From Tritrichomonas musculus (lineage: Eukaryota; Parabasalia; Tritrichomonadida; Tritrichomonadidae), in NCBI GenBank assembly GCA_039105265.1, contig JAPFFF010000013.1, positions 1,364,001-1,428,000 on the forward strand: a stretch of 64,000 nt of DNA, written 5' to 3'. A program made the translations under genes and the position numbers. The notes beneath the pieces were generated by a model. The model saw nothing but the letters and a program-made list of their open reading frames with translations, was not told where the DNA came from and searched no databases. Shown piece by piece: positions 1 through 64,000 of this stretch. Every line of letters begins with the position of its first letter. The stretch's first letter is position 1.

Positions 1-121
1 TTAATATGGTATTAACTTCTTTTTGTGGCGGCTTGTCTAGTAGATCTAGCATTGATTGGCGAATTGTTTCGAGAGATAATAAATTTTCTGCGCCAAAAGA
101 AGAAGAAAAAGATTTGTTCAT
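1..121 (-). CDS. Partial hypothetical gene, N-terminal 40 codons
   Basis: An open frame on the minus strand starts at the ATG at 119-121 and runs off the left edge without a stop. The peptide begins MNKSFSSSFGAENLL and continues with a leucine-rich, probably helical stretch. Base composition is clearly less AT-rich than the flanking DNA, which supports real coding. I do not recognise the family, and no Inr motif stands out upstream. It is separated by about 215 bp from the C-terminal end of the ankyrin gene on the same strand, so it is the next gene downstream rather than part of it. Confidence 0.5.
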   Translation of the reverse strand, partial: MNKSFSSSFGAENLLSLETIRQSMLDLLDKPPQKEVNTIL

Positions 122-336
122 ATAAATAAAATTTTATTATTATATATTTCAATAGTTTATTAAAATTTTCTTTTGAAAAAATTAAATAGAGAAAACGTAT
201 ACATTAATTGAATTTTATTCAATCAGTTATTTTAATGTTTTGAATTTGAAAATAACCTTAATATCTCTTCATTTTGGGTGCATTCAATAGGAGTCCTTCA
301 AAAACAAACAAAAAATGAATCATTTAAAAAATTATT

Positions 337-3093
337 TATGATTTGATTAATTTAAGGTATTTCAAAATATCATCTTTGATATCAAGTTTAATATCTGGCC
401 TTTGCAACAAAAGTTGAATAATTTCGATATTTCCCATCTCAACGGCCATGTGTAAAGCAGTTCTTTGAAAAGCATTCAAAAAATTTTATTGAAAAATATT
501 TTCTTTCAAAATCTTATTTAAATAATTGATTTAAAAATATCATTTAAATTAATTTTTTTTTTGTAATGTCATTGAAATGTAATATTAATGAACAAGATTT
601 AAAGTTGAATAAAAAAATTTCATCAATTTTTAAAAATTTGAATTTCATTTGAAAAAAAATATTATGTTCAAGACACTCATAATGTTAAGATCAACTCTTT
701 GGCATTCAATTAAAAGTTTAGCAATATCAATATATTTATGAATAATAGCATATTGTAAAGCAGTCTGATAAAAAAAATATTTATTTTTTGAATTTTATAA
801 AAAAAAAATCAATTTAAACATCATTAAATTATTTGTTTCTAAACTAAATTTGAAATAATTAATTCAAAATTTTATTGATTTTTTGAAATTGAAATTTTTC
901 CGTTGATTGAATTAAAAATTTATATTTTGAATCCAATTAAAAAAAATTGATCTTCTAAACTATATTAAAATGAAAAAAAAAGCAAATTGTGTTGAGATGA
1001 TTTAGATTAACTCGTTCAAGACCTATAAGCATTAAAACAACTTTTTCATTGCGATACATTGTTGCAACAAATATTGCAGATTGATAAAAAAATTAATATT
1101 TCAATTTCATTAAAACTTTTTGAATAAAATTCTATTCAAAATATAAAATTTCTAAATGTATATTGTATTAACATCATATCTTTCGCAATCTAGTAAATAT
1201 TTCACTGAATATAATTGACTTTTCTCAATTGATTCGAATAATAACGGAGTATAAATAAAAAAAAATTGAATTGCATTTGAAAAAAAAAAACTTCGAAATA
1301 TCATGAAAATTTTTATGTTTGAAATTACATGAGATATGTTAAATTGTAAACATGATTCAAATATTTTTCTTGGAATTCCATAAAAAAAATTATCAATATA
1401 AAACTTGATAAAAATCATTCAATTTTTGAAAACTCTATCAAATCATTTTTGATTGAATCGTATTGAAATTTTCAATATAAAATTCTATTCAAAAAAAAAG
1501 ATAATTATAATTGTATTTAAAAAAAAACTTAAATATAAAACTTTTGGAATATTAACATCAACCCTGTCACATTTTGCAAGAAGTTCTACTATTTCAGAGT
1601 TTATTCGTTGAGCTGCGATTACAAATGGCGTTCTTTGAGATACATTAAAATAAAATTACATTAAAAATTTATATCTTTGAAAATTATATTTAAATTAAAT
1701 AATAAAAATGTCATAATAAAAAAATATTATTATGAAATTCCATTACAAATGCTTATTATGGAATACCATGAAATTGTTTGAATATGAAATATCATTAAAA
1801 TGATTCGCAAGAAATGTTATTAAATTGAAAGAATTATTTGAAATATAATTGAAAATTGAAATTTTGAATTTCATTCAAAAATCTTATATTTGAAAATTTC
1901 AGGTTTATTGACATCAACTCTTTCATTTTCTAAAAGTAACTCAACAATTCTTTTGTTTGAGGTTTCTACTGCAAGTGCTAGTGGTGGAGAATAAATAATA
2001 ACTAAGAATTCCATTTAAATTTGAGATTGCAAAATTCCATTTGAACATAAAAAAATTAATTTTATGAATTTATTTTAATTTGAAATCTCATTTGAAAACA
2101 TGAAGTTAAATTGTATTTAAAAACTTGATTAAAAATATAATAAAATTATTCATGAAAATTCTATTAATAAAAAAAAATGTTGTAATTTCATTGAAAAATT
2201 CAATTTAAATGTCATTTAAAAAAGTTAAATTTAAAATTGAATTAATATAATCAATTTAGAAATATCATTTAAATATTTTATTTTTTAATTCTATTAGAAT
2301 ATTTTATTTGCGATGTGATTTAAAACAAAAAAATTAAAATTGTATTAGAAAATATATTGAAATATTATTGAAAAAACTGAATTGAAATGTCATTAAATTA
2401 TTTGAATTTGAATATGATTCAACATTTGAATTAAAACAAAATTAAAGACATAAGTTAAAAATGAAATTAAATATATTAATTTGAAATGTCATTTAAAATA
2501 TAAAATTCAAATTTCTTGAAAATTAACATCAACTTTTTCACATGATAATAAATATTCAACAATTTTTTCATTTTTGTACCTAATTGCAATATGTAATGCT
2601 GATTTATAAAATGAAATAAAAAGGAATGTAATTAAATAATAAATTAGAAATGTAATGAGAATTTTTTATTGAAAATGTAATTAAAACATTTGATCTGAAT
2701 TACATTTAAAATATTCATTTGATATGCAATTACAATGAAATAAAATGATGCTATAATGTCATCCAAAAAAAATTGAATTTAAAATGTTATTTAAATATAT
2801 ATGATTCATAATGTGATTACGATAAATTTATATGATTTAAAACTGCATTTAAAATATTTTAAAAAAATAAAACATTGTACGGGACTTCATTAAAATATTT
2901 CAATAGTAAAATTTTATAAAACAAAAATTTGATTTAGAAATTTCATTTAAAAAAATACGTTTGAAATTTTATTCGAAAAGTTGACAATTGAAAATACTTG
3001 TTGCATTAGCATCAATTTTATCATATGATAATAAAATCTTAATAATATCTAAATTTCCTCTCTGAGCTGCAAGTGTTAATGGTGTTTGATAAA
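337..3093 (-). pseudogene. Eight isolated ankyrin-repeat blocks continuing the DUF3447 gene
   Basis: On the minus strand, eight islands of about 85-135 bp each encode one ankyrin repeat with recognisable TPLxxA / IVxxLL / DVN core residues: about 3001-3093 (QTPLTLAAQRGNLDIIKILL), 2523-2605, 1905-1989, 1546-1637, 1160-1255, 996-1084, 665-768 and 337-471 (RTALHMAVEMGNIEIIQLLL). The last one ends at a stop at 337-339. All are in the same orientation and order, with 75-410 bp of AT-rich DNA between them containing stops in most frames. Every island is cut at the same place, after the 'D-V-N' end of one repeat and before the 'T-P/A-L' start of the next. They could be exons (one repeat per exon) or remnants of a decayed gene. 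I saw no uniform GT-AG borders. Typed as pseudogene for want of a better class. Confidence 0.6.
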
Positions 3094-3379
3094 CAAAATA
3101 TTTTGTTTGAAATTTCATTTAAAATTCGAAAGAAAAAAACTCCATGATAATAATTTATTTTAAATGTAATTAAAAATATTTTGTATGTAAATGACATAAA
3201 ACAAATTTATTTAAAAATTATATTGAAATAATTAATTATAAATTCTATTGAAAAATTCAATAAAAACTTTATTCAAATCATTTGATTTATAATACCATTT
3301 GAAATACTTAACATCAAATTGAATAAAATTATAAAAATGGAATTTGATAAAAAAAATTAAATCTATGAATCCAATTAAA

Positions 3380-4564
3380 TTAATCAATCACAAATTTGAT
3401 TAAAAAAATAAAGTTTTGAAATTCTATAAAACCGAAAAAATATATTGAAATTTCATAAAAAAAATTATTTTTAAAAATTATTTTGCTATTTAAATCCAAG
3501 TCCATTGTCTCAGTTGCAAGTTTAACAAGGGAACAATAATCACAAAAGCACATTAAATGTAAATAGGATTGACCAACGAATTCTTTTTCAATCAATCCAA
3601 AATTGTAAAAATGAAAAATATTCAAAATCAAACGGTTTTGAAATTCCACATTATTTTTCAAATAAGTGTTACTTAAATACTTGAATAATTCAACATGATG
3701 GCATTTAATGGCTTCAATAAAGCAAGATTCGAAAATTTTTTCTGTTGGAAAACAATTTTTACTTTCGACAAGGTGAAGAATTTTTGCGTTATTTCCGTGA
3801 ATTAAATAAAACCAAAAATAATTTGAGAATGATTTTGCTTTAGATAATAAATAAATTGAAATATGAATTGAACCACATGATACCGCATATTCAAGTAACG
3901 TTGTTTCTGTATTGGCCAAAAAATAATTTGTTTCAAAAATAGATTTTTTTATTTTTGTGTCATATGTCATATTTCCTATTGCCAAACATTCAACGAATTT
4001 TTGTAATGAATCTTTTCTGATTAGTTCACAAACATAGCTTTCATTTTCACCTTTATTTCGCTTTTCTTCAAAATTATCTTCATCAATTGTTTTTAATTCT
4101 TTCATTTTTTTAAGCGTTTGTGCATCAAGGAATTTCTTTACTTCTGGATAAAAATAATGAAGATAAAATTTATTTCTATATTTGATGAGCTTTATTTTAT
4201 CATATATTTGTTGATCAATGATTAGCATGTTTTCTTTAATGAAAAATAAAAGAATTTGTTTGCTCTTCTTAAAAAGATTGAAAAGTTCGTAATTTGAATA
4301 AGTTTGAGTAATTTCAGTTCGGAAATGATCTAAAATTTGGAAAATTCGATTGAAGAAATTCGTTTTACGATGGCGATTATTTGCTATCTTGGATAACAAA
4401 TGCATAAAAAGTCGGAATTCTGGTGGATTCTCTCGAATTCTTTGATTATCTAATAATTCAATAAGATGTGAAAAATTGTGCTGAGAATTTTCGTCATCGT
4501 CAAGAAATTTAAAAATGGCTGTTTGAATATTGGCCAAATAGTCTAAGTAATGTTGAATAAGCAT
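3380..4564 (-). CDS. DUF3447/ankyrin-repeat protein, N-terminal exon
   Basis: The frame opens at 4600, but the second methionine at 4562-4564 is the better start: an Inr-like TCATTCT lies just upstream and the alignment with the paralogue at 14659-15765 begins there. The N-terminal half is helical and shares with the paralogue a cluster around 'LLDN..I..N..E..LF..L.SKI..N.HR' and a 'FEEKR..GENE.Y.C.LIR' block, the hallmark of trichomonad DUF3447 proteins. Degenerate ankyrin units follow, ending at 'DLDLNSK' near 3482. The last 30 or so residues are translated AT-rich spacer and are probably not protein. Ankyrin blocks continue downstream at 337-3093. Function is presumably protein binding; no catalytic motif is visible. 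Confidence 0.75.
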   Translation of the reverse strand: MLIQHYLDYLANIQTAIFKFLDDDENSQHNFSHLIELLDNQRIRENPPEFRLFMHLLSKIANNRHRKTNFFNRIFQILDHFRTEITQTYSNYELFNLFKKSKQILLFFIKENMLIIDQQIYDKIKLIKYRNKFYLHYFYPEVKKFLDAQTLKKMKELKTIDEDNFEEKRNKGENESYVCELIRKDSLQKFVECLAIGNMTYDTKIKKSIFETNYFLANTETTLLEYAVSCGSIHISIYLLSKAKSFSNYFWFYLIHGNNAKILHLVESKNCFPTEKIFESCFIEAIKCHHVELFKYLSNTYLKNNVEFQNRLILNIFHFYNFGLIEKEFVGQSYLHLMCFCDYCSLVKLATETMDLDLNSKIIFKNNFFYEISIYFFGFIEFQNFIFLIKFVID

Positions 4565-4575
4565 TTTGATGGAAA

Positions 4576-4582
4576 AGAATGA
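4576..4582 (-). promoter_or_regulatory. Inr-like element TCATTCT
   Basis: TCATTCT on the minus strand lies 12-18 bases before the ATG at 4562-4564. It fits the trichomonad initiator consensus TCAYTW, which directs transcription start very close to the start codon, and it supports choosing the second methionine. Confidence 0.45.
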
Positions 4583-5078
4583 CAAACTTTTTTCACACAA
4601 AAATTAATTAATTCAAATAAGTTTGGATATCTAACTCCGAAAGTTTGTGCAATCTAAAATTTCAAATATTAAAATGATGTTAAATTTGATTTAGAATATT
4701 TTGATTATAGTGTTTAGGTAAAACTTCTCAGCCATCCTGAGATATAAATGTAAAAAAAATGAATAAAGTTTAAAATATTTTTTGAAAAAGTTACAATTTG
4801 AATAGAAGGGTAGAAAGTATTCCGTTTATTTTTTTTTTTTACAAATAGTGAGATGAAAAAAGTACTTCAAAAAAGACCTTTTGATTTATATTTTATTATA
4901 TCATGTGTCCGAGTAAATATTTAATATAATTATTTCTTTTATTTTGAATAATAATTAAATATTACCAAGAAAATGATGGATTTAAAATTGAATACTTTCT
5001 CTCAATTCTGGGGAGCTTATTTCTCAAAATTGTACTGTTATCATTTCTAAATGCATGGATAAAATTAGTTTATAAATA
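4583..5078. other. Intergenic, nothing recognised
   Basis: AT-rich DNA upstream of the ankyrin gene. No open frame, RNA gene or repeat that I can support. Confidence 0.5.
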
Positions 5079-5372
5079 CAGTAGTATTTCATAATTCAAA
5101 AACGTTGGAAAAAATAAAAAATCGACTTTTTAAAAATAGCAATCCAAATAACAATTCAAAAATAAAATAAAATTTCTATTCAAGCATTCAAAAAGTTATA
5201 GGAGTATTCAATAAAGGCTCGAAAATAAAAAATCTTCTTTTTGAAATAAAACTTCTCAAATTTATCATTTTCTTAGATTTTTTTGAAAAAGTTTATATAT
5301 TTTCAGAAAGATTAAATTCAAAAAGTGGATTTTTTTAGTTAAAAAACATTTTTCAATTTTGAAACACCACTG
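5079..5372. mobile_element. Tc1/mariner-type MITE, 294 bp
   Basis: The left end reads CAGTAGTATTTCA and the right end, read inward, CAGTGGTGTTTCA. Both are flanked by TA (5077-5078 and 5373-5374), the usual Tc1/mariner target duplication. Too short to encode a transposase. The terminal CAGTAGT matches the start of the larger element at 16499-18221, which may be its relative. Confidence 0.6.
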
Positions 5373-5374
5373 TA

Positions 5375-6158
5375 CACTTAAATTTATCCTAAATTTTTTA
5401 TAAAGTTTCTGGCGGTAGATTTTTCTAGATATGATAAAAATTACTATTTTAATTAAAATAATAAATTCGTAATTGTATTAGATATATAATTAAACGGTAG
5501 ATTTAAATGTTGATGATTTTTACTTGGCTTATTGAAGATATTCGATTTTTTTCAAAAAGATCATTAATTTAATAATTCTACGTAAAAACAGATTTTATAT
5601 TTAATAATAAATAGAAATAGTTATATTTTTGATTACAATGCCTTTTTTTGATTCATCAGAAAATATCAGAAAAATTTCAATGAAAAAAATCGCCTATACG
5701 ATAATTTTTTCACCTTTATAAACAAAAAAATGAATGCAAATATCTTTATTTCTACCGCGAAAAAGCATTTTATAATAACAAAATACGATTATTTTGTATT
5801 CAATTTTTTCTAAACAAATAATAATTTAAAAACGATCCTTTTATTTTGAAATCAGTTTGTCAGATTTATTACTGAAAAATGATAGAGGCCAAATCGAATA
5901 ATTTTGAAATATATGTTTCATCATAGGCAAATAAAGCACTTTCTTAGAGAGATTATCGTATATCTTTTGCATATAAGCAACTATTTTTTGAATTCAAAAC
6001 GATCATAGTAGAATCGAAAAAGTTTTAAAAAACAAATAACGTATTTTCTAAAATGTTTTTATTAGAAAATATTCATTAAAATTAGTTTGAAGTTTTTTAT
6101 TATTAATAAAACTTGTTTGTTTTCAGTATGTGATTTAATATGGTTCATTTGGATTAAT
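5375..6158. other. AT-rich non-coding stretch
   Basis: No coding signal, tRNA-like structure or clear repeat seen in these roughly 780 bases. Confidence 0.5.
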
Positions 6159-6385
6159 CTATTTTCTTAATGTCCCTGATGCATCAAAAGCTAACAATGA
6201 AGTTGAATTCAATCCTGATTCTTCTGCAATTTCAATTATTTGAAGATTTTTGCAATTGTAAAATGCATTTTTACTTATTGTTGAAATTTTTGATGGAATA
6301 AAAATATCTTCAATATTTGAAAGTGAAAAAGCTTATTTTCCAATTGTTTGCAAATTAGAATTTGTGAAATTTCAACTTTCTTCAT
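6159..6385 (-). pseudogene. BspA-like LRR fragment
   Basis: The minus strand reads LQTIGK, an in-frame stop, then AFSLSNIEDIFIPSKISTIS and KNAFYNCKNLQIIEI, ending in LLAFDASGTLRK and a TAG at 6159-6161. The spacing 'AF..C..L..I.IPS.I..I...AF' is the BspA/LRR_5 repeat of trichomonad surface proteins. Only about two and a half repeats remain and a stop replaces a residue in the first, so this is the C-terminal remnant of a dead gene. Its 5' side is cut by the MITE at 6387-6662. Confidence 0.7.
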
Positions 6386-6386
6386 A

Positions 6387-6662
6387 TACCGTAATTCAAA
6401 GAATCTCAGACATAAAGAAAAATATTCAGACATTTTTGAGAAAACTCACTAAAAGACTTCCAATTTTTTTCAAAAAACTTTCAAAATTCCTACTTTTTCA
6501 ATGAAAAATAAAAAGGTCAAATATCATTGTCTATTCAAATCATTGAACAAATATACTCTTAAAATAATTCTATAGATTGAATAAATTCTTTCAAATAATT
6601 AAAAGTTTTCTCAAAAATGTCTGAGATTATTTGAATATATCTGAGATTTTTGAATTATGGTA
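6387..6662. mobile_element. MITE with ~57-bp TIRs, TA flanks
   Basis: The left end (TACCGTAATTCAAA, an ATCTCAGA-type motif, then CAGACATTTTTGAGAA) is repeated in inverse orientation at the right end, finishing TTTGAATTATGGTA. Arms are about 57 bp with a few mismatches. TA at each border fits a Tc1/mariner-type target site. It abuts and probably truncated the BspA pseudogene. Its interior includes the block at 6512-6566 that recurs at 33074-33128. Confidence 0.7.
6512..6566 (+). repeat. 55-bp dispersed block, copy 1
   Basis: The segment beginning AAGGTCAAATATCATT and ending ATACTCTTAAAATA differs by a single base from 33074-33128. Here it lies inside a MITE; there it lies 50 bp upstream of the chromo-shadow gene. 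Confidence 0.75.
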
Positions 6663-6971
6663 TGTATACATATTTTTAATTCAAAAAATATTGATACGTT
6701 AAAAAAATTTCAATATTGATCTTTTATTCATTATTGATATCATGAATAAATTTTTTGATTTGACATTGATATCAGAAAAATGGAACAATTATCGATATCG
6801 AAAATCGAGACTTAATAAGCTTTATAATTAAGTTTTTAAAAAACACCACTTTTTAATATAAGATCTATTTTTAATATATACAGCAAATAAGCTTTTATTT
6901 CAATATTGATTTATAAGTTTATTTATAACAAGAAAAAGATACACTGTAATTAAAAGTAGATTGTATTCTTA
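6663..6971. other. 3' flank of the kinase gene, non-coding
   Basis: AT-rich DNA with many 'TTGATATC'-like words. No gene seen. Confidence 0.4.
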
Positions 6972-9104
6972 TCATTCCTCATAAATAAAAGAATTTGAGA
7001 GGTTTGAAAATTTTGTTTTGAGTCTCCTCAAATTCTCTCTAGCAATACTATTTCCGAGTATTGAAGACTTATTATAATACTCGATTGCCTTGCGATAATC
7101 TCTATCAGTACCATTTCCATTTTCATAACAAAACCCGAGAGAATTCAAAGCATAAATGTTTCCCATTTTAGCTGACTTTTCATAGTATTCGAAAGCTTTA
7201 GAAAAGTCCTGTTCAACGCCTTGTCCGTTCTCATAACAAAGGCCAATGTTATTAAGAGCATCGGAATTTCCGAGTTGGGCAGCTTTGTTATAGTATTCAA
7301 TTGCCTTGCGATAATTCATTTCAACACCTTCACCATTCAAATAGCAGATGCCGAGAGAATTGAATGCATACGAATTGCCAAGTCTTGCTGACTCTTTATA
7401 ATACTCAACGGCATCTTCATAACTTTGTCCAACGCCGTAGCCAAGATGATAGCAATGGCCAATTCTTTTCAGGCCATGTGAATTGCCTTGTGCTGTCGAC
7501 CGTTTATAATAAAAAACGGATTTTTGGAAGTTCCTTTGGCCAGCATCGCCTGTTTCATAAAGAAGACCACAAATGAAGGAAGCGTGACTGTTTCCTTCCT
7601 CTGATGACTGCTTCAAATAGCTCAAGCCTTCTGCTGGATTTATTTCATCTCTGTCACCAATAAGTTTGCATATACCAATTGAAAAAAGATCAAGTGAAAT
7701 TTGTGAATGCTGTGGCGGTTGTGGCGGTTGTGAGTTTTTCTTAGGTTCACTTTTTTCTGCTTTCAATTTTTGAATGTACTCACTGAATTGAATTTCTATT
7801 GATTTGAGGTTTTTCTGAAGGTTACTGTTTTCTGCTCTCAAATTTTGAATGCATTCTTCGTATTCAATTTCTTTTTCCCAAAAATTGGCTTGAAGATCGC
7901 GGTATGAAGCTTTTAGTTTTTGGTTGCATTCTTTGAGTTGGCTGTCTTTTAATTTGCACTGCTTTTGAAGGTCATTGTTTTGATTGGTCAGGGATCGAAT
8001 ATCAAAAATATAATGATTCTCTCGTGTTTTGATTTCTGCCTCAAGTTGGGAGCATTTGTTCTTTAATCTACGAATTTCTTCTTCTAATTTCTTGTTTGGA
8101 GTTGATCTGAGTATTATATTGTTGTTTTCTTTGGGACTATTTGTAATTTTTTCATTTAACATGTCAATATAGTCTTCAATTTCTGCTTGATCTACATCAT
8201 CACCCAGTATTGAAAGGTCATTCAAAAGCTCGTTATATATCTCTCCAAATGATGGTCTGTTCTCTGGCTTTTGGCACCAGCAACGTCGGATTAGGTTTGC
8301 CATTTTTGGATGAACTGTATCTGGAATTAGTGGGCGATGTCCTTGCGATGTTTGGAAAGCAATTGTAACTGGGTCAACAACATTAATGTCAACTAATGGA
8401 ACTTTGCCTGTAACAATTTCATATGCAATCATTGCAAAAGCGAAAACATCAACTGCTGGTCCATAACGGCAATTTTGCTGGAATAATTCAGGTGCCATAT
8501 AAATTGGGGTACCAATTTGTCCTGTTTGAGTTATTTTTCTGTTGTTTGAAAGGGATTCTGCAAAATATCTTGATAGTCCAAAGTCACAAATGCGTGGATA
8601 GTAGTTTTCATCTGTTAATATATTTTCTGGTTTCAAATCACGGTGAATAACACCTTGTTCATGGAGATATTTCATAGCACATGCAATCCCAATAAGATTA
8701 ATAAGTTTTTTGGTTGATGTCCAGTTAAAATCTGCAAGCGCTCTTTTTTCTTGGTCCAAAATTGTTTTTAATGATCCGTGAGGTAAGTATTCTGTAATGA
8801 TTGATGGTGATAATTTGGAAGGATCAGTAAAAGATTGAAAATTGACTCCTATAAATTCAACAATGCAAGGATGTTTCAGTTTATGAAGAATTAATGATTC
8901 TCGCATGAAAAGCATTTGATCATGACCATTCATTCCTTTTTCTGTATTAAGAATCTTAACTGCATAAAGTTTGTCATCACTAGCTTGATGAGCTATGTAT
9001 ACTTTCCCAAAGCTTCCTTCACCAATGCTTTTCTCATGTAATACAAAATCATCAGTGTTAAAAAATAAACCTTCTAATTCTTTATTTTGGATTTTGTCTA
9101 TCAT
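6972..9104 (-). CDS. Protein kinase (TKL-like) with coiled coil and Sel1 repeats
   Basis: A 710-residue protein. The kinase domain (about 20-295) has the glycine loop GEGSFG (28-33), lysine K50 in AVK, catalytic HRDLKPEN (154-161), DFG (174-176) and MAPE (203-206), so it should be active. The sequence style is TKL/Ser-Thr. Residues about 330-465 form a charged coiled coil with repeated 'SNLQKNLKSIEIQ'-type heptads. Residues about 480-700 are six Sel1/TPR-like repeats with the 'A..YY..SA..GN..A...LG.CY..G.GV' pattern, a scaffold surface for partners. This kinase-Sel1 fusion is common in trichomonads. TCATTTT lies just before the ATG and is the likely Inr. No in-frame stops or frameshifts. Substrate unknown; cytoplasmic by lack of signal peptide or membrane segment. 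Confidence 0.9.
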   Translation of the reverse strand: MIDKIQNKELEGLFFNTDDFVLHEKSIGEGSFGKVYIAHQASDDKLYAVKILNTEKGMNGHDQMLFMRESLILHKLKHPCIVEFIGVNFQSFTDPSKLSPSIITEYLPHGSLKTILDQEKRALADFNWTSTKKLINLIGIACAMKYLHEQGVIHRDLKPENILTDENYYPRICDFGLSRYFAESLSNNRKITQTGQIGTPIYMAPELFQQNCRYGPAVDVFAFAMIAYEIVTGKVPLVDINVVDPVTIAFQTSQGHRPLIPDTVHPKMANLIRRCWCQKPENRPSFGEIYNELLNDLSILGDDVDQAEIEDYIDMLNEKITNSPKENNNIILRSTPNKKLEEEIRRLKNKCSQLEAEIKTRENHYIFDIRSLTNQNNDLQKQCKLKDSQLKECNQKLKASYRDLQANFWEKEIEYEECIQNLRAENSNLQKNLKSIEIQFSEYIQKLKAEKSEPKKNSQPPQPPQHSQISLDLFSIGICKLIGDRDEINPAEGLSYLKQSSEEGNSHASFICGLLYETGDAGQRNFQKSVFYYKRSTAQGNSHGLKRIGHCYHLGYGVGQSYEDAVEYYKESARLGNSYAFNSLGICYLNGEGVEMNYRKAIEYYNKAAQLGNSDALNNIGLCYENGQGVEQDFSKAFEYYEKSAKMGNIYALNSLGFCYENGNGTDRDYRKAIEYYNKSSILGNSIARENLRRLKTKFSNLSNSFIYEE

Positions 9105-9105
9105 A

Positions 9106-9112
9106 AAAATGA
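9106..9112 (-). promoter_or_regulatory. Inr-like TCATTTT upstream of kinase gene
   Basis: TCATTTT on the minus strand sits immediately 5' of the ATG at 9102-9104. It fits the trichomonad Inr and would give a 5' leader of only a few bases. Confidence 0.45.
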
Positions 9113-9680
9113 TGTTTTGTTAACGTCTTTTATATTCAAATAATTATGAAATCAATTCAATTAGATAAATCATAAAAAATTTATTACGTAATTAGATTCA
9201 AATAAAATAAATAAGGTAATAATGATTAACTTTCATAGTTCACAAAAATTTGACTAAAATTTATTATTCAGAATTTTTCTAATAAAAAAAAATGACTAGA
9301 TAGAAAAAGTTTCAAAATAATTTAAGATTTTCTGAAAAAAATCTCATACTTCATTGCCCGCCTATTCCTTTCAAAAATTAATCTATGATATTATGTTGTA
9401 TAACTAAGCTTAAATTTTATTTCTTTTAAAATAATAAATAATAAAAACTAAAATTTTTGCTTTGAATTACAATCTCTTAGAAATTTTTGCTTTGGGTGTT
9501 ATTTTTGGGAATTGCTTGAACATATCATATTATGTTGGAGCCGTATATACAGGTTTAGAGGGAAAAATTATATCTAAGCTTAAATAAAATTTATCATTTA
9601 ATAATATAGTTATTATTATATGTAAGCTTCACTCAAAAAAAATTAACTTAAATTCTTTTTTTATATAAACAGATTAATTT
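9113..9680. other. Intergenic, nothing recognised
   Basis: About 570 bases of AT-rich DNA with no supportable gene or repeat. Confidence 0.5.
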
Positions 9681-10577
9681 TTATTGTTTATCATTTTTAA
9701 AAGCAACAACAAAACCAGAAATTGTATTGTGTGGTACATCAAAATTATTTCTTCTTCCATCAGATAATAAAGATTTCAAGAAAACTTTTGCGTATAATGA
9801 ACCTTGATCTTCGATAAGATTTTTTTCATCAATCTCACATGAGACTTCAATTGTCTTTACATGGTGATCTGAATTATTTTTATATGACAACTCAAAGCCG
9901 TCAATAAAGCAAGCCATTCTAAACCTTTTATGGTGAGTTTTTTTGGTATTTTGGCCAAGTTTGACAAGAACAAAATTTCCCTCTGTTCCTGATGTAAAGT
10001 TTGAGCCTAAAACTTTATGATCTGTTCCATTGTAAATGAAGATGCTTCCATTAACTTCTCCCGAGCCAGAGTATTTTCCTGAATCTTGAATCTTTGAAAA
10101 ACCATCTAACTTGAATGAACCGGAATCTGAATCAACTTCAATTTTTGTTGATAATTTGTTTAAATGATGATCTTCTTCTTCAAATTGAACTGAACTATAT
10201 GTTAATGAAGGTGCAATAAAAGTTGGATTGTTTAAAGGTAAAATATGTTCGATATTGGTCTTTATTCCGTTTTCCATGTAAATATTTCTGTTTTTATATC
10301 CAATTGCTGCAAGTACAACAACCGTTATTTTTGAATAATATGATTCATTATGATTTGATGAATCACTCATATGAAATTTTGGTGATATTATTACTTTGTC
10401 GTCGTTTTTTTGAACATCTGTAAGATCTATGAATATTTTTTGAATATGATGATCTGTTTCTGGATATTCTATTAAAAATTTGGAAAATCCAACCATAAAC
10501 TGATCAACTGACTTGCTGAATGTAAATGTGTGTGTTTCATTATTTAAAATTTCTGCGGAAAGTACTTCGAAATCCAT
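9681..10577 (-). CDS. Hypothetical protein with a duplicated DHH(I/V) beta domain
   Basis: A 298-residue protein with no signal peptide or membrane segment. The two halves resemble each other: residues 25-52 carry 'VGFSKFLIEYPETDHHIQKI' and residues 213-240 carry 'IDGFELSYKNNSDHHVKTIE'. Each is followed by an alternating hydrophobic pattern and a '..SYYSKITVVVLAAIG' or 'GSLYAKVFLKSLLSDG' strand. This suggests two copies of a small beta-rich domain joined by a serine/glycine-rich linker (about 135-185). I do not recognise the family. The style recalls bacterial conserved hypothetical or lectin-like proteins, but that is only an impression. The stop is followed directly by AAA, fitting the UAAA polyadenylation signal of trichomonads. 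Confidence 0.75.
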   Translation of the reverse strand: MDFEVLSAEILNNETHTFTFSKSVDQFMVGFSKFLIEYPETDHHIQKIFIDLTDVQKNDDKVIISPKFHMSDSSNHNESYYSKITVVVLAAIGYKNRNIYMENGIKTNIEHILPLNNPTFIAPSLTYSSVQFEEEDHHLNKLSTKIEVDSDSGSFKLDGFSKIQDSGKYSGSGEVNGSIFIYNGTDHKVLGSNFTSGTEGNFVLVKLGQNTKKTHHKRFRMACFIDGFELSYKNNSDHHVKTIEVSCEIDEKNLIEDQGSLYAKVFLKSLLSDGRRNNFDVPHNTISGFVVAFKNDKQ

Positions 10578-11122
10578 CTAAAAAAATAAAAAATTTTATT
10601 TGATTTCTTTCAATTTTTGAAGCAATTATATGAAAATTGTATTGAATTCAGAAAATTTTAAATAATCGCGTTCAGAAAAAGTATGTATCGGTATAAATAA
10701 ATAGGAAACATGAAAAACATTTATCTTCATTTTTTCTTTATTAAATTCCAATTTTTAAAAATTTTCGCAATAAACTTGTATAAGTTATTTTATAAGGGAA
10801 AATTATTTTATTTAGGAAATTCAAACCATTTAATCATATCTTTAAAAGCAAGAGATGTTTTGCTGATAATGAATTTATAATTTTATTTGAATAGATAATA
10901 GGTTTAATAAATGTTGATATATTTATGTACAAATAAGATTAGCTTCTCCAAAATGTCAAAATAAATTAGTGAAGCTTGTTCATCATTGTTTATAGCATTG
11001 GAAAGAAAAAAGTTTAACAGGAATTTTGCACACCACAAGCAATCAATAAAGTCTTTGATCAGTTAGATGATTTTCTGAACACCTTTATAATTGAATACTT
11101 TACAAATTTCTATTTTTAAAAT
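10578..11122. other. Intergenic, nothing firmly recognised
   Basis: About 545 bp of AT-rich DNA. A slightly less AT-rich patch at about 10975-11070 could be an old gene remnant, but no frame or family is recognisable. Confidence 0.4.
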
Positions 11123-11290
11123 ATGAATATAAGAAAGATGCTCAATACTGATTACAAAAGCATATATGATTTATGGATGTCATGTAAAGGCATGGGTCTC
11201 AATGATGTTGATGACTCGGAAATAGGATTTACCCATTTTTTAAATCGAAATCCTGATACATGCTATGTAGCAGAAAACGATGGTATGTAG
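11123..11290 (+). pseudogene. Truncated GNAT acetyltransferase, N-terminal 55 residues
   Basis: The plus strand reads MNIRKMLNTDYKSIYDLWMS, then CKGMGLNDVDDSEIGFTHFL, NRNPDTCYVAENDG, then M and a stop. This is the opening strand-helix region of a GNAT N-acetyltransferase: 'IR.....DY..IY.LW..C.GMGLNDVDDS..G...FL.RNP.TC.VAE'. The acetyl-CoA binding R/Q-x-x-G-x-G/A motif, which comes later in the fold, is missing. The subfamily style is bacterial, so lateral transfer followed by decay is plausible. At the break the motif TATGTAGCAGAAAACGATGG is followed by the near copy TATGTAGCAGAGAATCATTC, so a small tandem duplication probably put the frame out. Confidence 0.65.
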
Positions 11291-11528
11291 CAGAGAATCA
11301 TTCAATTTATGACCTGCCGTTTCAAAATTTGAATGTTATAAAAAATTTAGTTTTTTTACCTCACAAGAAAAAAATTATTATAATACTTCAAAAATTTGTT
11401 ATCAATGACTGAAAATTTAATCAAAATATAAAGCAATAAAAATATAAAAGTCAATTTTATAGAAAATTTGATTAAATACGAGCATTTTTAATAAAGATTA
11501 CTGATATAAATTTGAGTGTGCAAGTTAT

Positions 11529-12827
11529 CTAAATAATTTTTCCGTAAAACTCAATCGAATCCATCAGTAAACAATGAGAACTGTGGCTATACCAAGTTGG
11601 CCCTGTTTGCTGAATTCTCAGATATTTGAATGGTTTATTTTTATGTTCAATGCTCGTAATAGGAAACAGTTTAACACGGCCTCCTCCATTAAGCGAGTCG
11701 TTGTCTGTCTGTGAGTCAAGCGTCACCCACGACTGGCCGTCTTTCGATGCCTCCAATTTCCATGACTTTGGATGGTCCTCATTGTCCTGGCAGTAAGACC
11801 TGATGATGTAGCCAGAAGGTTTCACTTCATGTTTTTTGAATTCAAAGCAAATCCACGAATTTGGCTCATCATCTGTCTCAAAGAATTGCTCCCTGTCATC
11901 ATACTGAAGGAGGCCGAATGTGCCTCCGTATGCAAGTGATGAGAAAGTGATTCTGACTTCATCGTTGATTTTTCCGTTGTTTCGCAGATAATTGAAAATC
12001 CCGTCAAATTCGTTTTCTTTGTTTTCAATTTCAATCAGGCATTGTTCCTTCACGTATTCGTGCCTAGCTTTCACCTTGTCAGTTTGGATGGGCTCCTCGA
12101 GACGATAGACAATTGAATTCCAAATCGATTTTGTCATGTCATTGAAATCGAAGATTTCTATGAACTTTTTCATGCCTTCAGCGCCAACGTTGGCAAATTC
12201 AACATGCTCATAAAGTGGCGAGTACTTCGCGTCCTTCATGTAAAGCTTGTTCACAAATTCGAGGAGTTCTTCTTCACTTTCAAGCTTCAATTTTGGGTCA
12301 CTTATCACTTTTTCAATAATGGTGTCATCAATGAAAGTTTGCCCTTCATCAATTTCTCTCTCAAGTTTTGCTTTCAATTCATGGAAATGTGATGTGAAAA
12401 ATTGTATATCTGCGTCAAGTTGCTTTGAATAGATTTCTGGGTGAATTTGGTGCTTTTTAATGTGACCAATTATGTTATCAATTGTAGGTTCTTCTTCGTA
12501 ACTTGAATTGATGTCGATTTTGTCAATTTCAAGGCTGTTAACGACTTCAATGAGAAATGGGAAATCTTGATCTGATATTTCTTCAATTTCGAAATTTAAA
12601 AGGTTTAAAATCTTGTTAAAATCACCTCTAGTTTCTGTGTCAATTGAAAATTCTTTAAGCGTGGGATCTGTAAAATGGATTTTTGAAATTTTATTAGATA
12701 ATAGATCAGCAGCAAACGTACTAGTATCGAACCTCTCAGAATTTACAACAAATGTGAAATCTTTATCATAATTTTGGAATGGTATTTGTAAAATTGCAGC
12801 TAATTGGAGTCTTATCGAATTTTCCAT
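11529..12827 (-). CDS. BTB-like / F5/8 type C (discoidin) domain protein
   Basis: A 432-residue protein. Residues about 20-110 ('FTFVVNSERFDTSTFAADLL', then 'SKIHFTDPT.KEFSI.TET.GDF.KIL.LL') match the BTB/POZ-like N-terminal module common in trichomonad proteins. The middle is helical and acidic. Residues about 295-430 fit an F5/8 type C fold: 'GTFGLLQYDD', 'SWICFEFKKHEVKPSGYIIR', 'HPKSWKLEASKDGQSWVTLD' and 'FKYLRIQQTGPTW', ending 'LMDSIEFYGKI'. The family binds carbohydrate or partner proteins. There is no signal peptide, so it is probably intracellular. An Inr-like TCATTTT lies just upstream. Length is typical for this expanded family. Confidence 0.85.
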   Translation of the reverse strand: MENSIRLQLAAILQIPFQNYDKDFTFVVNSERFDTSTFAADLLSNKISKIHFTDPTLKEFSIDTETRGDFNKILNLLNFEIEEISDQDFPFLIEVVNSLEIDKIDINSSYEEEPTIDNIIGHIKKHQIHPEIYSKQLDADIQFFTSHFHELKAKLEREIDEGQTFIDDTIIEKVISDPKLKLESEEELLEFVNKLYMKDAKYSPLYEHVEFANVGAEGMKKFIEIFDFNDMTKSIWNSIVYRLEEPIQTDKVKARHEYVKEQCLIEIENKENEFDGIFNYLRNNGKINDEVRITFSSLAYGGTFGLLQYDDREQFFETDDEPNSWICFEFKKHEVKPSGYIIRSYCQDNEDHPKSWKLEASKDGQSWVTLDSQTDNDSLNGGGRVKLFPITSIEHKNKPFKYLRIQQTGPTWYSHSSHCLLMDSIEFYGKII

Positions 12828-12832
12828 TTAAA

Positions 12833-12839
12833 AAAATGA
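12833..12839 (-). promoter_or_regulatory. Inr-like TCATTTT upstream of F5/8C gene
   Basis: TCATTTT on the minus strand, a few bases 5' of the ATG at 12825-12827, fits the trichomonad initiator. Confidence 0.4.
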
Positions 12840-13068
12840 CATGTGAAATGAAAAAATCAATGAAAAAGTTATTATAGGTGATCCAATCCTTTCAATTTTT
12901 TTAGGTCAATAAAAAAGAATCAGATATTCATTTTGTTTTTTATGAACAAAAAAAGTTCCATTCTTTAGCGCCCTCTAAAAATGATTTTTTAATATTTGAA
13001 TAAATGATTCTCTGAAAAAGTTTATGGTGGAAAAAAATAAAAAAATTTATAAACTTTTAAAATAATTT

Positions 13069-14516
13069 TTATATCATATTAATTTTAACATTTCTATTAA
13101 GACCGATCAGATACGTCTTCAGTGATGGTGGAATTGTTATTTCTTTCAGTGAAAAGCATCTATCAAATGCATTTTTGCCAATATTCGTTACAGATGAAGG
13201 AATTGTAATCTCACTCAATGATGAGCACTCATAAAAAGCAAGTTCATCAATTTTTGTGACTGATGAAGGAATCGATATTTTTGTGAGTGATTTGCATTCA
13301 TAAAAAGTGACTCTTCTTATCTCAGAAATTGAAGAAGGAAGAGAAATTTGTTCAACCAAAGAGCAAGCTCTAAAAGCTGATTCGCCGATTTCTGTCACTG
13401 AAGGAGGTATTGTTATCTCAACCAATGAAGAACAGCCAAGAAAAGCAGATTTGCCAATTTTTGTCACTGATGAAGGGATTGAAATATGGCTCAATGAAGA
13501 GCATCCTTCGAAAGCACACTTTCCTATTTCCGTTACTGAAGAAGGAATAAATATTTCCTTCAATGAAGAACACTCGTAAAAAGCGCCTTTGCCAATTTTG
13601 GTGATATAAGATGGCACTTTCACTTTTGACATTGATATGCATCCATAAAAAACGAATGCGTTTATTATTGTTACTGAAGAAGGAATTGATACTTCTTTCA
13701 GTGAAGAACATTCATAAAAAGCGCCTTCAACTATGTCGGTTACTGAAGCTGGAATTGATACTTCTTTCAATGATGGACACTGATAAAAAGCGCCTTTGCC
13801 AATAACTTTAACAGACGAAGGAATGTCGATCTTGGAAAGTGCTGAACATCCAAAGAAAGAACCTTCACCAAGTGACCTAACAGAAGAAGGAATTACAATT
13901 TCATTCAAAGATGAGCAATCTCTGAATGTATAATCTTTGATTTCTTCAATTTTTGATAAAAGTGTCATCTTTGCCAGTGAAGAACATTCATAAAAAGATG
14001 ACTGTCCAATTGACTTGACGGATGATGGAATTGTTATTTCTTCCAACGATGAACATTGGTAAAAAGCATAACCGCCAATTTTTGTAACAGAAGAAGGTAT
14101 TTCAACCTCAGTCAATGATGAACATTCTCTAAAGAGAGATTCATTTATTTCAGTTACTGATGGTGGAATGATCAGTTCCTCCAATGATGAACACTTATAA
14201 AATGCGAAGTCACCAATTTCAGTCACTGAAGAAGGTATTTTTACTTGTGATAATGATGAGCACTCGCAAAAGGCCCATTGGCAGATTTTTGTTACTGATG
14301 AAGGAATTGTTATTTCAATTAATGAACTGCATCCATCAAAAGCAAATTCGCCAATCGTTGTTATTGATGATGGAATTGTTATACTGGTGAGTTTGGTGCA
14401 TTTTTTGAAGCAATTGGAACCAATTTCAATTTTTGGTTGTGAGAATAAAAAGTTAATAATGTCATCATTATTTCTCTCAGCAGCAAGATGTAATGCATTT
14501 ACATTAATATAAAAAA
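13069..14516 (-). CDS. BspA-like LRR portion of a chimeric ankyrin-BspA gene
   Basis: The first methionine in this frame is at 14226, but the reading frame stays open upstream to about 14540. It encodes one ankyrin repeat (NALHLAAERNNDDIINFLFS) and then further LRR units (SNCFKKCTKLTSITIPSSIT), so 14226 is not the real start. From there on there are about 19 repeats of 23 residues with the pattern 'SSVTEIG..AF..CSSL.EI.IP', the BspA/LRR_5 (TpLRR) class used by trichomonads as adhesion-type surface proteins. The C-terminus is 'PPSLKTYLIGLNRN' and so on. No membrane anchor is visible. With 14659-15765 it forms one gene interrupted by a 140-165-bp AT-rich spacer. Confidence 0.8.
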
Positions 14517-14676
14517 TTTGTTTGTAATTTCACTATTTAAAAAAAAAATGTTTTGAAATTGCATTCAAAAAAAAAATGTGATTTGAAACTCCATTTATCA
14601 AATTGTTGTTAAAATTATATTTGAAAATGATTGAATTTGAAAACTATATTCAAAAAACTTATAAAAAAACTATTTT
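14517..14676 (-). other. AT-rich spacer, possible intron, in ankyrin-BspA gene
   Basis: It lies between 'NLNLNAK' ending one ankyrin unit and 'NALHLAAE' starting the next, exactly where the spacers fall in the gene at 337-4564. Read on the plus strand it is built from degenerate units of about 30 bp of the form TTTGAAATTNCATTYAAAAA, also seen in the spacers at 500-3480. It contains stops in the relevant frame. No canonical AG was seen at the 3' border. Confidence 0.55.
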
Positions 14677-15765
14677 TGCATTTAAATTCAAATTTGGTCG
14701 TGTTTTCAAATAAATTCTAACAAGTGTTAAATAGTCAAATTGGCAAGCATAATAAAAAATGAATTTATTGCTCAGAAAATCATCTGGAAAATGTTCGTAA
14801 TTGTTGTAATGGAAGCTATAAGAGACAATATTTTCATTGAATTTAAATTCATTCTCAATCAAATTGTTCTCAAAATAATTTGAAATGTCATTGTGATGAC
14901 ATTTGATTGATTCTTCAAGACACTTTTCATATGTTTTATCGTTCGGTTTGATGCCACTTTCTTCAAGAAGATGGATCATTTCAGCATTGTTAGAATGAAT
15001 TGAATAGAGCCATAGTGACGGTTTTAAAATAACGTTATTTAACCTTAAAAATTGATAAATTTGAGAGGATCCAAAAAAAGCTGCATATTCAATTAAAGAA
15101 ACTTTTTGATCATTTTTCAATAAAAATGAATTTGTCTCAAAAATTGAAGGTTTGACTTCACTTGATAATGGATAGTTTGTTCGAGTGATATGTGATATGA
15201 AATCAACGATAGAGTCTGTTCGAATTAACGAACAAAGATAATTTTCATTTTCGCCAATTTTTCTTTTTTCCTCAAAATTGTCAAATATATTTGGATCGTA
15301 TTGAAAAAGTTCTTCCTCAAAAAATTCTCTTTTTTTCTCATTCATGAAATTTTTGATTTCTGGATAAAAAAAGTGACACAATTTTGGCTTTCTTTGTTTA
15401 TAAATATGCTTGACAACTGTGTCATCAATTGTCATCAGATCATTTTGTACAAGAAATAGAAGAATTCGTTTGTCTTTTTTGAAAAAATTAAATATTTGTG
15501 AATTTGAATAGGTTTGTTTGATGTCTTCTTTGAGAAAAAGAATGATTTTTTCAATTTTATCATTAAAGTAGGCTGAACGATGATGATTCCTTGATATTTT
15601 GGAAATTAAACGAAGAAACAATTTTAGTTCTTCCTGATTTTGTTTGATTTTATGATTATCTAATAAGTTTAATAATTCTTCTTCTTCCTCTTCCTCGTTT
15701 TCAAGAAATCTAAGAAATATCTTATAAATGTTTTTGTTTCTATTGATATATTTTTCAATTTCCAT
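14659..15765 (-). CDS. DUF3447/ankyrin N-terminal exon of the chimeric gene
   Basis: 368 residues as an open frame; the last five or so (IVFL) read into the spacer. The sequence parallels the protein at 3380-4564: 'LLDNHKIKQNQEELKLFLRL', 'SKISRNHHRSAYFND', 'HFFYPEIKNF', 'NFEEKRKIGENENYLCSLIR', 'SLIEYAAFFGSSQIYQFL' and 'CHHNDISNYF'. These are helical DUF3447 units passing into ankyrin repeats. An acidic run EEEEEEE lies at about 24-30. Joined to the next exon it gives DUF3447-ankyrin-BspA LRR, an intracellular-type scaffold fused to a surface-type LRR. No Inr-like motif stands out near the ATG. Confidence 0.75.
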   Translation of the reverse strand: MEIEKYINRNKNIYKIFLRFLENEEEEEEELLNLLDNHKIKQNQEELKLFLRLISKISRNHHRSAYFNDKIEKIILFLKEDIKQTYSNSQIFNFFKKDKRILLFLVQNDLMTIDDTVVKHIYKQRKPKLCHFFYPEIKNFMNEKKREFFEEELFQYDPNIFDNFEEKRKIGENENYLCSLIRTDSIVDFISHITRTNYPLSSEVKPSIFETNSFLLKNDQKVSLIEYAAFFGSSQIYQFLRLNNVILKPSLWLYSIHSNNAEMIHLLEESGIKPNDKTYEKCLEESIKCHHNDISNYFENNLIENEFKFNENIVSYSFHYNNYEHFPDDFLSNKFIFYYACQFDYLTLVRIYLKTRPNLNLNAKIVFL

Positions 15766-16496
15766 TTTCTTAAAACAAAATAAAAAGCAAATGTTGGTTA
15801 ATTTGAATAAATTATAAAATAGGGTTTTTAAACTCAGAAAACATAATGTGTAAACTATTTAATATTTTAATCTTTGTTTTTTATTTATCTCAGCATTTAA
15901 ATCATCTATATGATTTTAATTTATTAAATGTAATATTTACCAAAGTTGTGAACTAATTATCAATATTTAATTATGAATATTTTTCAATTATTTCAGAGGT
16001 ATTCATGTAGAGAAATTGACGAAATATTGTAATATTGATCATATTTTCTTTATTTTTATTTTGAAACTAAGAATGAACTTTAATGGATAAGAATTTTATA
16101 CTCCTTTTTTTGAGATATTTCTATTTTTATTTTTCTGAATAAGAATCGTTTTATAATTGAGAGGCTATATAATTTTTTTTATATAAAAATTGATGAAATA
16201 TAAATATATATATAATTTTGTTTTATTAATTATTATAGTATATATATATTGATAACTTATTAATACTTATATGTTTAAAAAATATTTATTTTCTAGAGAT
16301 ACACTTGTTTATATTTTTTTTATTTTTTATAAATTTTTAACTTTTTCAGTTATTATATTTTTTATATTGAAATAATAAACATTTTTTATCCTAGTAGTAT
16401 TGTTAATAAAACATTATTTTATTTTATTTATATAATATATATTATATTTTATATACTATTTAAATTTTATATTTAAGCTTTACATTATATATTAAA
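15766..16496. other. Gene-free AT-rich stretch
   Basis: Extremely AT-rich, with many TATA-type words. No gene, RNA or clear repeat seen. Confidence 0.5.
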
Positions 16497-16498
16497 TA

Positions 16499-18221
16499 CA
16501 GTAGTGTTTTTAATATGGTAACGGTATTTAAAGTGGTAACGCTTTTTTTTAGAAAAAAAAATTTAAAAATACAAAATTTAATTTTTTTCAACATAAAACA
16601 GAGTTTATTTAAATTAAATTATATAATAATATTTACCATTATTTATATGATATTAATCACAAGGTTGTGTATCTATCTGTCTCAAATCACCAAAGTTTTT
16701 CGTCAACCAATTTAAAAAGTTAAAATCAAATTACTTCATTACCTTTTTAAAATTTTTGATATATTCTTATATAATTAGTTTAGCATCTATTCATCATTCA
16801 TAATTTATTCATCATTTAATTATAAATGATAAATACTTTCTTTTGAAAAATAAAAATTATTTTAAAAATGTAACCATTTTCATAAGTGTTTATACAAAAT
16901 AAAAAATTCTTATTAGTGCTTTTGATTATTTCCTTAAATCCTTTTTATATTTGATTGTATATTAGAAGAATTTTATTATTTTACTATACTATTTACTTTT
17001 AACTCAAGCATAATGCTTTTTATAGGTCAAATGAATATGCTTTGAATGGCTCAAATTAAATTGAATTATAACCTAAATTAGAAGATTGATCAATTTATCT
17101 TTATTATATAAATATATGGTTTATTGCGCTGTATTATTAAAATAATAACATAAAAGTAATAATCTATACTAGAAGTTTCCTATTCTTATAATGATCTCAA
17201 AAACTGAAAAATACATAGTTGTAAGCAAAAAAATTTCATAATTTTTCTCTTTCTCACCAAAAAGAATCAAAAGGATGTAATATCGAATTTTAGTTCGATA
17301 TTATATCAATTCAATGATTTTGATAATAAAAAACGATGAATTATCTAATGATTATAATATGATTATTTTTTCTTTAAAAATCGAATTTGAAAAAGATTCA
17401 ATGAAATTTATTAATGAAATAAATATGTATATAAAATGCTGAAACATAAGAAATAAAAATTGTCTAAAAAAAACAAAATTTGAATATTTGTTTTGCTGTT
17501 CGTTTATATTTTTTGGACGTTTATCAATTAATGAAGATAAACCATTATCTTGTGCAAAACATATTATCTTATTGCATTATATCAATATATAAATATGTTT
17601 TAATAGTTTTTAACTAATTTTTAATTTGTAATTCCAGTAATCTGTTATGTTGTCGGGATAAAGATAGCACAAAATTGAAAGATGATGAAAAAGTTCTCTC
17701 AATAAGTCTCAGAATGAAAATCAACTCTGACTTCTAATAAGTTAAATACATCTTTAAATGCAAATATGTTTTTATACATATTATTTATAAATAACAGCAT
17801 TTTATAGATAAATGAATCAATTCTTTATCATGAAAAGTAAACGGTCACCAAAAAATCAAAGATATACTCGTTTTTATAGTCAATAATTTTATTTTTACAA
17901 ATTTAATTAATAATTATTAATATTCTCATAATATATAATATGTTTATATTCTTAAATAAAATATTACTTTGATGTACATGTTTATAGTCATGCCTTAATT
18001 TTTTTTCATTGATTGACGAAAAACTTTGGTGATTTGAGACAGATAGATACACAACCTTGTGATTAATATCATATAAATAATGGTAAATATTATTATATAA
18101 TTTAATTTAAATAAACTCTGTTTTATGTTGAAAAAAATTAAATTTTGTATTTTTAAATTTTTTTTTCTAAAAAAAAAGCGTTACCACTTTAAATACCGTT
18201 ACCATATTAAAAACACTACTG
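16499..18221. mobile_element. Tc1/mariner-type element with 211-bp TIRs, 1.72 kb
   Basis: 16499-16709 (starting CAGTAGTGTTTTTAATATGG) is the near-perfect reverse complement of 18010-18221. TA borders both ends (16497-16498 and 18222-18223). TIRs starting CAGT with TA duplication point to Tc1/mariner. The 1.3-kb interior has no transposase-like frame, so the element is non-autonomous. The nearly identical arms suggest recent movement or gene conversion. Confidence 0.85.
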
Positions 18222-18626
18222 TAGATAAATTAACAAAAAAAAATGAAAAATTCAATTAAACGATGATTTTTAATTGAATTTCTAAAAAAATATGTTGCTT
18301 TGTATTGTGATTATTTTTTGGTTTTCAATATATTAAATATTAAATTTATTTTTATAATATAGTACTTAATAATTTTACTATATAAAAAATATTTTTAATG
18401 ATATTTTTATGAAGATGAGCAAATTTATATTTTTCAAGAATCACTTCACTATTAACTTCACTTCACCGAAAATAATCATCTCACGTCACTAAAAAATAAT
18501 AACGTACCAAAATACGATGAAAAATAATTCAAAATAATGCAAAATATAAAATTACATTTTTCTTTAAAATGAGAGTATAGAGTAACTTATTTACATAATA
18601 AAATTTATTTAAATATTTATTATTAT
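18222..18626. other. Non-coding spacer between two elements
   Basis: AT-rich, no supportable feature. Confidence 0.4.
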
Positions 18627-18633
18627 TATATTG

Positions 18634-18987
18634 TTAGGCCTTATTTTTTTTACATCACAAATACTATAAACGTCTTTTTAACGTATTTTTTCATAAAATA
18701 ACGATTTTTTGATTTGTAGTATCAATGAAACTTTTTGAATACGAATAAATTTTTTTTTATTTTATGAAGAATCAAAAATTATATTATTTAATTTGAAAAA
18801 CATTTTACTATTTTATCTTTTTATTTTTAAATTATTTAAAACATTTTTAATATAAAAAAATAATTGTAGATCAAGATAAAAATAAAAAACTTATATCAAG
18901 AAAATAACGTATTTACAATTGTAATTACAATTGTAATTTTTAAACGGACAAGTTGTATACAATTGTAAATACAAAAACCAAGGCTTA
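18634..18987. mobile_element. 354-bp non-autonomous DNA element, 7-bp TSD, copy 1
   Basis: Ends are TTAGGCCTTATTTTT and, read inward from the right, TAAGCCTTGGTTTTT (imperfect TIR). The 7-bp sequence TATATTG flanks both sides (18627-18633 and 18988-18994). An inverted copy lies at 38029-38381 with its own, different 7-bp duplication. The interior has the palindromic TACAATTGTAATTACAATTG region. Confidence 0.85.
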
Positions 18988-18994
18988 TATATTG

Positions 18995-19967
18995 TTCAAT
19001 TAGTATATAATTATTTCGTAAATCAATTGAGAAATAAGTCATTTTCTTAATTTTTTAATGTAAATTTGCATTTAAATTTATATATGGCTAATAAATTGGA
19101 TATATAACAGATAATATATTTTATGAATAAAATATAAAATATTAATATTGATTTATAATTCATAAATATTTTAATTGACTCGAGATATAGATGAAATATT
19201 ATTTTTTAAATTGTTTTTAAATTCTCAACATCCATTAAAACCAATTATGGCAAATGTCAGTATTGGATATATAGAAGTAAATAATCTTAATATTTTATCA
19301 TAAGATAAAATATTCATTCAATTAAAGTAAAAATAAAAAAATCAAATAACGAGTTTTCACTTCACATGAATACCTCTATTATTTCAAATTATTGATTAGT
19401 TATCTATATTCAAAAACTTTCAAATCAAATGTTATGTATTGTATAAATCATTATGAATTATAATAAATATAATCATATTTGTATTTACGATTAGAAAACT
19501 ATAATTTTAAAAATGTCAAAAAAATATCTAAAATTTCAGTTATTAGTGCTAATTTATGTATACTTAAATTTAACAAATATCAGGAAGATCTTTTTTCTTT
19601 TACTATTTTAATGAACTGGATTATCTGGTTAAAGATATCAAATAAGATAAGTAGAAAACTAAAAAATTCATGCTAGACACCCAAAAACATTTAAAAATTT
19701 GCAATTTCAATATTATTATCATATTTCAAACCAAAAACAAAAGTTTAAAAAAAAATATTATTTGTAAAAAATATTAAAAAATAATCTAACTAGTCTTTCT
19801 AGGACTCAAAATAAATCAGTAAACTAATCATGTTTGATGATATATAATATAATGGCGTATATCGATTTTAATGATTTTATTTATTGATCATGATCTCGAA
19901 ATCGAATTTGATTTTTTAAGGGGGCATTCAAAATTGAGGTTAACCGCAATTTTATATAAAAACCTAT
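18995..19967. other. Gene-free AT-rich stretch
   Basis: No coding signal or repeat that I can support in about 970 bp. Short open frames here have the composition of random AT-rich DNA. Confidence 0.5.
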
Positions 19968-19975
19968 TTAAAAAC

Positions 19976-21384
19976 AAAACCCCCTCCAACTTGCTGGTAT
20001 TGACGTTTCATTAATTTTACGATTTAATTAAATTGTATTTATGTTTATAAACAAATATTAATTATAGAGTGTTTTATGTTTATGATTATTTAATGAGATA
20101 TTTAAAATACTAATTTCAAAATAAGAAAATACGTTTTTTCTAGAAGCCTTCACAAATATTTATGAGATCTCATATAAAAATACTCGTTTTTTCTATCCCC
20201 TCCCACAAATATTCAATAAAAATACGTTTTTAACAAAAAACGTGTTTTTTGAAAAAGTGTTTTTCCTTTGTTAATAATTAATATAAATATAATATTTTTT
20301 AATAAATATTTTCTAATAAATATTATAACAATAAATATATTATTTAATAAATTATAAATCTTTATTTTGATAGTTTTTATCATTAAATTTATCATATAAT
20401 AACGTACAAAATGCATTGTGAAATAAAAAAATACGTTTTTTCTAGATTGCCCTCTCAAATATTTGTAAAAAATCATATAAAAATACTCGTTTTTTCTATC
20501 CCCTCCCACAAATATTCAATAAAAATACGTTTTACAAAAAAACGTGTTTTTTGAAAAATAGTTTTTCCTTTGTTAATAATTAATATAAATATAATATTCT
20601 TTAATAAATATTTTTTAATATATATTATAACAATAAAAATATTATTTAATAAATTATAAATCTTTATTTTGATAATTTTTTTCATTAATTCTGCTCAATA
20701 ATGGATATTCAAATAACGAACAATAATTTTCAACAATCATAAAGAATTTCATTGTATAAAACAAACAACAACTCAATATATTTCGACAGTCAACCAAATT
20801 GTTTGAACTAAAAGTGTTTTTTGAAAGATTATTTTTTTTGACAACCTAAATCATACTTCATATTTTTTTCTTTAATGGTAAAAAACTTTTTGTTTAATAT
20901 AACTATTCAATACATTACCTAAAATTTAAAAAAAAAAAAATTCAGAAATTAATTAGTATAATAATTCCCAATGAATTGATTGTATTTTATAAATTTTAGC
21001 AAAGTATGCATATTGTTTTTCTGTTTTTATCTTTAATTTAGAGTTAAACTATGCCAAATCAATAAAATGGCCAATTTAGATAAAATGATCATCACCTAAA
21101 AATTTATGAGATGAAATTAAATCAAAAATTCTATACAATATCTAAATAAATATATATTTCATTAGGATCTATCAGAAGACTTTGAATGTTTTTTTTACAA
21201 CATATAATATGTTAATATGCAGAAAATATTTTCAATGTAGAACAAAATTAATTAAAAAAAATATAAATTTAGGATTTGCTAATTTTATATTAATTATAAT
21301 AATTCTTTTATGAGGTATAATGTAAAAGATATAACTATTTTTTTTCACCTGTTAAAAAATGTAAACGGTATTGGAGGGGGTTTT
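19976..21384. mobile_element. 1.41-kb DNA element, CCCCCTCC termini, 8-bp TSD
   Basis: The left end reads AAAACCCCCTCCAA and the right end, read inward, AAAACCCCCTCCAA. TTAAAAAC flanks both sides (19968-19975 and 21385-21392). An 8-bp duplication fits the hAT or Merlin class, but no transposase is present. The interior contains a tandem duplication (20127-20690). Confidence 0.65.
20127..20690 (+). repeat. Two-copy tandem duplication, unit ~300 bp
   Basis: 20127-20385 and 20428-20690 align over their length. Both contain 'ATACGTTTTTTCTAG', 'TCTATCCCCTCCCACAAATA' and 'TTCCTTTGTTAATAATTAAT'. They differ by scattered substitutions and small indels. The similar short minus-strand frames at 20213-20509 and 20473-20685 come from this duplication and are probably not genes. 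Confidence 0.75.
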
Positions 21385-21392
21385 TTAAAAAC

Positions 21393-21785
21393 TTTATTTT
21401 TTATGTTCTCAATTAATATAATAATTGTACCCTGATTATCTTATTTAATTTTTAGCAATTTATTAAATAAATCATAAATATAAATTGTAATATTTTGAAA
21501 AAAAAATAATGACTTTTAAAAATATGTTGAAAGAAAAGTTATTAAAAAGATTCTCTAAAATACAAAAAAGATCTATGATCAAACAGAATTTTTATATTAT
21601 TAATGAAATATGAATGATATTTTTGTATATACTGATAATTTTTGGAACTTAGCATGTGGTTTTTATATCCCAACTAATGTCTTAAGCCTAAAAAAAAAAA
21701 AGAAAAAATTCAAAAGTTAATATTTTTGATATTTTTTTATAAAAATAGAATAAGAATAAAAATATCAGAAGAATTTTTTTTATTA
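21393..21785. other. Non-coding spacer
   Basis: AT-rich DNA, nothing recognised. Confidence 0.4.
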
Positions 21786-21945
21786 AGGGCGTACGTCCAA
21801 TTCAATACTCAGAATTCAATGAGATTTCTCAAATATTTTCGATCTTTTTTGGAGTAAAAAAAGTTGAAAAATCAATTATATTTTTGAGGAAATAAAATGC
21901 TTATTATTCATAGATTGATGATATATTAAAAAAAATATTTTTATG

Positions 21946-21949
<4 letters not shown>

Positions 21950-21989
<40 letters not shown>
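21950..21989 (+). repeat. Homopolymer run of ~39-40 T
   Basis: An uninterrupted T tract inside the left part of the pogo-like element. Confidence 0.9.
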
Positions 21990-21990
<1 letters not shown>

Positions 21991-22202
21991 CATTTTTAAT
22001 TCAAAATTAAATTTTGTAAAATTTTATTGGTCAAAAAAACAATTATTTTTTTGATCGTTTAGGACAAATATCATCATTTTTGACCTAAACTTTTTCATAA
22101 TTTGGAAGTATTGAAAGATGTATTCTATGAGTTTATTCAATATTAACAAGTTTACAACATTTTTGGGAAGTACAGTAACTGCTTTGAGTCTAGACTCTCT
22201 CA

Positions 22203-23070
22203 ATTTCTTCCAAAGACACAAATAAACTCAACAAAATAACTAAATAAGAGTAGTTTACAAAACAATTCTTAGGTATATCCCAGCGTAACGTGGAAAAGTA
22301 AACCATGCAAAGATAATTATTTTAGAATGTCTTTTCCTAAAGCTCAAACAAATTCAAAAAACTCACTAAATAAGATCGTTTTACAAAATAATTCTTTTAT
22401 TAATTCCAGTATGTTTTATTTTCCTTATAAACAAATAAATTATCGATAGTTTTTTCATCTGCCAACTATGTGCTGGAATTTGTACGATAGTTATTTTGTA
22501 AATCGCTTTTATTTAGTAAATTTGGCGAATTTGCTTGAGTTTTAGGAAAAAATATTAAAAATGAATAATCTTTGCTTGGTTTGCTTATCAATGATGTATA
22601 ATCAACAATTAAAATGGAAAAAGTGATTTGAACGAATTGGGAATAGAATTTTTAATATCAATATGAAGAAAATTAGAAAACAATTTCCTGCATAAACTCA
22701 TAATTTTCAAAATTTTGAAATTCGCCTTTTAGGTAAAAAAAAATTCGCCTTTTAGGTTAAAATAATTCATATCACTTGTGATCTGAATATAAAAATTGGT
22801 AAATTTCGAGTTCTTCCTCATGAAATATAAATTACTTATATAATTATATTTAAAAATAATATATTTATAAAAATAAAAAAAAATTGTTTTTTGAATTAAG
22901 ATAACCAGATTAGGATTCAATTTTTTTCAAAAAAATAATTTATTTTTATCTTAAATTCCTCTCGAAAAATATGTCTTTTTTATATTATATTTATCATTAA
23001 TACTATCATTTAAAAATTATATTTTGAAAGAAAAATGATCTGTCGAGTGGATAGAAGTTTCCATACCTTT
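22203..23070. repeat. Long inverted repeat, left arm (868 bp)
   Basis: Reverse complement of 25897-26744, nearly base for base. This arm has an extra ~20 bp from a small duplication of TTCGCCTTTTAGGT near 22725-22760. The outer end reads ATTTCTTCCAAAGACACA and the inner end GTTTCCATACCTTT. Each arm itself contains three copies of a 75-bp unit in alternating orientation (motif ACTAAATAA..TTTACAAAA). Confidence 0.9.
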
Positions 23071-23300
23071 CAATATAAGAAACAACTACTTCATTCAAAA
23101 AAGAAAAACAAATTTCGAGTCATATCTCAATATTCCAATACTAACTTAAACGCGATATCTAATATATTAGGACTCAATATTTTATATCTTAATTTCTAAA
23201 ACTCAAAACAAGTGGTTAAAAACGTAGACAAAGGACTTGTTCCAAATTATATTTAGCAATTCAATAAAAAAAATTTTCAATAAAATTTAGGGTTTTCTTT

Positions 23301-23480
23301 TTAAAATTCTTTTATAAAATAATTTCCTTTTTCATCTTCAAGTAAAAAAGTTGGAAAATCTGAAAGCAAGATGCAATTAAAATCATCTGTTTTTACAGCT
23401 TGAATGATCTTTTCGATTTCAAAGCAATCATCATCTTCCTTTATTCTTCCGTACTCTTTAATAAATAGAGTATTCAGCAT
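23301..23480 (-). CDS. Small ORF overlapping the transposase stop, 59 residues
   Basis: Starts at the ATG at 23478-23480, overlapping the transposase stop in ATGCTGA, and ends at 23301. It reads MLNTLFIKEYGRIKEDDDCF and continues acidic and hydrophobic to GNYFIKEF. Coding-like composition suggests it is either the real C-terminus of the transposase displaced by a frameshift, or a second overlapping gene of the element. Pogo-family transposases often end in an acidic tail, which favours the frameshift reading. Confidence 0.4.
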   Translation of the reverse strand: MLNTLFIKEYGRIKEDDDCFEIEKIIQAVKTDDFNCILLSDFPTFLLEDEKGNYFIKEF

Positions 23481-24814
23481 TTTGATGATATTAAATTTTG
23501 TGTTCTCAATTGGCCTGGTAATGTCGGTAAGGTCAAGTTGTTTTGAATAGGCCTTTGTACATCTAATGGGAAAATACCCGTTTTTGAGAATCCGGATTCA
23601 ATATTTTCAAAAGTGCACGCAAGGTGTAAAGCTTTCTTGAAAGCGAATACCAATTGCTCTCTAATTTGTTGAGTAGTTTTTTTTGAAACAGATTGAAAAT
23701 CAATTTGTTGAATACCATCCCATTCAATATTAAAATCAATTTTGGATAACTCGATTTTTAAGTATGATTTTAAAGGCCCAGCCACTGAAACGTCAAAAGG
23801 TTGAAGAATATGAGTACAGTGGCTGGGTAGAACTAATAAATCTACATTAAATAAATTGAATATATAATTGGCCAGATAATTTTCACGCGATGAATGGCCG
23901 TCCACAATTAAGAGAACAGGTTCGTCTCTTAATTCATGTGGTAATTTTAATCTATAATGTGATAAAAAAGAACAAAAGTATATTGCATAAATTACAAAAC
24001 AGTCTTTGTTCATCCAACCGCTTGCTGTTGAAATAACAAAAGTGCTATCAATAAAATTTTCTATATTTCTCCTCGTTTTTTTATTTGGAAGAATTATAAA
24101 AGGATCCAAATTAAATCCATCGGCGCAAATGGTCACAACACCAGTAATATGAGGAAATTTCTGATTTTCGATCGTTATTGGAATTACTCCTTTTGGCGCA
24201 ATTACCTTTAATTTTCGGTTGGTATCGACCATGGTTTCATCCATGTTAAAGATGAGTTTCGGATTCCTGTTTAAAAGTAGCCAATTATCTGTAAAAAAGT
24301 TTTGAATGGATATCTGGTCGCATGAAAATCTCCTAACAAATTCCAAAGGTTGTGGATTGACACACCTCAAATTCAGCTGAAGAACGAAATGATATATCCA
24401 ACTTTGACAAGGTGTCTTTAAATCATCAAGGTGCTCAATCAATTTTGGGCAGCAGATTTGTGTTAATAATAAGGCAGCTTTTTTAATCCTCTGTTTTTTT
24501 AAATTAAAGGCCAAATTTGCAGCAATGATTGCGGGAATGCAATTTGAGAAATCAGCAGCCTCAGTTACATAATCTATAAAATATTGTTGATCGATTTTAC
24601 TAAGGTACACATCTGCACCACCTTCGTACCCTGGATACCAAATTTTAAACTGAGCTGTTCTTACAAGACATGTAACGAGAGCTGCATTCCCACTTAATTC
24701 ATAATCTAAAATAATTTTTTCATATGTTTTGCCCGATTTTTTCGCAAGAAATATTTCAACTTGAAGAATTGTTAAAAAATCATGTGTGGCAGCTGTAGCA
24801 AGTTCGTCAAACAT
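23474..24814 (-). CDS. DDE_1 transposase, pogo/Tigger/CENP-B-like
   Basis: 446 residues, uninterrupted. The DDE_1 catalytic core is clear: NMDET with D192, LLIVDGHSSR with D305, then LPSHCTHILQPFDVSVAGPL with D341. The N-terminal 170 residues include 'KKSGKTYEKIILDYEL' and 'AANLAFNLKKQRIKKAALLL', with a helical DNA-binding character like CENP-B HTH modules, though shorter than usual; an upstream exon could be missing. It catalyses cut-and-paste transposition in the nucleus. It lies between the two 850-bp inverted arms and within the AGGGCGTAC-bordered element. Intact reading frame and catalytic residues suggest a recently active copy, apart from the possible frameshift at its C-terminus. Confidence 0.85.
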   Translation of the reverse strand: MFDELATAATHDFLTILQVEIFLAKKSGKTYEKIILDYELSGNAALVTCLVRTAQFKIWYPGYEGGADVYLSKIDQQYFIDYVTEAADFSNCIPAIIAANLAFNLKKQRIKKAALLLTQICCPKLIEHLDDLKTPCQSWIYHFVLQLNLRCVNPQPLEFVRRFSCDQISIQNFFTDNWLLLNRNPKLIFNMDETMVDTNRKLKVIAPKGVIPITIENQKFPHITGVVTICADGFNLDPFIILPNKKTRRNIENFIDSTFVISTASGWMNKDCFVIYAIYFCSFLSHYRLKLPHELRDEPVLLIVDGHSSRENYLANYIFNLFNVDLLVLPSHCTHILQPFDVSVAGPLKSYLKIELSKIDFNIEWDGIQQIDFQSVSKKTTQQIREQLVFAFKKALHLACTFENIESGFSKTGIFPLDVQRPIQNNLTLPTLPGQLRTQNLISSKC

Positions 24815-25128
24815 TAGTTGGCTAATAAGAAAGTGAAATTTTTAAGCAAAAAAAAAAAGTGTTCAAAAATAAAATTCATTGAATTTTATAATTGTAAATA
24901 AATTTGGTCAGAATTTGAATGAATTTTGATCATCATCCTCTGAAAATACCTTGGAGTAAGAAATGAGAAATATCCTTTCAATTTAAACTTTTTCATAAAG
25001 ATCGTTTTTTAAACAAAGCTTTTTAAATAAGGAATAAATTTATATGCAATTTTTTCAATGAAAATATCAGTTCACTCCAGCCTTTTTGAATACACTCCAG
25101 ACTCAAAACAGTTACTGTACGCCCTTAA

Positions 25129-25896
25129 AAACAAACTCTTATAGAAAATTTTTTGATTTTAATATCCCGTGAAATAAAGAAGAAAAATACAAATTCTCAG
25201 GCCAAAACTAATATTTTTGTCGATAACTTTATTGGGATATATGGGATAAAACAATTATGATTGTATAATTATTGAAGAAGAACATTTTTTTGTTTTTGAA
25301 TATTCTATGTACACAAATTTTGAATTATTATATTTTTATTATTTCAATTTTTAAATAATCAATTTAAATATAAAGGAATAAAAAAAATCCGGTTCATCGA
25401 CTTGTTCAATATATGATAATGTCAGGATATCACATAGAATATGATTATTCCTCAATCCGTATAATTGTCTTATATTTGTATTGTTGTATCGAAATTACTA
25501 TAATAGATTATATTATATTATTTGATAAGGTATATGGTATAAACTTAAAAAATGCATAAGAATTCAATAATAACGTTTTTGGTGAAAAATTGCTAAAATT
25601 GGATGAAAATTTGGTTTATTTCAAATCAGATGAAGCAAACAATGATGATTGAATTAGACATTTAGCTTATAAATCAATATTTAAGTTACTTAATGAATTT
25701 TTAGAACTTTTTACAAAAACAATAAACAAATTCGTCGATACATGTATTAAATATTGATATAAAATCTATATTTTTCAAAAAAAATATATCAATTACATGC
25801 ATTATAAATTGTATTATTGCATTATAACGATTAAAAAGGAATAAGTATTTTATATTTTGAGAAAAAATTAAAAAAAGAAAAGATAAAGATAGAAAA
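25129..25896. other. Non-coding stretch between element end and right arm
   Basis: AT-rich. Contains CAGGCCAAAACTAAT at about 25198, a word that recurs at about 30868. No gene seen. Confidence 0.4.
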
Positions 25897-26744
25897 AAAG
25901 GTATGGAAACTTCTATCCACTCGACAGATCATTTTTCTTTCAAAATATAATTTTTAAATGATAGTATTAATGATAAATATAATATAAAAAAGACATATTT
26001 TTCGAGAGGAATTTAAGATAAAAATAAATTATTTTTTTGAAAAAAATTGAATCCTAATCTGGTTATCTTAATTCAAAAAACAATTTTTTTTTATTTTTAT
26101 AAATATATTATTTTTAAATATAATTATATAAGTAATTTATATTTCATGAGGAAGAACTCGAAATTTACCAATTTTTATATTCAGATCACAAGTGATATGA
26201 ATTATTTTAACCTAAAAGGCGAATTTCAAAATTTTGAAAATTATGAGTTTATACAGGAAATTGTTTTCTAATTTTCTTCATATTGATATTAAAAATTCTA
26301 TTCCCAATTCGTTCAAATCACTTTTTCCATTTTTATTGTTGATTATAAAGCATCAAGGATAAGCAAACCAAGCAAAGATTATTCATTTTTAATATTTTTT
26401 CCTAAAACTCAAGCAAATTCGCCAAATTTACTAAATAAAAGCGATTTACAAAATAACTATCGTACAAATTCCAGCACATAGTTGGCAGATGAAAAAACTA
26501 TCGATAATTTATTTGTTTATAAGGAAAATAAAACATACTGGAATTAATAAAAGAATTATTTTGTAAAACGATCTTATTTAGTGAGTTTTTTGAATTTGTT
26601 TGAGCTTTAGGAAAAGACATTCTAAAATAATTATCTTTGCATGGTTTACTTTTCCACGTTACGCTGGGATATACCTAAGAATTGTTTTGTAAACTACTCT
26701 TATTTAGTTATTTTGTTGAGTTTATTTGTGTCTTTGGAAGAAAT
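25897..26744. repeat. Long inverted repeat, right arm (848 bp)
   Basis: Inverted partner of 22203-23070, with 2.8 kb between the arms. The short open frame at 26047-26271 has a mirror image in the left arm at 22729-22920. It looks like an AT-rich chance frame rather than a gene. Confidence 0.9.
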
Positions 26745-27584
26745 ACTATAAAAAAAATAAATTAACCTTTTTGGTCAAAAAATTTTCATCTTTATTGGTC
26801 AATTATAAAATTCATATCATCAATGATATGAACTATACAAAAAATTGATAACATCATATAAGATCTCCAAATCCACTCGAAAAACATGGCCTTTTTTTAT
26901 TTTATTTTCTAATAAATAAAAAAATGAAGAACATATAAAAAAACTAAAAACTTTTGTCGACTCATTCATCTTTAAATTGATTTTTTCTTAAAAAAACATT
27001 TTTTTCTCATTATGCATTTTATGAGATTTGAATTAAGCACTTTCATACTATTTTCAAATATGTTAATAATATGATAAAACAATATTAGATATGTATTAAA
27101 CTTTGATGAGTTTTTTCCGTTGATCAGAAGTGCGAGAACTAAAAATAACGTATTTTTTAATTTAAAAAAGTGGATTTTTTCACTAAATTGTTAATCAAAT
27201 CAATGCTATTTTTAATATAATATAATGCATACCTAATGCTATACATCATATTTAATTATTAGGTCGTTTTAATGTTTGCAGAAGTAAGTGGGAAAAAATA
27301 GTATTTTGGAAATTTCTAATTAGTTCTGATATATTGTTGATTTTAATATTATTTATTTATATATAAATTAAATTATATATATAGTTTTAATATAATATAT
27401 AAAATAGTTTTTTAATTTATAGAGATATTAGTATTTAAAAAAATAATAAATATAATATAAAAATATAGGGAGCTCTGGTGAATTTTATAGAGATAACTAT
27501 TTGTATTTTTATTATAATCAACATGTATATATATATTTTCTTATTAATCTGAATCACTCGCCGGGGGTAATTTTATTTTTATTT

Positions 27585-28610
27585 TATAAAATTCTGAAGA
27601 AAAAATACGTTTTAATTAATTCCCCTCAATTTCAAATTTTCATAAAAAAATTCAAAAAAATATGGTTTCTTATTGTTAAATCGTAATGAAAATAAAGTGA
27701 ATTAGAATATATACTATGATAAATATAAAAAAACTATCATTTCCCGATTTTATGCAACTTTGCCAAATTATTAAAATCAAGATATTTCAACCATCTTTTA
27801 TTAAAATGTATGCTTATCCAACTATTATTATGCACATTTGATAACTGATTTTAATTCCTCTATATATCTTTTGTTTTGTTTGATATTAAACAAAACAAAG
27901 CATTCCTAGAAAAATTGGCCCTATAAATAATACGTATTATAATTATAAAAAAATGAAATTTAAAAATCTAATCAATATTATAATATTAATACATATTATA
28001 ATTCATATGTATATTTTTTATTTTAAATTTACCTATTTAATTTTAAGATATTTATAAAAAAATATAACGACTATTGCAAATTTAAATTTTAAATGATTAA
28101 TCAAATTTTTCATTCTGTTCTCACAAATTAATTTTTTATGCAAAAAATCATTTTTTTTATATTTTTATGCTTGAAACAATAACTATGAGCGATTTACATA
28201 TAAATAAATTAAAAATTAGCTCTTTTTTTAGTAAGTTAAAAATTCTGAAGGAAAAAAACGCGTTGTAATTATCTCCCCTCAATTTATAATTTTTAACAAA
28301 AAATATAAAAAAATGTGGTTCAAAGTTAAAAAAATTTAATAAAAATTATATGAGATAATACATATATAGCGGTAATTATCAAAATATGATTAATGACTTG
28401 TTTTCAGCAACTTAGTCTAAAAATTAAAATCAAGATATCTTGAGATTGTATGAGTAAAATTTGTCCCTGATGTAGTATATTCATTAATATCTTTGGATAA
28501 TTGTATTTTCATCCAAAAATTCAGATATTGTCCAGAATTTGATAAAAAAAAATCAATTTAATTTTCTGAAAGCTCCTAGAAAAAATGGCCCTATAGTTTG
28601 GTTTACTAAT
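27585..28610 (+). repeat. Diverged direct duplication, period ~660 bp
   Basis: Two copies (about 27585-27925 and 28245-28610) share in order 'AAAATTCTGAAG', 'CCCCTCAATTT', 'AAAATCAAGATAT' and 'TCCTAGAAAAA.TGGCCCTATA'. The copies differ considerably between the shared words. Confidence 0.6.
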
Positions 28611-29198
28611 GGTATTTATTAATATATAGGAAATATAATGCCGATATCAAAATTTATAGAGATTTTAACCTATTTGTTTTCAAGATATTTATTTAAATTT
28701 TATATTTGGTCAGATATTTTCGAAAATTTTGTCTATAATTTTATAGCAAAAATGGCTCAAATCGTATTATTCTGAATCTTATCTTTCCAAAGAAAGAATT
28801 ATTATTGTACATCAGACTTTTCAATCTCTTTCAGCTGTATCACATCATTGGGATTATAACGATTTGAGTCATCATCTCAATAATTCCAGTCAATGTTCAG
28901 CTCATCACTTTTTATCTTGATATTTTGGTTTTTTTTTGGTTGGGATTCCCAACTTGGGAAAAATTAAATCTAATTTTTTTTTATTATTGAATTATTTTTA
29001 ATAAAATAAAAATAACAATGTAATTTACATATATATAAATATTTATTTGTGTTCTAAAAGAGAGAAAATGTAATTACTCTCCAACATTTATAAAATTATA
29101 ATTGAATGGTTTATTTTTTATTTTATTAAAATTTTAAAACACAAATATTTTTACTCCTAGTGACTAATATAATTTAAAATCCTATCATAATAGAGAAG

Positions 29199-29199
29199 G

Positions 29200-29227
<28 letters not shown>
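29199..29227 (+). repeat. TA dinucleotide microsatellite
   Basis: About 14 uninterrupted TA units. Confidence 0.9.
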
Positions 29228-29231
<4 letters not shown>

Positions 29232-29287
29232 TTATAATTTAATAATAATGAAATCAACCAGCTCTCGCACCTCTCGTTGATCAAAAA

Positions 29288-30480
29288 AGAGGCATATCAA
29301 CCAAAAAAAAGCTCTCAAAAAGTGAAAGTAGAAAATAAGATAAGTCCAGTTTTAAAAGATTAATATAAAAAAGAAGAATGTATTTATGATCTTTGGAATC
29401 CAATTATTTAGTTTGTACAATAAAAATTAATAGTTTTTAGGTAAAAAACATCAATTTTGATTTTTTATTTTATCCACTCGATAGAAATATAAGATCCAAG
29501 ATTCTTTACATTTATAACTTAATAATATTAACAAATTACTAATGGTTTTTATGATTACTCTATACGTTCTTTAAATATTTAAACATAAAACGTCTTATTT
29601 TCAAATAGCTGTGATGCTAATCATATTTCATTTTTTAATCAAAATATAACAGCCATTTTAATAATTATATTGGGATTTTCTTTTATACGTTTCAATATAC
29701 ACTAATATTATACTTTCAATTCAATTGATTGTTCATTGAAAAAATAAAATATAATTAGTGCTCAAAATATGATTTTTAGAGGATTTATAGAACTTTTGAT
29801 AAATTCATTTCATTTTACTTTAAAATTATATAAAAAAAAATTTGAAATAAATCTTTTTTTCTTTTTCCGATCGAACTTTTTCAAATAATTATATTTTAAA
29901 TAAATATTTGAGAATATTAGAGCAGAAATTTATTTTGTTGATTAATAAAAATTATATACTTCTTTATTATAAATCAAATAATGATTTTGCCTACTTTGTA
30001 AAAACAAAATAAAATATTTTAAAATATTTATTTTATATTTTTTGTTACATGCAAATATAATTACTTTTATAAATACATAATTAATATCTAAGTATATTTA
30101 TATCATAAAATAAATTTTTGATAATTCAATTTCCAAGTTATAAATAAAACTTATCTATTCTTCTCAAATTGAAAGAATATTCAATTAACCTTCTCTCAAA
30201 TTGAAAAGCTATTCAATAAAAATTCTCTCAAATTGAAATGGCATTCAATCATGATCTTATCAAAAATGAAAGAGAATTCATTTTTCAATTTATCAAATTT
30301 GAATATATCTACTTTTTGAATTGAATATATTGAGTTAAAAATGATGATTTGAATGAAAACTAAAAACTGTATAGAAGTTTTCGTTTGCTTAAGAGGAAAA
30401 GTTTTAATATACATCATTTAAATCTTATATTATCATTTTCAAAAAAATTTATCGAGTAGAATTTTGGTTGACATGCCTCT
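29288..30480. mobile_element. Candidate element with 19-bp TIRs
   Basis: AGAGGCATATCAACCAAAA at 29288-29306 is inverted, with one mismatch, at 30462-30480. No clear target duplication and no transposase frame, so this is a candidate only. Confidence 0.35.
30157..30250 (+). repeat. Short tandem repeat, ~37-bp unit
   Basis: Three units of the form TTCTCTCAAATTGAAA..GC.ATTCAAT. The 73-residue minus-strand frame across it is a by-product. Confidence 0.7.
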
Positions 30481-31511
30481 ATCAAAAATTGCAAATTTTT
30501 GGATTTTATTTTTTTCTTGTTTTTCGGTAATAAAATTAAAATTATATTTTTTTGATTTTATATTTATGCTACAAATATTATATACATGATGATGGACTAA
30601 TTTTTAATAAAAAATGATCAATATTCGAGCTTTTTTTGCATAAAATAAAATTGAATTGAAAAAGAGTTTCCATACCTTTATAGAAAAGTATTCAATTTTA
30701 AAATCTGGCACAATTTATTAAATAATGAGTTTTTTTTAGATTTTTTAATTTATTTAAGCATAAAATAAAAATTCGTCTCGGCCTTTTTTTTTTTTATTTT
30801 AAATAAATTCATATATTTCACTCTAGATGATTGATATCTCAACTTCCACGAAAGATAATAATATTCTGTCAGGCCAAAACTAATAATTTTTAGTATTAAT
30901 TAATTTACCTTCGAAATAATGATGTATCATTTAAATTCTATGAGATGAAGATTATTGATTCACCAAGATTCCATTTATCAAAAAAATATAAATACTTGCA
31001 ATAAATTTTATATTAATATAAACCATGCAAACACTCCGAAATGCTTATAAAGCCTTTTATGCTCCAAAAATATATTTAAAAATTTTTTTTACATCTACAA
31101 AATAAATTGAATATAAATTTTTTTTAATCTTTCAAAATTGAATAACATGAATAATTCTTTGAAAAAGTTGACGTTGTTATAAAAAGAAAATTTTTAAAAA
31201 AAAATTATAAATATAAAATATAATAGTATTGATTCATTAAAAAATAAAAGTAAATTACATGATTTTATCAGTTAAATAAAAAATCTATGTCATTCAAAAT
31301 AAACTGAAATTCAAAACTCAGAACTTTTTTGACATTAATTTGACCTATCTTTGACCTAAAATTTTTAAAAAAGTGGTCTGACTTTTGATTTAGTTTATAA
31401 AACAAGACATTCAAAAACTAAACTATGACTTTCAATTTTAAATGAAAAAAGTGAGGTCAAAAAATAACCGAAAGAACTTTTTAACAATAAATTTTCGATC
31501 ATCATATTTCA

Positions 31512-31518
31512 TCATTTC
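31512..31518 (+). promoter_or_regulatory. Inr-like TCATTTC
   Basis: TCATTTC lies about 7 bases before the ATG at 31525, in a run of TCAT words. It fits the trichomonad Inr. Confidence 0.45.
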
Positions 31519-31524
31519 TAATAA

Positions 31525-32208
31525 ATGTTAAATCTTAAAAAGTATCAGAACCATATCTTTGGCTGTGACCGTAATTCGATCTCGCTAATGTCTCAGATAG
31601 ATCATTCTAACGTTGATCGAAATTACATGGAAATGCAGATGAAAAGCCACATAGACTATCTTGACCAGAATAATGTCACCCAATATTCAAATTTCTCTAA
31701 AACCTTTAAGTCATATGGTCTAAGAGCAGAAGAAGAGAAAGAATTATTGAAATTGTTTCAGGAATCCCACCATTCCCTTTTTTTGTTGAAACCTAGAGAA
31801 TTAAATAAAGCAAACTCTGGAGAGAGGAATCTTTTATTCAACAGAATTGCACTTCAATTTCAAGGTGACTTCATAATTCATGTACAAGAATACGTCAAAC
31901 AAAAGCATTTAAATAAAATTCGTGGTTTTATGAAAGAAAATGATCAAGTAAAGCTTATTTTAGAAATTAAAAATCTAATTAGCTATCTTACAAATCAGAA
32001 TGTTGCAAAAATTAGATGTCCACAAGAAGAAATTGATTTTTCTCAACTAGGAGAAATTGAATTCACACAACAAGAAGAGATTGATAACAATCTTTTCGTT
32101 GTTGACTCAAACCCAATGAACTATGACTTCAACGAAGAAGATAACCAATTAATCTATACTGATTTTTGCTTCTCATTTGACTTTAGTAACGAAAATATTT
32201 CCTTTTAA
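31525..32208 (+). CDS. Hypothetical protein, possibly IBD (initiator-binding domain) family
   Basis: 227 residues, no signal peptide or membrane segment. Residues about 60-160 are helical and basic: 'LRAEEEKELLKLFQESHHSL', 'GERNLLFNRIALQFQGDF', 'IIHVQEYVKQKHLNKIRGFM'. The order of helices, a basic 'ERN/KRD..L...AL.F' followed by '..I..YV..K..NKI', resembles the winged-helix Inr-binding domain (IBD) family of trichomonads, which recognises the initiator element. That is a pattern impression without a search. The C-terminus (about 165-227) is acidic with 'EEIDFSQLGEIEFTQQEEID'-like repeats, which could act as an activation or docking tail. No close neighbour on the same strand suggests a pathway. 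Confidence 0.55.
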   Translation: MLNLKKYQNHIFGCDRNSISLMSQIDHSNVDRNYMEMQMKSHIDYLDQNNVTQYSNFSKTFKSYGLRAEEEKELLKLFQESHHSLFLLKPRELNKANSGERNLLFNRIALQFQGDFIIHVQEYVKQKHLNKIRGFMKENDQVKLILEIKNLISYLTNQNVAKIRCPQEEIDFSQLGEIEFTQQEEIDNNLFVVDSNPMNYDFNEEDNQLIYTDFCFSFDFSNENISF

Positions 32209-32518
32209 TTTGTGACATATCTCAAGGATATATCCAAATTAAGAGCAAATGGGAAATGTGAAAGCAAAAATTATTTAGTATACTGCCCTAATATTGTATC
32301 TAGGGCGAAGGTAAATAAAATTTTATTATGTAAGCACTCAATTGTCTATTTTTTTTATTTATTCATTCAATCTAATATTTTGATTAAATCAATCTGACTG
32401 ATGCTCTCTTGCTAAGAATTTTTATCATTTTTTCCTTAAGTAACTTGATAAATCAAGCTTCAATAGTATTTTTATAGCAATTTATCCATATATATTAAAG
32501 ATTTCTCCAAAAAAATTT

Positions 32519-32749
32519 AAAAACCGATATTAGAGCCATTTTGGCTTAACAAACATTTAATATTTGGTTTAAATACATTGCCAAAAGATTATAAAGTTAC
32601 CATCTCTTCCCAGTCTCCAAAGGGAGCCTGGTGTAAGACGATTACCGTATCTAACGTCGAAGGCGCCAAAATCCAAGCAATCCGAGCTGAACGTAGCGAA
32701 CATGTATTGCTTGAGTCACTACGAGCGAAGCGAAGTAGTGGCTATTAAA
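32519..32749 (+). other. GC-richer block: start-less ORF or structured RNA
   Basis: A frame open from 32519 to the TAA at about 32747 has no ATG. Its later part reads SSQSPKGAWCKTITVSNVEG, then AKIQAIRAERSEHVLLESLR, with codon use much richer in G/C than its surroundings. The same DNA forms two good hairpins: CCAG.CTCC-aaag-GGAG.CTGG at about 32606-32633 and CACTAC..GCGAAGCG..GTAGTG at about 32716-32741. A T run follows at about 32757-32773, as for a Pol III terminator. It could be a decayed gene, an inserted foreign fragment or a non-coding RNA. The word GAGCGAAGCG is shared with the hairpin at 41406-41459. Confidence 0.35.
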
Positions 32750-33073
32750 ACATATATTTTTTTTTTTTTTTTTAATTCATAATCTTATCTATTAATAAAA
32801 TTACCCATTAATTTAAATTATTATTCTAAATTATTCTTTTTTTTTTTTTTTTAATTAGCTATTTCATGAGAGATAAGATTGAAACAGATAAATGAGATTA
32901 GTTGATATTGAACGAAATAGACAAAATTTGATGAAACTAGATGAGAATGATAAGATTAATTGAATTTGGATGTGACAGATGAAAAAAATGAGAATTAAGT
33001 AAAATGATGAACAGATTTGTTAACAGATTATATGAGGTCAAAAAGTTTCTTCATTAGGTAAATTTTCATCGTC

Positions 33074-33128
33074 AAAGGTCAAATATCATTCTCTATTCAA
33101 ATCATTGAACAAATATACTCTTAAAATA
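33074..33128 (+). repeat. 55-bp dispersed block, copy 2
   Basis: Differs by one base from 6512-6566. It ends about 50 bp before the ATG of the chromo-shadow gene, so it may be part of that gene's upstream region or a MITE fragment. Confidence 0.75.
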
Positions 33129-33179
33129 CAGATATTCAAAGTTAGAAATAATTTATTGAAAAAGTTTACATATTTTTAA

Positions 33180-33629
33180 ATGGAAAATAACGCGCCTCTA
33201 TGCAAACGCCCAGATTTACGTACTCTCGCAACGCAAAAACTTGATGAAATTCTTAAAGATCTTGGGATATCAGAAGAAGAATTCAGATCTTTAAATCGTT
33301 GGGAAAAAGTTGCAGAAATTAGTGAAAACTGCAAGCAAAGCCAAGATCAAACAGATAAATCAGTTGATACTGGAAGCCAATCCGCTACATTAACATCCAT
33401 AATTATTGTTGATGAAATTTCAGAAAATAATCCAGAACCTAAAGAATCAAAAAGAGAAATACAGAAAATTATTGAACTTCGATCAAAAGAAGAAGTTATT
33501 GTTCAATTTAAAAATGCGGAGCATCCTGAAATTGTCGGAAGGGATGAAATGAAATCGAAATATCCTCTAGAATTATTAAATTTCTACGAAGAAAAGTATT
33601 TTAGTTATATGGAAAAAGATAAAAAATAA
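33180..33629 (+). CDS. Chromo-shadow-domain small protein
   Basis: 149 residues. The C-terminal 60 ('IQKIIELRSKEEVIVQFKNA', 'EIVGRDEMKSKYPLELLNFY', 'EEKYFSYME') follow the chromo-shadow pattern of HP1-like proteins: 'I.GA....E..V..K.....ELV...E...K.P..VI.FYEERL'. This domain dimerises and binds PxVxL peptides on chromatin. The N-terminus 'LATQKLDEILKDLGISEEEF', followed by RSLNRWEKVAEI, is a short helical module whose 'LG...EE...L.RW.K' pattern recalls TAF1-type helices; that link is weak. There is no chromodomain, so it is not a standard HP1. The stop is followed by AAA (UAAA signal). Not obviously part of a transposon. Confidence 0.6.
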   Translation: MENNAPLCKRPDLRTLATQKLDEILKDLGISEEEFRSLNRWEKVAEISENCKQSQDQTDKSVDTGSQSATLTSIIIVDEISENNPEPKESKREIQKIIELRSKEEVIVQFKNAEHPEIVGRDEMKSKYPLELLNFYEEKYFSYMEKDKK

Positions 33630-34012
33630 ATTTGTTTTAAATCATTTTAAATTGTTATTAAAATAAAAACTATATATCCTTATTATTTTTTATCTAAGAT
33701 AATATAACCAATTTTTTTGACATACTTATCATAATTATATTATGATAATATAGTGTTCAAATTTTTAAATAAAAAAAGCGATGGTGGGAAGTTATACATT
33801 ACTAAATAATTAGTAATAATAACAAAAAAAAAAAAAAAATAGTTAACTATGATATAACTTTTTCAGAGTAATATACGTTATAACGACTTTTTTTAATTTA
33901 TAAAAACAAAAGATATGATTAACAAAACAAAATAAAAAAAAAAAAAAAATTAAATAAACAAGTGCATGTATAAATGATCACAAAGTCTATAAATTAATAT
34001 AATTGCCAAGAT
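33630..34012. other. Intergenic, convergent gene ends
   Basis: The two flanking genes converge here. Several A runs; nothing else seen. Confidence 0.5.
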
Positions 34013-37000
34013 TCAACTTAAAATATCATTAATAATTTCAACAAGCAAATGTGATTCTACTTCGCCACAATATTTGCCAACATAATTGCCAATCAAGCGA
34101 GAAGCACCTTCAACCTCATCTTCAACGACATCAATTTTTATTTTAACAGAACTATTCTCAATTGCAGCCAATTTTGATCTTTTTTTGAGAGTATTCAATC
34201 TAATTGAATTGACTCTATTCAATTTTTCAATGTGAGAAATTTTGGCATCTTCCACTTTTTGAGATGCCAATTTTTTTCCCCAAGAAGCTTCCTGCTGTTT
34301 CCTTGTCTGCATCTGTGATTTCAGTTCACGATATTTATTTTTTGAATCAAGTTCACTCATTCTCACTTTTTCAGAAGACAAACCGACAGAAACCGCCTTT
34401 TTCTTTTGTTCATTTTTTTGATGAACTTTTTCAGAGTCAATGGCCATTTTTGATATTGAAACAATTTTCTTAGCAAAATTTCTGTCTTGTGTCATTTTTT
34501 GGACTTCTCTCTCGTGCTCGCTCCTCATCTTCTGGGCCTTCCGCGTCCTCGCGCGTGCTGCGCGTGACTCCAACTCGCTGCGGACTCCATCGAGCTCTTT
34601 CTTCTCGGCTTTGCTGCGCATTCGTAATTGGGTGACGTCGGCCTCTTTCTGGCTTTCATTGAGCTTTTTCATGTGCTCAATTTCGAGCCTTGTCTGATTG
34701 GCCTTTTTCATGTTTGCAACTTTGGCCTTGTCAACCGCCATGGCCTTTTCAATCGCCATTCCAACCTGCTTCAATCTGACGAGCTTTGTGAAAGCAATCT
34801 GCATCATCTTTCTTGCAAAACCGTCAGAATGCTGAGATGACTTCACATCACCATTTTTTTCAACTTTTTGAGTATCGTCAAACGAAGGCTTCAAAGGACG
34901 GACTCTTGGAACGATAGACTTTGAATTGCTATCGTCTCTTTCTTCTTCTTCCTCTTCCTTTGTTTTTTGGCGGTTTTCGGTTAGTGATTCAGTGGGTGTG
35001 TTTGGGCGTTTCAGGTCCGGTAGTGGCAAAGGACGCTGGAGGGTGTTACTCAATTTTTTACGGTTAGCGGTTGACGATAGAAGGGAATTGAGAGAGTATC
35101 TATCTTTCAATGTGATTTGGTGAAGCGTTGGAGCGAAAATTTTCTGAGATTCAAGTTCAATTTCGAATTTGAAAGGCTTCTTAGGAAACCGAAGAGAAGC
35201 GACCAACGGTTTTTTTATCGGCATTGCGGTTGTCAATGAATTCTTCGACTTTTTGTGAGCGTTTTGACGGTTTTGGTCGTCGATTGGATTTGTGCGTGCG
35301 AACGCGTTCTCCAACGTGTCGACGAGTCCCATTCCGAGCATTGACTGAGTTGGCTCTCTTTGTGGAAGCTCTTGTGACTGTGAATGCGAGTCAGTTTCAG
35401 AGAGGTCGCCTGGCGGTTTTAGCTCTTTGTAAAGCTTAACGTCTTTTTTCCAAGGATTGAAGTTGAACCTGAGGATGTCGATTGCCTCGTCAGGGCTGAT
35501 ATCTTTTCTCCTCAGAATTTTGGTGGTGCTATCGTCGGTCCCTCCATTGTAATTCAAAGAAAGGCGGTTAGAACGGTTATACTCATCGTTGTCGACATAA
35601 TCATAGTAGTACTCAAAATTGTCGTCTTCAACTTGTCTCTTCTTCCTGACCCGTTTTTTCTTCCACTTTTTCTCTGATATGTTGTGCTTGATGAGGCACT
35701 GCAAGTTCAGCTTCTTGCCGGCCTGCATCCCGATGTGCATGATCGTCTTTCGCATGATGAAGCCGACCCACGCGTTTCGAATGCTGTTTGCAGCACAGAA
35801 GCGAATCACGTCTGATTCCTGCATGACACTTTTGAAGTCCGTCGTCAGGTAGCTGTACAGCGAGATCCGAAGCCGCGCCTCTTCAGGGTTGGCGAACGTT
35901 AACCTCACAATTTTGTGCCTGCGAAGCCACTTGGCGGGCATCGGCTCGTGCAGCATTGAAGGCGAGACTTTCATTGACGATACGCCGAACTTGAAAAGTG
36001 ACGGAATGTCTTGCTGACTGAAGACGAGTCTTCCCGTTGGGATGAAGAGCATCGGGAGCTGCATGTCGCCTGGCTGGATCATCACAAACCGCTCAGACGA
36101 ATATCCAAAATTGACTTTATATTTGGTCGCAACTTTCGCAAGGTAGATTTTGTCCAATTTGGCCTTTGTGATGTAGAAGACGTTGGTATCAGGAAGTGAT
36201 CTGAAAAAGTGGAGTACCTCAAGTGAGTGCGTGATGGTCTGCTTGAAAAAAGTCGAGTGGAGGAAGTTCTTAATGCACTGTGCTGCTCGTTTTTCAAGCG
36301 CTTTTTTCTTCACTTTTTTAAACGTTCTCCCTCTTACCAAAAAAGAGCGACAGGAGGACTGGATGACAAGTAATGAGCTTATCGTTCTAACCGTTTTTTC
36401 AGGGAATAATCTGATGCGTGACGGCATCTCTGCAAGCAGTTGTGAGATGATCTCAGTAAACGTCTTTTTGTCCTTATATTTGCAACAGAAAAGTGTGTCG
36501 TAAACTGGCGGTTTGAACGGTTTTATCGGTTTCACATACGGTTTGTACGAAATGACACCCATGAGGCATTCAGGTGAAAAATTGACACCTTCCTTTGTCA
36601 CTTTTGTCTCCATCTTTTTCAATGAATGATCGTGGCCACACCAAATTGAATATGTTAACGGTTTTTTGACCTTTAGTGGTCGAATTAAGGCACTGTTGTC
36701 AATCGTGTAGATAACAATCGGAGAGCCAGGGAGGCACTGCTTGTGTGCATCGATAAGGCGAATTTTTCGGTAATTCGAGGGAACTTCCTCTTCGGGAAAA
36801 GGGAAGTTCCTTTTTTCTAAGAAACGTTTCAATCGACGCAGATGTGACGAAGCAATATAAAAAGTGAAGATATCGTCCTTCTCAAAAATTGAAACGATAC
36901 ATAACCGTCGGATTTGATAACCGCGCCAAACCGACTGAATTTTACGTGCACTGACAATCTCTTTTATTCGCTGCCGGAGCTGGAAATGAAGGAAGTTTGA

Positions 37001-37804
37001 GCGAATTTTATTTGCCGCATTAACTCGCCTTTGATACCAAAAACTAAAAAAATTGAAAAGATATTTGGTCGAATGTTTTAGGAGCTTGTATTTCTTCCTC
37101 TGTCGAAATCCACGGTATATGCTCTGCATTTTGTCAATTGTTGAAAAGTGTCGTATTACTTTTGATAGAGAGAAGGATTGTGCTGTTGACCTCAAATAAT
37201 AGCGATCTGTCGTAGATGAGCGTATATATTTAACGTAAATAAAGATGTAATTGTCAATTGTTGAAAGGGGTAAAATTGAATCTTCGCTGGATTCTGATAA
37301 ATTAAGAAGAGATGCACGATATTGACTTGTGATAATGGAATCATTAAGAACAATGAGCTTAGGAAACATAAAAACAATCTGGTCGAAAGAATCTTTGGGT
37401 AATAGGCAAATATTTCCTGTTAATACTAGCTGCCGTAAATTATTCAAAGAATCTAGTTTTGTTAGCTCGTTAATGCTAGATATTTTATTATCACCCAAAT
37501 TTAATTGATAAAGATTGACAAGTGATGAAAATTTTTCGCGTGACGGTAAATATGATATAAGGTTTCCTGAAAGATCTATAATCTGAAGAGAAGTTAGCTG
37601 AAATAACTCTTCTGGAAAATATTGAATTGCACAAAGTCGAAAGCTTATAATGCGCAAATTAGAAAGTTTGGTTAAAATTGATAGATCGGTGTATCTATCA
37701 GATAATCCTATATATTTAATATCGGTAAGCGGTGTTGACTTATTAGCTATTTCTGCAGCTTCATAAATTATATCTTGTGTTAATACACTAAATCCAGGAT
37801 CCAT
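34013..37804 (-). CDS. LRR - IQ motif - coiled-coil protein, cytoskeletal/axonemal type
   Basis: 1263 residues, uninterrupted. Residues about 40-155 are SDS22-like leucine-rich repeats ('LTSLQIIDLSGNLISYLPSR', 'LVNLYQLNLGDNKISSINEL') closed by an LRR-cap-like 'FPKLIVLNDSII'. IQ motifs follow at about 225-242 (MQSIYRGFRQRKKY) and 286-300 (KIQSVWRGYQIRR), with weaker ones near 485 and 675 (IQSSCRSFLVRG, IRNAWVGFIMRK). These bind calmodulin-like proteins. A basic, proline-rich middle leads to a long coiled coil at about 1010-1210. LRR+IQ proteins (LRRIQ-type) are typical of flagellar axonemes and basal bodies, so a role in the trichomonad flagella or associated cytoskeleton is likely. The gene is notably GC-richer than its surroundings and shows good purifying-type composition. 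Confidence 0.85.
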   Translation of the reverse strand: MDPGFSVLTQDIIYEAAEIANKSTPLTDIKYIGLSDRYTDLSILTKLSNLRIISFRLCAIQYFPEELFQLTSLQIIDLSGNLISYLPSREKFSSLVNLYQLNLGDNKISSINELTKLDSLNNLRQLVLTGNICLLPKDSFDQIVFMFPKLIVLNDSIITSQYRASLLNLSESSEDSILPLSTIDNYIFIYVKYIRSSTTDRYYLRSTAQSFSLSKVIRHFSTIDKMQSIYRGFRQRKKYKLLKHSTKYLFNFFSFWYQRRVNAANKIRSNFLHFQLRQRIKEIVSARKIQSVWRGYQIRRLCIVSIFEKDDIFTFYIASSHLRRLKRFLEKRNFPFPEEEVPSNYRKIRLIDAHKQCLPGSPIVIYTIDNSALIRPLKVKKPLTYSIWCGHDHSLKKMETKVTKEGVNFSPECLMGVISYKPYVKPIKPFKPPVYDTLFCCKYKDKKTFTEIISQLLAEMPSRIRLFPEKTVRTISSLLVIQSSCRSFLVRGRTFKKVKKKALEKRAAQCIKNFLHSTFFKQTITHSLEVLHFFRSLPDTNVFYITKAKLDKIYLAKVATKYKVNFGYSSERFVMIQPGDMQLPMLFIPTGRLVFSQQDIPSLFKFGVSSMKVSPSMLHEPMPAKWLRRHKIVRLTFANPEEARLRISLYSYLTTDFKSVMQESDVIRFCAANSIRNAWVGFIMRKTIMHIGMQAGKKLNLQCLIKHNISEKKWKKKRVRKKRQVEDDNFEYYYDYVDNDEYNRSNRLSLNYNGGTDDSTTKILRRKDISPDEAIDILRFNFNPWKKDVKLYKELKPPGDLSETDSHSQSQELPQREPTQSMLGMGLVDTLENAFARTNPIDDQNRQNAHKKSKNSLTTAMPIKKPLVASLRFPKKPFKFEIELESQKIFAPTLHQITLKDRYSLNSLLSSTANRKKLSNTLQRPLPLPDLKRPNTPTESLTENRQKTKEEEEEERDDSNSKSIVPRVRPLKPSFDDTQKVEKNGDVKSSQHSDGFARKMMQIAFTKLVRLKQVGMAIEKAMAVDKAKVANMKKANQTRLEIEHMKKLNESQKEADVTQLRMRSKAEKKELDGVRSELESRAARARTRKAQKMRSEHEREVQKMTQDRNFAKKIVSISKMAIDSEKVHQKNEQKKKAVSVGLSSEKVRMSELDSKNKYRELKSQMQTRKQQEASWGKKLASQKVEDAKISHIEKLNRVNSIRLNTLKKRSKLAAIENSSVKIKIDVVEDEVEGASRLIGNYVGKYCGEVESHLLVEIINDILS

Positions 37805-37948
37805 ATCAAAAGAAAAGAAAACTTAAATTCCTATCCAACTTCGATAAAGCAACGAATTTTTTTTATGTTTTCATTCAAAAGGTTATCATAACGAGTTTTG
37901 AAAAAAAAAAAAAATAATAATAATAAAAATAAGCTTAAAGAATACAAA

Positions 37949-38014
37949 TGGTGTTTACACTATTTAATTCAAAATTAATGTAAATAATAAATTCAAAAGG
38001 TGTTTACACTATTT
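37949..38014 (+). repeat. Short direct repeat
   Basis: GGTGTTTACACTATTTAAT occurs twice with about 50 bp between starts, just left of the 38029 element. Significance unknown. Confidence 0.6.
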
Positions 38015-38028
38015 AATAATAACTCAAT

Positions 38029-38381
38029 TAAGCCTTGGTTTTTGTATTTACAATTGTATACAACTTGTCCGTTTAAAAATTACAATTGTAATTACAATTG
38101 TAAATACGTTATTTTCTCGATATTAGTTTTTTATTTTTATCTTGATCTACAATTATTTTTTTATATTAAAAATGTTTTAAATAATTTAAAAATAAAAAGA
38201 TAAAATAGTAAAATGTTTTTCAAATTAAATAATATTATTTTTAATTCTTCATAAAATAAAAAAAAATTATTCGCATTCAAAAAGTTTCATTAATACTACA
38301 AATCAAAAAATCGTTATTTTACGAAAAAAGACGTTAAAAAGACGTTTATAGTATTTGTGATGTAAAAAAAATAAGGCCTAA
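38029..38381. mobile_element. 353-bp non-autonomous DNA element, 7-bp TSD, copy 2
   Basis: Reverse-orientation copy of 18634-18987. Here the flanks are ACTCAAT at 38022-38028 and 38382-38388, so the insertion is independent and the 7-bp duplication is confirmed for the family. Confidence 0.85.
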
Positions 38382-38388
38382 ACTCAAT

Positions 38389-38830
38389 TCCTCGGAATAT
38401 AAATTCTGAAAGAGTAAATTCTCCTTGCAAGTTTTGCTGGTTGAGTTACCAGCAAGGGGTCCACATTTGGAGATGGAAAAAAACCATATAGCTTTTTGAG
38501 AAACGAAGTGCCTAAAAAAATCATATATCGCATTAATTTCTCTAATTTCTAATGATTTTCATAGGTAGTTGATGAGTAAACATAAAAAAAATTGAATTTT
38601 TGATATATTCAAATGGATAACTAAAACTTAGTCAATGATAATGACTACAATATTGTGACTTGAAATAAAACTTTCAAAAAGATAATATTCATAAAAGTTC
38701 TGTAACAGGAAGATGAATATACGGTAAGAAAAAATTTGAGAAATCAATATTAAATCAAGAGTTTGGAAAATTAAAAAGTGAAAGTTATGAAAGCCTTAGA
38801 ATCTTTATCACAAAAAAGCAGAAATAAGCT
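38389..38830. other. Non-coding, one strong hairpin
   Basis: At about 38436-38460 GCTGGT-tgagtt-ACCAGC forms a perfect hairpin. Otherwise it is AT-rich and may belong to the decayed Tc1 element that follows. Confidence 0.4.
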
Positions 38831-39050
38831 TTGAACGCGATTTATCAAAGTATTGATTCTATTAATTACGTTGATGAACTAATTGATAATGCAAGAATAA
38901 TTATCTGAAATGAACAATTATTATGGATATCGAAATTGGGGGTTGGTCCAAGATGGTGCAACACCACATACAGCCGAAGAAAAGATATATTATCTCAAAA
39001 CTTATTGCAATGTACTTGATAACTGGTCTTTGAACATATTGAAAACTGAA
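38831..39050 (+). pseudogene. Tc1/mariner transposase remnant (DDE_3)
   Basis: Two frames together give a DDE_3-like tract: 'LNAIYQSIDSINYVDELIDN' to a stop at about 38905, then from 38910 'NWGLVQDGATPHTAEEKIYY' followed by LKTYCNVLDNW. The second carries the 'QDGA..HTA' block with the second catalytic aspartate of Tc1 transposases. The segment after 'LDNW', where 'SPDLNPIEN' should follow, is lost. Frameshifted and truncated. Confidence 0.65.
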
Positions 39051-39061
39051 ATGGATATTTT

Positions 39062-39251
39062 TCAAGATAGAGAGCTCGGTACTGGACTCTTTCAGCTCTT
39101 CCATCTTTCGATGAGGCTTTCGCTGTTCTTCCATATCATGAGGAATCACCGGCTCTTCCATTTTTCGATTGGGCTCTTGGTAATTTCTCATTTGAGCACA
39201 GTGCTTTTCTAGGAAACGTTTCTTGCAATCATTCAAATTGAAGATCCACAT
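39062..39251 (-). other. Coding-like fragment with KMEE repeats
   Basis: The minus strand has an open frame reading CKKRFLEKHCAQMRNYQEPN, then two near repeats 'RKMEEPVIPHDMEEQ' and 'RKPHRKMEELKES'. Less AT-rich than its surroundings and probably a piece of a coiled-coil gene inserted beside the Tc1 remnant. Not recognised. Confidence 0.35.
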
Positions 39252-39466
39252 CCAAAAATCAAAAACAAAATATATTTATATAATTATAATAATAGAGATC
39301 AACAAGAGATAAATAGACTTGCAATTCAAATACAACTTAAGCTGTATAAGTCTAGTCCTCCTGGTTAGCTCTCAAAATTTGAAATAATTAAAAAAATCTT
39401 TATACTGGAGAATATAAAATGCAAATAGAGTTTCCATAAGAATATCTTTGTTTTTCATTACTTTCA

Positions 39467-40152
39467 TTATTGTGAACATGGTAAACCACAATTAGTCAAT
39501 TCTCCACAAGAGCATGACCAGTTTTTGTTATTTCTTACATAAAAAGAATCATTTGTTTTGTTTCAGTTACTTTCCAAATATCATCAACATCTGTAACAAT
39601 TAAAACATTGCATTTATTTAAAGAACCATTTAAAGCTTCTGCTATTCTTTTATCAACTTTTAACAATTCCATAAAAATCAATATTTCTGATCCAAATGAT
39701 TTTTTAATTTTTCGTGCTTTTATATAATGTCTGTTCATTGATCTTCTTCTGTCGGCACTGGTAATGACGTTTCTCATTTCACTTAATATTAAAGATCGTG
39801 TTCCTAAATATTGTTTTATGTTTGAGTTGAAATTATGAGCTTGTAAATTAATTTTGAAATTACACTTCTCATATGCTGGACTCTTGGTATTATGCTGATA
39901 ACATTTGATGTAAATGAAAGTGTCATTATGTGAATGTTCTGAAACAAGTTTAAATCCTTCAGAATATGCGTTTGATTGTAAAAATGTAAAAAATTCGTCA
40001 CCTGTAGGAAATTTTAAGCTGCAAAGATTCTCTTCAGTGAAAAAATTATAATGAACTTGATCACCATCTTCTTCTTCCTCCTCCTCCCCATCATCATCAT
40101 CATCAGAATTGCCATCATTGTTATAAAAAGGCATGATTTTTTCTATATCCAT
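39467..40152 (-). pseudogene. MULE transposase, internally deleted
   Basis: The open frame at 39535-40152 (205 residues) has an acidic start (GNSDDDDDGEEEEEEDGD) and then a FAR1/FLYWCH-like N-terminal module ('FPTGDEFFTFLQSNAYSEGF', 'FIYIKCYQHNT', 'CNFKINLQAHNF', 'MNRHYIKARKI'). It jumps straight to 'DDIWKVTETKQMILFM'. After a stop and frameshift, 39467-39522 encodes WSCSCGELTNCGLPCS, the SWIM zinc finger found at the C-terminus of MULE transposases. The whole central DDE domain is missing, so this is a deletion derivative of a MULE. It could still make a short N-terminal DNA-binding protein. Confidence 0.7.
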
Positions 40153-40504
40153 ATATGGAAGAAAAACTCTATTTTTAGATTTTTTTTTAAATATATATTT
40201 CCCAGAAATTAATTTAGGTCAGAGAGTAAGGGTGTCCGTTTGGAGGGGGAAAAAATGACCCCCTCGTCATAGGGTTTACAGACCACAAACCTCAGCCCCA
40301 TGACTCATAAAATCGCCACTTTTTCAAAAATAGCCCTCGAAACTTTCACAAAATGGCATAGACAAATTTTGAATAAATTGACGATCTCCCAAAAATAACA
40401 ACAACGAAAAATCGAACTTTCATAAGAGACCAAAACGACGACATGCGACACGAAGACCTGAGGCTAAAAAACAAAATTAATAATATTTTTATTTTTGTCT
40501 TTCC
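40153..40504. other. Non-coding, G/C-rich patch with hairpin
   Basis: GAGGGGG-aaaaaatga-CCCCCTC at about 40239-40262 is a perfect hairpin. Its CCCCCTCCAA word is shared with the termini of the 19976-21384 element, so it may mark a transposon end on the MULE side. From about 40255 rightward the composition changes to A- and C-rich, which continues into the next genes. Confidence 0.45.
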
Positions 40505-40637
40505 ATTAGCGAACAACAACCAACGAACAACAACCAACGAACAACAACTAACGAACAACAACTAACGAACACAACTAACGAGCACAACTAACGAACACAA
40601 CCAACGAACACAACCAGCGAACAACAACCAACGAAAC
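40505..40637 (+). repeat. AACGAACA(AC)AACC tandem repeat
   Basis: About ten units of 12-15 bp such as CAACCAACGAACAACAAC lie directly upstream of the gene at 40688. Strikingly free of T and G-poor, so an RNA from it would be unstructured. Confidence 0.85.
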
Positions 40638-40687
40638 ACAATTAATGTGTTTTCGTTTAAACAATATTGTTTTTAATCGTTCTACAA

Positions 40688-41365
40688 ATGCAACCACAAA
40701 CGAATAACAACGAAAGACATGCAACAGAGGAACAAGGAACTATCGAAAACATTCGCGAACTCGATTACAGTATATCCGATAAAGAAGGTGTTAAGCTTCC
40801 TGTCTCTTACTTCTCTGCTAAATGTAAAACAAAAGCCGAAACACTGTTATATAACATTACAAGAATCCTAAACACTAACGATACAGCCGATATCGATTTT
40901 ACACTTGGTGGAACGAACAACAAAGAGCTTAAACCATTATGTTCCAGATTCTGCGACAACATTATAGTTTATTTTATAATATCCGAAGACGTTATAAAGC
41001 ATAATAAGACATTAACAAACTATATTAAATGTAAAGAAACAAACGACGATAAACAAGAGGAAGACAAAGAAGAGAGAAACAAAGAAGACAGGCAATTAAA
41101 TAGAGTTCTTAAAGAGATAGCACCGTTTCTTGCCAACAACACGGAACACATTAAAGAATTGTTTAATAAGTTCGATATACCAATTAACAAGACAAACATA
41201 AAGCCAACATCGTTTAAAGTTGATAAAGGAAACATTAAACAGTTTATTAAAGTATCTCTACCAGACGCACCGTTAGATAATATTCTTAGTATTGTATGCA
41301 GTAAAGAGATAATTAAAGAGTTTAACAATAATGGAATCTTTATAAACGATATCGATATTACATAG
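40688..41365 (+). CDS. Unknown acidic protein, first gene of the helicase locus
   Basis: I prefer the second methionine (40688, MQPQTNNNERHATEEQG) over the one at 40667, because the first seven residues are hydrophobic AT-rich filler. That leaves about 225 residues. There is no signal peptide or membrane span. A highly charged segment (DDKQEEDKEERNKEDRQ) lies near 118-135, followed by a C-terminal helical domain ('LNRVLKEIAPFLANNTEHIK', 'ELFNKFDIP'). Codons favour AAC and GAA, differing from the AAT/GAT-rich use of typical genes here and of the helicase gene downstream. I do not recognise the family. Position, strand and spacing suggest it belongs with the helicase (41962) and the small gene (43639). 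Confidence 0.6.
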   Translation: MQPQTNNNERHATEEQGTIENIRELDYSISDKEGVKLPVSYFSAKCKTKAETLLYNITRILNTNDTADIDFTLGGTNNKELKPLCSRFCDNIIVYFIISEDVIKHNKTLTNYIKCKETNDDKQEEDKEERNKEDRQLNRVLKEIAPFLANNTEHIKELFNKFDIPINKTNIKPTSFKVDKGNIKQFIKVSLPDAPLDNILSIVCSKEIIKEFNNNGIFINDIDIT

Positions 41366-41405
41366 GATTACAGTGGAACCATTAGCAAGAAGGATGTAGT
41401 AGTAA

Positions 41406-41459
41406 TGTTAAGGGTGGCTCCGAGCTAAAGCTCTCCGCTACACGCTTCGCTCCTTAACA
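41406..41459 (+). other. Strong hairpin between first gene and helicase
   Basis: TGTTAAGG at 41406-41413 pairs perfectly with CCTTAACA at 41452-41459, and inside them GAGCT-aa-AGCTC forms a second stem. GC-rich in an AT-rich region. Could be a transcription terminator, RNA-processing site or replication structure. Shares the word GAGCGAAGCG (on the other strand) with 32730-32740. Confidence 0.55.
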
Positions 41460-41720
41460 GATATACCATATAGCTATGGCACATTCTACTATATAAGGTC
41501 GTCCATTTGTGCCGTCCATAGCGTTATGTCCATATTATGATTTACATGAAAATAAGCTCAAATAAGCAATTATAGCTCTAAATTAACATGATGGAGTACA
41601 TCCAATGAACTATCCAGGCATCCAATAGATCAATAATTATGTTAATAATAATATTAATTGAAACAGTCCGCTTATAAATATAGATGATTTAATATGTTAT
41701 AGCTACCAAAACATATAACA
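41460..41720. other. Intergenic, precedes iteron array
   Basis: Contains short direct words (CATCCAAT twice at about 41609-41632) and a degenerate iteron-like TTGAAACAGTCCGC at about 41658. No gene. Confidence 0.4.
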
Positions 41721-41923
41721 TTAGATGGAAATGATTTCTAGATTGAATTAAATGGAAACAATCCGGCTAATAAAACATATAATAATACCAACTATCTCAT
41801 TAAATGGAAACAATCCGGCTATCGATTAAATGGAAATGATCTCTAGATTGAATTAAATGGAAACAATCCGGCTATCGATTAAATGGAAATGATCTCTAGA
41901 TTGAATTAAATGGAAACAAGTCC
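41721..41923 (+). repeat. Iteron-like direct repeats upstream of the helicase gene
   Basis: Seven copies of the core TTARATGGAAAYRA start at about 41721, 41748, 41800, 41826, 41853, 41879 and 41906, so the spacing is 26-27 bp (one slot, about 41774, is missing). Two versions alternate: TTAAATGGAAACAATCCGGC and TTAAATGGAAATGATCTCTA. The array ends about 40 bp before the helicase start. This is the layout of initiator-binding iterons at a replication origin, or of an autoregulatory promoter. Confidence 0.75.
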
Positions 41924-41961
41924 AGTTGTCCCAAAATATATATTTTTTAATTTTGTCCCAA

Positions 41962-43605
41962 ATGTCCCAATATCTCGAATCCACTTTGTTTGACACCATT
42001 CCAGTATCTACTTATAAGATATCGATTACTAAGCAAGATATTACTAATGAAATAGTATTCGATACATGCAAATTTATATTAGATGCGCCAATTGGATCTG
42101 GTAAGTCGACAGCATTGATGAATCATATTAAAGACAGCAAAGATAATAATTATATAATTATTGTTCCCACTACCAATATTGCTGTTGATTTCTATAATGC
42201 AGTTGATTATAGTGAAGACTCTGTTAAGTTATGCACTAATGATGGCGCATTTAAAGACATTAAGTTAGCATTTGATAATAATGTTCGAGTGATCATCACT
42301 ACATATCACACAGCATCTAGATGTTTAGGTAGTATAATTGAGTTTACACATGGAAATCTACTTAATAAATATCATTTATTTATCGATGAAGCTCACTTAT
42401 TGTTATTACATCCAGCATTAATAGAGATGACCCGAGAATTTAATTATGTTGGACTTATTACAGCCACCCCCAGAGAATTAAAGCACCTGTCTGTGTTTAA
42501 AGATTATGTTACTATAAGTCCAGTAATAAGTACTCGCTATCATAGAAAGTTATATATTAATAAGTTGACTAATTTATCATTACAGTATCATGAAATAATT
42601 GAATTAGTTAAGACTAATATAAATGACTTTAATGCGATTATTATTAAGATTGAGGATAAGCATGAAGGCCGATCATTGAAAGAATTGCTTGTTAAAGAGA
42701 ATATTGGTGCATTATTGTATAATGGAGATAATAAAGAGACTGAGTTGATTAATGGCAGATTCGTTGATAAATCGAATGGTGATCCAATAATGAATAAGGT
42801 TGTTGTATGCACTAGTACGATACAAGATGGACAGTCTATTAATGATAATGTATTACAAATCTTCATACAGACACCCTTAGACAATTATTCCTCAGTTGAG
42901 CAGTTTATTGGTCGAAATAGATCTAGTAATAGTATCACCTACTTATTCCTTATTATTGATGGCGCATCTAATAAATCGATAAGTAATAATCTAGCAGACA
43001 GATACTATAATAGATTGCATGATACCAGAGTTAAAGCATGGCGTAATACAAATATAGATAAATGGATGAGAATATTAAATAAGCATGGGGAAATTATATT
43101 AAGCGATACACTATTAAATAAGATTAGTAATCCAGATGACAATGAAAATAAGCCAATTGAATTTAATAATGAATTGTATAATGAAAATATGTATAATGGT
43201 AAAGATCTTAATATTCGATTTAAGGGTAAAAAAGAGTTATACAGTTACTATGGTACCAAGATATTCCCACATCCTTATAAGATTATAATGAGCAAGAATA
43301 CATGTGATGATGGTAAGCGAGCTCGAATGTATAGATTGATTTATAATGAGAATGTTTCAATGATACCTGATTCCACAGACCTTAATACTAAAGCAATGGA
43401 ATCGAATGATAAGTCATCTACAGACAAAGCAGATAATGCTATAAGTGAATTTAATGGTAGATCCTTAAATGTTGAGTTTAGAGGTAAAAAAGAGTTATAC
43501 AGCTACTATGGCACCAAGATATTTCCGAATACACTTAAGATTAAAGAGATGCGACCTACAATTGATGGTAAGAGGGTCAGAAAATACATGCTTGTTTCCA
43601 TTTAA
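41962..43605 (+). CDS. SF2 helicase, herpes origin-binding-like, duplicated C-terminal domain
   Basis: The open frame begins at 41926 but the methionine at 41962 (MSQYLESTLFDT) is the likelier start. Numbered from 41926, helicase motifs are Walker A APIGSGKST (54-62), motif Ia IVPTTN, DEAH box IDEAH (153-157), motif III TATP (179-182), motif V-like VVCTSTIQDGQSIN and motif VI QFIGRNR (326-332), giving an active SF2 core. 'APxGSGKTTAL' with 'Q.IGR.R' is characteristic of herpes-type origin-binding helicases. Two copies of a 49-residue C-terminal domain follow (423-471 and 508-557), each with FKGKKELYSYYGTKIFP-type cores and 'DGKR.R.Y.L'. These may be DNA-binding modules for the iterons upstream. 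Likely role: origin recognition and unwinding for a plasmid-like or viral replicon. Confidence 0.8.
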   Translation: MSQYLESTLFDTIPVSTYKISITKQDITNEIVFDTCKFILDAPIGSGKSTALMNHIKDSKDNNYIIIVPTTNIAVDFYNAVDYSEDSVKLCTNDGAFKDIKLAFDNNVRVIITTYHTASRCLGSIIEFTHGNLLNKYHLFIDEAHLLLLHPALIEMTREFNYVGLITATPRELKHLSVFKDYVTISPVISTRYHRKLYINKLTNLSLQYHEIIELVKTNINDFNAIIIKIEDKHEGRSLKELLVKENIGALLYNGDNKETELINGRFVDKSNGDPIMNKVVVCTSTIQDGQSINDNVLQIFIQTPLDNYSSVEQFIGRNRSSNSITYLFLIIDGASNKSISNNLADRYYNRLHDTRVKAWRNTNIDKWMRILNKHGEIILSDTLLNKISNPDDNENKPIEFNNELYNENMYNGKDLNIRFKGKKELYSYYGTKIFPHPYKIIMSKNTCDDGKRARMYRLIYNENVSMIPDSTDLNTKAMESNDKSSTDKADNAISEFNGRSLNVEFRGKKELYSYYGTKIFPNTLKIKEMRPTIDGKRVRKYMLVSI

Positions 43606-43638
43606 TTACATAAATATTTAATTTATTTTTATATAAAA

Positions 43639-43962
43639 ATGGTAGAATTTTATGATGCAGATATTGGTATTAACAAATTAATTCATCTTAACTCTAAATA
43701 TGAACAAGATAGATATAATGAACTCATTAATGAGATAAAGAGATATAAAGCTGATAATGATAATAATGAGGCAGCTATAAATAGATTATATGCACGCTAT
43801 TATGGAAATGTATGTGATAAAGCTTATGGCAAGAGATATATTAACATGTGGAACATGAAAATGAGATTATTTGGAAAATTAGATGAATGGCAAATTATAA
43901 CTCATTTATTCAATTTTTTTAAAATAAAAAACGAATATATACATATAAATATCAATTATTAA
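43639..43962 (+). CDS. Small unknown protein, third gene of the helicase locus
   Basis: 107 residues, 33 bp after the helicase stop and on the same strand. MVEFYDADIGINKLIHLNSK is followed by a charged helical part ('YNELINEIKRYKADNDNNEA', 'INRLYARYYGNVCDKAYGKR') and an aromatic C-terminus. The codon style (AAT, GAT, AAG) matches the helicase gene. No family recognised. Aromatic and basic residues would suit nucleic acid binding, but that is a guess. Confidence 0.6.
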   Translation: MVEFYDADIGINKLIHLNSKYEQDRYNELINEIKRYKADNDNNEAAINRLYARYYGNVCDKAYGKRYINMWNMKMRLFGKLDEWQIITHLFNFFKIKNEYIHININY

Positions 43963-44021
43963 AATAGGTATTTGGATTTTAAATTAATATAATTAATTAT
44001 ATAATATTTAAATATAGCAAT

Positions 44022-45153
44022 TACACCCCGAGCTTATTACATTTTCAAAAATAAATATGTAATAAGAATTTTTTTTTTAAAAAAAAAGACGAGCTGCCAA
44101 ACGAACTTATGACCCTAATTAAAAAAATTATAAATAAGAGTATCTTGTTTAATTACAAATATATATATAAATAAAAAAATTATTTAAATTTATAATCTTA
44201 TACTTATCATATATTTATAATTTTTGTTCGAAAAATCAAAGATTTTTTCCTTATTACAGTATTTCTCAAATCTTATTACATAAATTGAAAAAGCCCAAAA
44301 TGTAAGAACATTAATTTTTTGGTTTTTAAACGATTAAAAATAATATATTTATTATTTAGAATATTCAAACATTTATATATATCAAAATAAATATAAAATA
44401 TTATATTAAACCATTTTATGATAGGAATAAATGGACTTTTTTATTACTTTAAAAATTGAAAGTAATTTATTATTATAAATATATAAATATTTTGGTTATT
44501 TATAGATATATAAGATTTTTTTTATGAAATTAATAATAATATTGTATTATAATTATAGATATTATGATTATTTAAAGCAAAATGTTCGGTTGAATTAAAA
44601 CGAAATTTGTCTTATTTTGAATCTTGATATTAATAATAAATGTTTTTATATATAATCTTAAATATATAAGTATATTGTGCAATTTAATTGTCGTGAGGAC
44701 AAAAAGATAATGCAATATATCCAATATTTTTGTAAAAAATACTATATAAAATACTCTGAAAATATATTTAAAGTATTGAATCCTTAAAGCAAAGTACTCA
44801 AACCTTAAAGCAAAAAGTATTCAATTATTTGACAAATAAAATAATTTCAATACTCCTTAAAGCAGGAGTATTGAATTCTTATTACAAGAGACTATTGAAA
44901 TTTCAGCCATATAAAACAAATTGAAAGGTCCTTATTACAGCTCGTTATTTTTGGAAAACGTTAAGTTTTTTTTATTAATTTTGTTAACCAAATTTTAATA
45001 TATATATATTAATATAAAGATAAATTTGTTAACCAAAAAACTAAAAAAAAAAACGTTTTTATTTTCATGAAATATGCTCTTTTTTGGCTTTTTGAATAAA
45101 TGATATTTTGATGTAATAAGAGCCGTTTAAAATAGACTTTAGCTCGGGGTGTA
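44022..45153. mobile_element. 1.13-kb DNA element with 8-bp TSD
   Basis: Termini TACACCCCGAGCT and AGCTCGGGGTGTA are perfect inverted repeats. ATAGCAAT flanks both sides (44014-44021 and 45154-45161). The word CTTATTACA or its complement recurs at least seven times, mostly near the ends, like subterminal transposase-binding sites. No transposase frame. An 8-bp duplication suggests hAT or Merlin-like. It inserted just after the small gene of the helicase locus. Confidence 0.8.
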
Positions 45154-45161
45154 ATAGCAAT

Positions 45162-47570
45162 TATATGCAAAAAGCTTTTTATATATAAGATATTCATTTT
45201 TTAGCATTCAATTAAATTCTTACAGATACAAATTTATAAAATATATTATTTAAAATAATAAATATATTAAATATTATCTATTTTTAAATTTATGAATATA
45301 TCAATATAATTATATAATAATATAAAAACTTTAATTATCTTGTAAATTATAGGATATAATTATTTTGAAAAAAAAAAGATTTGAGATAAAAAAATTAAGA
45401 AAATAATTTATCAAACACAGCAAAAAATAAAACAGAAAAAATTAATTTGAGATAAAAAGTTCAAAATTTTAAAAAATGAAAGGAAAAAAAATATGTCAGA
45501 GGAATTTGAAAGGAAAAATGGTGGTCTGCTTTTTGGTTTTAAGTTTATTCAATTGTAAAATTTTTGAAAAATTTATGATTATATTAGAGTATTCAATTTT
45601 GGGCTTTCAAAATAATAAAATAATAATTCTCATTAACTAATATTATTTTGATTACTTATCATCAATTTAATTCTTTTTTATTCAGAAAAATAATATACAT
45701 ATCGTTAAATTTACCAGGATATTGTTTATTTTTAAATTGAATACATTAATTCTTGTTTCAATGATCTCTCAATTGTTTTGAATTTTAAACCAAATATCTA
45801 AAATATATGCATTTTATATTAGTTTATTTATTCTTATACTTGCTTTATTAGATTGGGAATATAGTTTGTATTATTTCGAGCAAGATATTTTAGTTTTTTT
45901 AATTGAATGCATTTATTCTAATTTCAATGATCTCTCAATTATTTTCAATTCATAAAGAAAAGTAATCTTTTTCATCATTTGGTGCATATATTCATTTACT
46001 AAAATATGATATTTTATCATTTGATTTAGTGAAATACTTTATTTAATGATTTTTTGGTGGAGATATTATAATTTTTTATTTTGAATGTTTATTTTGCAAT
46101 TCTATGATCATTCAATTTTTTTCTGAGCTAATGTTTTTTTTCTTCAGAAAAATTGAGAGCGAAGGAAATAAAGACTTTGAGCAAAAAAGTGATGTAAAAA
46201 AACAATTCTTTCATCACATTTCATGATATGATAGAAGAAAGTAATAGATCTTGTGATTATATTTGTTATTAATGGAATATAAACATGTAACATCAATATC
46301 AAACACTTAAAATTTATTTTTGATTTCAATTTTGCGAATATTGGTTTCAATAACTCAGTTCAAAAGTCCTAGTATTCAATTTATGAGAAAAATATGCAGC
46401 TTCTGTGCAAAAAATATAATATAGGTATTGATCGGAATAAATAGATCTATTTGAAATACAAATTTGATTGTTTTTCTTTCAAAAAGCGAATAAAAACCGA
46501 TTTTTTTTCTAATAGCTATATTTAATAGTAAATATAAAATAAAAACATTTAACCAACTTATGAATTTATGTAAAAATGGTTTGTTTTAACAAAATTGTGA
46601 TAATTTCGATGTTTACTTCAATTTTTATTTGAAATTATTCATTTTTAACAAAAATTTAAAATATAATTATTGCGGAATTTTGAATTAATTAATATATTTC
46701 TTTTACGTAAAATATACTATAACATTTGCTTAACATTTAGATAATAAATATAAATATTATTATTACTATCAGTTTTTTAGATACTCCGAATCATATCTAT
46801 AAAAATAGTATATAAAGAAATAATTCAATAATTTTACATAGTTTTTCTTTTATCAAAAAGTGGAAATCAAATTTTATTATATTGATCATGAAAAACAGAA
46901 ATCATATAAATTTCTATATTATTTCTCGGAGGCATTATTTTTCAAATGTTCTCTATTAAAAAAGTGGAAAAAAAAAACATTTGAACAATATCAAAAAATG
47001 AGATCAAAAATTCAATTATTTTTTTTTTTTTTTCAATATTGAAACCATTTATTGTAAAGAAAAATTGAATTATTTCAAAATAAGATAAAAGTTCGTTATA
47101 ATATTGTTCTCAAACTTTGTTAGGATTTTGAGAGATAAATAAAATTTTTATTTGTTAGAAGGAAGTTTGAAATAAAATACGAACTTTGAGATAAATAAAT
47201 TAACGGCCGCCTTTCTTAACTATGAGGTATATTATCAAATTTCAAATTATTTATTAGGATGTAACTTAATAAATAAATTAAAAAATATATTTATATATAT
47301 ATATATAATATTACAAATTATAAATACTAAAATGCATTTATTTATAATGAAATATTAATGATATATATAAATATTTTCATAATAATTTATTTGATTCATT
47401 CAAATCATTTGAATTCACATGAAAATATTTTTTATTTATTAAAAAGATATTATATCTATTAATACATCTAAATATTACGAAAAGACTTTTTTAGCACATA
47501 TAATTTTCTGAATGTTTTTGATAATTCAATTTTTTTTTAAAAATTTCTGTGTAGTTAGAAACATTTTTTC
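45162..47570. other. Gene-free AT-rich stretch
   Basis: About 2.4 kb. A diverged repeat lies at 45736-46125. Short open frames (for example around 46150-46350 and 46860-47040) look like chance frames. No RNA gene seen. Confidence 0.5.
45736..46125 (+). repeat. Diverged tandem repeat, ~165-180-bp period
   Basis: 'AATTGAAT.CAT.AATTC..TTTCAATGATCTCTCAATT' occurs at about 45737 and 45899 and in weaker form at about 46080. Three decayed units. Confidence 0.5.
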
Positions 47571-47577
47571 TCACTAT
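47571..47577 (+). promoter_or_regulatory. Inr-like TCACTAT
   Basis: TCACTAT, 6 bases before the ATG at 47583, is a full match to TCAYTW, giving a 5' leader of about 10 bases. One of the best Inr matches in the window. Confidence 0.55.
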
Positions 47578-47582
47578 ACCTA

Positions 47583-48620
47583 ATGCTTGAGTTCGAAATT
47601 GAAAGGATGCGCGAAGTTCTCTTTCAGCATGGATACGATTATTTAAAATTCCTAGGAAGTGGATCTTTTTCATGCGTAGCAATATGCAAAAGCAAAAAAT
47701 ATAATCAACAATTTGCTGTGAAACAAGCAATTAAGCATAAAATATCTGTAGACGAATATAATACCTTGGTCTCCTTGCATCATCCTAATATTATCCAGCT
47801 ATATGACGCATTTGAAGATGAAGATTCACAATATCTTGTAATGGATTACTGCTCAAATGGGACGATGCGTGATAAAACGAATCTTCCCTATGAATATTTT
47901 CTCTATTATGCCAAGCAGATTTTGGAAGCTCTTGCATTTTGCCATTCTAATAACATTGCTCACCGAGATATCAAACCTGAAAATATCTTTCTTGACCAAT
48001 ATGACCATGTTAAACTTGCTGATTTTGGTCTTGCCAGACAATTTGACGAAGAGAACAAGTCAAAAGAAAAATGTGGATCTTTGATATTCATAGCTCCAGA
48101 AGTACTTCAATATAATGAAGTTTGTCCATTTAAGGCTGATATTTGGGCCTTAGGGATCACGTTCTTTTATTTGGCAACTGGAACGTATCCATTTAAAACC
48201 AAATCACGCGAGCTTCTCAAAAAAGCAATCATAGCCGGGGAACTTGACTATTCTCAATGCAAAATTGATCCAAAAATTCGATTTATTATCAGCAAAATGT
48301 GCACCAAAAATCCAAATTCTCGTTTTACAGCTCAACAAATACTGAAATTACCAATGTTTTCACCAGTTCTTACCAAAAAGCCAACTTTTCTTAATGATTT
48401 ATCAAGAAAAAAATCGTTTACAACAGGCTACCTAGGAGCCAAAGCACAAATTAATAAATCAATGACATTTGACAGCACTCAAAGTGGCTTTGGATCAGAT
48501 GGCGAAGATAAACCCAAAATTCCAGCAATTGACATTCTTTCATATAGGAGCATCAATATTAAACCAAACATCCAAAGAATGAGTAGCCGCGGCCAACTTC
48601 CTTCTAGCAGACCCCTATAA
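47583..48620 (+). CDS. CAMK-like serine/threonine kinase
   Basis: 345 residues. Kinase domain about 18-270 with GSGSFS (25-30), AVK lysine K47, glutamate E58, HRDIKPEN (127-134), DFG (147-149) and APE (171-173), all present, so it should be active. The 'HPNIIQLYDAFEDE' and 'CGSLIFIAPEVLQYNEVCPF' segments and the overall size match the large CAMK-type family of trichomonads. The C-terminal 70 residues are serine-rich, with KKSFTTGYLG and an end MSSRGQLPSSRPL, and may be regulatory. The stop is TAAATTATT, fitting the UAAA polyadenylation signal. Neighbouring DNA is transposon-rich; the gene itself shows no damage. Confidence 0.88.
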   Translation: MLEFEIERMREVLFQHGYDYLKFLGSGSFSCVAICKSKKYNQQFAVKQAIKHKISVDEYNTLVSLHHPNIIQLYDAFEDEDSQYLVMDYCSNGTMRDKTNLPYEYFLYYAKQILEALAFCHSNNIAHRDIKPENIFLDQYDHVKLADFGLARQFDEENKSKEKCGSLIFIAPEVLQYNEVCPFKADIWALGITFFYLATGTYPFKTKSRELLKKAIIAGELDYSQCKIDPKIRFIISKMCTKNPNSRFTAQQILKLPMFSPVLTKKPTFLNDLSRKKSFTTGYLGAKAQINKSMTFDSTQSGFGSDGEDKPKIPAIDILSYRSINIKPNIQRMSSRGQLPSSRPL

Positions 48621-48932
48621 ATTATTACTGTTGTTGACATAAATAATGCGTTTTTAGTTTAATAGTTTGCAAATCATATCTTATATTATTATGAATATTT
48701 TTATTAAGATTATAAAAATTTAAATTATAGTTAAATGAAAGTTAACTCCTTTATATATTTAATACTATTCTATTTTTTACAAAATTTCATATTTTTTCAT
48801 ATAAATTATTAATGTTTCTGGATGAAGCTTTTAGCTGACATTTAAGAAATCATAATTTGATTTGGCTGACCTTTGATGCGAACCTTTATCCTCTTCAAAA
48901 GCATTTAATTCATCTTTTTTATTTCAAACTTC
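48621..48932. other. Intergenic, nothing recognised
   Basis: AT-rich 3' flank of the kinase gene. Confidence 0.4.
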
Positions 48933-49080
48933 AATCGTTTTTTTCTACGCCACTTTTTGAATGGTTTTTCTATCTATTAGTAGCTACCATCTTAAGGTGA
49001 AATTGAATAGAGGGGTTTCGGCAAAATTACGGATTTGACAACGGCACTCTCCAACTACGGCCTACGGCCGTAAGGGTTAC
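48933..49080 (+). mobile_element. Truncated relative of the 61209-61608 MITE plus a GC-rich patch
   Basis: 48933-49007 (AATCGTTTTTTTCTACGCCA and onward through CATCTTAAGGTGAAATTGAA) matches the left end of the element at 61209. After it comes a GC-rich patch (49010-49080) with the palindrome TACGGCCTACGGCCGTA. No matching right end is nearby. The patch may be captured foreign DNA, as in the 61209 element. Confidence 0.5.
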
Positions 49081-49459
49081 CCAAAAAAAAAAAAAAAAAT
49101 TGAAAAAATGAAAATGGGCCAAATTTATTAAAAAAAAGTATTTTAAAATTATATTATTAATATATAATTGTTATATATTTTATATATATCATATAATTAT
49201 TATATTATAATAAAATAATAAATTACATATTAAGGACGTGGTAGGACCAAATATAATCTCATTTTTGTATGTAAAATATCTCATTCAGGGATGGTAAAAG
49301 AGTAACTCGAGTAAACTCGGGTAAATAAACGGTTTCTACTCGAAATTTACTCGGGAAAATGTTCGAGTAAACCGTCTACTCGAGAGTGAAATTTTTTAAT
49401 TCACATTTCATCATTTTCGAGTATTTTCTGTCAATTACTCTGAGTAAAATTGATTATTA

Positions 49460-50279
49460 GACCTATCCACAAATCAAAAATCGTTTGTTGAACGTTTATT
49501 GAAAATTTGCGGACAACAAACTTTTTGTGAATATCTTAAAATTCTCAAATAAAAAAATATTTGTAAAAAAGCTAATGTTTGCATCTATAAAACTTTTTCG
49601 AGGACAATATTTTTTAAAAAATAATATTAACTTCAAATTCTATGAGCAAACAATTAAAAATAGATGCAAATAGCTTATTATCAAATATAAGAACAAATTC
49701 GACTATATCAATAATATACTTTATAATTCAATGTTTGATAAGAATTTTCTATTTTTTTATGTTTTTATAGATGAATTATGTAAAAATAATTATGATCATT
49801 TCGAATTTAGAAACTAAAATTTTATTTAACCAATATTTTCATCAACCATTTTAAATAATACAATCTAAATCATATGAATTTTGCATATACAACTGATTTA
49901 AATTGTAAAAATCAAATTTTTTTCATTATTATCCTTTTTCAAAATATTTACTCTGTTCTTTTATGTACATTCAATTATAAATTTTGATCTTTATTTAAAA
50001 ACAGCCAAATCATTAATTAATTTTTTTCTTTAAAAATTATATATTTTTTAAGATATTGGAACAAAAAAAATTAAAACATAAAGCAAATAAACGTTTTGTT
50101 TTTGAACAAAACGTTTACCAAAAAACTTAAAAAATTACGGACAATACCGCTTATTTGCAAAGAATGGGATATTTAGAAATAATTAAATATTTGAGTACAT
50201 AAAAATGTTCACAAAAAGTTTATTATCCGCAAATTTTTAGTAAACGTTCAACAAACGATTTTTGATTTGTGGATAGGTC
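49460..50279. mobile_element. Tc1/mariner-like MITE inside the hAT, 820 bp
   Basis: GACCTATCCACAAATCAAAA begins a roughly 75-bp TIR, nearly identical and inverted at the right end. TA borders both sides (49458-49459 and 50280-50281). No transposase. Confidence 0.85.
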
Positions 50280-51548
50280 TATTTAATAATAAAGTATTTT
50301 TGTATAAAATAAAAAGCTTATTTATCTTATTTAAAATATTTTTATTTCTTATCTACTTTTGGTTATTTAAATACCCTTATCCCACTTAATTTGGCACAAA
50401 ACTTTTTGTTTGATATTTAAAAAGTTATACAATATTAGTGATAAAAAAGTGGCAATGATTGAATACTTATTTGTCCGTGGTCCCACATTTAATATAGAAC
50501 AAGCACTATAAGATCTATTATATACGAACCAATTATACGTATAAAAAGAAATTTACATTAATTTAAATTAATTTTTCTAAAGCACATGAAGAAATGATGG
50601 CAATTTTAGGAACATTTTAAATATTTTCAAAGATTTACAAACAAGATGTATCTTATGATATTTTTATTCAAAGATTACAAAAACAAACTTTACAATTATT
50701 GCAAAAATAGAAAGCATGGTTTAGTTTTTCTCAATCAAATTCAAGAAAATTGATTTCAGTAATCACTTTATTTAACAGAAATAATGTTCATTGAAAAAAA
50801 AATATTAAGATAAATTTACAAGGTTTAAACAGTTTAGATAAGGATTTTTTGAAGTACTGCTGATTTTCAAATTTGAGTTCTTTTTCTGCCCATTTCTCAA
50901 TTTCTGCCCTTTTTTCAAATTAACTTATGTGCATATTTTTTATTTAATTTAAAAAGGGCAGAAATTTTGTTTTTTACTTATCATTTTTTCACTATTCAGA
51001 AATTTGTCTTAAAATTCGAGGAATTAAATTAATTAAAATATATTTTAATTAACATTAAACTATTTGTTTTGGATTTTGTGAAAGACTGATTCCATATTAA
51101 ACGATATATATTTTTAACTCTTATTTTTTTTTATTGCATTAAATATTTTATGTTTTTTTTTTAAAAAAACGCATCAGTCTAAATCAATTCTAAAAATAAA
51201 AGGTTCTAATTCACTTTTGCAATGATTTAATTAATATCGAAAGTTATATAATATGAACATTTCTTAATATACTTGGTTTTTTGATATATAATGTATTAAG
51301 AACTTATTTCTTTTAGTAAAAAATCGTTTACATTGGCAATATATAAAAAATAAAATAAAGGCGAAGTGACAAACTATAGAAAAAGTTACACCATTTTTTT
51401 CTGAGGAAAATTCGTTATTCTGACTTTTTGAGTTAATTGAGAAGGCATACAAAAAGTTCTAAAATTTTCTTGTAAAGTTTTGAAAAAGTTCACTAAGATA
51501 AAACCATGAAAAAGCGCCATTTTTATAGAACTAAACCAATCAAAGAAA

Positions 51549-52066
51549 CCGAGATGACGACATTGCCGCCCATAGCATGATCACGATCAGTAATGCTTAG
51601 CAGCTAGCTGGTTGTAACTGCGGCGAGTCGTCATCCGGACAAAGATATCGCGATTTCATCCGGAAGATCTGGAATGACGACATTGCCGCCCATAGCAAGA
51701 CCACGATCAGCAATGCTTAGCAGCTAGCTGGTTGTAACTGCGGCGAGTCGTCATCCGGACAAAGATATCGCGATTTCATCCGGAAGATCTGGAATGACGA
51801 CATTGCCGCCCATAGCAAGACCACGATCAGTAATGCTTAGCAGCTGGCTGGTTGTAACTGCGGCGAGTCGTCATCCGGACAAAGATATCGCGATTTCATC
51901 CGGAAGATCTGGAATGACGACATTGCCGCCCATAGCAAGACCACGATCAGCAATGCTTAGCAGCTAGCTGGTTGTAACTGCGGCGAGTCGTCATCCGGAC
52001 AAAGATATCGCGATTTCATCCGGAAGATCTGGAATGACGACATTGCCGCCCATAGCAAGACCACGG
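51549..52066 (+). repeat. 120-bp satellite array in left outer TIR (~4.3 units)
   Basis: Exact 120-bp period starting GACGACATTGCCGCCCATAG and ending ATCCGGAAGATCTGGAAT. Roughly 50% GC in a very AT-rich setting. Units differ by single bases (for example CAGCTAGCTGG versus CAGCTGGCTGG). Confidence 0.95.
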
Positions 52067-52262
52067 TGGCAATAAAAAGATGAAAATAAAACAAACAAAA
52101 AACAAACAAAATTGATTATTTAATATTATTATTACGATTTTTTAATTTTTTTATTTTGATAAAGCTTATTTAAAATATTCTGAGTCTTCTCAGAAATTTG
52201 TTAAATTTTTTTTTTTATAAATATATATAACTTTTTGAAAGAATTATGGTCTTTTTATATTT

Positions 52263-52394
52263 ATGGAAGAAGACCAAAATCTTTATTATTCAGCGAAATA
52301 TCTATCTCATACGCAAAGACCTAATTCTTTAAAAGATAAAGTTCTAAAATTTTCTTGTAAAGTTTTGAAAAAGTTCACTAAGATAAAACCATGA
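52263..52394 (+). CDS. 43-residue ORF: duplicated transposase N-terminus (left TIR)
   Basis: Begins MEEDQNLYYSAKYLSHTQRP and is identical to the first 26 residues of the transposase, then runs at 52341 into TIR sequence (KVLKFSCKVLKK) and stops at 52392-52394. The upstream sequence is the same as in front of the transposase, so it may be transcribed. Mirror copy at 55847-55978. Confidence 0.5.
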   Translation: MEEDQNLYYSAKYLSHTQRPNSLKDKVLKFSCKVLKKFTKIKP

Positions 52395-52438
52395 AAAAGC
52401 GCCATTTTTATAGAACTAAACCAATCAAAGAAACCGAG

Positions 52439-52702
52439 ATGACGACATTGCCGCCCATAGCATGATCACGATCAGTAATGCTTAGCAGCTAGCTGGTTGT
52501 AACTGCGGCGAGTCGTCATCCGGACAAAGATATTGCGATTTCATCCGGAAGATCTGGAATGACGACATTGCCGCCCATAGCAAGACCACGATCAGCAATG
52601 CTTAGCAGCTGGCTGGTTGTAACTGCGGCGAGTCGTCATCCGGACAAAGATATCGCGATTTCATCCGGAAGATCTGGAATTGACGATATTGCCGCCCATA
52701 GG
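52439..52702 (+). repeat. 120-bp satellite array in left inner TIR (~2.3 units)
   Basis: Same unit as 51549-52066, fewer copies. Begins right after the shared leader ending AACCGAGAT. Confidence 0.95.
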
Positions 52703-52869
52703 ACGACCACGGTGGCAATAAAAAGATGAAAATAAAACAAACAAAAAACAAACAAAATTGATTATTTAATATTATTGTGATTTTTTATTTTTTATTTTTA
52801 TTTTTTTTTTTTTTTTTTTTTTTTTTGATAAAGCTTATTTAAAATATTCTGAGTCTTCTCAGAAATTTG

Positions 52870-55212
52870 TTAAGAGAAAAATCTGTTACCACCTGCAGCT
52901 AAATCTGCATTTTTCCAACTTGCTATTTTGAATTTAGATAAAAAATATATGACACCTGAATTATCGCATCTAGTTTCAAAAACATAGCGGACAAAATTAG
53001 AAAAACATATTTTTTCGATATCATGATATGATAATTGAGGATACATTCCTTTAATTTCAGCCTTCGTTTCATAGTATTTTTTCTTAATTAATTCGATGTC
53101 AGCATTACAGTCTTTTATCATTGAATCAAAATTGTCATCTTCGTCGTATAAATTTTCAAGTTTTAATTTTTCTTTCTTTTGACTTGTGTTACTTTCTTCT
53201 TTCTTTTTTCTGAAAACCAATTTTTCATCAAGTGCTCGAAAATCAAAATGATTTCCAGAATATTTGGCATCATTTGGATTAATATTTGGGAATTTTGGTA
53301 AAACATATGTAAAACAATTAAGAAACTCATTAATAAAAGAGCCTAATATATTCAATGATTCCTTATCAAACTTTCTATTCTTTTCAACTTCGTATATTGA
53401 TATTATTCTATCTATATTTTTTCTATTTGATTTAAAAAGATTTTTTTCAAATTTATAATTGGGGAACTTTTTGAGAGATTGAACAAATAAATATTGAATA
53501 TCAATTTCATTGCTATTTTTAACAATATTAAATATTTCTGATTTGCAAAAATTATTTAATATTGTATGTATGCAAGGAAGTTTCACTCCATAAATTGATT
53601 CAACAAAATCATCTTCACCACAATCACAATTTTCTTTTGAACATTTTAAATAATTATCTGGTCTCTTGCTAAGAATTTGTATAACTTTTTGAATCATTTT
53701 TTGATGTTTGTTTTGAAAAGAATTTCCACAAATATCTGAGTAATTATTTATATAATTTAATAAATAATTTACAATTGTTGTGAAACCAGTTTTAAATGAA
53801 TGAGTTCCGGAATCTGGCAATTTTTGATTGATATTTCCGTGGAAACCTTCCGAATGATTTGAACAACGAGCTACATGGTGGTCAGAACGAATCCATATTG
53901 CCCAATTAGCAATATAATAATCACTTTTTTTAATTTCTTCTTTATTTGGCATTCTTTCCACTTCATCTATATCTTTTAACATAATTTCAAAATCTTTTAA
54001 TTTTTGTTTTTTTTCATTATCTTGATCGGTATCGTCAAATAAAGGTGAATTTGGATCTTTTTTATATTCGTCCATTTCAACTAAAATAAATTCTTTTTCT
54101 TGTTTATATATTAAATATGTTTTGCATCTCAATAACCTTGCAACCCATATGCCTAATGATGATTTAGGTCCAAATATTTGTATAATATGACGATGACAAA
54201 AATATTGAATATTTGAATGTAATTTACAGAACTTTTTGATAGGAGAACCTAAATCTGATAAAACAACTTTATTTTCAAAAACATTTTTATTTAAACAAAA
54301 CTTATTTAATCCATCAAATAATAAATTATATAAAAAACGGTTCTCTTTAGGGCCAATTGATAATGCGAAAGGAAAACTTGAATTGAAATAAATTGAATGG
54401 TATATACAAAATTTGTAAGGCTTAAGCGCATAAAAAGAAGCATCAATTTGCAAATAATGCATATAATTTATAACTTCTAAAGCCCAAGGCATAATCCATA
54501 TTATATTTTTAATAAAAGCAAAATCATTATTAAATTTAAATGCAAATCCATCGTCCTGAACTTTTTGAGTACTTATCTCAATATAAACAAAACCAGGTAA
54601 ATGCAATAAAATTTTATAAAAATCATCATAACCTTGAAAACTAACGGCTCTTCTACGCAAGGTTCTTTTATCTAAAAAGTTTTGAAAAGCAAATTTTATA
54701 AATATTGGAAAATTAGAATTTTTTCGAGCTACGTAATTACAAAAAGTATAAAGCATTGTATTTTTATGTTTACATTGTTTATTCCAAAAATCTTGAGTCA
54801 AAAAAGGACACTCTTTATTTTTCAAAGTATATGGCGACGTCATGATACATTCTTCAAAATCAATAGTAACAACTTTCATAGTTTGGTTTTCAAGGAGTTG
54901 ATCTCTAGCGAGAACTTTAATGGTTTCCAAATCGTTTTTGACAGTTATGCTAAATATTTGAATTTCAGTATTTATCTTTGATTTATTACAGCAACTAAAC
55001 GAAAAAATGTCATTATAAACTCTTTTGTTGTTGCATATAAATTCTTTGGTTAAGCTATCGAGGAAAAGGATTAGCGAAATGATATTGAAATTCTGAGAAT
55101 GCAAAGGAACAATTTCAATGAATGTTCTTAATCCTTTATCTTTTAAAGAATTAGGTCTTTGCGTATGAGATAGATATTTCGCTGAATAATAAAGATTTTG
55201 GTCTTCTTCCAT
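52870..55212 (-). CDS. MULE transposase, 780 residues
   Basis: Uninterrupted. The MULE DDE core is visible: LQIDASF (D257), VVLSDLGSPI (D320), then FCHRHI with the C/H pair (339-342) and RCSNHSEGFHGNIN with E455. The C-terminal SWIM zinc finger is CDCG...VKLPCIHTI (about 530-552). An acidic tail follows (DEDDNFDSMIKDCNADIE). The protein ends LAAGGNRFFS, with the stop falling right at the inner TIR border. It catalyses cut-and-paste transposition in the nucleus. The promoter lies within the TIR segment shared by all four TIR units (CTTTTTGAAAGAATTATGGT and onward). The first 26 codons are repeated in both outer TIRs. Confidence 0.88.
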   Translation of the reverse strand: MEEDQNLYYSAKYLSHTQRPNSLKDKGLRTFIEIVPLHSQNFNIISLILFLDSLTKEFICNNKRVYNDIFSFSCCNKSKINTEIQIFSITVKNDLETIKVLARDQLLENQTMKVVTIDFEECIMTSPYTLKNKECPFLTQDFWNKQCKHKNTMLYTFCNYVARKNSNFPIFIKFAFQNFLDKRTLRRRAVSFQGYDDFYKILLHLPGFVYIEISTQKVQDDGFAFKFNNDFAFIKNIIWIMPWALEVINYMHYLQIDASFYALKPYKFCIYHSIYFNSSFPFALSIGPKENRFLYNLLFDGLNKFCLNKNVFENKVVLSDLGSPIKKFCKLHSNIQYFCHRHIIQIFGPKSSLGIWVARLLRCKTYLIYKQEKEFILVEMDEYKKDPNSPLFDDTDQDNEKKQKLKDFEIMLKDIDEVERMPNKEEIKKSDYYIANWAIWIRSDHHVARCSNHSEGFHGNINQKLPDSGTHSFKTGFTTIVNYLLNYINNYSDICGNSFQNKHQKMIQKVIQILSKRPDNYLKCSKENCDCGEDDFVESIYGVKLPCIHTILNNFCKSEIFNIVKNSNEIDIQYLFVQSLKKFPNYKFEKNLFKSNRKNIDRIISIYEVEKNRKFDKESLNILGSFINEFLNCFTYVLPKFPNINPNDAKYSGNHFDFRALDEKLVFRKKKEESNTSQKKEKLKLENLYDEDDNFDSMIKDCNADIELIKKKYYETKAEIKGMYPQLSYHDIEKICFSNFVRYVFETRCDNSGVIYFLSKFKIASWKNADLAAGGNRFFS

Positions 55213-55411
55213 AAATATAAAAAGACCATAATTCTTTCAAAAAGTTATATATATTTATAAAAAAAAAAATTTAACAAATTTCTGAGAAGACTCAGAATAT
55301 TTTAAATAAGCTTTATCAAAATAAAAAAATTAAAAAATCGTAATAATAATATTAAATAATCAATTTTGTTTGTTTTTTGTTTGTTTTATTTTCATCTTTT
55401 TATTGCCACCG

Positions 55412-55800
55412 TGGTCGTCCTATGGGCGGCAATGTCGTCAATTCCAGATCTTCCGGATGAAATCGCGATATCTTTGTCCGGATGACGACTCGCCGCAGTT
55501 ACAACCAGCCAGCTGCTAAGCATTGCTGATCGTGGTCTTGCTATGGGCGGCAATGTCGTCATTCCAGATCTTCCGGATGAAATCGCGATATCTTTGTCCG
55601 GATGACGACTCGCCGCAGTTACAACCAGCTAGCTGCTAAGCATTGCTGATCGTGGTCTTGCTATGGGCGGCAATGTCGTCATTCCAGATCTTCCGGATGA
55701 AATCGTGATATCTTTGTCCGGATGACGACTCGCCGCAGTTACAACCAGCTAGCTGCTAAGCATTACTGATCGTGATCATGCTATGGGCGGCAATGTCGTC
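55412..55800 (+). repeat. 120-bp satellite array in right inner TIR (~3.3 units)
   Basis: Inverse orientation of the left arrays. The last unit has CATGATCACGATCAG-type variants next to the leader, as on the left side. Confidence 0.95.
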
Positions 55801-55846
55801 ATCTCGGTTTCTTTGATTGGTTTAGTTCTATAAAAATGGCGCTTTT

Positions 55847-55978
55847 TCATGGTTTTATCTTAGTGAACTTTTTCAAAACTTTACAAGAAAATTTTAGAAC
55901 TTTATCTTTTAAAGAATTAGGTCTTTGCGTATGAGATAGATATTTCGCTGAATAATAAAGATTTTGGTCTTCTTCCAT
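55847..55978 (-). CDS. 43-residue ORF: duplicated transposase N-terminus (right TIR)
   Basis: Mirror image of 52263-52394, same length and same junction after residue 26. Starts at the ATG at 55976-55978. Confidence 0.5.
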   Translation of the reverse strand: MEEDQNLYYSAKYLSHTQRPNSLKDKVLKFSCKVLKKFTKIKP

Positions 55979-56181
55979 AAATATAAAAAGACCATAATTC
56001 TTTCAAAAAGTTATATATATTTATAAAAAAAAAAATTTAACAAATTTCTGAGAAGACTCAGAATATTTTAAATAAGCTTTATCAAAATAAAAAAATTAAA
56101 AAATCGTAATAATAATATTAAATAATCAATTTTGTTTGTTTTTTGTTTGTTTTATTTTCATCTTTTTATTGCCACCGTGGT

Positions 56182-56930
56182 CGTCCTATGGGCGGCAATG
56201 TCGTCAATTCCAGATCTTCCGGATGAAATCGCGATATCTTTGTCCGGATGACGACTCGCCGCAGTTACAACCAGCCAGCTGCTAAGCATTACTGATCGTG
56301 GTCTTGCTATGGGCGGCAATGTCGTCATTCCAGATCTTCCGGATGAAATCGCGATATCTTTGTCCGGATGACGACTCGCCGCAGTTACAACCAGCTAGCT
56401 GCTAAGCATTGCTGATCGTGGTCTTGCTATGGGCGGCAATGTCGTCATTCCAGATCTTCCGGATGAAATCGCGATATCTTTGTCCGGATGACGACTCGCC
56501 GCAGTTACAACCAGCCAGCTGCTAAGCATTACTGATCGTGGTCTTGCTATGGGCGGCAATGTCGTCATTCCAGATCTTCCGGATGAAATCGCGATATCTT
56601 TGTCCGGATGACGACTCGCCGCAGTTACAACCAGCCAGCTGCTAAGCATTACTGATCGTGGTCTTGCTATGGGCGGCAATGTCGTCATTCCAGATCTTCC
56701 GGATGAAATCGCGATATCTTTGTCCGGATGACGACTCGCCGCAGTTACAACCAGCTAGCTGCTAAGCATTGCTGATCGTGGTCTTGCTATGGGCGGCAAT
56801 GTCGTCATTCCAGATCTTCCGGATGAAATCGTGATATCTTTGTCCGGATGACGACTCGCCGCAGTTACAACCAGCTAGCTGCTAAGCATTACTGATCGTG
56901 ATCATGCTATGGGCGGCAATGTCGTCATCT
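56182..56930 (+). repeat. 120-bp satellite array in right outer TIR (~6.3 units)
   Basis: Longest of the four arrays. Because 120 is a multiple of 3, one frame stays open across units (56395-56688, minus strand) and repeats a 40-residue peptide. I regard that as a by-product unless expression is shown. Confidence 0.95.
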
Positions 56931-58046
56931 CGGTTTCTTTGATTGGTTTAGTTCTATAAAAATGGCGCTTTTTCATGGTTTTATCTTAGTGAACTTTTTC
57001 AAAACTTTACAAGAAAATTTTAGAACTTTTTGTATGCCTTCTCAATTAACTCAAAAAGTCAGAATAACGAATTTTCCTCAGAAAAAAATGGTGTAACTTT
57101 TTCTATAGTTTGTCATTCCGCCTAAAATAAAAATATATTAAAATGGAATTTCGAAAAATAAAGCCATATTTTTTATGTATGGAAAATGTTTAATATCCAA
57201 TTTAATTCTTATTTTAAAAATAAAAGCTGAAAATATCAAGTACTTGTTGGAAAAAATGAAATTATATGTAAAAAAAAATAGACTCATTTTGAGATTTCTG
57301 TTAGTTATTGTAATGGCATATTCGGAATGATGAAACTATATTATATTTTGGGAATCGTTAAAAATTTTTGATTTTTTGGTGATTATATCTGCTGATGAAA
57401 TTAAGGGTTTTTGTAGAAAAAAAAAGATAGTAGTATACATGTATATAGTTATTAGTTTTAAAATGATTATGAGGAGTGAATGCGATTTCGATGAAGCAAT
57501 CCTTGAATAATTGAAAATCTTGAAAATTAAGGTTCGTAAAATTTGCTATAAATCTGCATGATAATTCGTTGTTATGTTACTTAATTCATATTTCAGTCTA
57601 GCCACGCAACGATAAAAGCAGCACGAACTAGCACGCTATCTTGAAAAAATAAAAATAAATAAACGTTCTCCATATGATAAATTGAATATAATAAACGGTC
57701 GTTTTAGCTAAAATCTGAATATTATCAAAAAGTTTTGTGCCAAATTAAGTGGGAAAAGGGTAAATCAAAATAATTTATGTTCAAATGTAAATATATATGT
57801 TTTAATGAAATTTTGTGTCATATACAATCATTTTATTCATAAATTTAATAAACCAAAGTAAAGTTTGTAAAAAGATTGCTTTAATTCAATTTGGAATTAA
57901 ATTTATTGTAATTAAGAATACCATCAATAAGTAATTAAAATCTTATTTTTTTTTAGTATTTATCATTTGTATAGTAAATAAATAAAAAAGCTTTTGAAAT
58001 GTATTCTAAAAACTATTTTTATTAAAAAAAAAAAAAAAAAAAAAAT

Positions 58047-58058
58047 GGGAGTCGAACC
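58047..58058 (-). other. Pol III box B-like motif with T run
   Basis: The minus strand reads GGTTCGACTCCC followed within a few bases by more than 20 T. This matches the box B/T-arm consensus plus terminator, but the T stem pairs poorly and no box A or acceptor stem was found. Lies in the right end of the hAT element. Confidence 0.3.
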
Positions 58059-59032
58059 AGTGATTACGAGTAAACTCGAGTAAATAAGTTATAATTGAAT
58101 AGCATGAGTAAAGACGAGTAAAAATAAATTTAAAAACGGTTTTTTTACTCGAGTTTACTCGAGTAATATAGAGTACGAGGCTTACTCGAGTAAGAAAAAT
58201 TTTCGAGTAGCCTTTCTTTACTCGTACTCGATTTCCATCCCTGATCTCATTTAATATTTATTATCACAAAACTTTATCAATTAAATTGCATTAACATTTA
58301 AATATATAATACTATTTTACCAATAATTTCAAAAATTATCCCAGAAGACAATTTGCTGTCATTCAATTTTTATGATATCGGACCTGTTGAAGTATAAATT
58401 TTTGAATAAAAAAGTAAATGAATTAAAAAAATACTCAATAGGAAATATTCAGCAAATGATTAATTTTGATATATTAATAGTTCAAGTGCTACATTTGTGA
58501 ATTCGCATACTTCTATTCATTTGAAAGTTATGAATTTGGCTAAAACCACTTTTTTTTATCACCTCATTAAAATTGAATTTTAATGTATGCAATAAATAAT
58601 ATTATAGTAAACTTACAAATATCCCAAAATTAAACTCTATTTAAGAAAAAAGTATAACAAAATTTTTTCAGAATATTGATGATCATTAAATTTTTTTTTC
58701 AAATTATGTAATTTTGGTCAATAGGAAAAGTGAGCAAGCATGTATATATTTGATAAAAACCATTTATTTTTTGATTAATAAAGTCGTTCTGATGTTCTAT
58801 TCATTTTAATGTCATTTTTAATTTGGATGCTTTTCTTTCATATACATAGGAGATCTCATTTATTATTGATTTATTTTAATAAATATCAAATATATAATAT
58901 AATAATATATTTTAGAACTACAATAACAAATTATTTAAGGAGATATTTACACATAAAATTCAAATTATATTTGGTCCTACCACGTCCTTAAGATATGAAT
59001 TTAAATGTAACGACTCTCAATTTTTTATTTAC

Positions 59033-59341
59033 TATAGTAAGACGATAAACGAGTAAACATCAGAAAAACCGGTCGACATCGTAAACTTTTTCATAAAATC
59101 GCACTCAAATATTTCATAAAGATGTTCAAAATTGAATGAAAAATGATATTGAAAAGGCTCTCAAATATAACTCAAATATCTTTTTAAAAAGTTCTAAAAA
59201 ATTTTTAAAATTTTATAATGTCTACCGGTTTTTGAATAAGCATCATAGAAAAGTATTCAGAGTATTTCTATGAGTTTAAGGAAAAAGTTGATGATGTCGA
59301 CCAGTTTTTCGTGATGTCGACCGGTTTATCGTCAAACTATA
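59033..59341. mobile_element. 309-bp MITE with TA borders
   Basis: TATAGTAAGACGATAAAC at the left and, read inward from the right, TATAGTTTGACGATAAACCG. Both ends also contain CCGGTCGACATC motifs. No coding. Confidence 0.7.
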
Positions 59342-59346
59342 TATTC

Positions 59347-61133
59347 AAAGGGAGGCCAACGAAATTGAATGAATTTAAATTTTTCTATTATTTTCCATTT
59401 ATCTCATTAAAATAAGTACATTTACAAATAATAACTATTTATTTAATATTTGAATTAAATATTGTTGATAATATTTTGTTTTATTTTGGTCAATGCATCA
59501 ATATCCATAATATCCGATCTGCTAAAAAGAGATATATCCTGAATTAAATATGAGTTTCAATTACTTGGTATATAAATATGCAATATTTAAGCAATCGCTT
59601 TTTAAATAATTTTGTTTTTCGTTGAGATACCTTTGATACAAAAAATTTTGTAAGAGCATTTTAAAAAGAAAATATCTAAAAATTGGCACATCCTTTTATA
59701 AATTAATTCTTTATTTATATTAATTTAATAAAAATAGAACTAATAAAATAATTAATATTTAAATCCTAACTCAAATTATTGAGAAATATGTATTTTATTT
59801 CAATAATGGAAAAAAAAAGAAGATCTATAAAACAAAAAAGGCCTTGATTCTTTCAAAAAAAGATTTATTTTGTAAATAAATTCTATATATGCAACATACA
59901 TGATTTAAATATATTGATTTCTAAAAGTAACGTTGAAATAATTACATTATGGAGAGATTCATATCATTAGTTCCATCAAATTAAAATATTTCATTCCATA
60001 ATTAGAGGTGAAATATTATATACTTATAGTATATTTATAATTAAAAATCAAAATCATGATTCGTTTGACTGTTATCATATTGCGATTTATATAGCTTTAC
60101 ATTTAAATTAAAATCGCAAACAAATTACAATAATTGATTATATATATCAATTATACTCCATTAATGCTTTAAACATATTTGATTTTTCCCGTCTTATGAT
60201 TATTTCAACTAGACTTGTTATTCTCCGATTCTCGAGATCGATAATTGATTGACTTTTTGATATCGATACATAAATATGCACAGATTCTCGAGATCGATTT
60301 CAGAGATCGAGAATTTTTTTTCTCAGATTTTGATATCAGAATTTTCAATTAAACTTTTTGATAAATATATGATCGTAATTTAATCTCAAATATTTCAATA
60401 AAAAGAATGTATTTTTTGATTTTAATCTTAAAATAAACATCAATAAATTATATTATTTATTTTTAAATATTATAAAATCACAAATACCAATTATAAAAAA
60501 AGATAAATCAGTTTGAGATCTCGAGATCTCGGTAATTGATATCAAGTTTACAATTATTTTTATATCACATTTCATATCTGATATCTTGATAATCGATAAT
60601 CTCGATATCAGATTTTTAAACTGATAATCGAGTATCAGATGCAAAAAAGTGACGTTTTTGATATCGATTCTCAAAATAACAAGTCTAATTTCAACCAATT
60701 AAGAAAATTTTAATTTATTTTTTTTTTTGCTTTTCAAAACACAAAAAATTGTTTTATTATAAACATTCAGATCTTATTCCGTAAAAAAGTTATTTAATTT
60801 AAGATGATTTACTATGTTAATAAAAAAAATCCAATGATTTTTATTCTTAATATAATTGTTTATTTTATGAATGAATATATAAAAATATTTTTTGATTTTA
60901 AATTTATAATATTTGAAGATTATTGAGAAATAAGAAAAATATTATTTTTATATTTCATTCAAATTAATTCAATTTTTAAAAAATAAAAATATCTAATTAT
61001 TTAAAATAAAATAAAAGTAATCATGAGATGCATTAATAATTAAATTTAATATATATATTAATATTAGAATATATAATTTCCAATATAACAGTACTTTGAG
61101 TTAGATGTGAAAGCTTTCGTTGGCCTCCCTTTC
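59347..61133. mobile_element. 1.79-kb element, AAAGGGAGGCCAACGAAA termini
   Basis: 18-bp TIR, perfect and inverted at the right end. TATATTC flanks both sides (59340-59346 and 61134-61140), a probable 7-bp duplication. The interior is AT-rich with the MITE at 60212-60685 inserted. No transposase seen. Confidence 0.7.
60212..60685. mobile_element. 474-bp palindrome-rich MITE, TA flanks
   Basis: TIR GACTTGTTATT with TA on both sides (60210-60211 and 60686-60687). The interior is crowded with ATCGAT, GATATC and GAGATCTCGAGATCTC palindromes. A second, inverted copy missing one end lies at 62251-62693. Confidence 0.8.
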
Positions 61134-61208
61134 TATATTCTCAATTTTATTCTCGAAGATTTTTGTATTCAAAATTTATGAAAAAAGAATTAATGAAAAA
61201 AAACGGAC

Positions 61209-61608
61209 AATCGTTTTTTTCTACGCCACTTTTTGAATGGTTTTTTTATCCATGAATAGCTATTCATGGAAAGTAAAAAACCGCCATCATAAGGTGAAAT
61301 TTAACTTACTCTGTTAAGAAAATTAACCAAAAAAATCGTAAATTTAAATTTTCTCTTACAATTATAACTATTTTCTTTTTTTGATATAATTTTTTTTTAT
61401 TTTTACATAATTTTTCAGGAATATACGCACCAGTGATCACCACAGGGCTGCGCGAAGCCGAATCAGGCTCCTTGAATTGCTGGATGAATCGGGAAGCCAT
61501 TTGAACTAAATATTTATGCATTATTTAGCAAAAATTGAATAAAAAATGTATAAAAAAGTATTCAAAAAGTTTAAAAGTTTTCAAAAAGTGGCGTAGAAAA
61601 ATACGATT
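61209..61608. mobile_element. 400-bp MITE carrying a gene-like fragment
   Basis: The TIR of about 29 bp starts AATCGTTTTTTTCTACGCCA at 61209-61237 and is inverted at 61580-61608. It contains the coding-like segment at 61407-61500. A truncated relative lies at 48933-49007. Confidence 0.75.
61407..61500 (-). pseudogene. Captured 5' gene fragment, ~31 codons
   Basis: From the ATG at 61498-61500 the minus strand reads MASRFIQQFKEPDSASRSPV, then VITGAYIPEKL, before dissolving into AT-rich lysine/asparagine codons. The first part uses G/C-rich codons unlike any non-coding DNA nearby. Likely the start of a host gene picked up by the MITE; family not recognised. Confidence 0.45.
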
Positions 61609-62250
61609 CCCCAAAAAAAACTTTCTAAATTTGATTTAAATATTAATTAAACTTCAAAATATATAAAGAAAATTGTACTTTGAGTTAATTATGTGAAACG
61701 ATTTGAAATTATAATTGTTCAATATTTAGAATATAAAAAGATATAAACATAAATTATTCGAATTAATTTGAGAATAAAAATTGAATAAAAAATTAGGATT
61801 TGTATCAAAAAGTTTAAATTTTTGAATGAAAAACATCTTTTTTATCATATCTTTTTTTTGTTACGATAAATTTTTTTTACTACTAATTAACATTTTATCA
61901 GAATTGAAAATTAAAATTATTTATCATATTTAAAAATCACAAATCCAAATTTGAAAAAAATCTCAAATCTGTTCCACTTTCTTTAAAATTGATTTTTGCA
62001 GCTCAGCCCCCTAAATCAAATTAAACTAAATTTAGCATATCTTTATTAAATTAAATTTAAAATATATAAATGTAATTATAATCCAAATAAATTCTTTATT
62101 TATTTAGATATCTCAAAAAAATATGAAAAAATTCGGTAGATTTTTTTTCAAGCACTTTTCGAATCTTTTTCATTCAATTTTTTCTTCACAAAAAATCAAC
62201 TTTTTTCCAATTTCTCCCCCTCAATTTTTTTACAATTGCTTTTTCTGAAT

Positions 62251-62693
62251 ATCACTTTTTTGCATCTGATACTCGATTATCAGTTTAAAAATCTGATATC
62301 GAGATTATCGATTATCAAGATATCAGATATGAAATGTGATATAAAAATAATTGTAAACTTGATATCAAATTACCGAGATCTCGAGATCTCAAACTGATTT
62401 ATCTTTTTTTATAATTGGTATTTGTGATTTTATAATATTTAAAAATAAATAATATAATGCATTGATGTTTATTCTAAGATTAAAATCAAAAAATACATTC
62501 TTTTTTATGATATATTTGAGATTAAAATACGATCATATATTTGTCAAAAAGTTTAATTGAAAATTCTGATATCAAAAGCTGAGAAACAAAATTCTCGATC
62601 TCTGAAATCGATCTCGAGAATCTGTGCATATTTATGTATCGATATCAAAAAGTCAATCAATTATCGATCTCGAGAATCGGAGAATAACAAGTC
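62251..62693. mobile_element. Truncated inverted copy of the 60212 MITE
   Basis: Reverse complement of most of 60212-60685 with scattered differences. The right end GACTTGTTATT (as AATAACAAGTC) and following TA are kept; the other terminus is lost before TCACTTTTTTGCATCTG. Confidence 0.8.
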
Positions 62694-62695
62694 TA

Positions 62696-64000
62696 ATTTA
62701 AAAATTACCAAAAAATAACATAGGTCGGCCAAAATAACGTATTTGTCAAAAACATAAAGCGAAATTTTAAAAAACGCTAGAAACTTCCCAAACTTATATA
62801 TTTGTTTCATGAAAATATGATTAAGAAAACATCTAAATTTGGTGGAAATTCTTGAGTTGGATTTTTTTTTATCATCATTTTTTTGAAATTTGAATTTAAA
62901 ATAATTATATCCTGCTATATATTAAATTTAAATGCTATTTTATTATTTTCTTTATTTATATATTATATATAATATATATAAATATAATAATAATTTAGAA
63001 ATATTTATTATTCATCAGTGAATTGATGGAAAAAATTTAATACAATTTAAGAAAAAATAGAAGATCAAATTTCCTTTTTATTAGACTTCACTTTTTGTAC
63101 TAACCTTGTTCTACAAAGAACGATAGAAAAAATACAAGGTTTGTACAATGTATTTTTTATTGAAAATATTGAATACATAAAATAATCATATCTCTGAAAA
63201 AAGATAATATACTAAATAATTTTTTGTGAATAAATAAAATATCAATTAAATTATTTAATAAAACCATTTTTGTAAAAGTAAAATGCAATTTTTAAAAATC
63301 ATTTTTGGCAAAGGTGAAATGATTGACCATTCTATAAAAAAAAATAATCACTCTGTGAGCAAACCAATTCACATTACTCAAGATTTCTAGATTATTTACT
63401 ATTATAATATTGTTTTATAAACTTTTAATTCCTTTTTAACATATAAAACCAATACTAAAAAGCGATTATATAAAATATAAACTAAAGTGCCTCAAAATTT
63501 TAATTTTATCTGTTCAATGATTTTTTAAATAAAATTTAATTTGAAAACTTGATATTTTTACCAAAAACGTGCAAATACAACAACCAAAATAAGGATTAAA
63601 GAATATAAACGTTAAAAAGTTACGTTAATGAATTTGTGATGTGAAAAAAGTAAAGGCTACTTTTTATTTTTATTTTATTATATTATAAAAACTTATACAA
63701 CAACAAAAGTCGACTTAAAAATAAAAAAGAAGAAGAAAATCTTAAAGGAAATTATCCCAAACTTTTTCAAAAAGAATTGAATTTTGTAATTTTTAAAAAT
63801 GCATTTTTCATGTTAAATAAAATAAATAAATATTTATTAATGATTATACTAAATTTAATATAATATTATAGATATAGATAAACATAAATGATTATCTTTT
63901 TTTATGATAATTATAGGATAAATTAATATTATTTATTTTAAAGAAAATACATAAATTTCACAAAACTCAACTCAAGAAATTGGATGAAACTTGGTAAACA
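62696..64000. other. AT-rich non-coding right edge
   Basis: No gene seen. At about 63610-63657 the sequence (GTTAAAAAG..ACGTT....TTTGTGATGT.AAAAAA.TAA.GGC) resembles one end of the 354-bp element family and may be a decayed third copy. Confidence 0.4.

Follow-up and report, generated by a model that had tools for sequence, protein, structure and literature searches.

Two truncated mobile elements in a Tritrichomonas musculus contig and their palindromic relatives, which may be parasites of Mavericks

Within the 64,000-nucleotide stretch of Tritrichomonas musculus DNA analysed here (the window), the region under study consists of two truncated mobile elements, A and B, rather than one replicon (Table 1). 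Element B is a decayed, truncated copy inserted into element A, and its palindromic relatives elsewhere in the genome, which have Maverick-type ends, may be parasites of Mavericks. Mavericks are giant virus-like transposons regarded as endogenous viruses. They account for about one third of some trichomonad genomes, with 34% given for T. foetus in one report (PMC10120064). Elements that have Maverick ends but are limited to a helicase and small genes would be Maverick satellites, a counterpart to virophages and transpovirons; in the literature searched, which included few subscription journals and no preprints, we found no palindromic or non-autonomous Mavericks and no Maverick satellites. Palindromes with identical arms also bear on the copying of such linear DNAs, and a helicase that resembles plasmid initiators but occurs outside bacteria is relevant to the origin of herpes-type initiators.

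Table 1. Features of elements A and B in the window (positions are those of the window).
Feature	Position	Strand	Description
Element A fragment	40221..41397	+	approximate left end to interruption point
14-bp tandem array in element A	40510..40635	+	TRF 9.3 copies, 92%
ORF1	40688..41365	+	225 aa; N-terminal part of 826-950 aa element-A protein
Element B fragment	41398..43871	+	left terminus to truncation within ORF3
Element B terminal sequence AGTAGTAATGTTAAGG	41398..41413	+	window site = C13:1405398
Seven ATTARATGGAAA repeats	41720..41916	+	26/27-bp step; 53-bp higher-order unit
SF2 helicase	41962..43605	+	547 aa; two C-terminal copies of 'KKELYxYYG...GKRxRxYxL' module
ORF3	43639..43962	+	107 aa; C-terminus altered; homologues 89-92 aa

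The first-pass annotation described three plus-strand genes, and these ORFs are indeed present; it also joined them into a single unit, an extent that proved wrong, as ORF1 belongs to element A and both elements are truncated. The boundary at 41397/41398 is seen in both sets of copies: alignment to the window stops at 41397 in all 11 other ORF1 loci compared, and nine other close copies of element B match the window from 41390-41398 onward, with differing flanks. The start of element B (41398, 5'-AGTAGTAATG) falls within the ORF1 gene of element A, and a single three-gene replicon is ruled out by the separate copies of A and B that meet at this point. At the left end of element A, six other copies align from 40211-40250, again with differing flanks. 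Element B agrees closely with its other copies until about 43871, followed by a loose alignment at 43877-43897, and the window copy is without its right end. The terminal sequence AGTAGTAATGTTAAGG has 78 genome sites at no more than one mismatch, compared with 16 for a reversed control; convergent pairs of 21.6 kb on C9 and C27 are candidate Mavericks with the end of the window's family. An origin between ORF1 and ORF2, read from their opposite codon skews, was also considered and rejected, because the two ORFs sit in different elements.

ORF1 is the first quarter of its parent gene: its genome matches, at 93-96% identity, lie within open frames, the longest of 927 aa, and the longer copies of element A continue reading past the ORF1 stop. 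Two long copies of the element-A protein gave no match in Pfam. Relatives of element A are also found as inverted pairs. The 14-bp array, a second array absent from the earlier annotation, is longer in the window than in other A copies, and the alignments of five other copies skip approximately 40534-40616.

The middle gene was correctly recognized as an SF2 helicase (Pfam DEAD, E=4.1e-8; ResIII, E=2.5e-7) with the motifs APIGSGKST, IDEAH, and QFIGRNR; in motif V, the window protein is substituted at a residue that the six other copies compared have in common. The seven repeats with a 26-27-bp period were likewise confirmed, ATTARATGGAAA occurring seven times with one step skipped (0.26 matches expected in the whole window), and an eighth match lies at 43595 on the minus strand. 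As candidate iterons, the 26/27-bp repeats are kept within the close family but not in the three loci of other families compared: two family-2 loci (family 2 being the 45%-identity family) have no such array upstream of their helicase, and the C8 element, from a third family, has a single two-copy 23-nt repeat and no 26/27-bp array. This differs from iteron plasmids, in which direct repeats beside the initiator are kept among relatives. Codon use unlike that of neighbouring genes was found for the helicase, whose G share at purine-ending codons is 0.48 compared with 0.09-0.41 in 13 other window ORFs, but not for ORF1, which lies within the range. The strong hairpin was not recovered: three stretches inside the annotated region or just upstream fold no better than shuffled sequences (z 0.12, -0.69, and -0.40); a fourth stretch, past its end (43990-44120), has a folding z of -2.21 against shuffles.

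The genome of T. musculus, a protist of the mouse gut, contains 77 helicase genes or fragments (85 matches merged). Neighbouring helicase pairs less than 20 kb apart all face inward (12/12, with about 0.6 pairs expected by chance), and only 24 of the 77 genes are in close inverted pairs. A small-gene match lies within 10 kb of at least 42 of the 77 (1.2 expected), and for 35 none was seen nearby among the matches listed. Helicase and small gene occur together in three divergent families. For the family-2 helicase, pairwise comparisons of six copies picked for the absence of stops give a pooled pN/pS of 0.086, and the value for the window-family helicase is 0.61; judging by these substitution ratios, the family-2 helicase is under strong selection.

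Three facing pairs were read across. Two, from families other than the window's, are palindromes: one on contig C30 (80626-94229) has arms of 6,646 bp that are 100% identical around a 312-bp centre, and one on C8 (2595180-2602144) has arms of about 3,399 bp, also 100% identical, around a centre of about 169 bp. The third, from the window's family, is degraded; no complete palindrome was seen in this family, whose only inverted pair, on C38, is 95-96% identical over about 1.4 kb, with the second helicase truncated. The absence of TIRs noted at first pass does not hold for complete copies of other families, which carry TIRs thousands of bases long. All five family-2 elements with both ends available have exact 5-bp flank matches (target-site duplications) and arms with 99.8-100% identity over about 3.25 kb, and in the 7-kb C8 element the flanks match over 4 bp instead of 5. 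With AGTAGT ends and duplications of 5 bp (family 2) or 4 bp (C8), these elements show the Maverick/Polinton combination of TIRs starting with AG and a short duplication. The family-2 terminus AGTAGTATAGTATAGGC has 376 genome sites, compared with two for a control. The first 100 sites listed form 31 convergent pairs less than 60 kb apart, 16 of them spanning 22.9-25.4 kb and five spanning 10-16 kb; among these five, two have convergent helicases, one has a single helicase, and two have none among the matches listed.

Comparisons with Mavericks were made using one fully read Maverick, a 24.8-kb element on contig C9 encoding DNA_pol_B_2 (E=1e-34) and a Pox_A32-type ATPase (E=1.2e-5), with an rve integrase match (E=2.6e-5) under the curated cut-off. 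It has AGTAGT ends, a 264-bp TIR, and TATGA flanking both sides (a 5-bp duplication). Its TIR matches the family-2 end with 71.6 bits (maximum of 100 shuffles, 22.9), the first 90 bp being 80% identical; the window-family end shares AGTAGT only, its best score of 18.4 bits, obtained with a slice that started 10 bases outside the end, lying within the shuffle range. The central 206-aa ORF of the C30 palindrome is homologous to an ORF of this Maverick (29%, E=5e-18). The earlier statement that the element does not fit a Maverick is therefore contradicted by one B family, which shares an end, the duplication length, and one gene with it. When the 22 ORFs of the C9 Maverick (≥100 aa) were compared with the available stretches of elements A and B, only the homologue of the 206-aa gene matched within the C30 and C8 palindromes, and thus neither contains an integrase or polymerase of that kind; a Maverick/Polinton is marked by having its own rve integrase together with a protein-primed DNA polymerase B. 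A helicase of this family is absent from the C9 Maverick ORFs of at least 40 aa (positive control, 748 bits). In Pfam, two ORFs of C30 (90 and 206 aa) had no capsid match. Maverick polymerase matches at C30 lie in the flanks and represent two parts of one polymerase gene. A Maverick gene (polymerase, 244-aa ORF, 578-aa ORF, or ATPase) was found in the flank of 4/11 family-2 elements and of 0/10 window-family elements, counts that left out four loci; with flanks varying in this way, site-specific targeting of the Maverick polymerase gene was rejected.

On balance, we lean towards element B being non-autonomous and dependent on Mavericks, with a palindromic genome and an SF2 helicase of its own. 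The complete form, as seen in two other families, would be a palindrome, nearly perfect and about 7-14 kb long, with a short unique centre; in each arm the helicase reads from the terminus towards the centre, and small genes lie closer to the middle. The window's family was probably once palindromic too. Element B would most likely be a linear episome whose ends are protein-primed. Co-resident Mavericks would provide the DNA polymerase B that copies it, its own helicase would open or unwind the template, and it would enter the chromosome via the Maverick integrase; we infer that it depends on Mavericks for the supply of both enzymes. The AGTAGT ends would suit a jump-back start, as CATCAT does in adenovirus. 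Displaced strands with long complementary arms may fold into hairpins or panhandles, by which the arms would stay identical. A broader proposal, made tentatively and with rather less than even confidence, is a eukaryotic satellite class parasitising Mavericks, with palindromic genomes, its own plasmid-type SF2 initiator helicase, borrowed Maverick polymerase and integrase (perhaps also capsid), and swappable lead genes (the helicase in B, the 826-950 aa protein in A).

Base-identical arms would likewise be produced by foldback long reads incorporated into contigs, but such an assembly artefact is very improbable, given the differing flanks that end in matching 5-bp duplications (5/5) and the C30 palindrome, whose flanks are different parts of a single Maverick polymerase gene. 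We give equally little credence to a family of host SF2 helicase genes, perhaps domesticated, which would agree with genomic, multi-copy genes but not with their location in mobile elements that have precise ends and duplications. An independent, self-integrating virus or linear plasmid lineage, in which the Maverick-like ends reflect convergence or gene exchange, is unlikely, albeit far from negligible. It would accommodate the 43 helicase homologues among the matches listed, the distant plasmid-initiator relatives, the strong selection on the family-2 helicase, and window-family ends that match the C9 Maverick in AGTAGT only; against it stand the lack of a Maverick-type integrase or polymerase within the C30 and C8 palindromes and the approximately 90 bp of end and one gene that family 2 has in common with the Maverick. 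The common ends, duplication length, and gene would also be expected of a non-autonomous Maverick derivative that arose by internal deletion and capture of a helicase without a copying role, and in which an error of repair or replication created the palindrome. We consider this origin distinctly improbable: a functionless helicase is hard to hold because helicase and small gene occur together in three divergent families, with a pN/pS of 0.086 in family 2, and the C9 Maverick has no such helicase.

The initial proposal was right in that the element is foreign and integrated and that its helicase is initiator-like. From profile comparisons, plasmid initiators (CyRepA) and those of herpes type appear to be distant relatives of the helicase. 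The likeness to CyRepA1, confined to the helicase core, was found for 8/44 family members (NCBIfam, best E=3.1e-11), but more members (17/44, best 6.3e-9) matched the Cas3 core. In hhalign, run without an unrelated SF2 profile as control, the helicase family aligned with eight CyRepA1 proteins at E=6.7e-8 over 265 columns, and with a single CyRepA1 protein only at E=0.017 over 44 columns. The window protein scores 20.5 bits, far below the curated CyRepA1 cut-off of 200 bits, and nothing in the element-B helicase corresponds to the long N-terminal region of CyRepA1. The herpes-type assignment made earlier was not upheld: PF02399, similar in the Walker A region, matches 2/44 members only (best E=6.8e-4), the window protein not among them. 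The few PDB sequences listed place an anti-phage protein first (E=0.0024-0.014), followed by origin-binding proteins (E=0.13-0.22). The general phage DNA helicase family phrog_16 of PHROG matches 21/44 members (best E=6.2e-12); at E<=0.01 the window protein is not among them. A Clostridium tarantellae helicase aligns with the core across 270 columns (hhalign E=5.1e-10), but its identity is 25% and it is 802 aa long, with an additional N-terminal region; it has no CyRepA1 match itself. Its contig is plasmid- or prophage-like by eye. A prokaryotic or phage element was rejected, with no match in phages, plasmids, or viral contigs and this one distant Clostridium helicase; using the Clostridium helicase itself against plasmids and phages was unproductive.

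The Maverick-dependent palindromic element that we prefer resembles Mavericks/Polintons in its AGTAGT ends, 5-bp duplication, and one gene, with the first 90 bp of the end shared in family 2 only, and differs in that B palindromes are nearly all inverted repeat and carry a helicase that the C9 Maverick lacks. Foldback elements have very long inverted repeats that contain tandem repeats; element B, likened to them by description, differs in having protein genes inside the arms and integrase-like duplications. Element B is also loosely transpoviron-like, a likeness by description, not sequence. According to PMC7031253, the TIRs of transpovirons are 380-520 nt, compared with thousands in palindromic B elements, and the title of a reference cited there labels their helicase superfamily 1, whereas that of element B is SF2 (Pfam DEAD/ResIII); a free form is known for transpovirons, whereas element B is known from genome sequence alone. 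As described in the same paper, transpovirons are 7-kb linear DNAs tied to mimiviruses and virophages, and they resemble element B in being small, with TIRs, a conserved helicase accompanied by a few unknown genes, tandem repeats, and a virus-like helper (PMC7031253).

The three ORFs of the first-pass annotation, the helicase motifs in the middle one and seven repeats on a 26/27-bp period are all present in the window, together with an additional 14-bp tandem array. For the strong hairpin proposed with them, three stretches inside or just upstream of the feature, folded as DNA, did no better than shuffled sequences, and the three genes do not form the single unit suggested: ORF1 belongs to one element (element A), the helicase and ORF3 to another (element B).

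Features of the window (C13:1364001-1428000; assembly of 193.4 Mb in 746 contigs)
Feature	Position	Strand	Remark
DDE_1 transposase ORF	23474-24814		PF03184, E=1e-10
Inverted repeat copies	38029-38381; 18634-18987		97% identity over 354 bp; internal palindrome
Element A fragment	~40221-41397
14-bp tandem array	40510-40635
ORF1	40688-41365	plus
Element B fragment	41398-~43871
Helicase (ORF2, SF2)	41962-43605	plus
ORF3	43639-43962	plus
120-bp-unit arrays	51554-52711; 55410-56928		inverted relative to each other by consensus
780-aa ORF	52870-55212	minus	between the 120-bp-unit arrays

From 41390-41398 onward, the window sequence recurs in nine further copies of the helicase region in the genome; their flanks are unrelated, and the copies themselves open with AGTAGTAATGTTAAGG or something close to it. 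In one further close copy (L019) the match begins at 41582, and in L021/L022, 75% identical to the window, it comes in pieces from 41516. All 11 other ORF1 loci compared (from 203 matches) resemble the window only up to 41397, and none of the further element A sequence compared at these loci matches 41398-46500 over 60 bases or more. The frames of ORF1 relatives at other loci stay open for as much as 826-950 aa; the window's ORF1 has a stop codon where the longer copies continue, and element B begins 32 bases beyond, therefore having been inserted in element A's gene. The downstream break of element B lies inside ORF3.

Among the ORF1 matches listed, 10 pairs are inverted about 17-20 kb apart; the arms of a pair on contig C29 are 99.3% identical over 2,767, 98.7% over 6,269 and 92.8% over 1,596 bases. 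The segment 40217-40412 recurs at about 90% identity at locus L037 on C8, outside the palindrome there, and element A left ends are therefore scattered through the genome. One ORF1 homologue (P0046) is fused in frame to a transposase end, mariner-type by eye, and is therefore an element A piece adjoining a mariner copy. Elsewhere in the window, the 780-aa ORF, MULE-type transposase-like by eye and with no Pfam match at E<=0.01, possibly forms with the 120-bp arrays a transposon with tandem arrays as ends, and the inverted repeat copies are likely a small dispersed transposon.

A genome search with the helicase gave at least 85 matches, merged into at least 77 genes or fragments, a lower bound with 79 of 563 candidates scored. 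Neighbouring helicases within 20 kb are convergent in 12 of 12 pairs (about 0.6 pairs expected), three of which were read across. C30:80626-94229 has two 100% identical arms of 6,646 bp around a 312-bp centre, and C8:2595180-2602144 has arms of about 3,399 bp, also 100% identical, around about 169 bp; the C38 pair, of the window family (close copies of the window's element B), is degraded, with a truncated second helicase and 95-96% identity over about 1.4 kb. Exact 5-bp duplications (TTACC, ATATA, AAAGT, GTGGT, GTTAT) flank all five elements compared at both ends in family 2, the 45%-identity family; at the C8 element the flanks match over 4 bp. Element B thus occurs as integrated palindromes in two families, with precise ends and duplications. 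Convergent B-type or similar ends also lie 2.2 and 1.7 kb apart at C28:1737686-1739901 and C29:579699-581413, possible miniature derivatives.

In the palindromes the helicase lies close to either end and points inward. For a small gene of 78-140 aa, the C30 version is about 28-34% identical to those of the other two families, and these reach at most 83% identity with each other; C30 has a central gene of 206 aa, and ORF3 was found, among the families compared, in the window family only. Strong purifying selection acts on the family-2 helicase (pN/pS 0.086, pooled over pairs of six copies selected for having no stop); such selection is not clearly visible in the window-family helicase (0.61, seven copies), where the changes private to the window's own copy are four at amino-acid level and two silent, with one in motif V.

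Among 8,000 scored candidates, at least 43 helicase homologues were found; for 39 of the 43 listed, the longest contig is 1.5-3.7 kb. The 44 members matched DEAD (41), ResIII (34) and PF02399 (2) in Pfam, phrog_16 'DNA helicase' in PHROGs (21; best E=6.2e-12) and, in NCBIfam, CyRepA1 (8; 3.1e-11), Cas3 core (17; 6.3e-9), DpdF (11; 9.3e-5) and dnd_restrict_1 (2; 6e-4). Profile comparisons point to probable kinship with a Clostridium helicase (E=5.1e-10), itself without a CyRepA1 match, and with CyRepA1 proteins when eight of them are aligned (E=6.7e-8); for a single CyRepA1 protein the E-value was 0.017. A PDB search placed an anti-phage protein first (E=0.014) and origin-binding proteins next (E=0.2).

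The family-2 terminus occurs at 376 genome sites, versus 2 for a control. The first 100 sites listed form 31 convergent pairs under 60 kb, 16 spanning 22.9-25.4 kb and five 10-16 kb; among the helicase matches listed, two of these five contain a convergent pair, a third contains one helicase and the remaining two contain none. A 24.8-kb element of the larger class, C9:156170-181011 (L042-L044, L060), is a Maverick: it encodes polymerase B and an A32-like ATPase, has an integrase match below the curated cut-off, and shows a 264-bp TIR and a duplicated TATGA. It also carries HNH endonuclease (PF13392, E=1.7e-7) and DUF3839 (E=8.8e-34) ORFs. Its end is 80% identical over 90 bp to the family-2 palindrome end, well above shuffles, and the 206-aa gene of C30 has a Maverick homologue; family 2 thus has an end and a gene in common with a Maverick. 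The window-family and C8 ends show no likeness to the C9 end past AGTAGT, and the C9 Maverick holds no homologue of the B-type helicase. The C30 palindrome sits within a Maverick polymerase gene, interrupting it, and the C16 palindrome apparently interrupts another Maverick ORF. Two helicases at C2:1406712-1447523 face each other across 39 kb, and between them lie paired Maverick-type ends that span 26.9 kb; judging by the positions of ends and helicases, this is perhaps a B palindrome that harbours a Maverick.

We propose that element B may pass through a linear intermediate, with copying that would start at AGTAGT and be protein-primed, by analogy with adenovirus. Maverick polymerase and integrase could be supplied in trans, hairpin or panhandle intermediates might keep the arms alike, and the whole scheme may extend to the window's family. 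A literature search at the level of listings, including PMC10120064, PMC10899382 and PMC7031253, returned no description of such elements. Element B is probably of a known kind, the non-autonomous, helper-dependent elements; there is nevertheless a real chance that it represents a new class.
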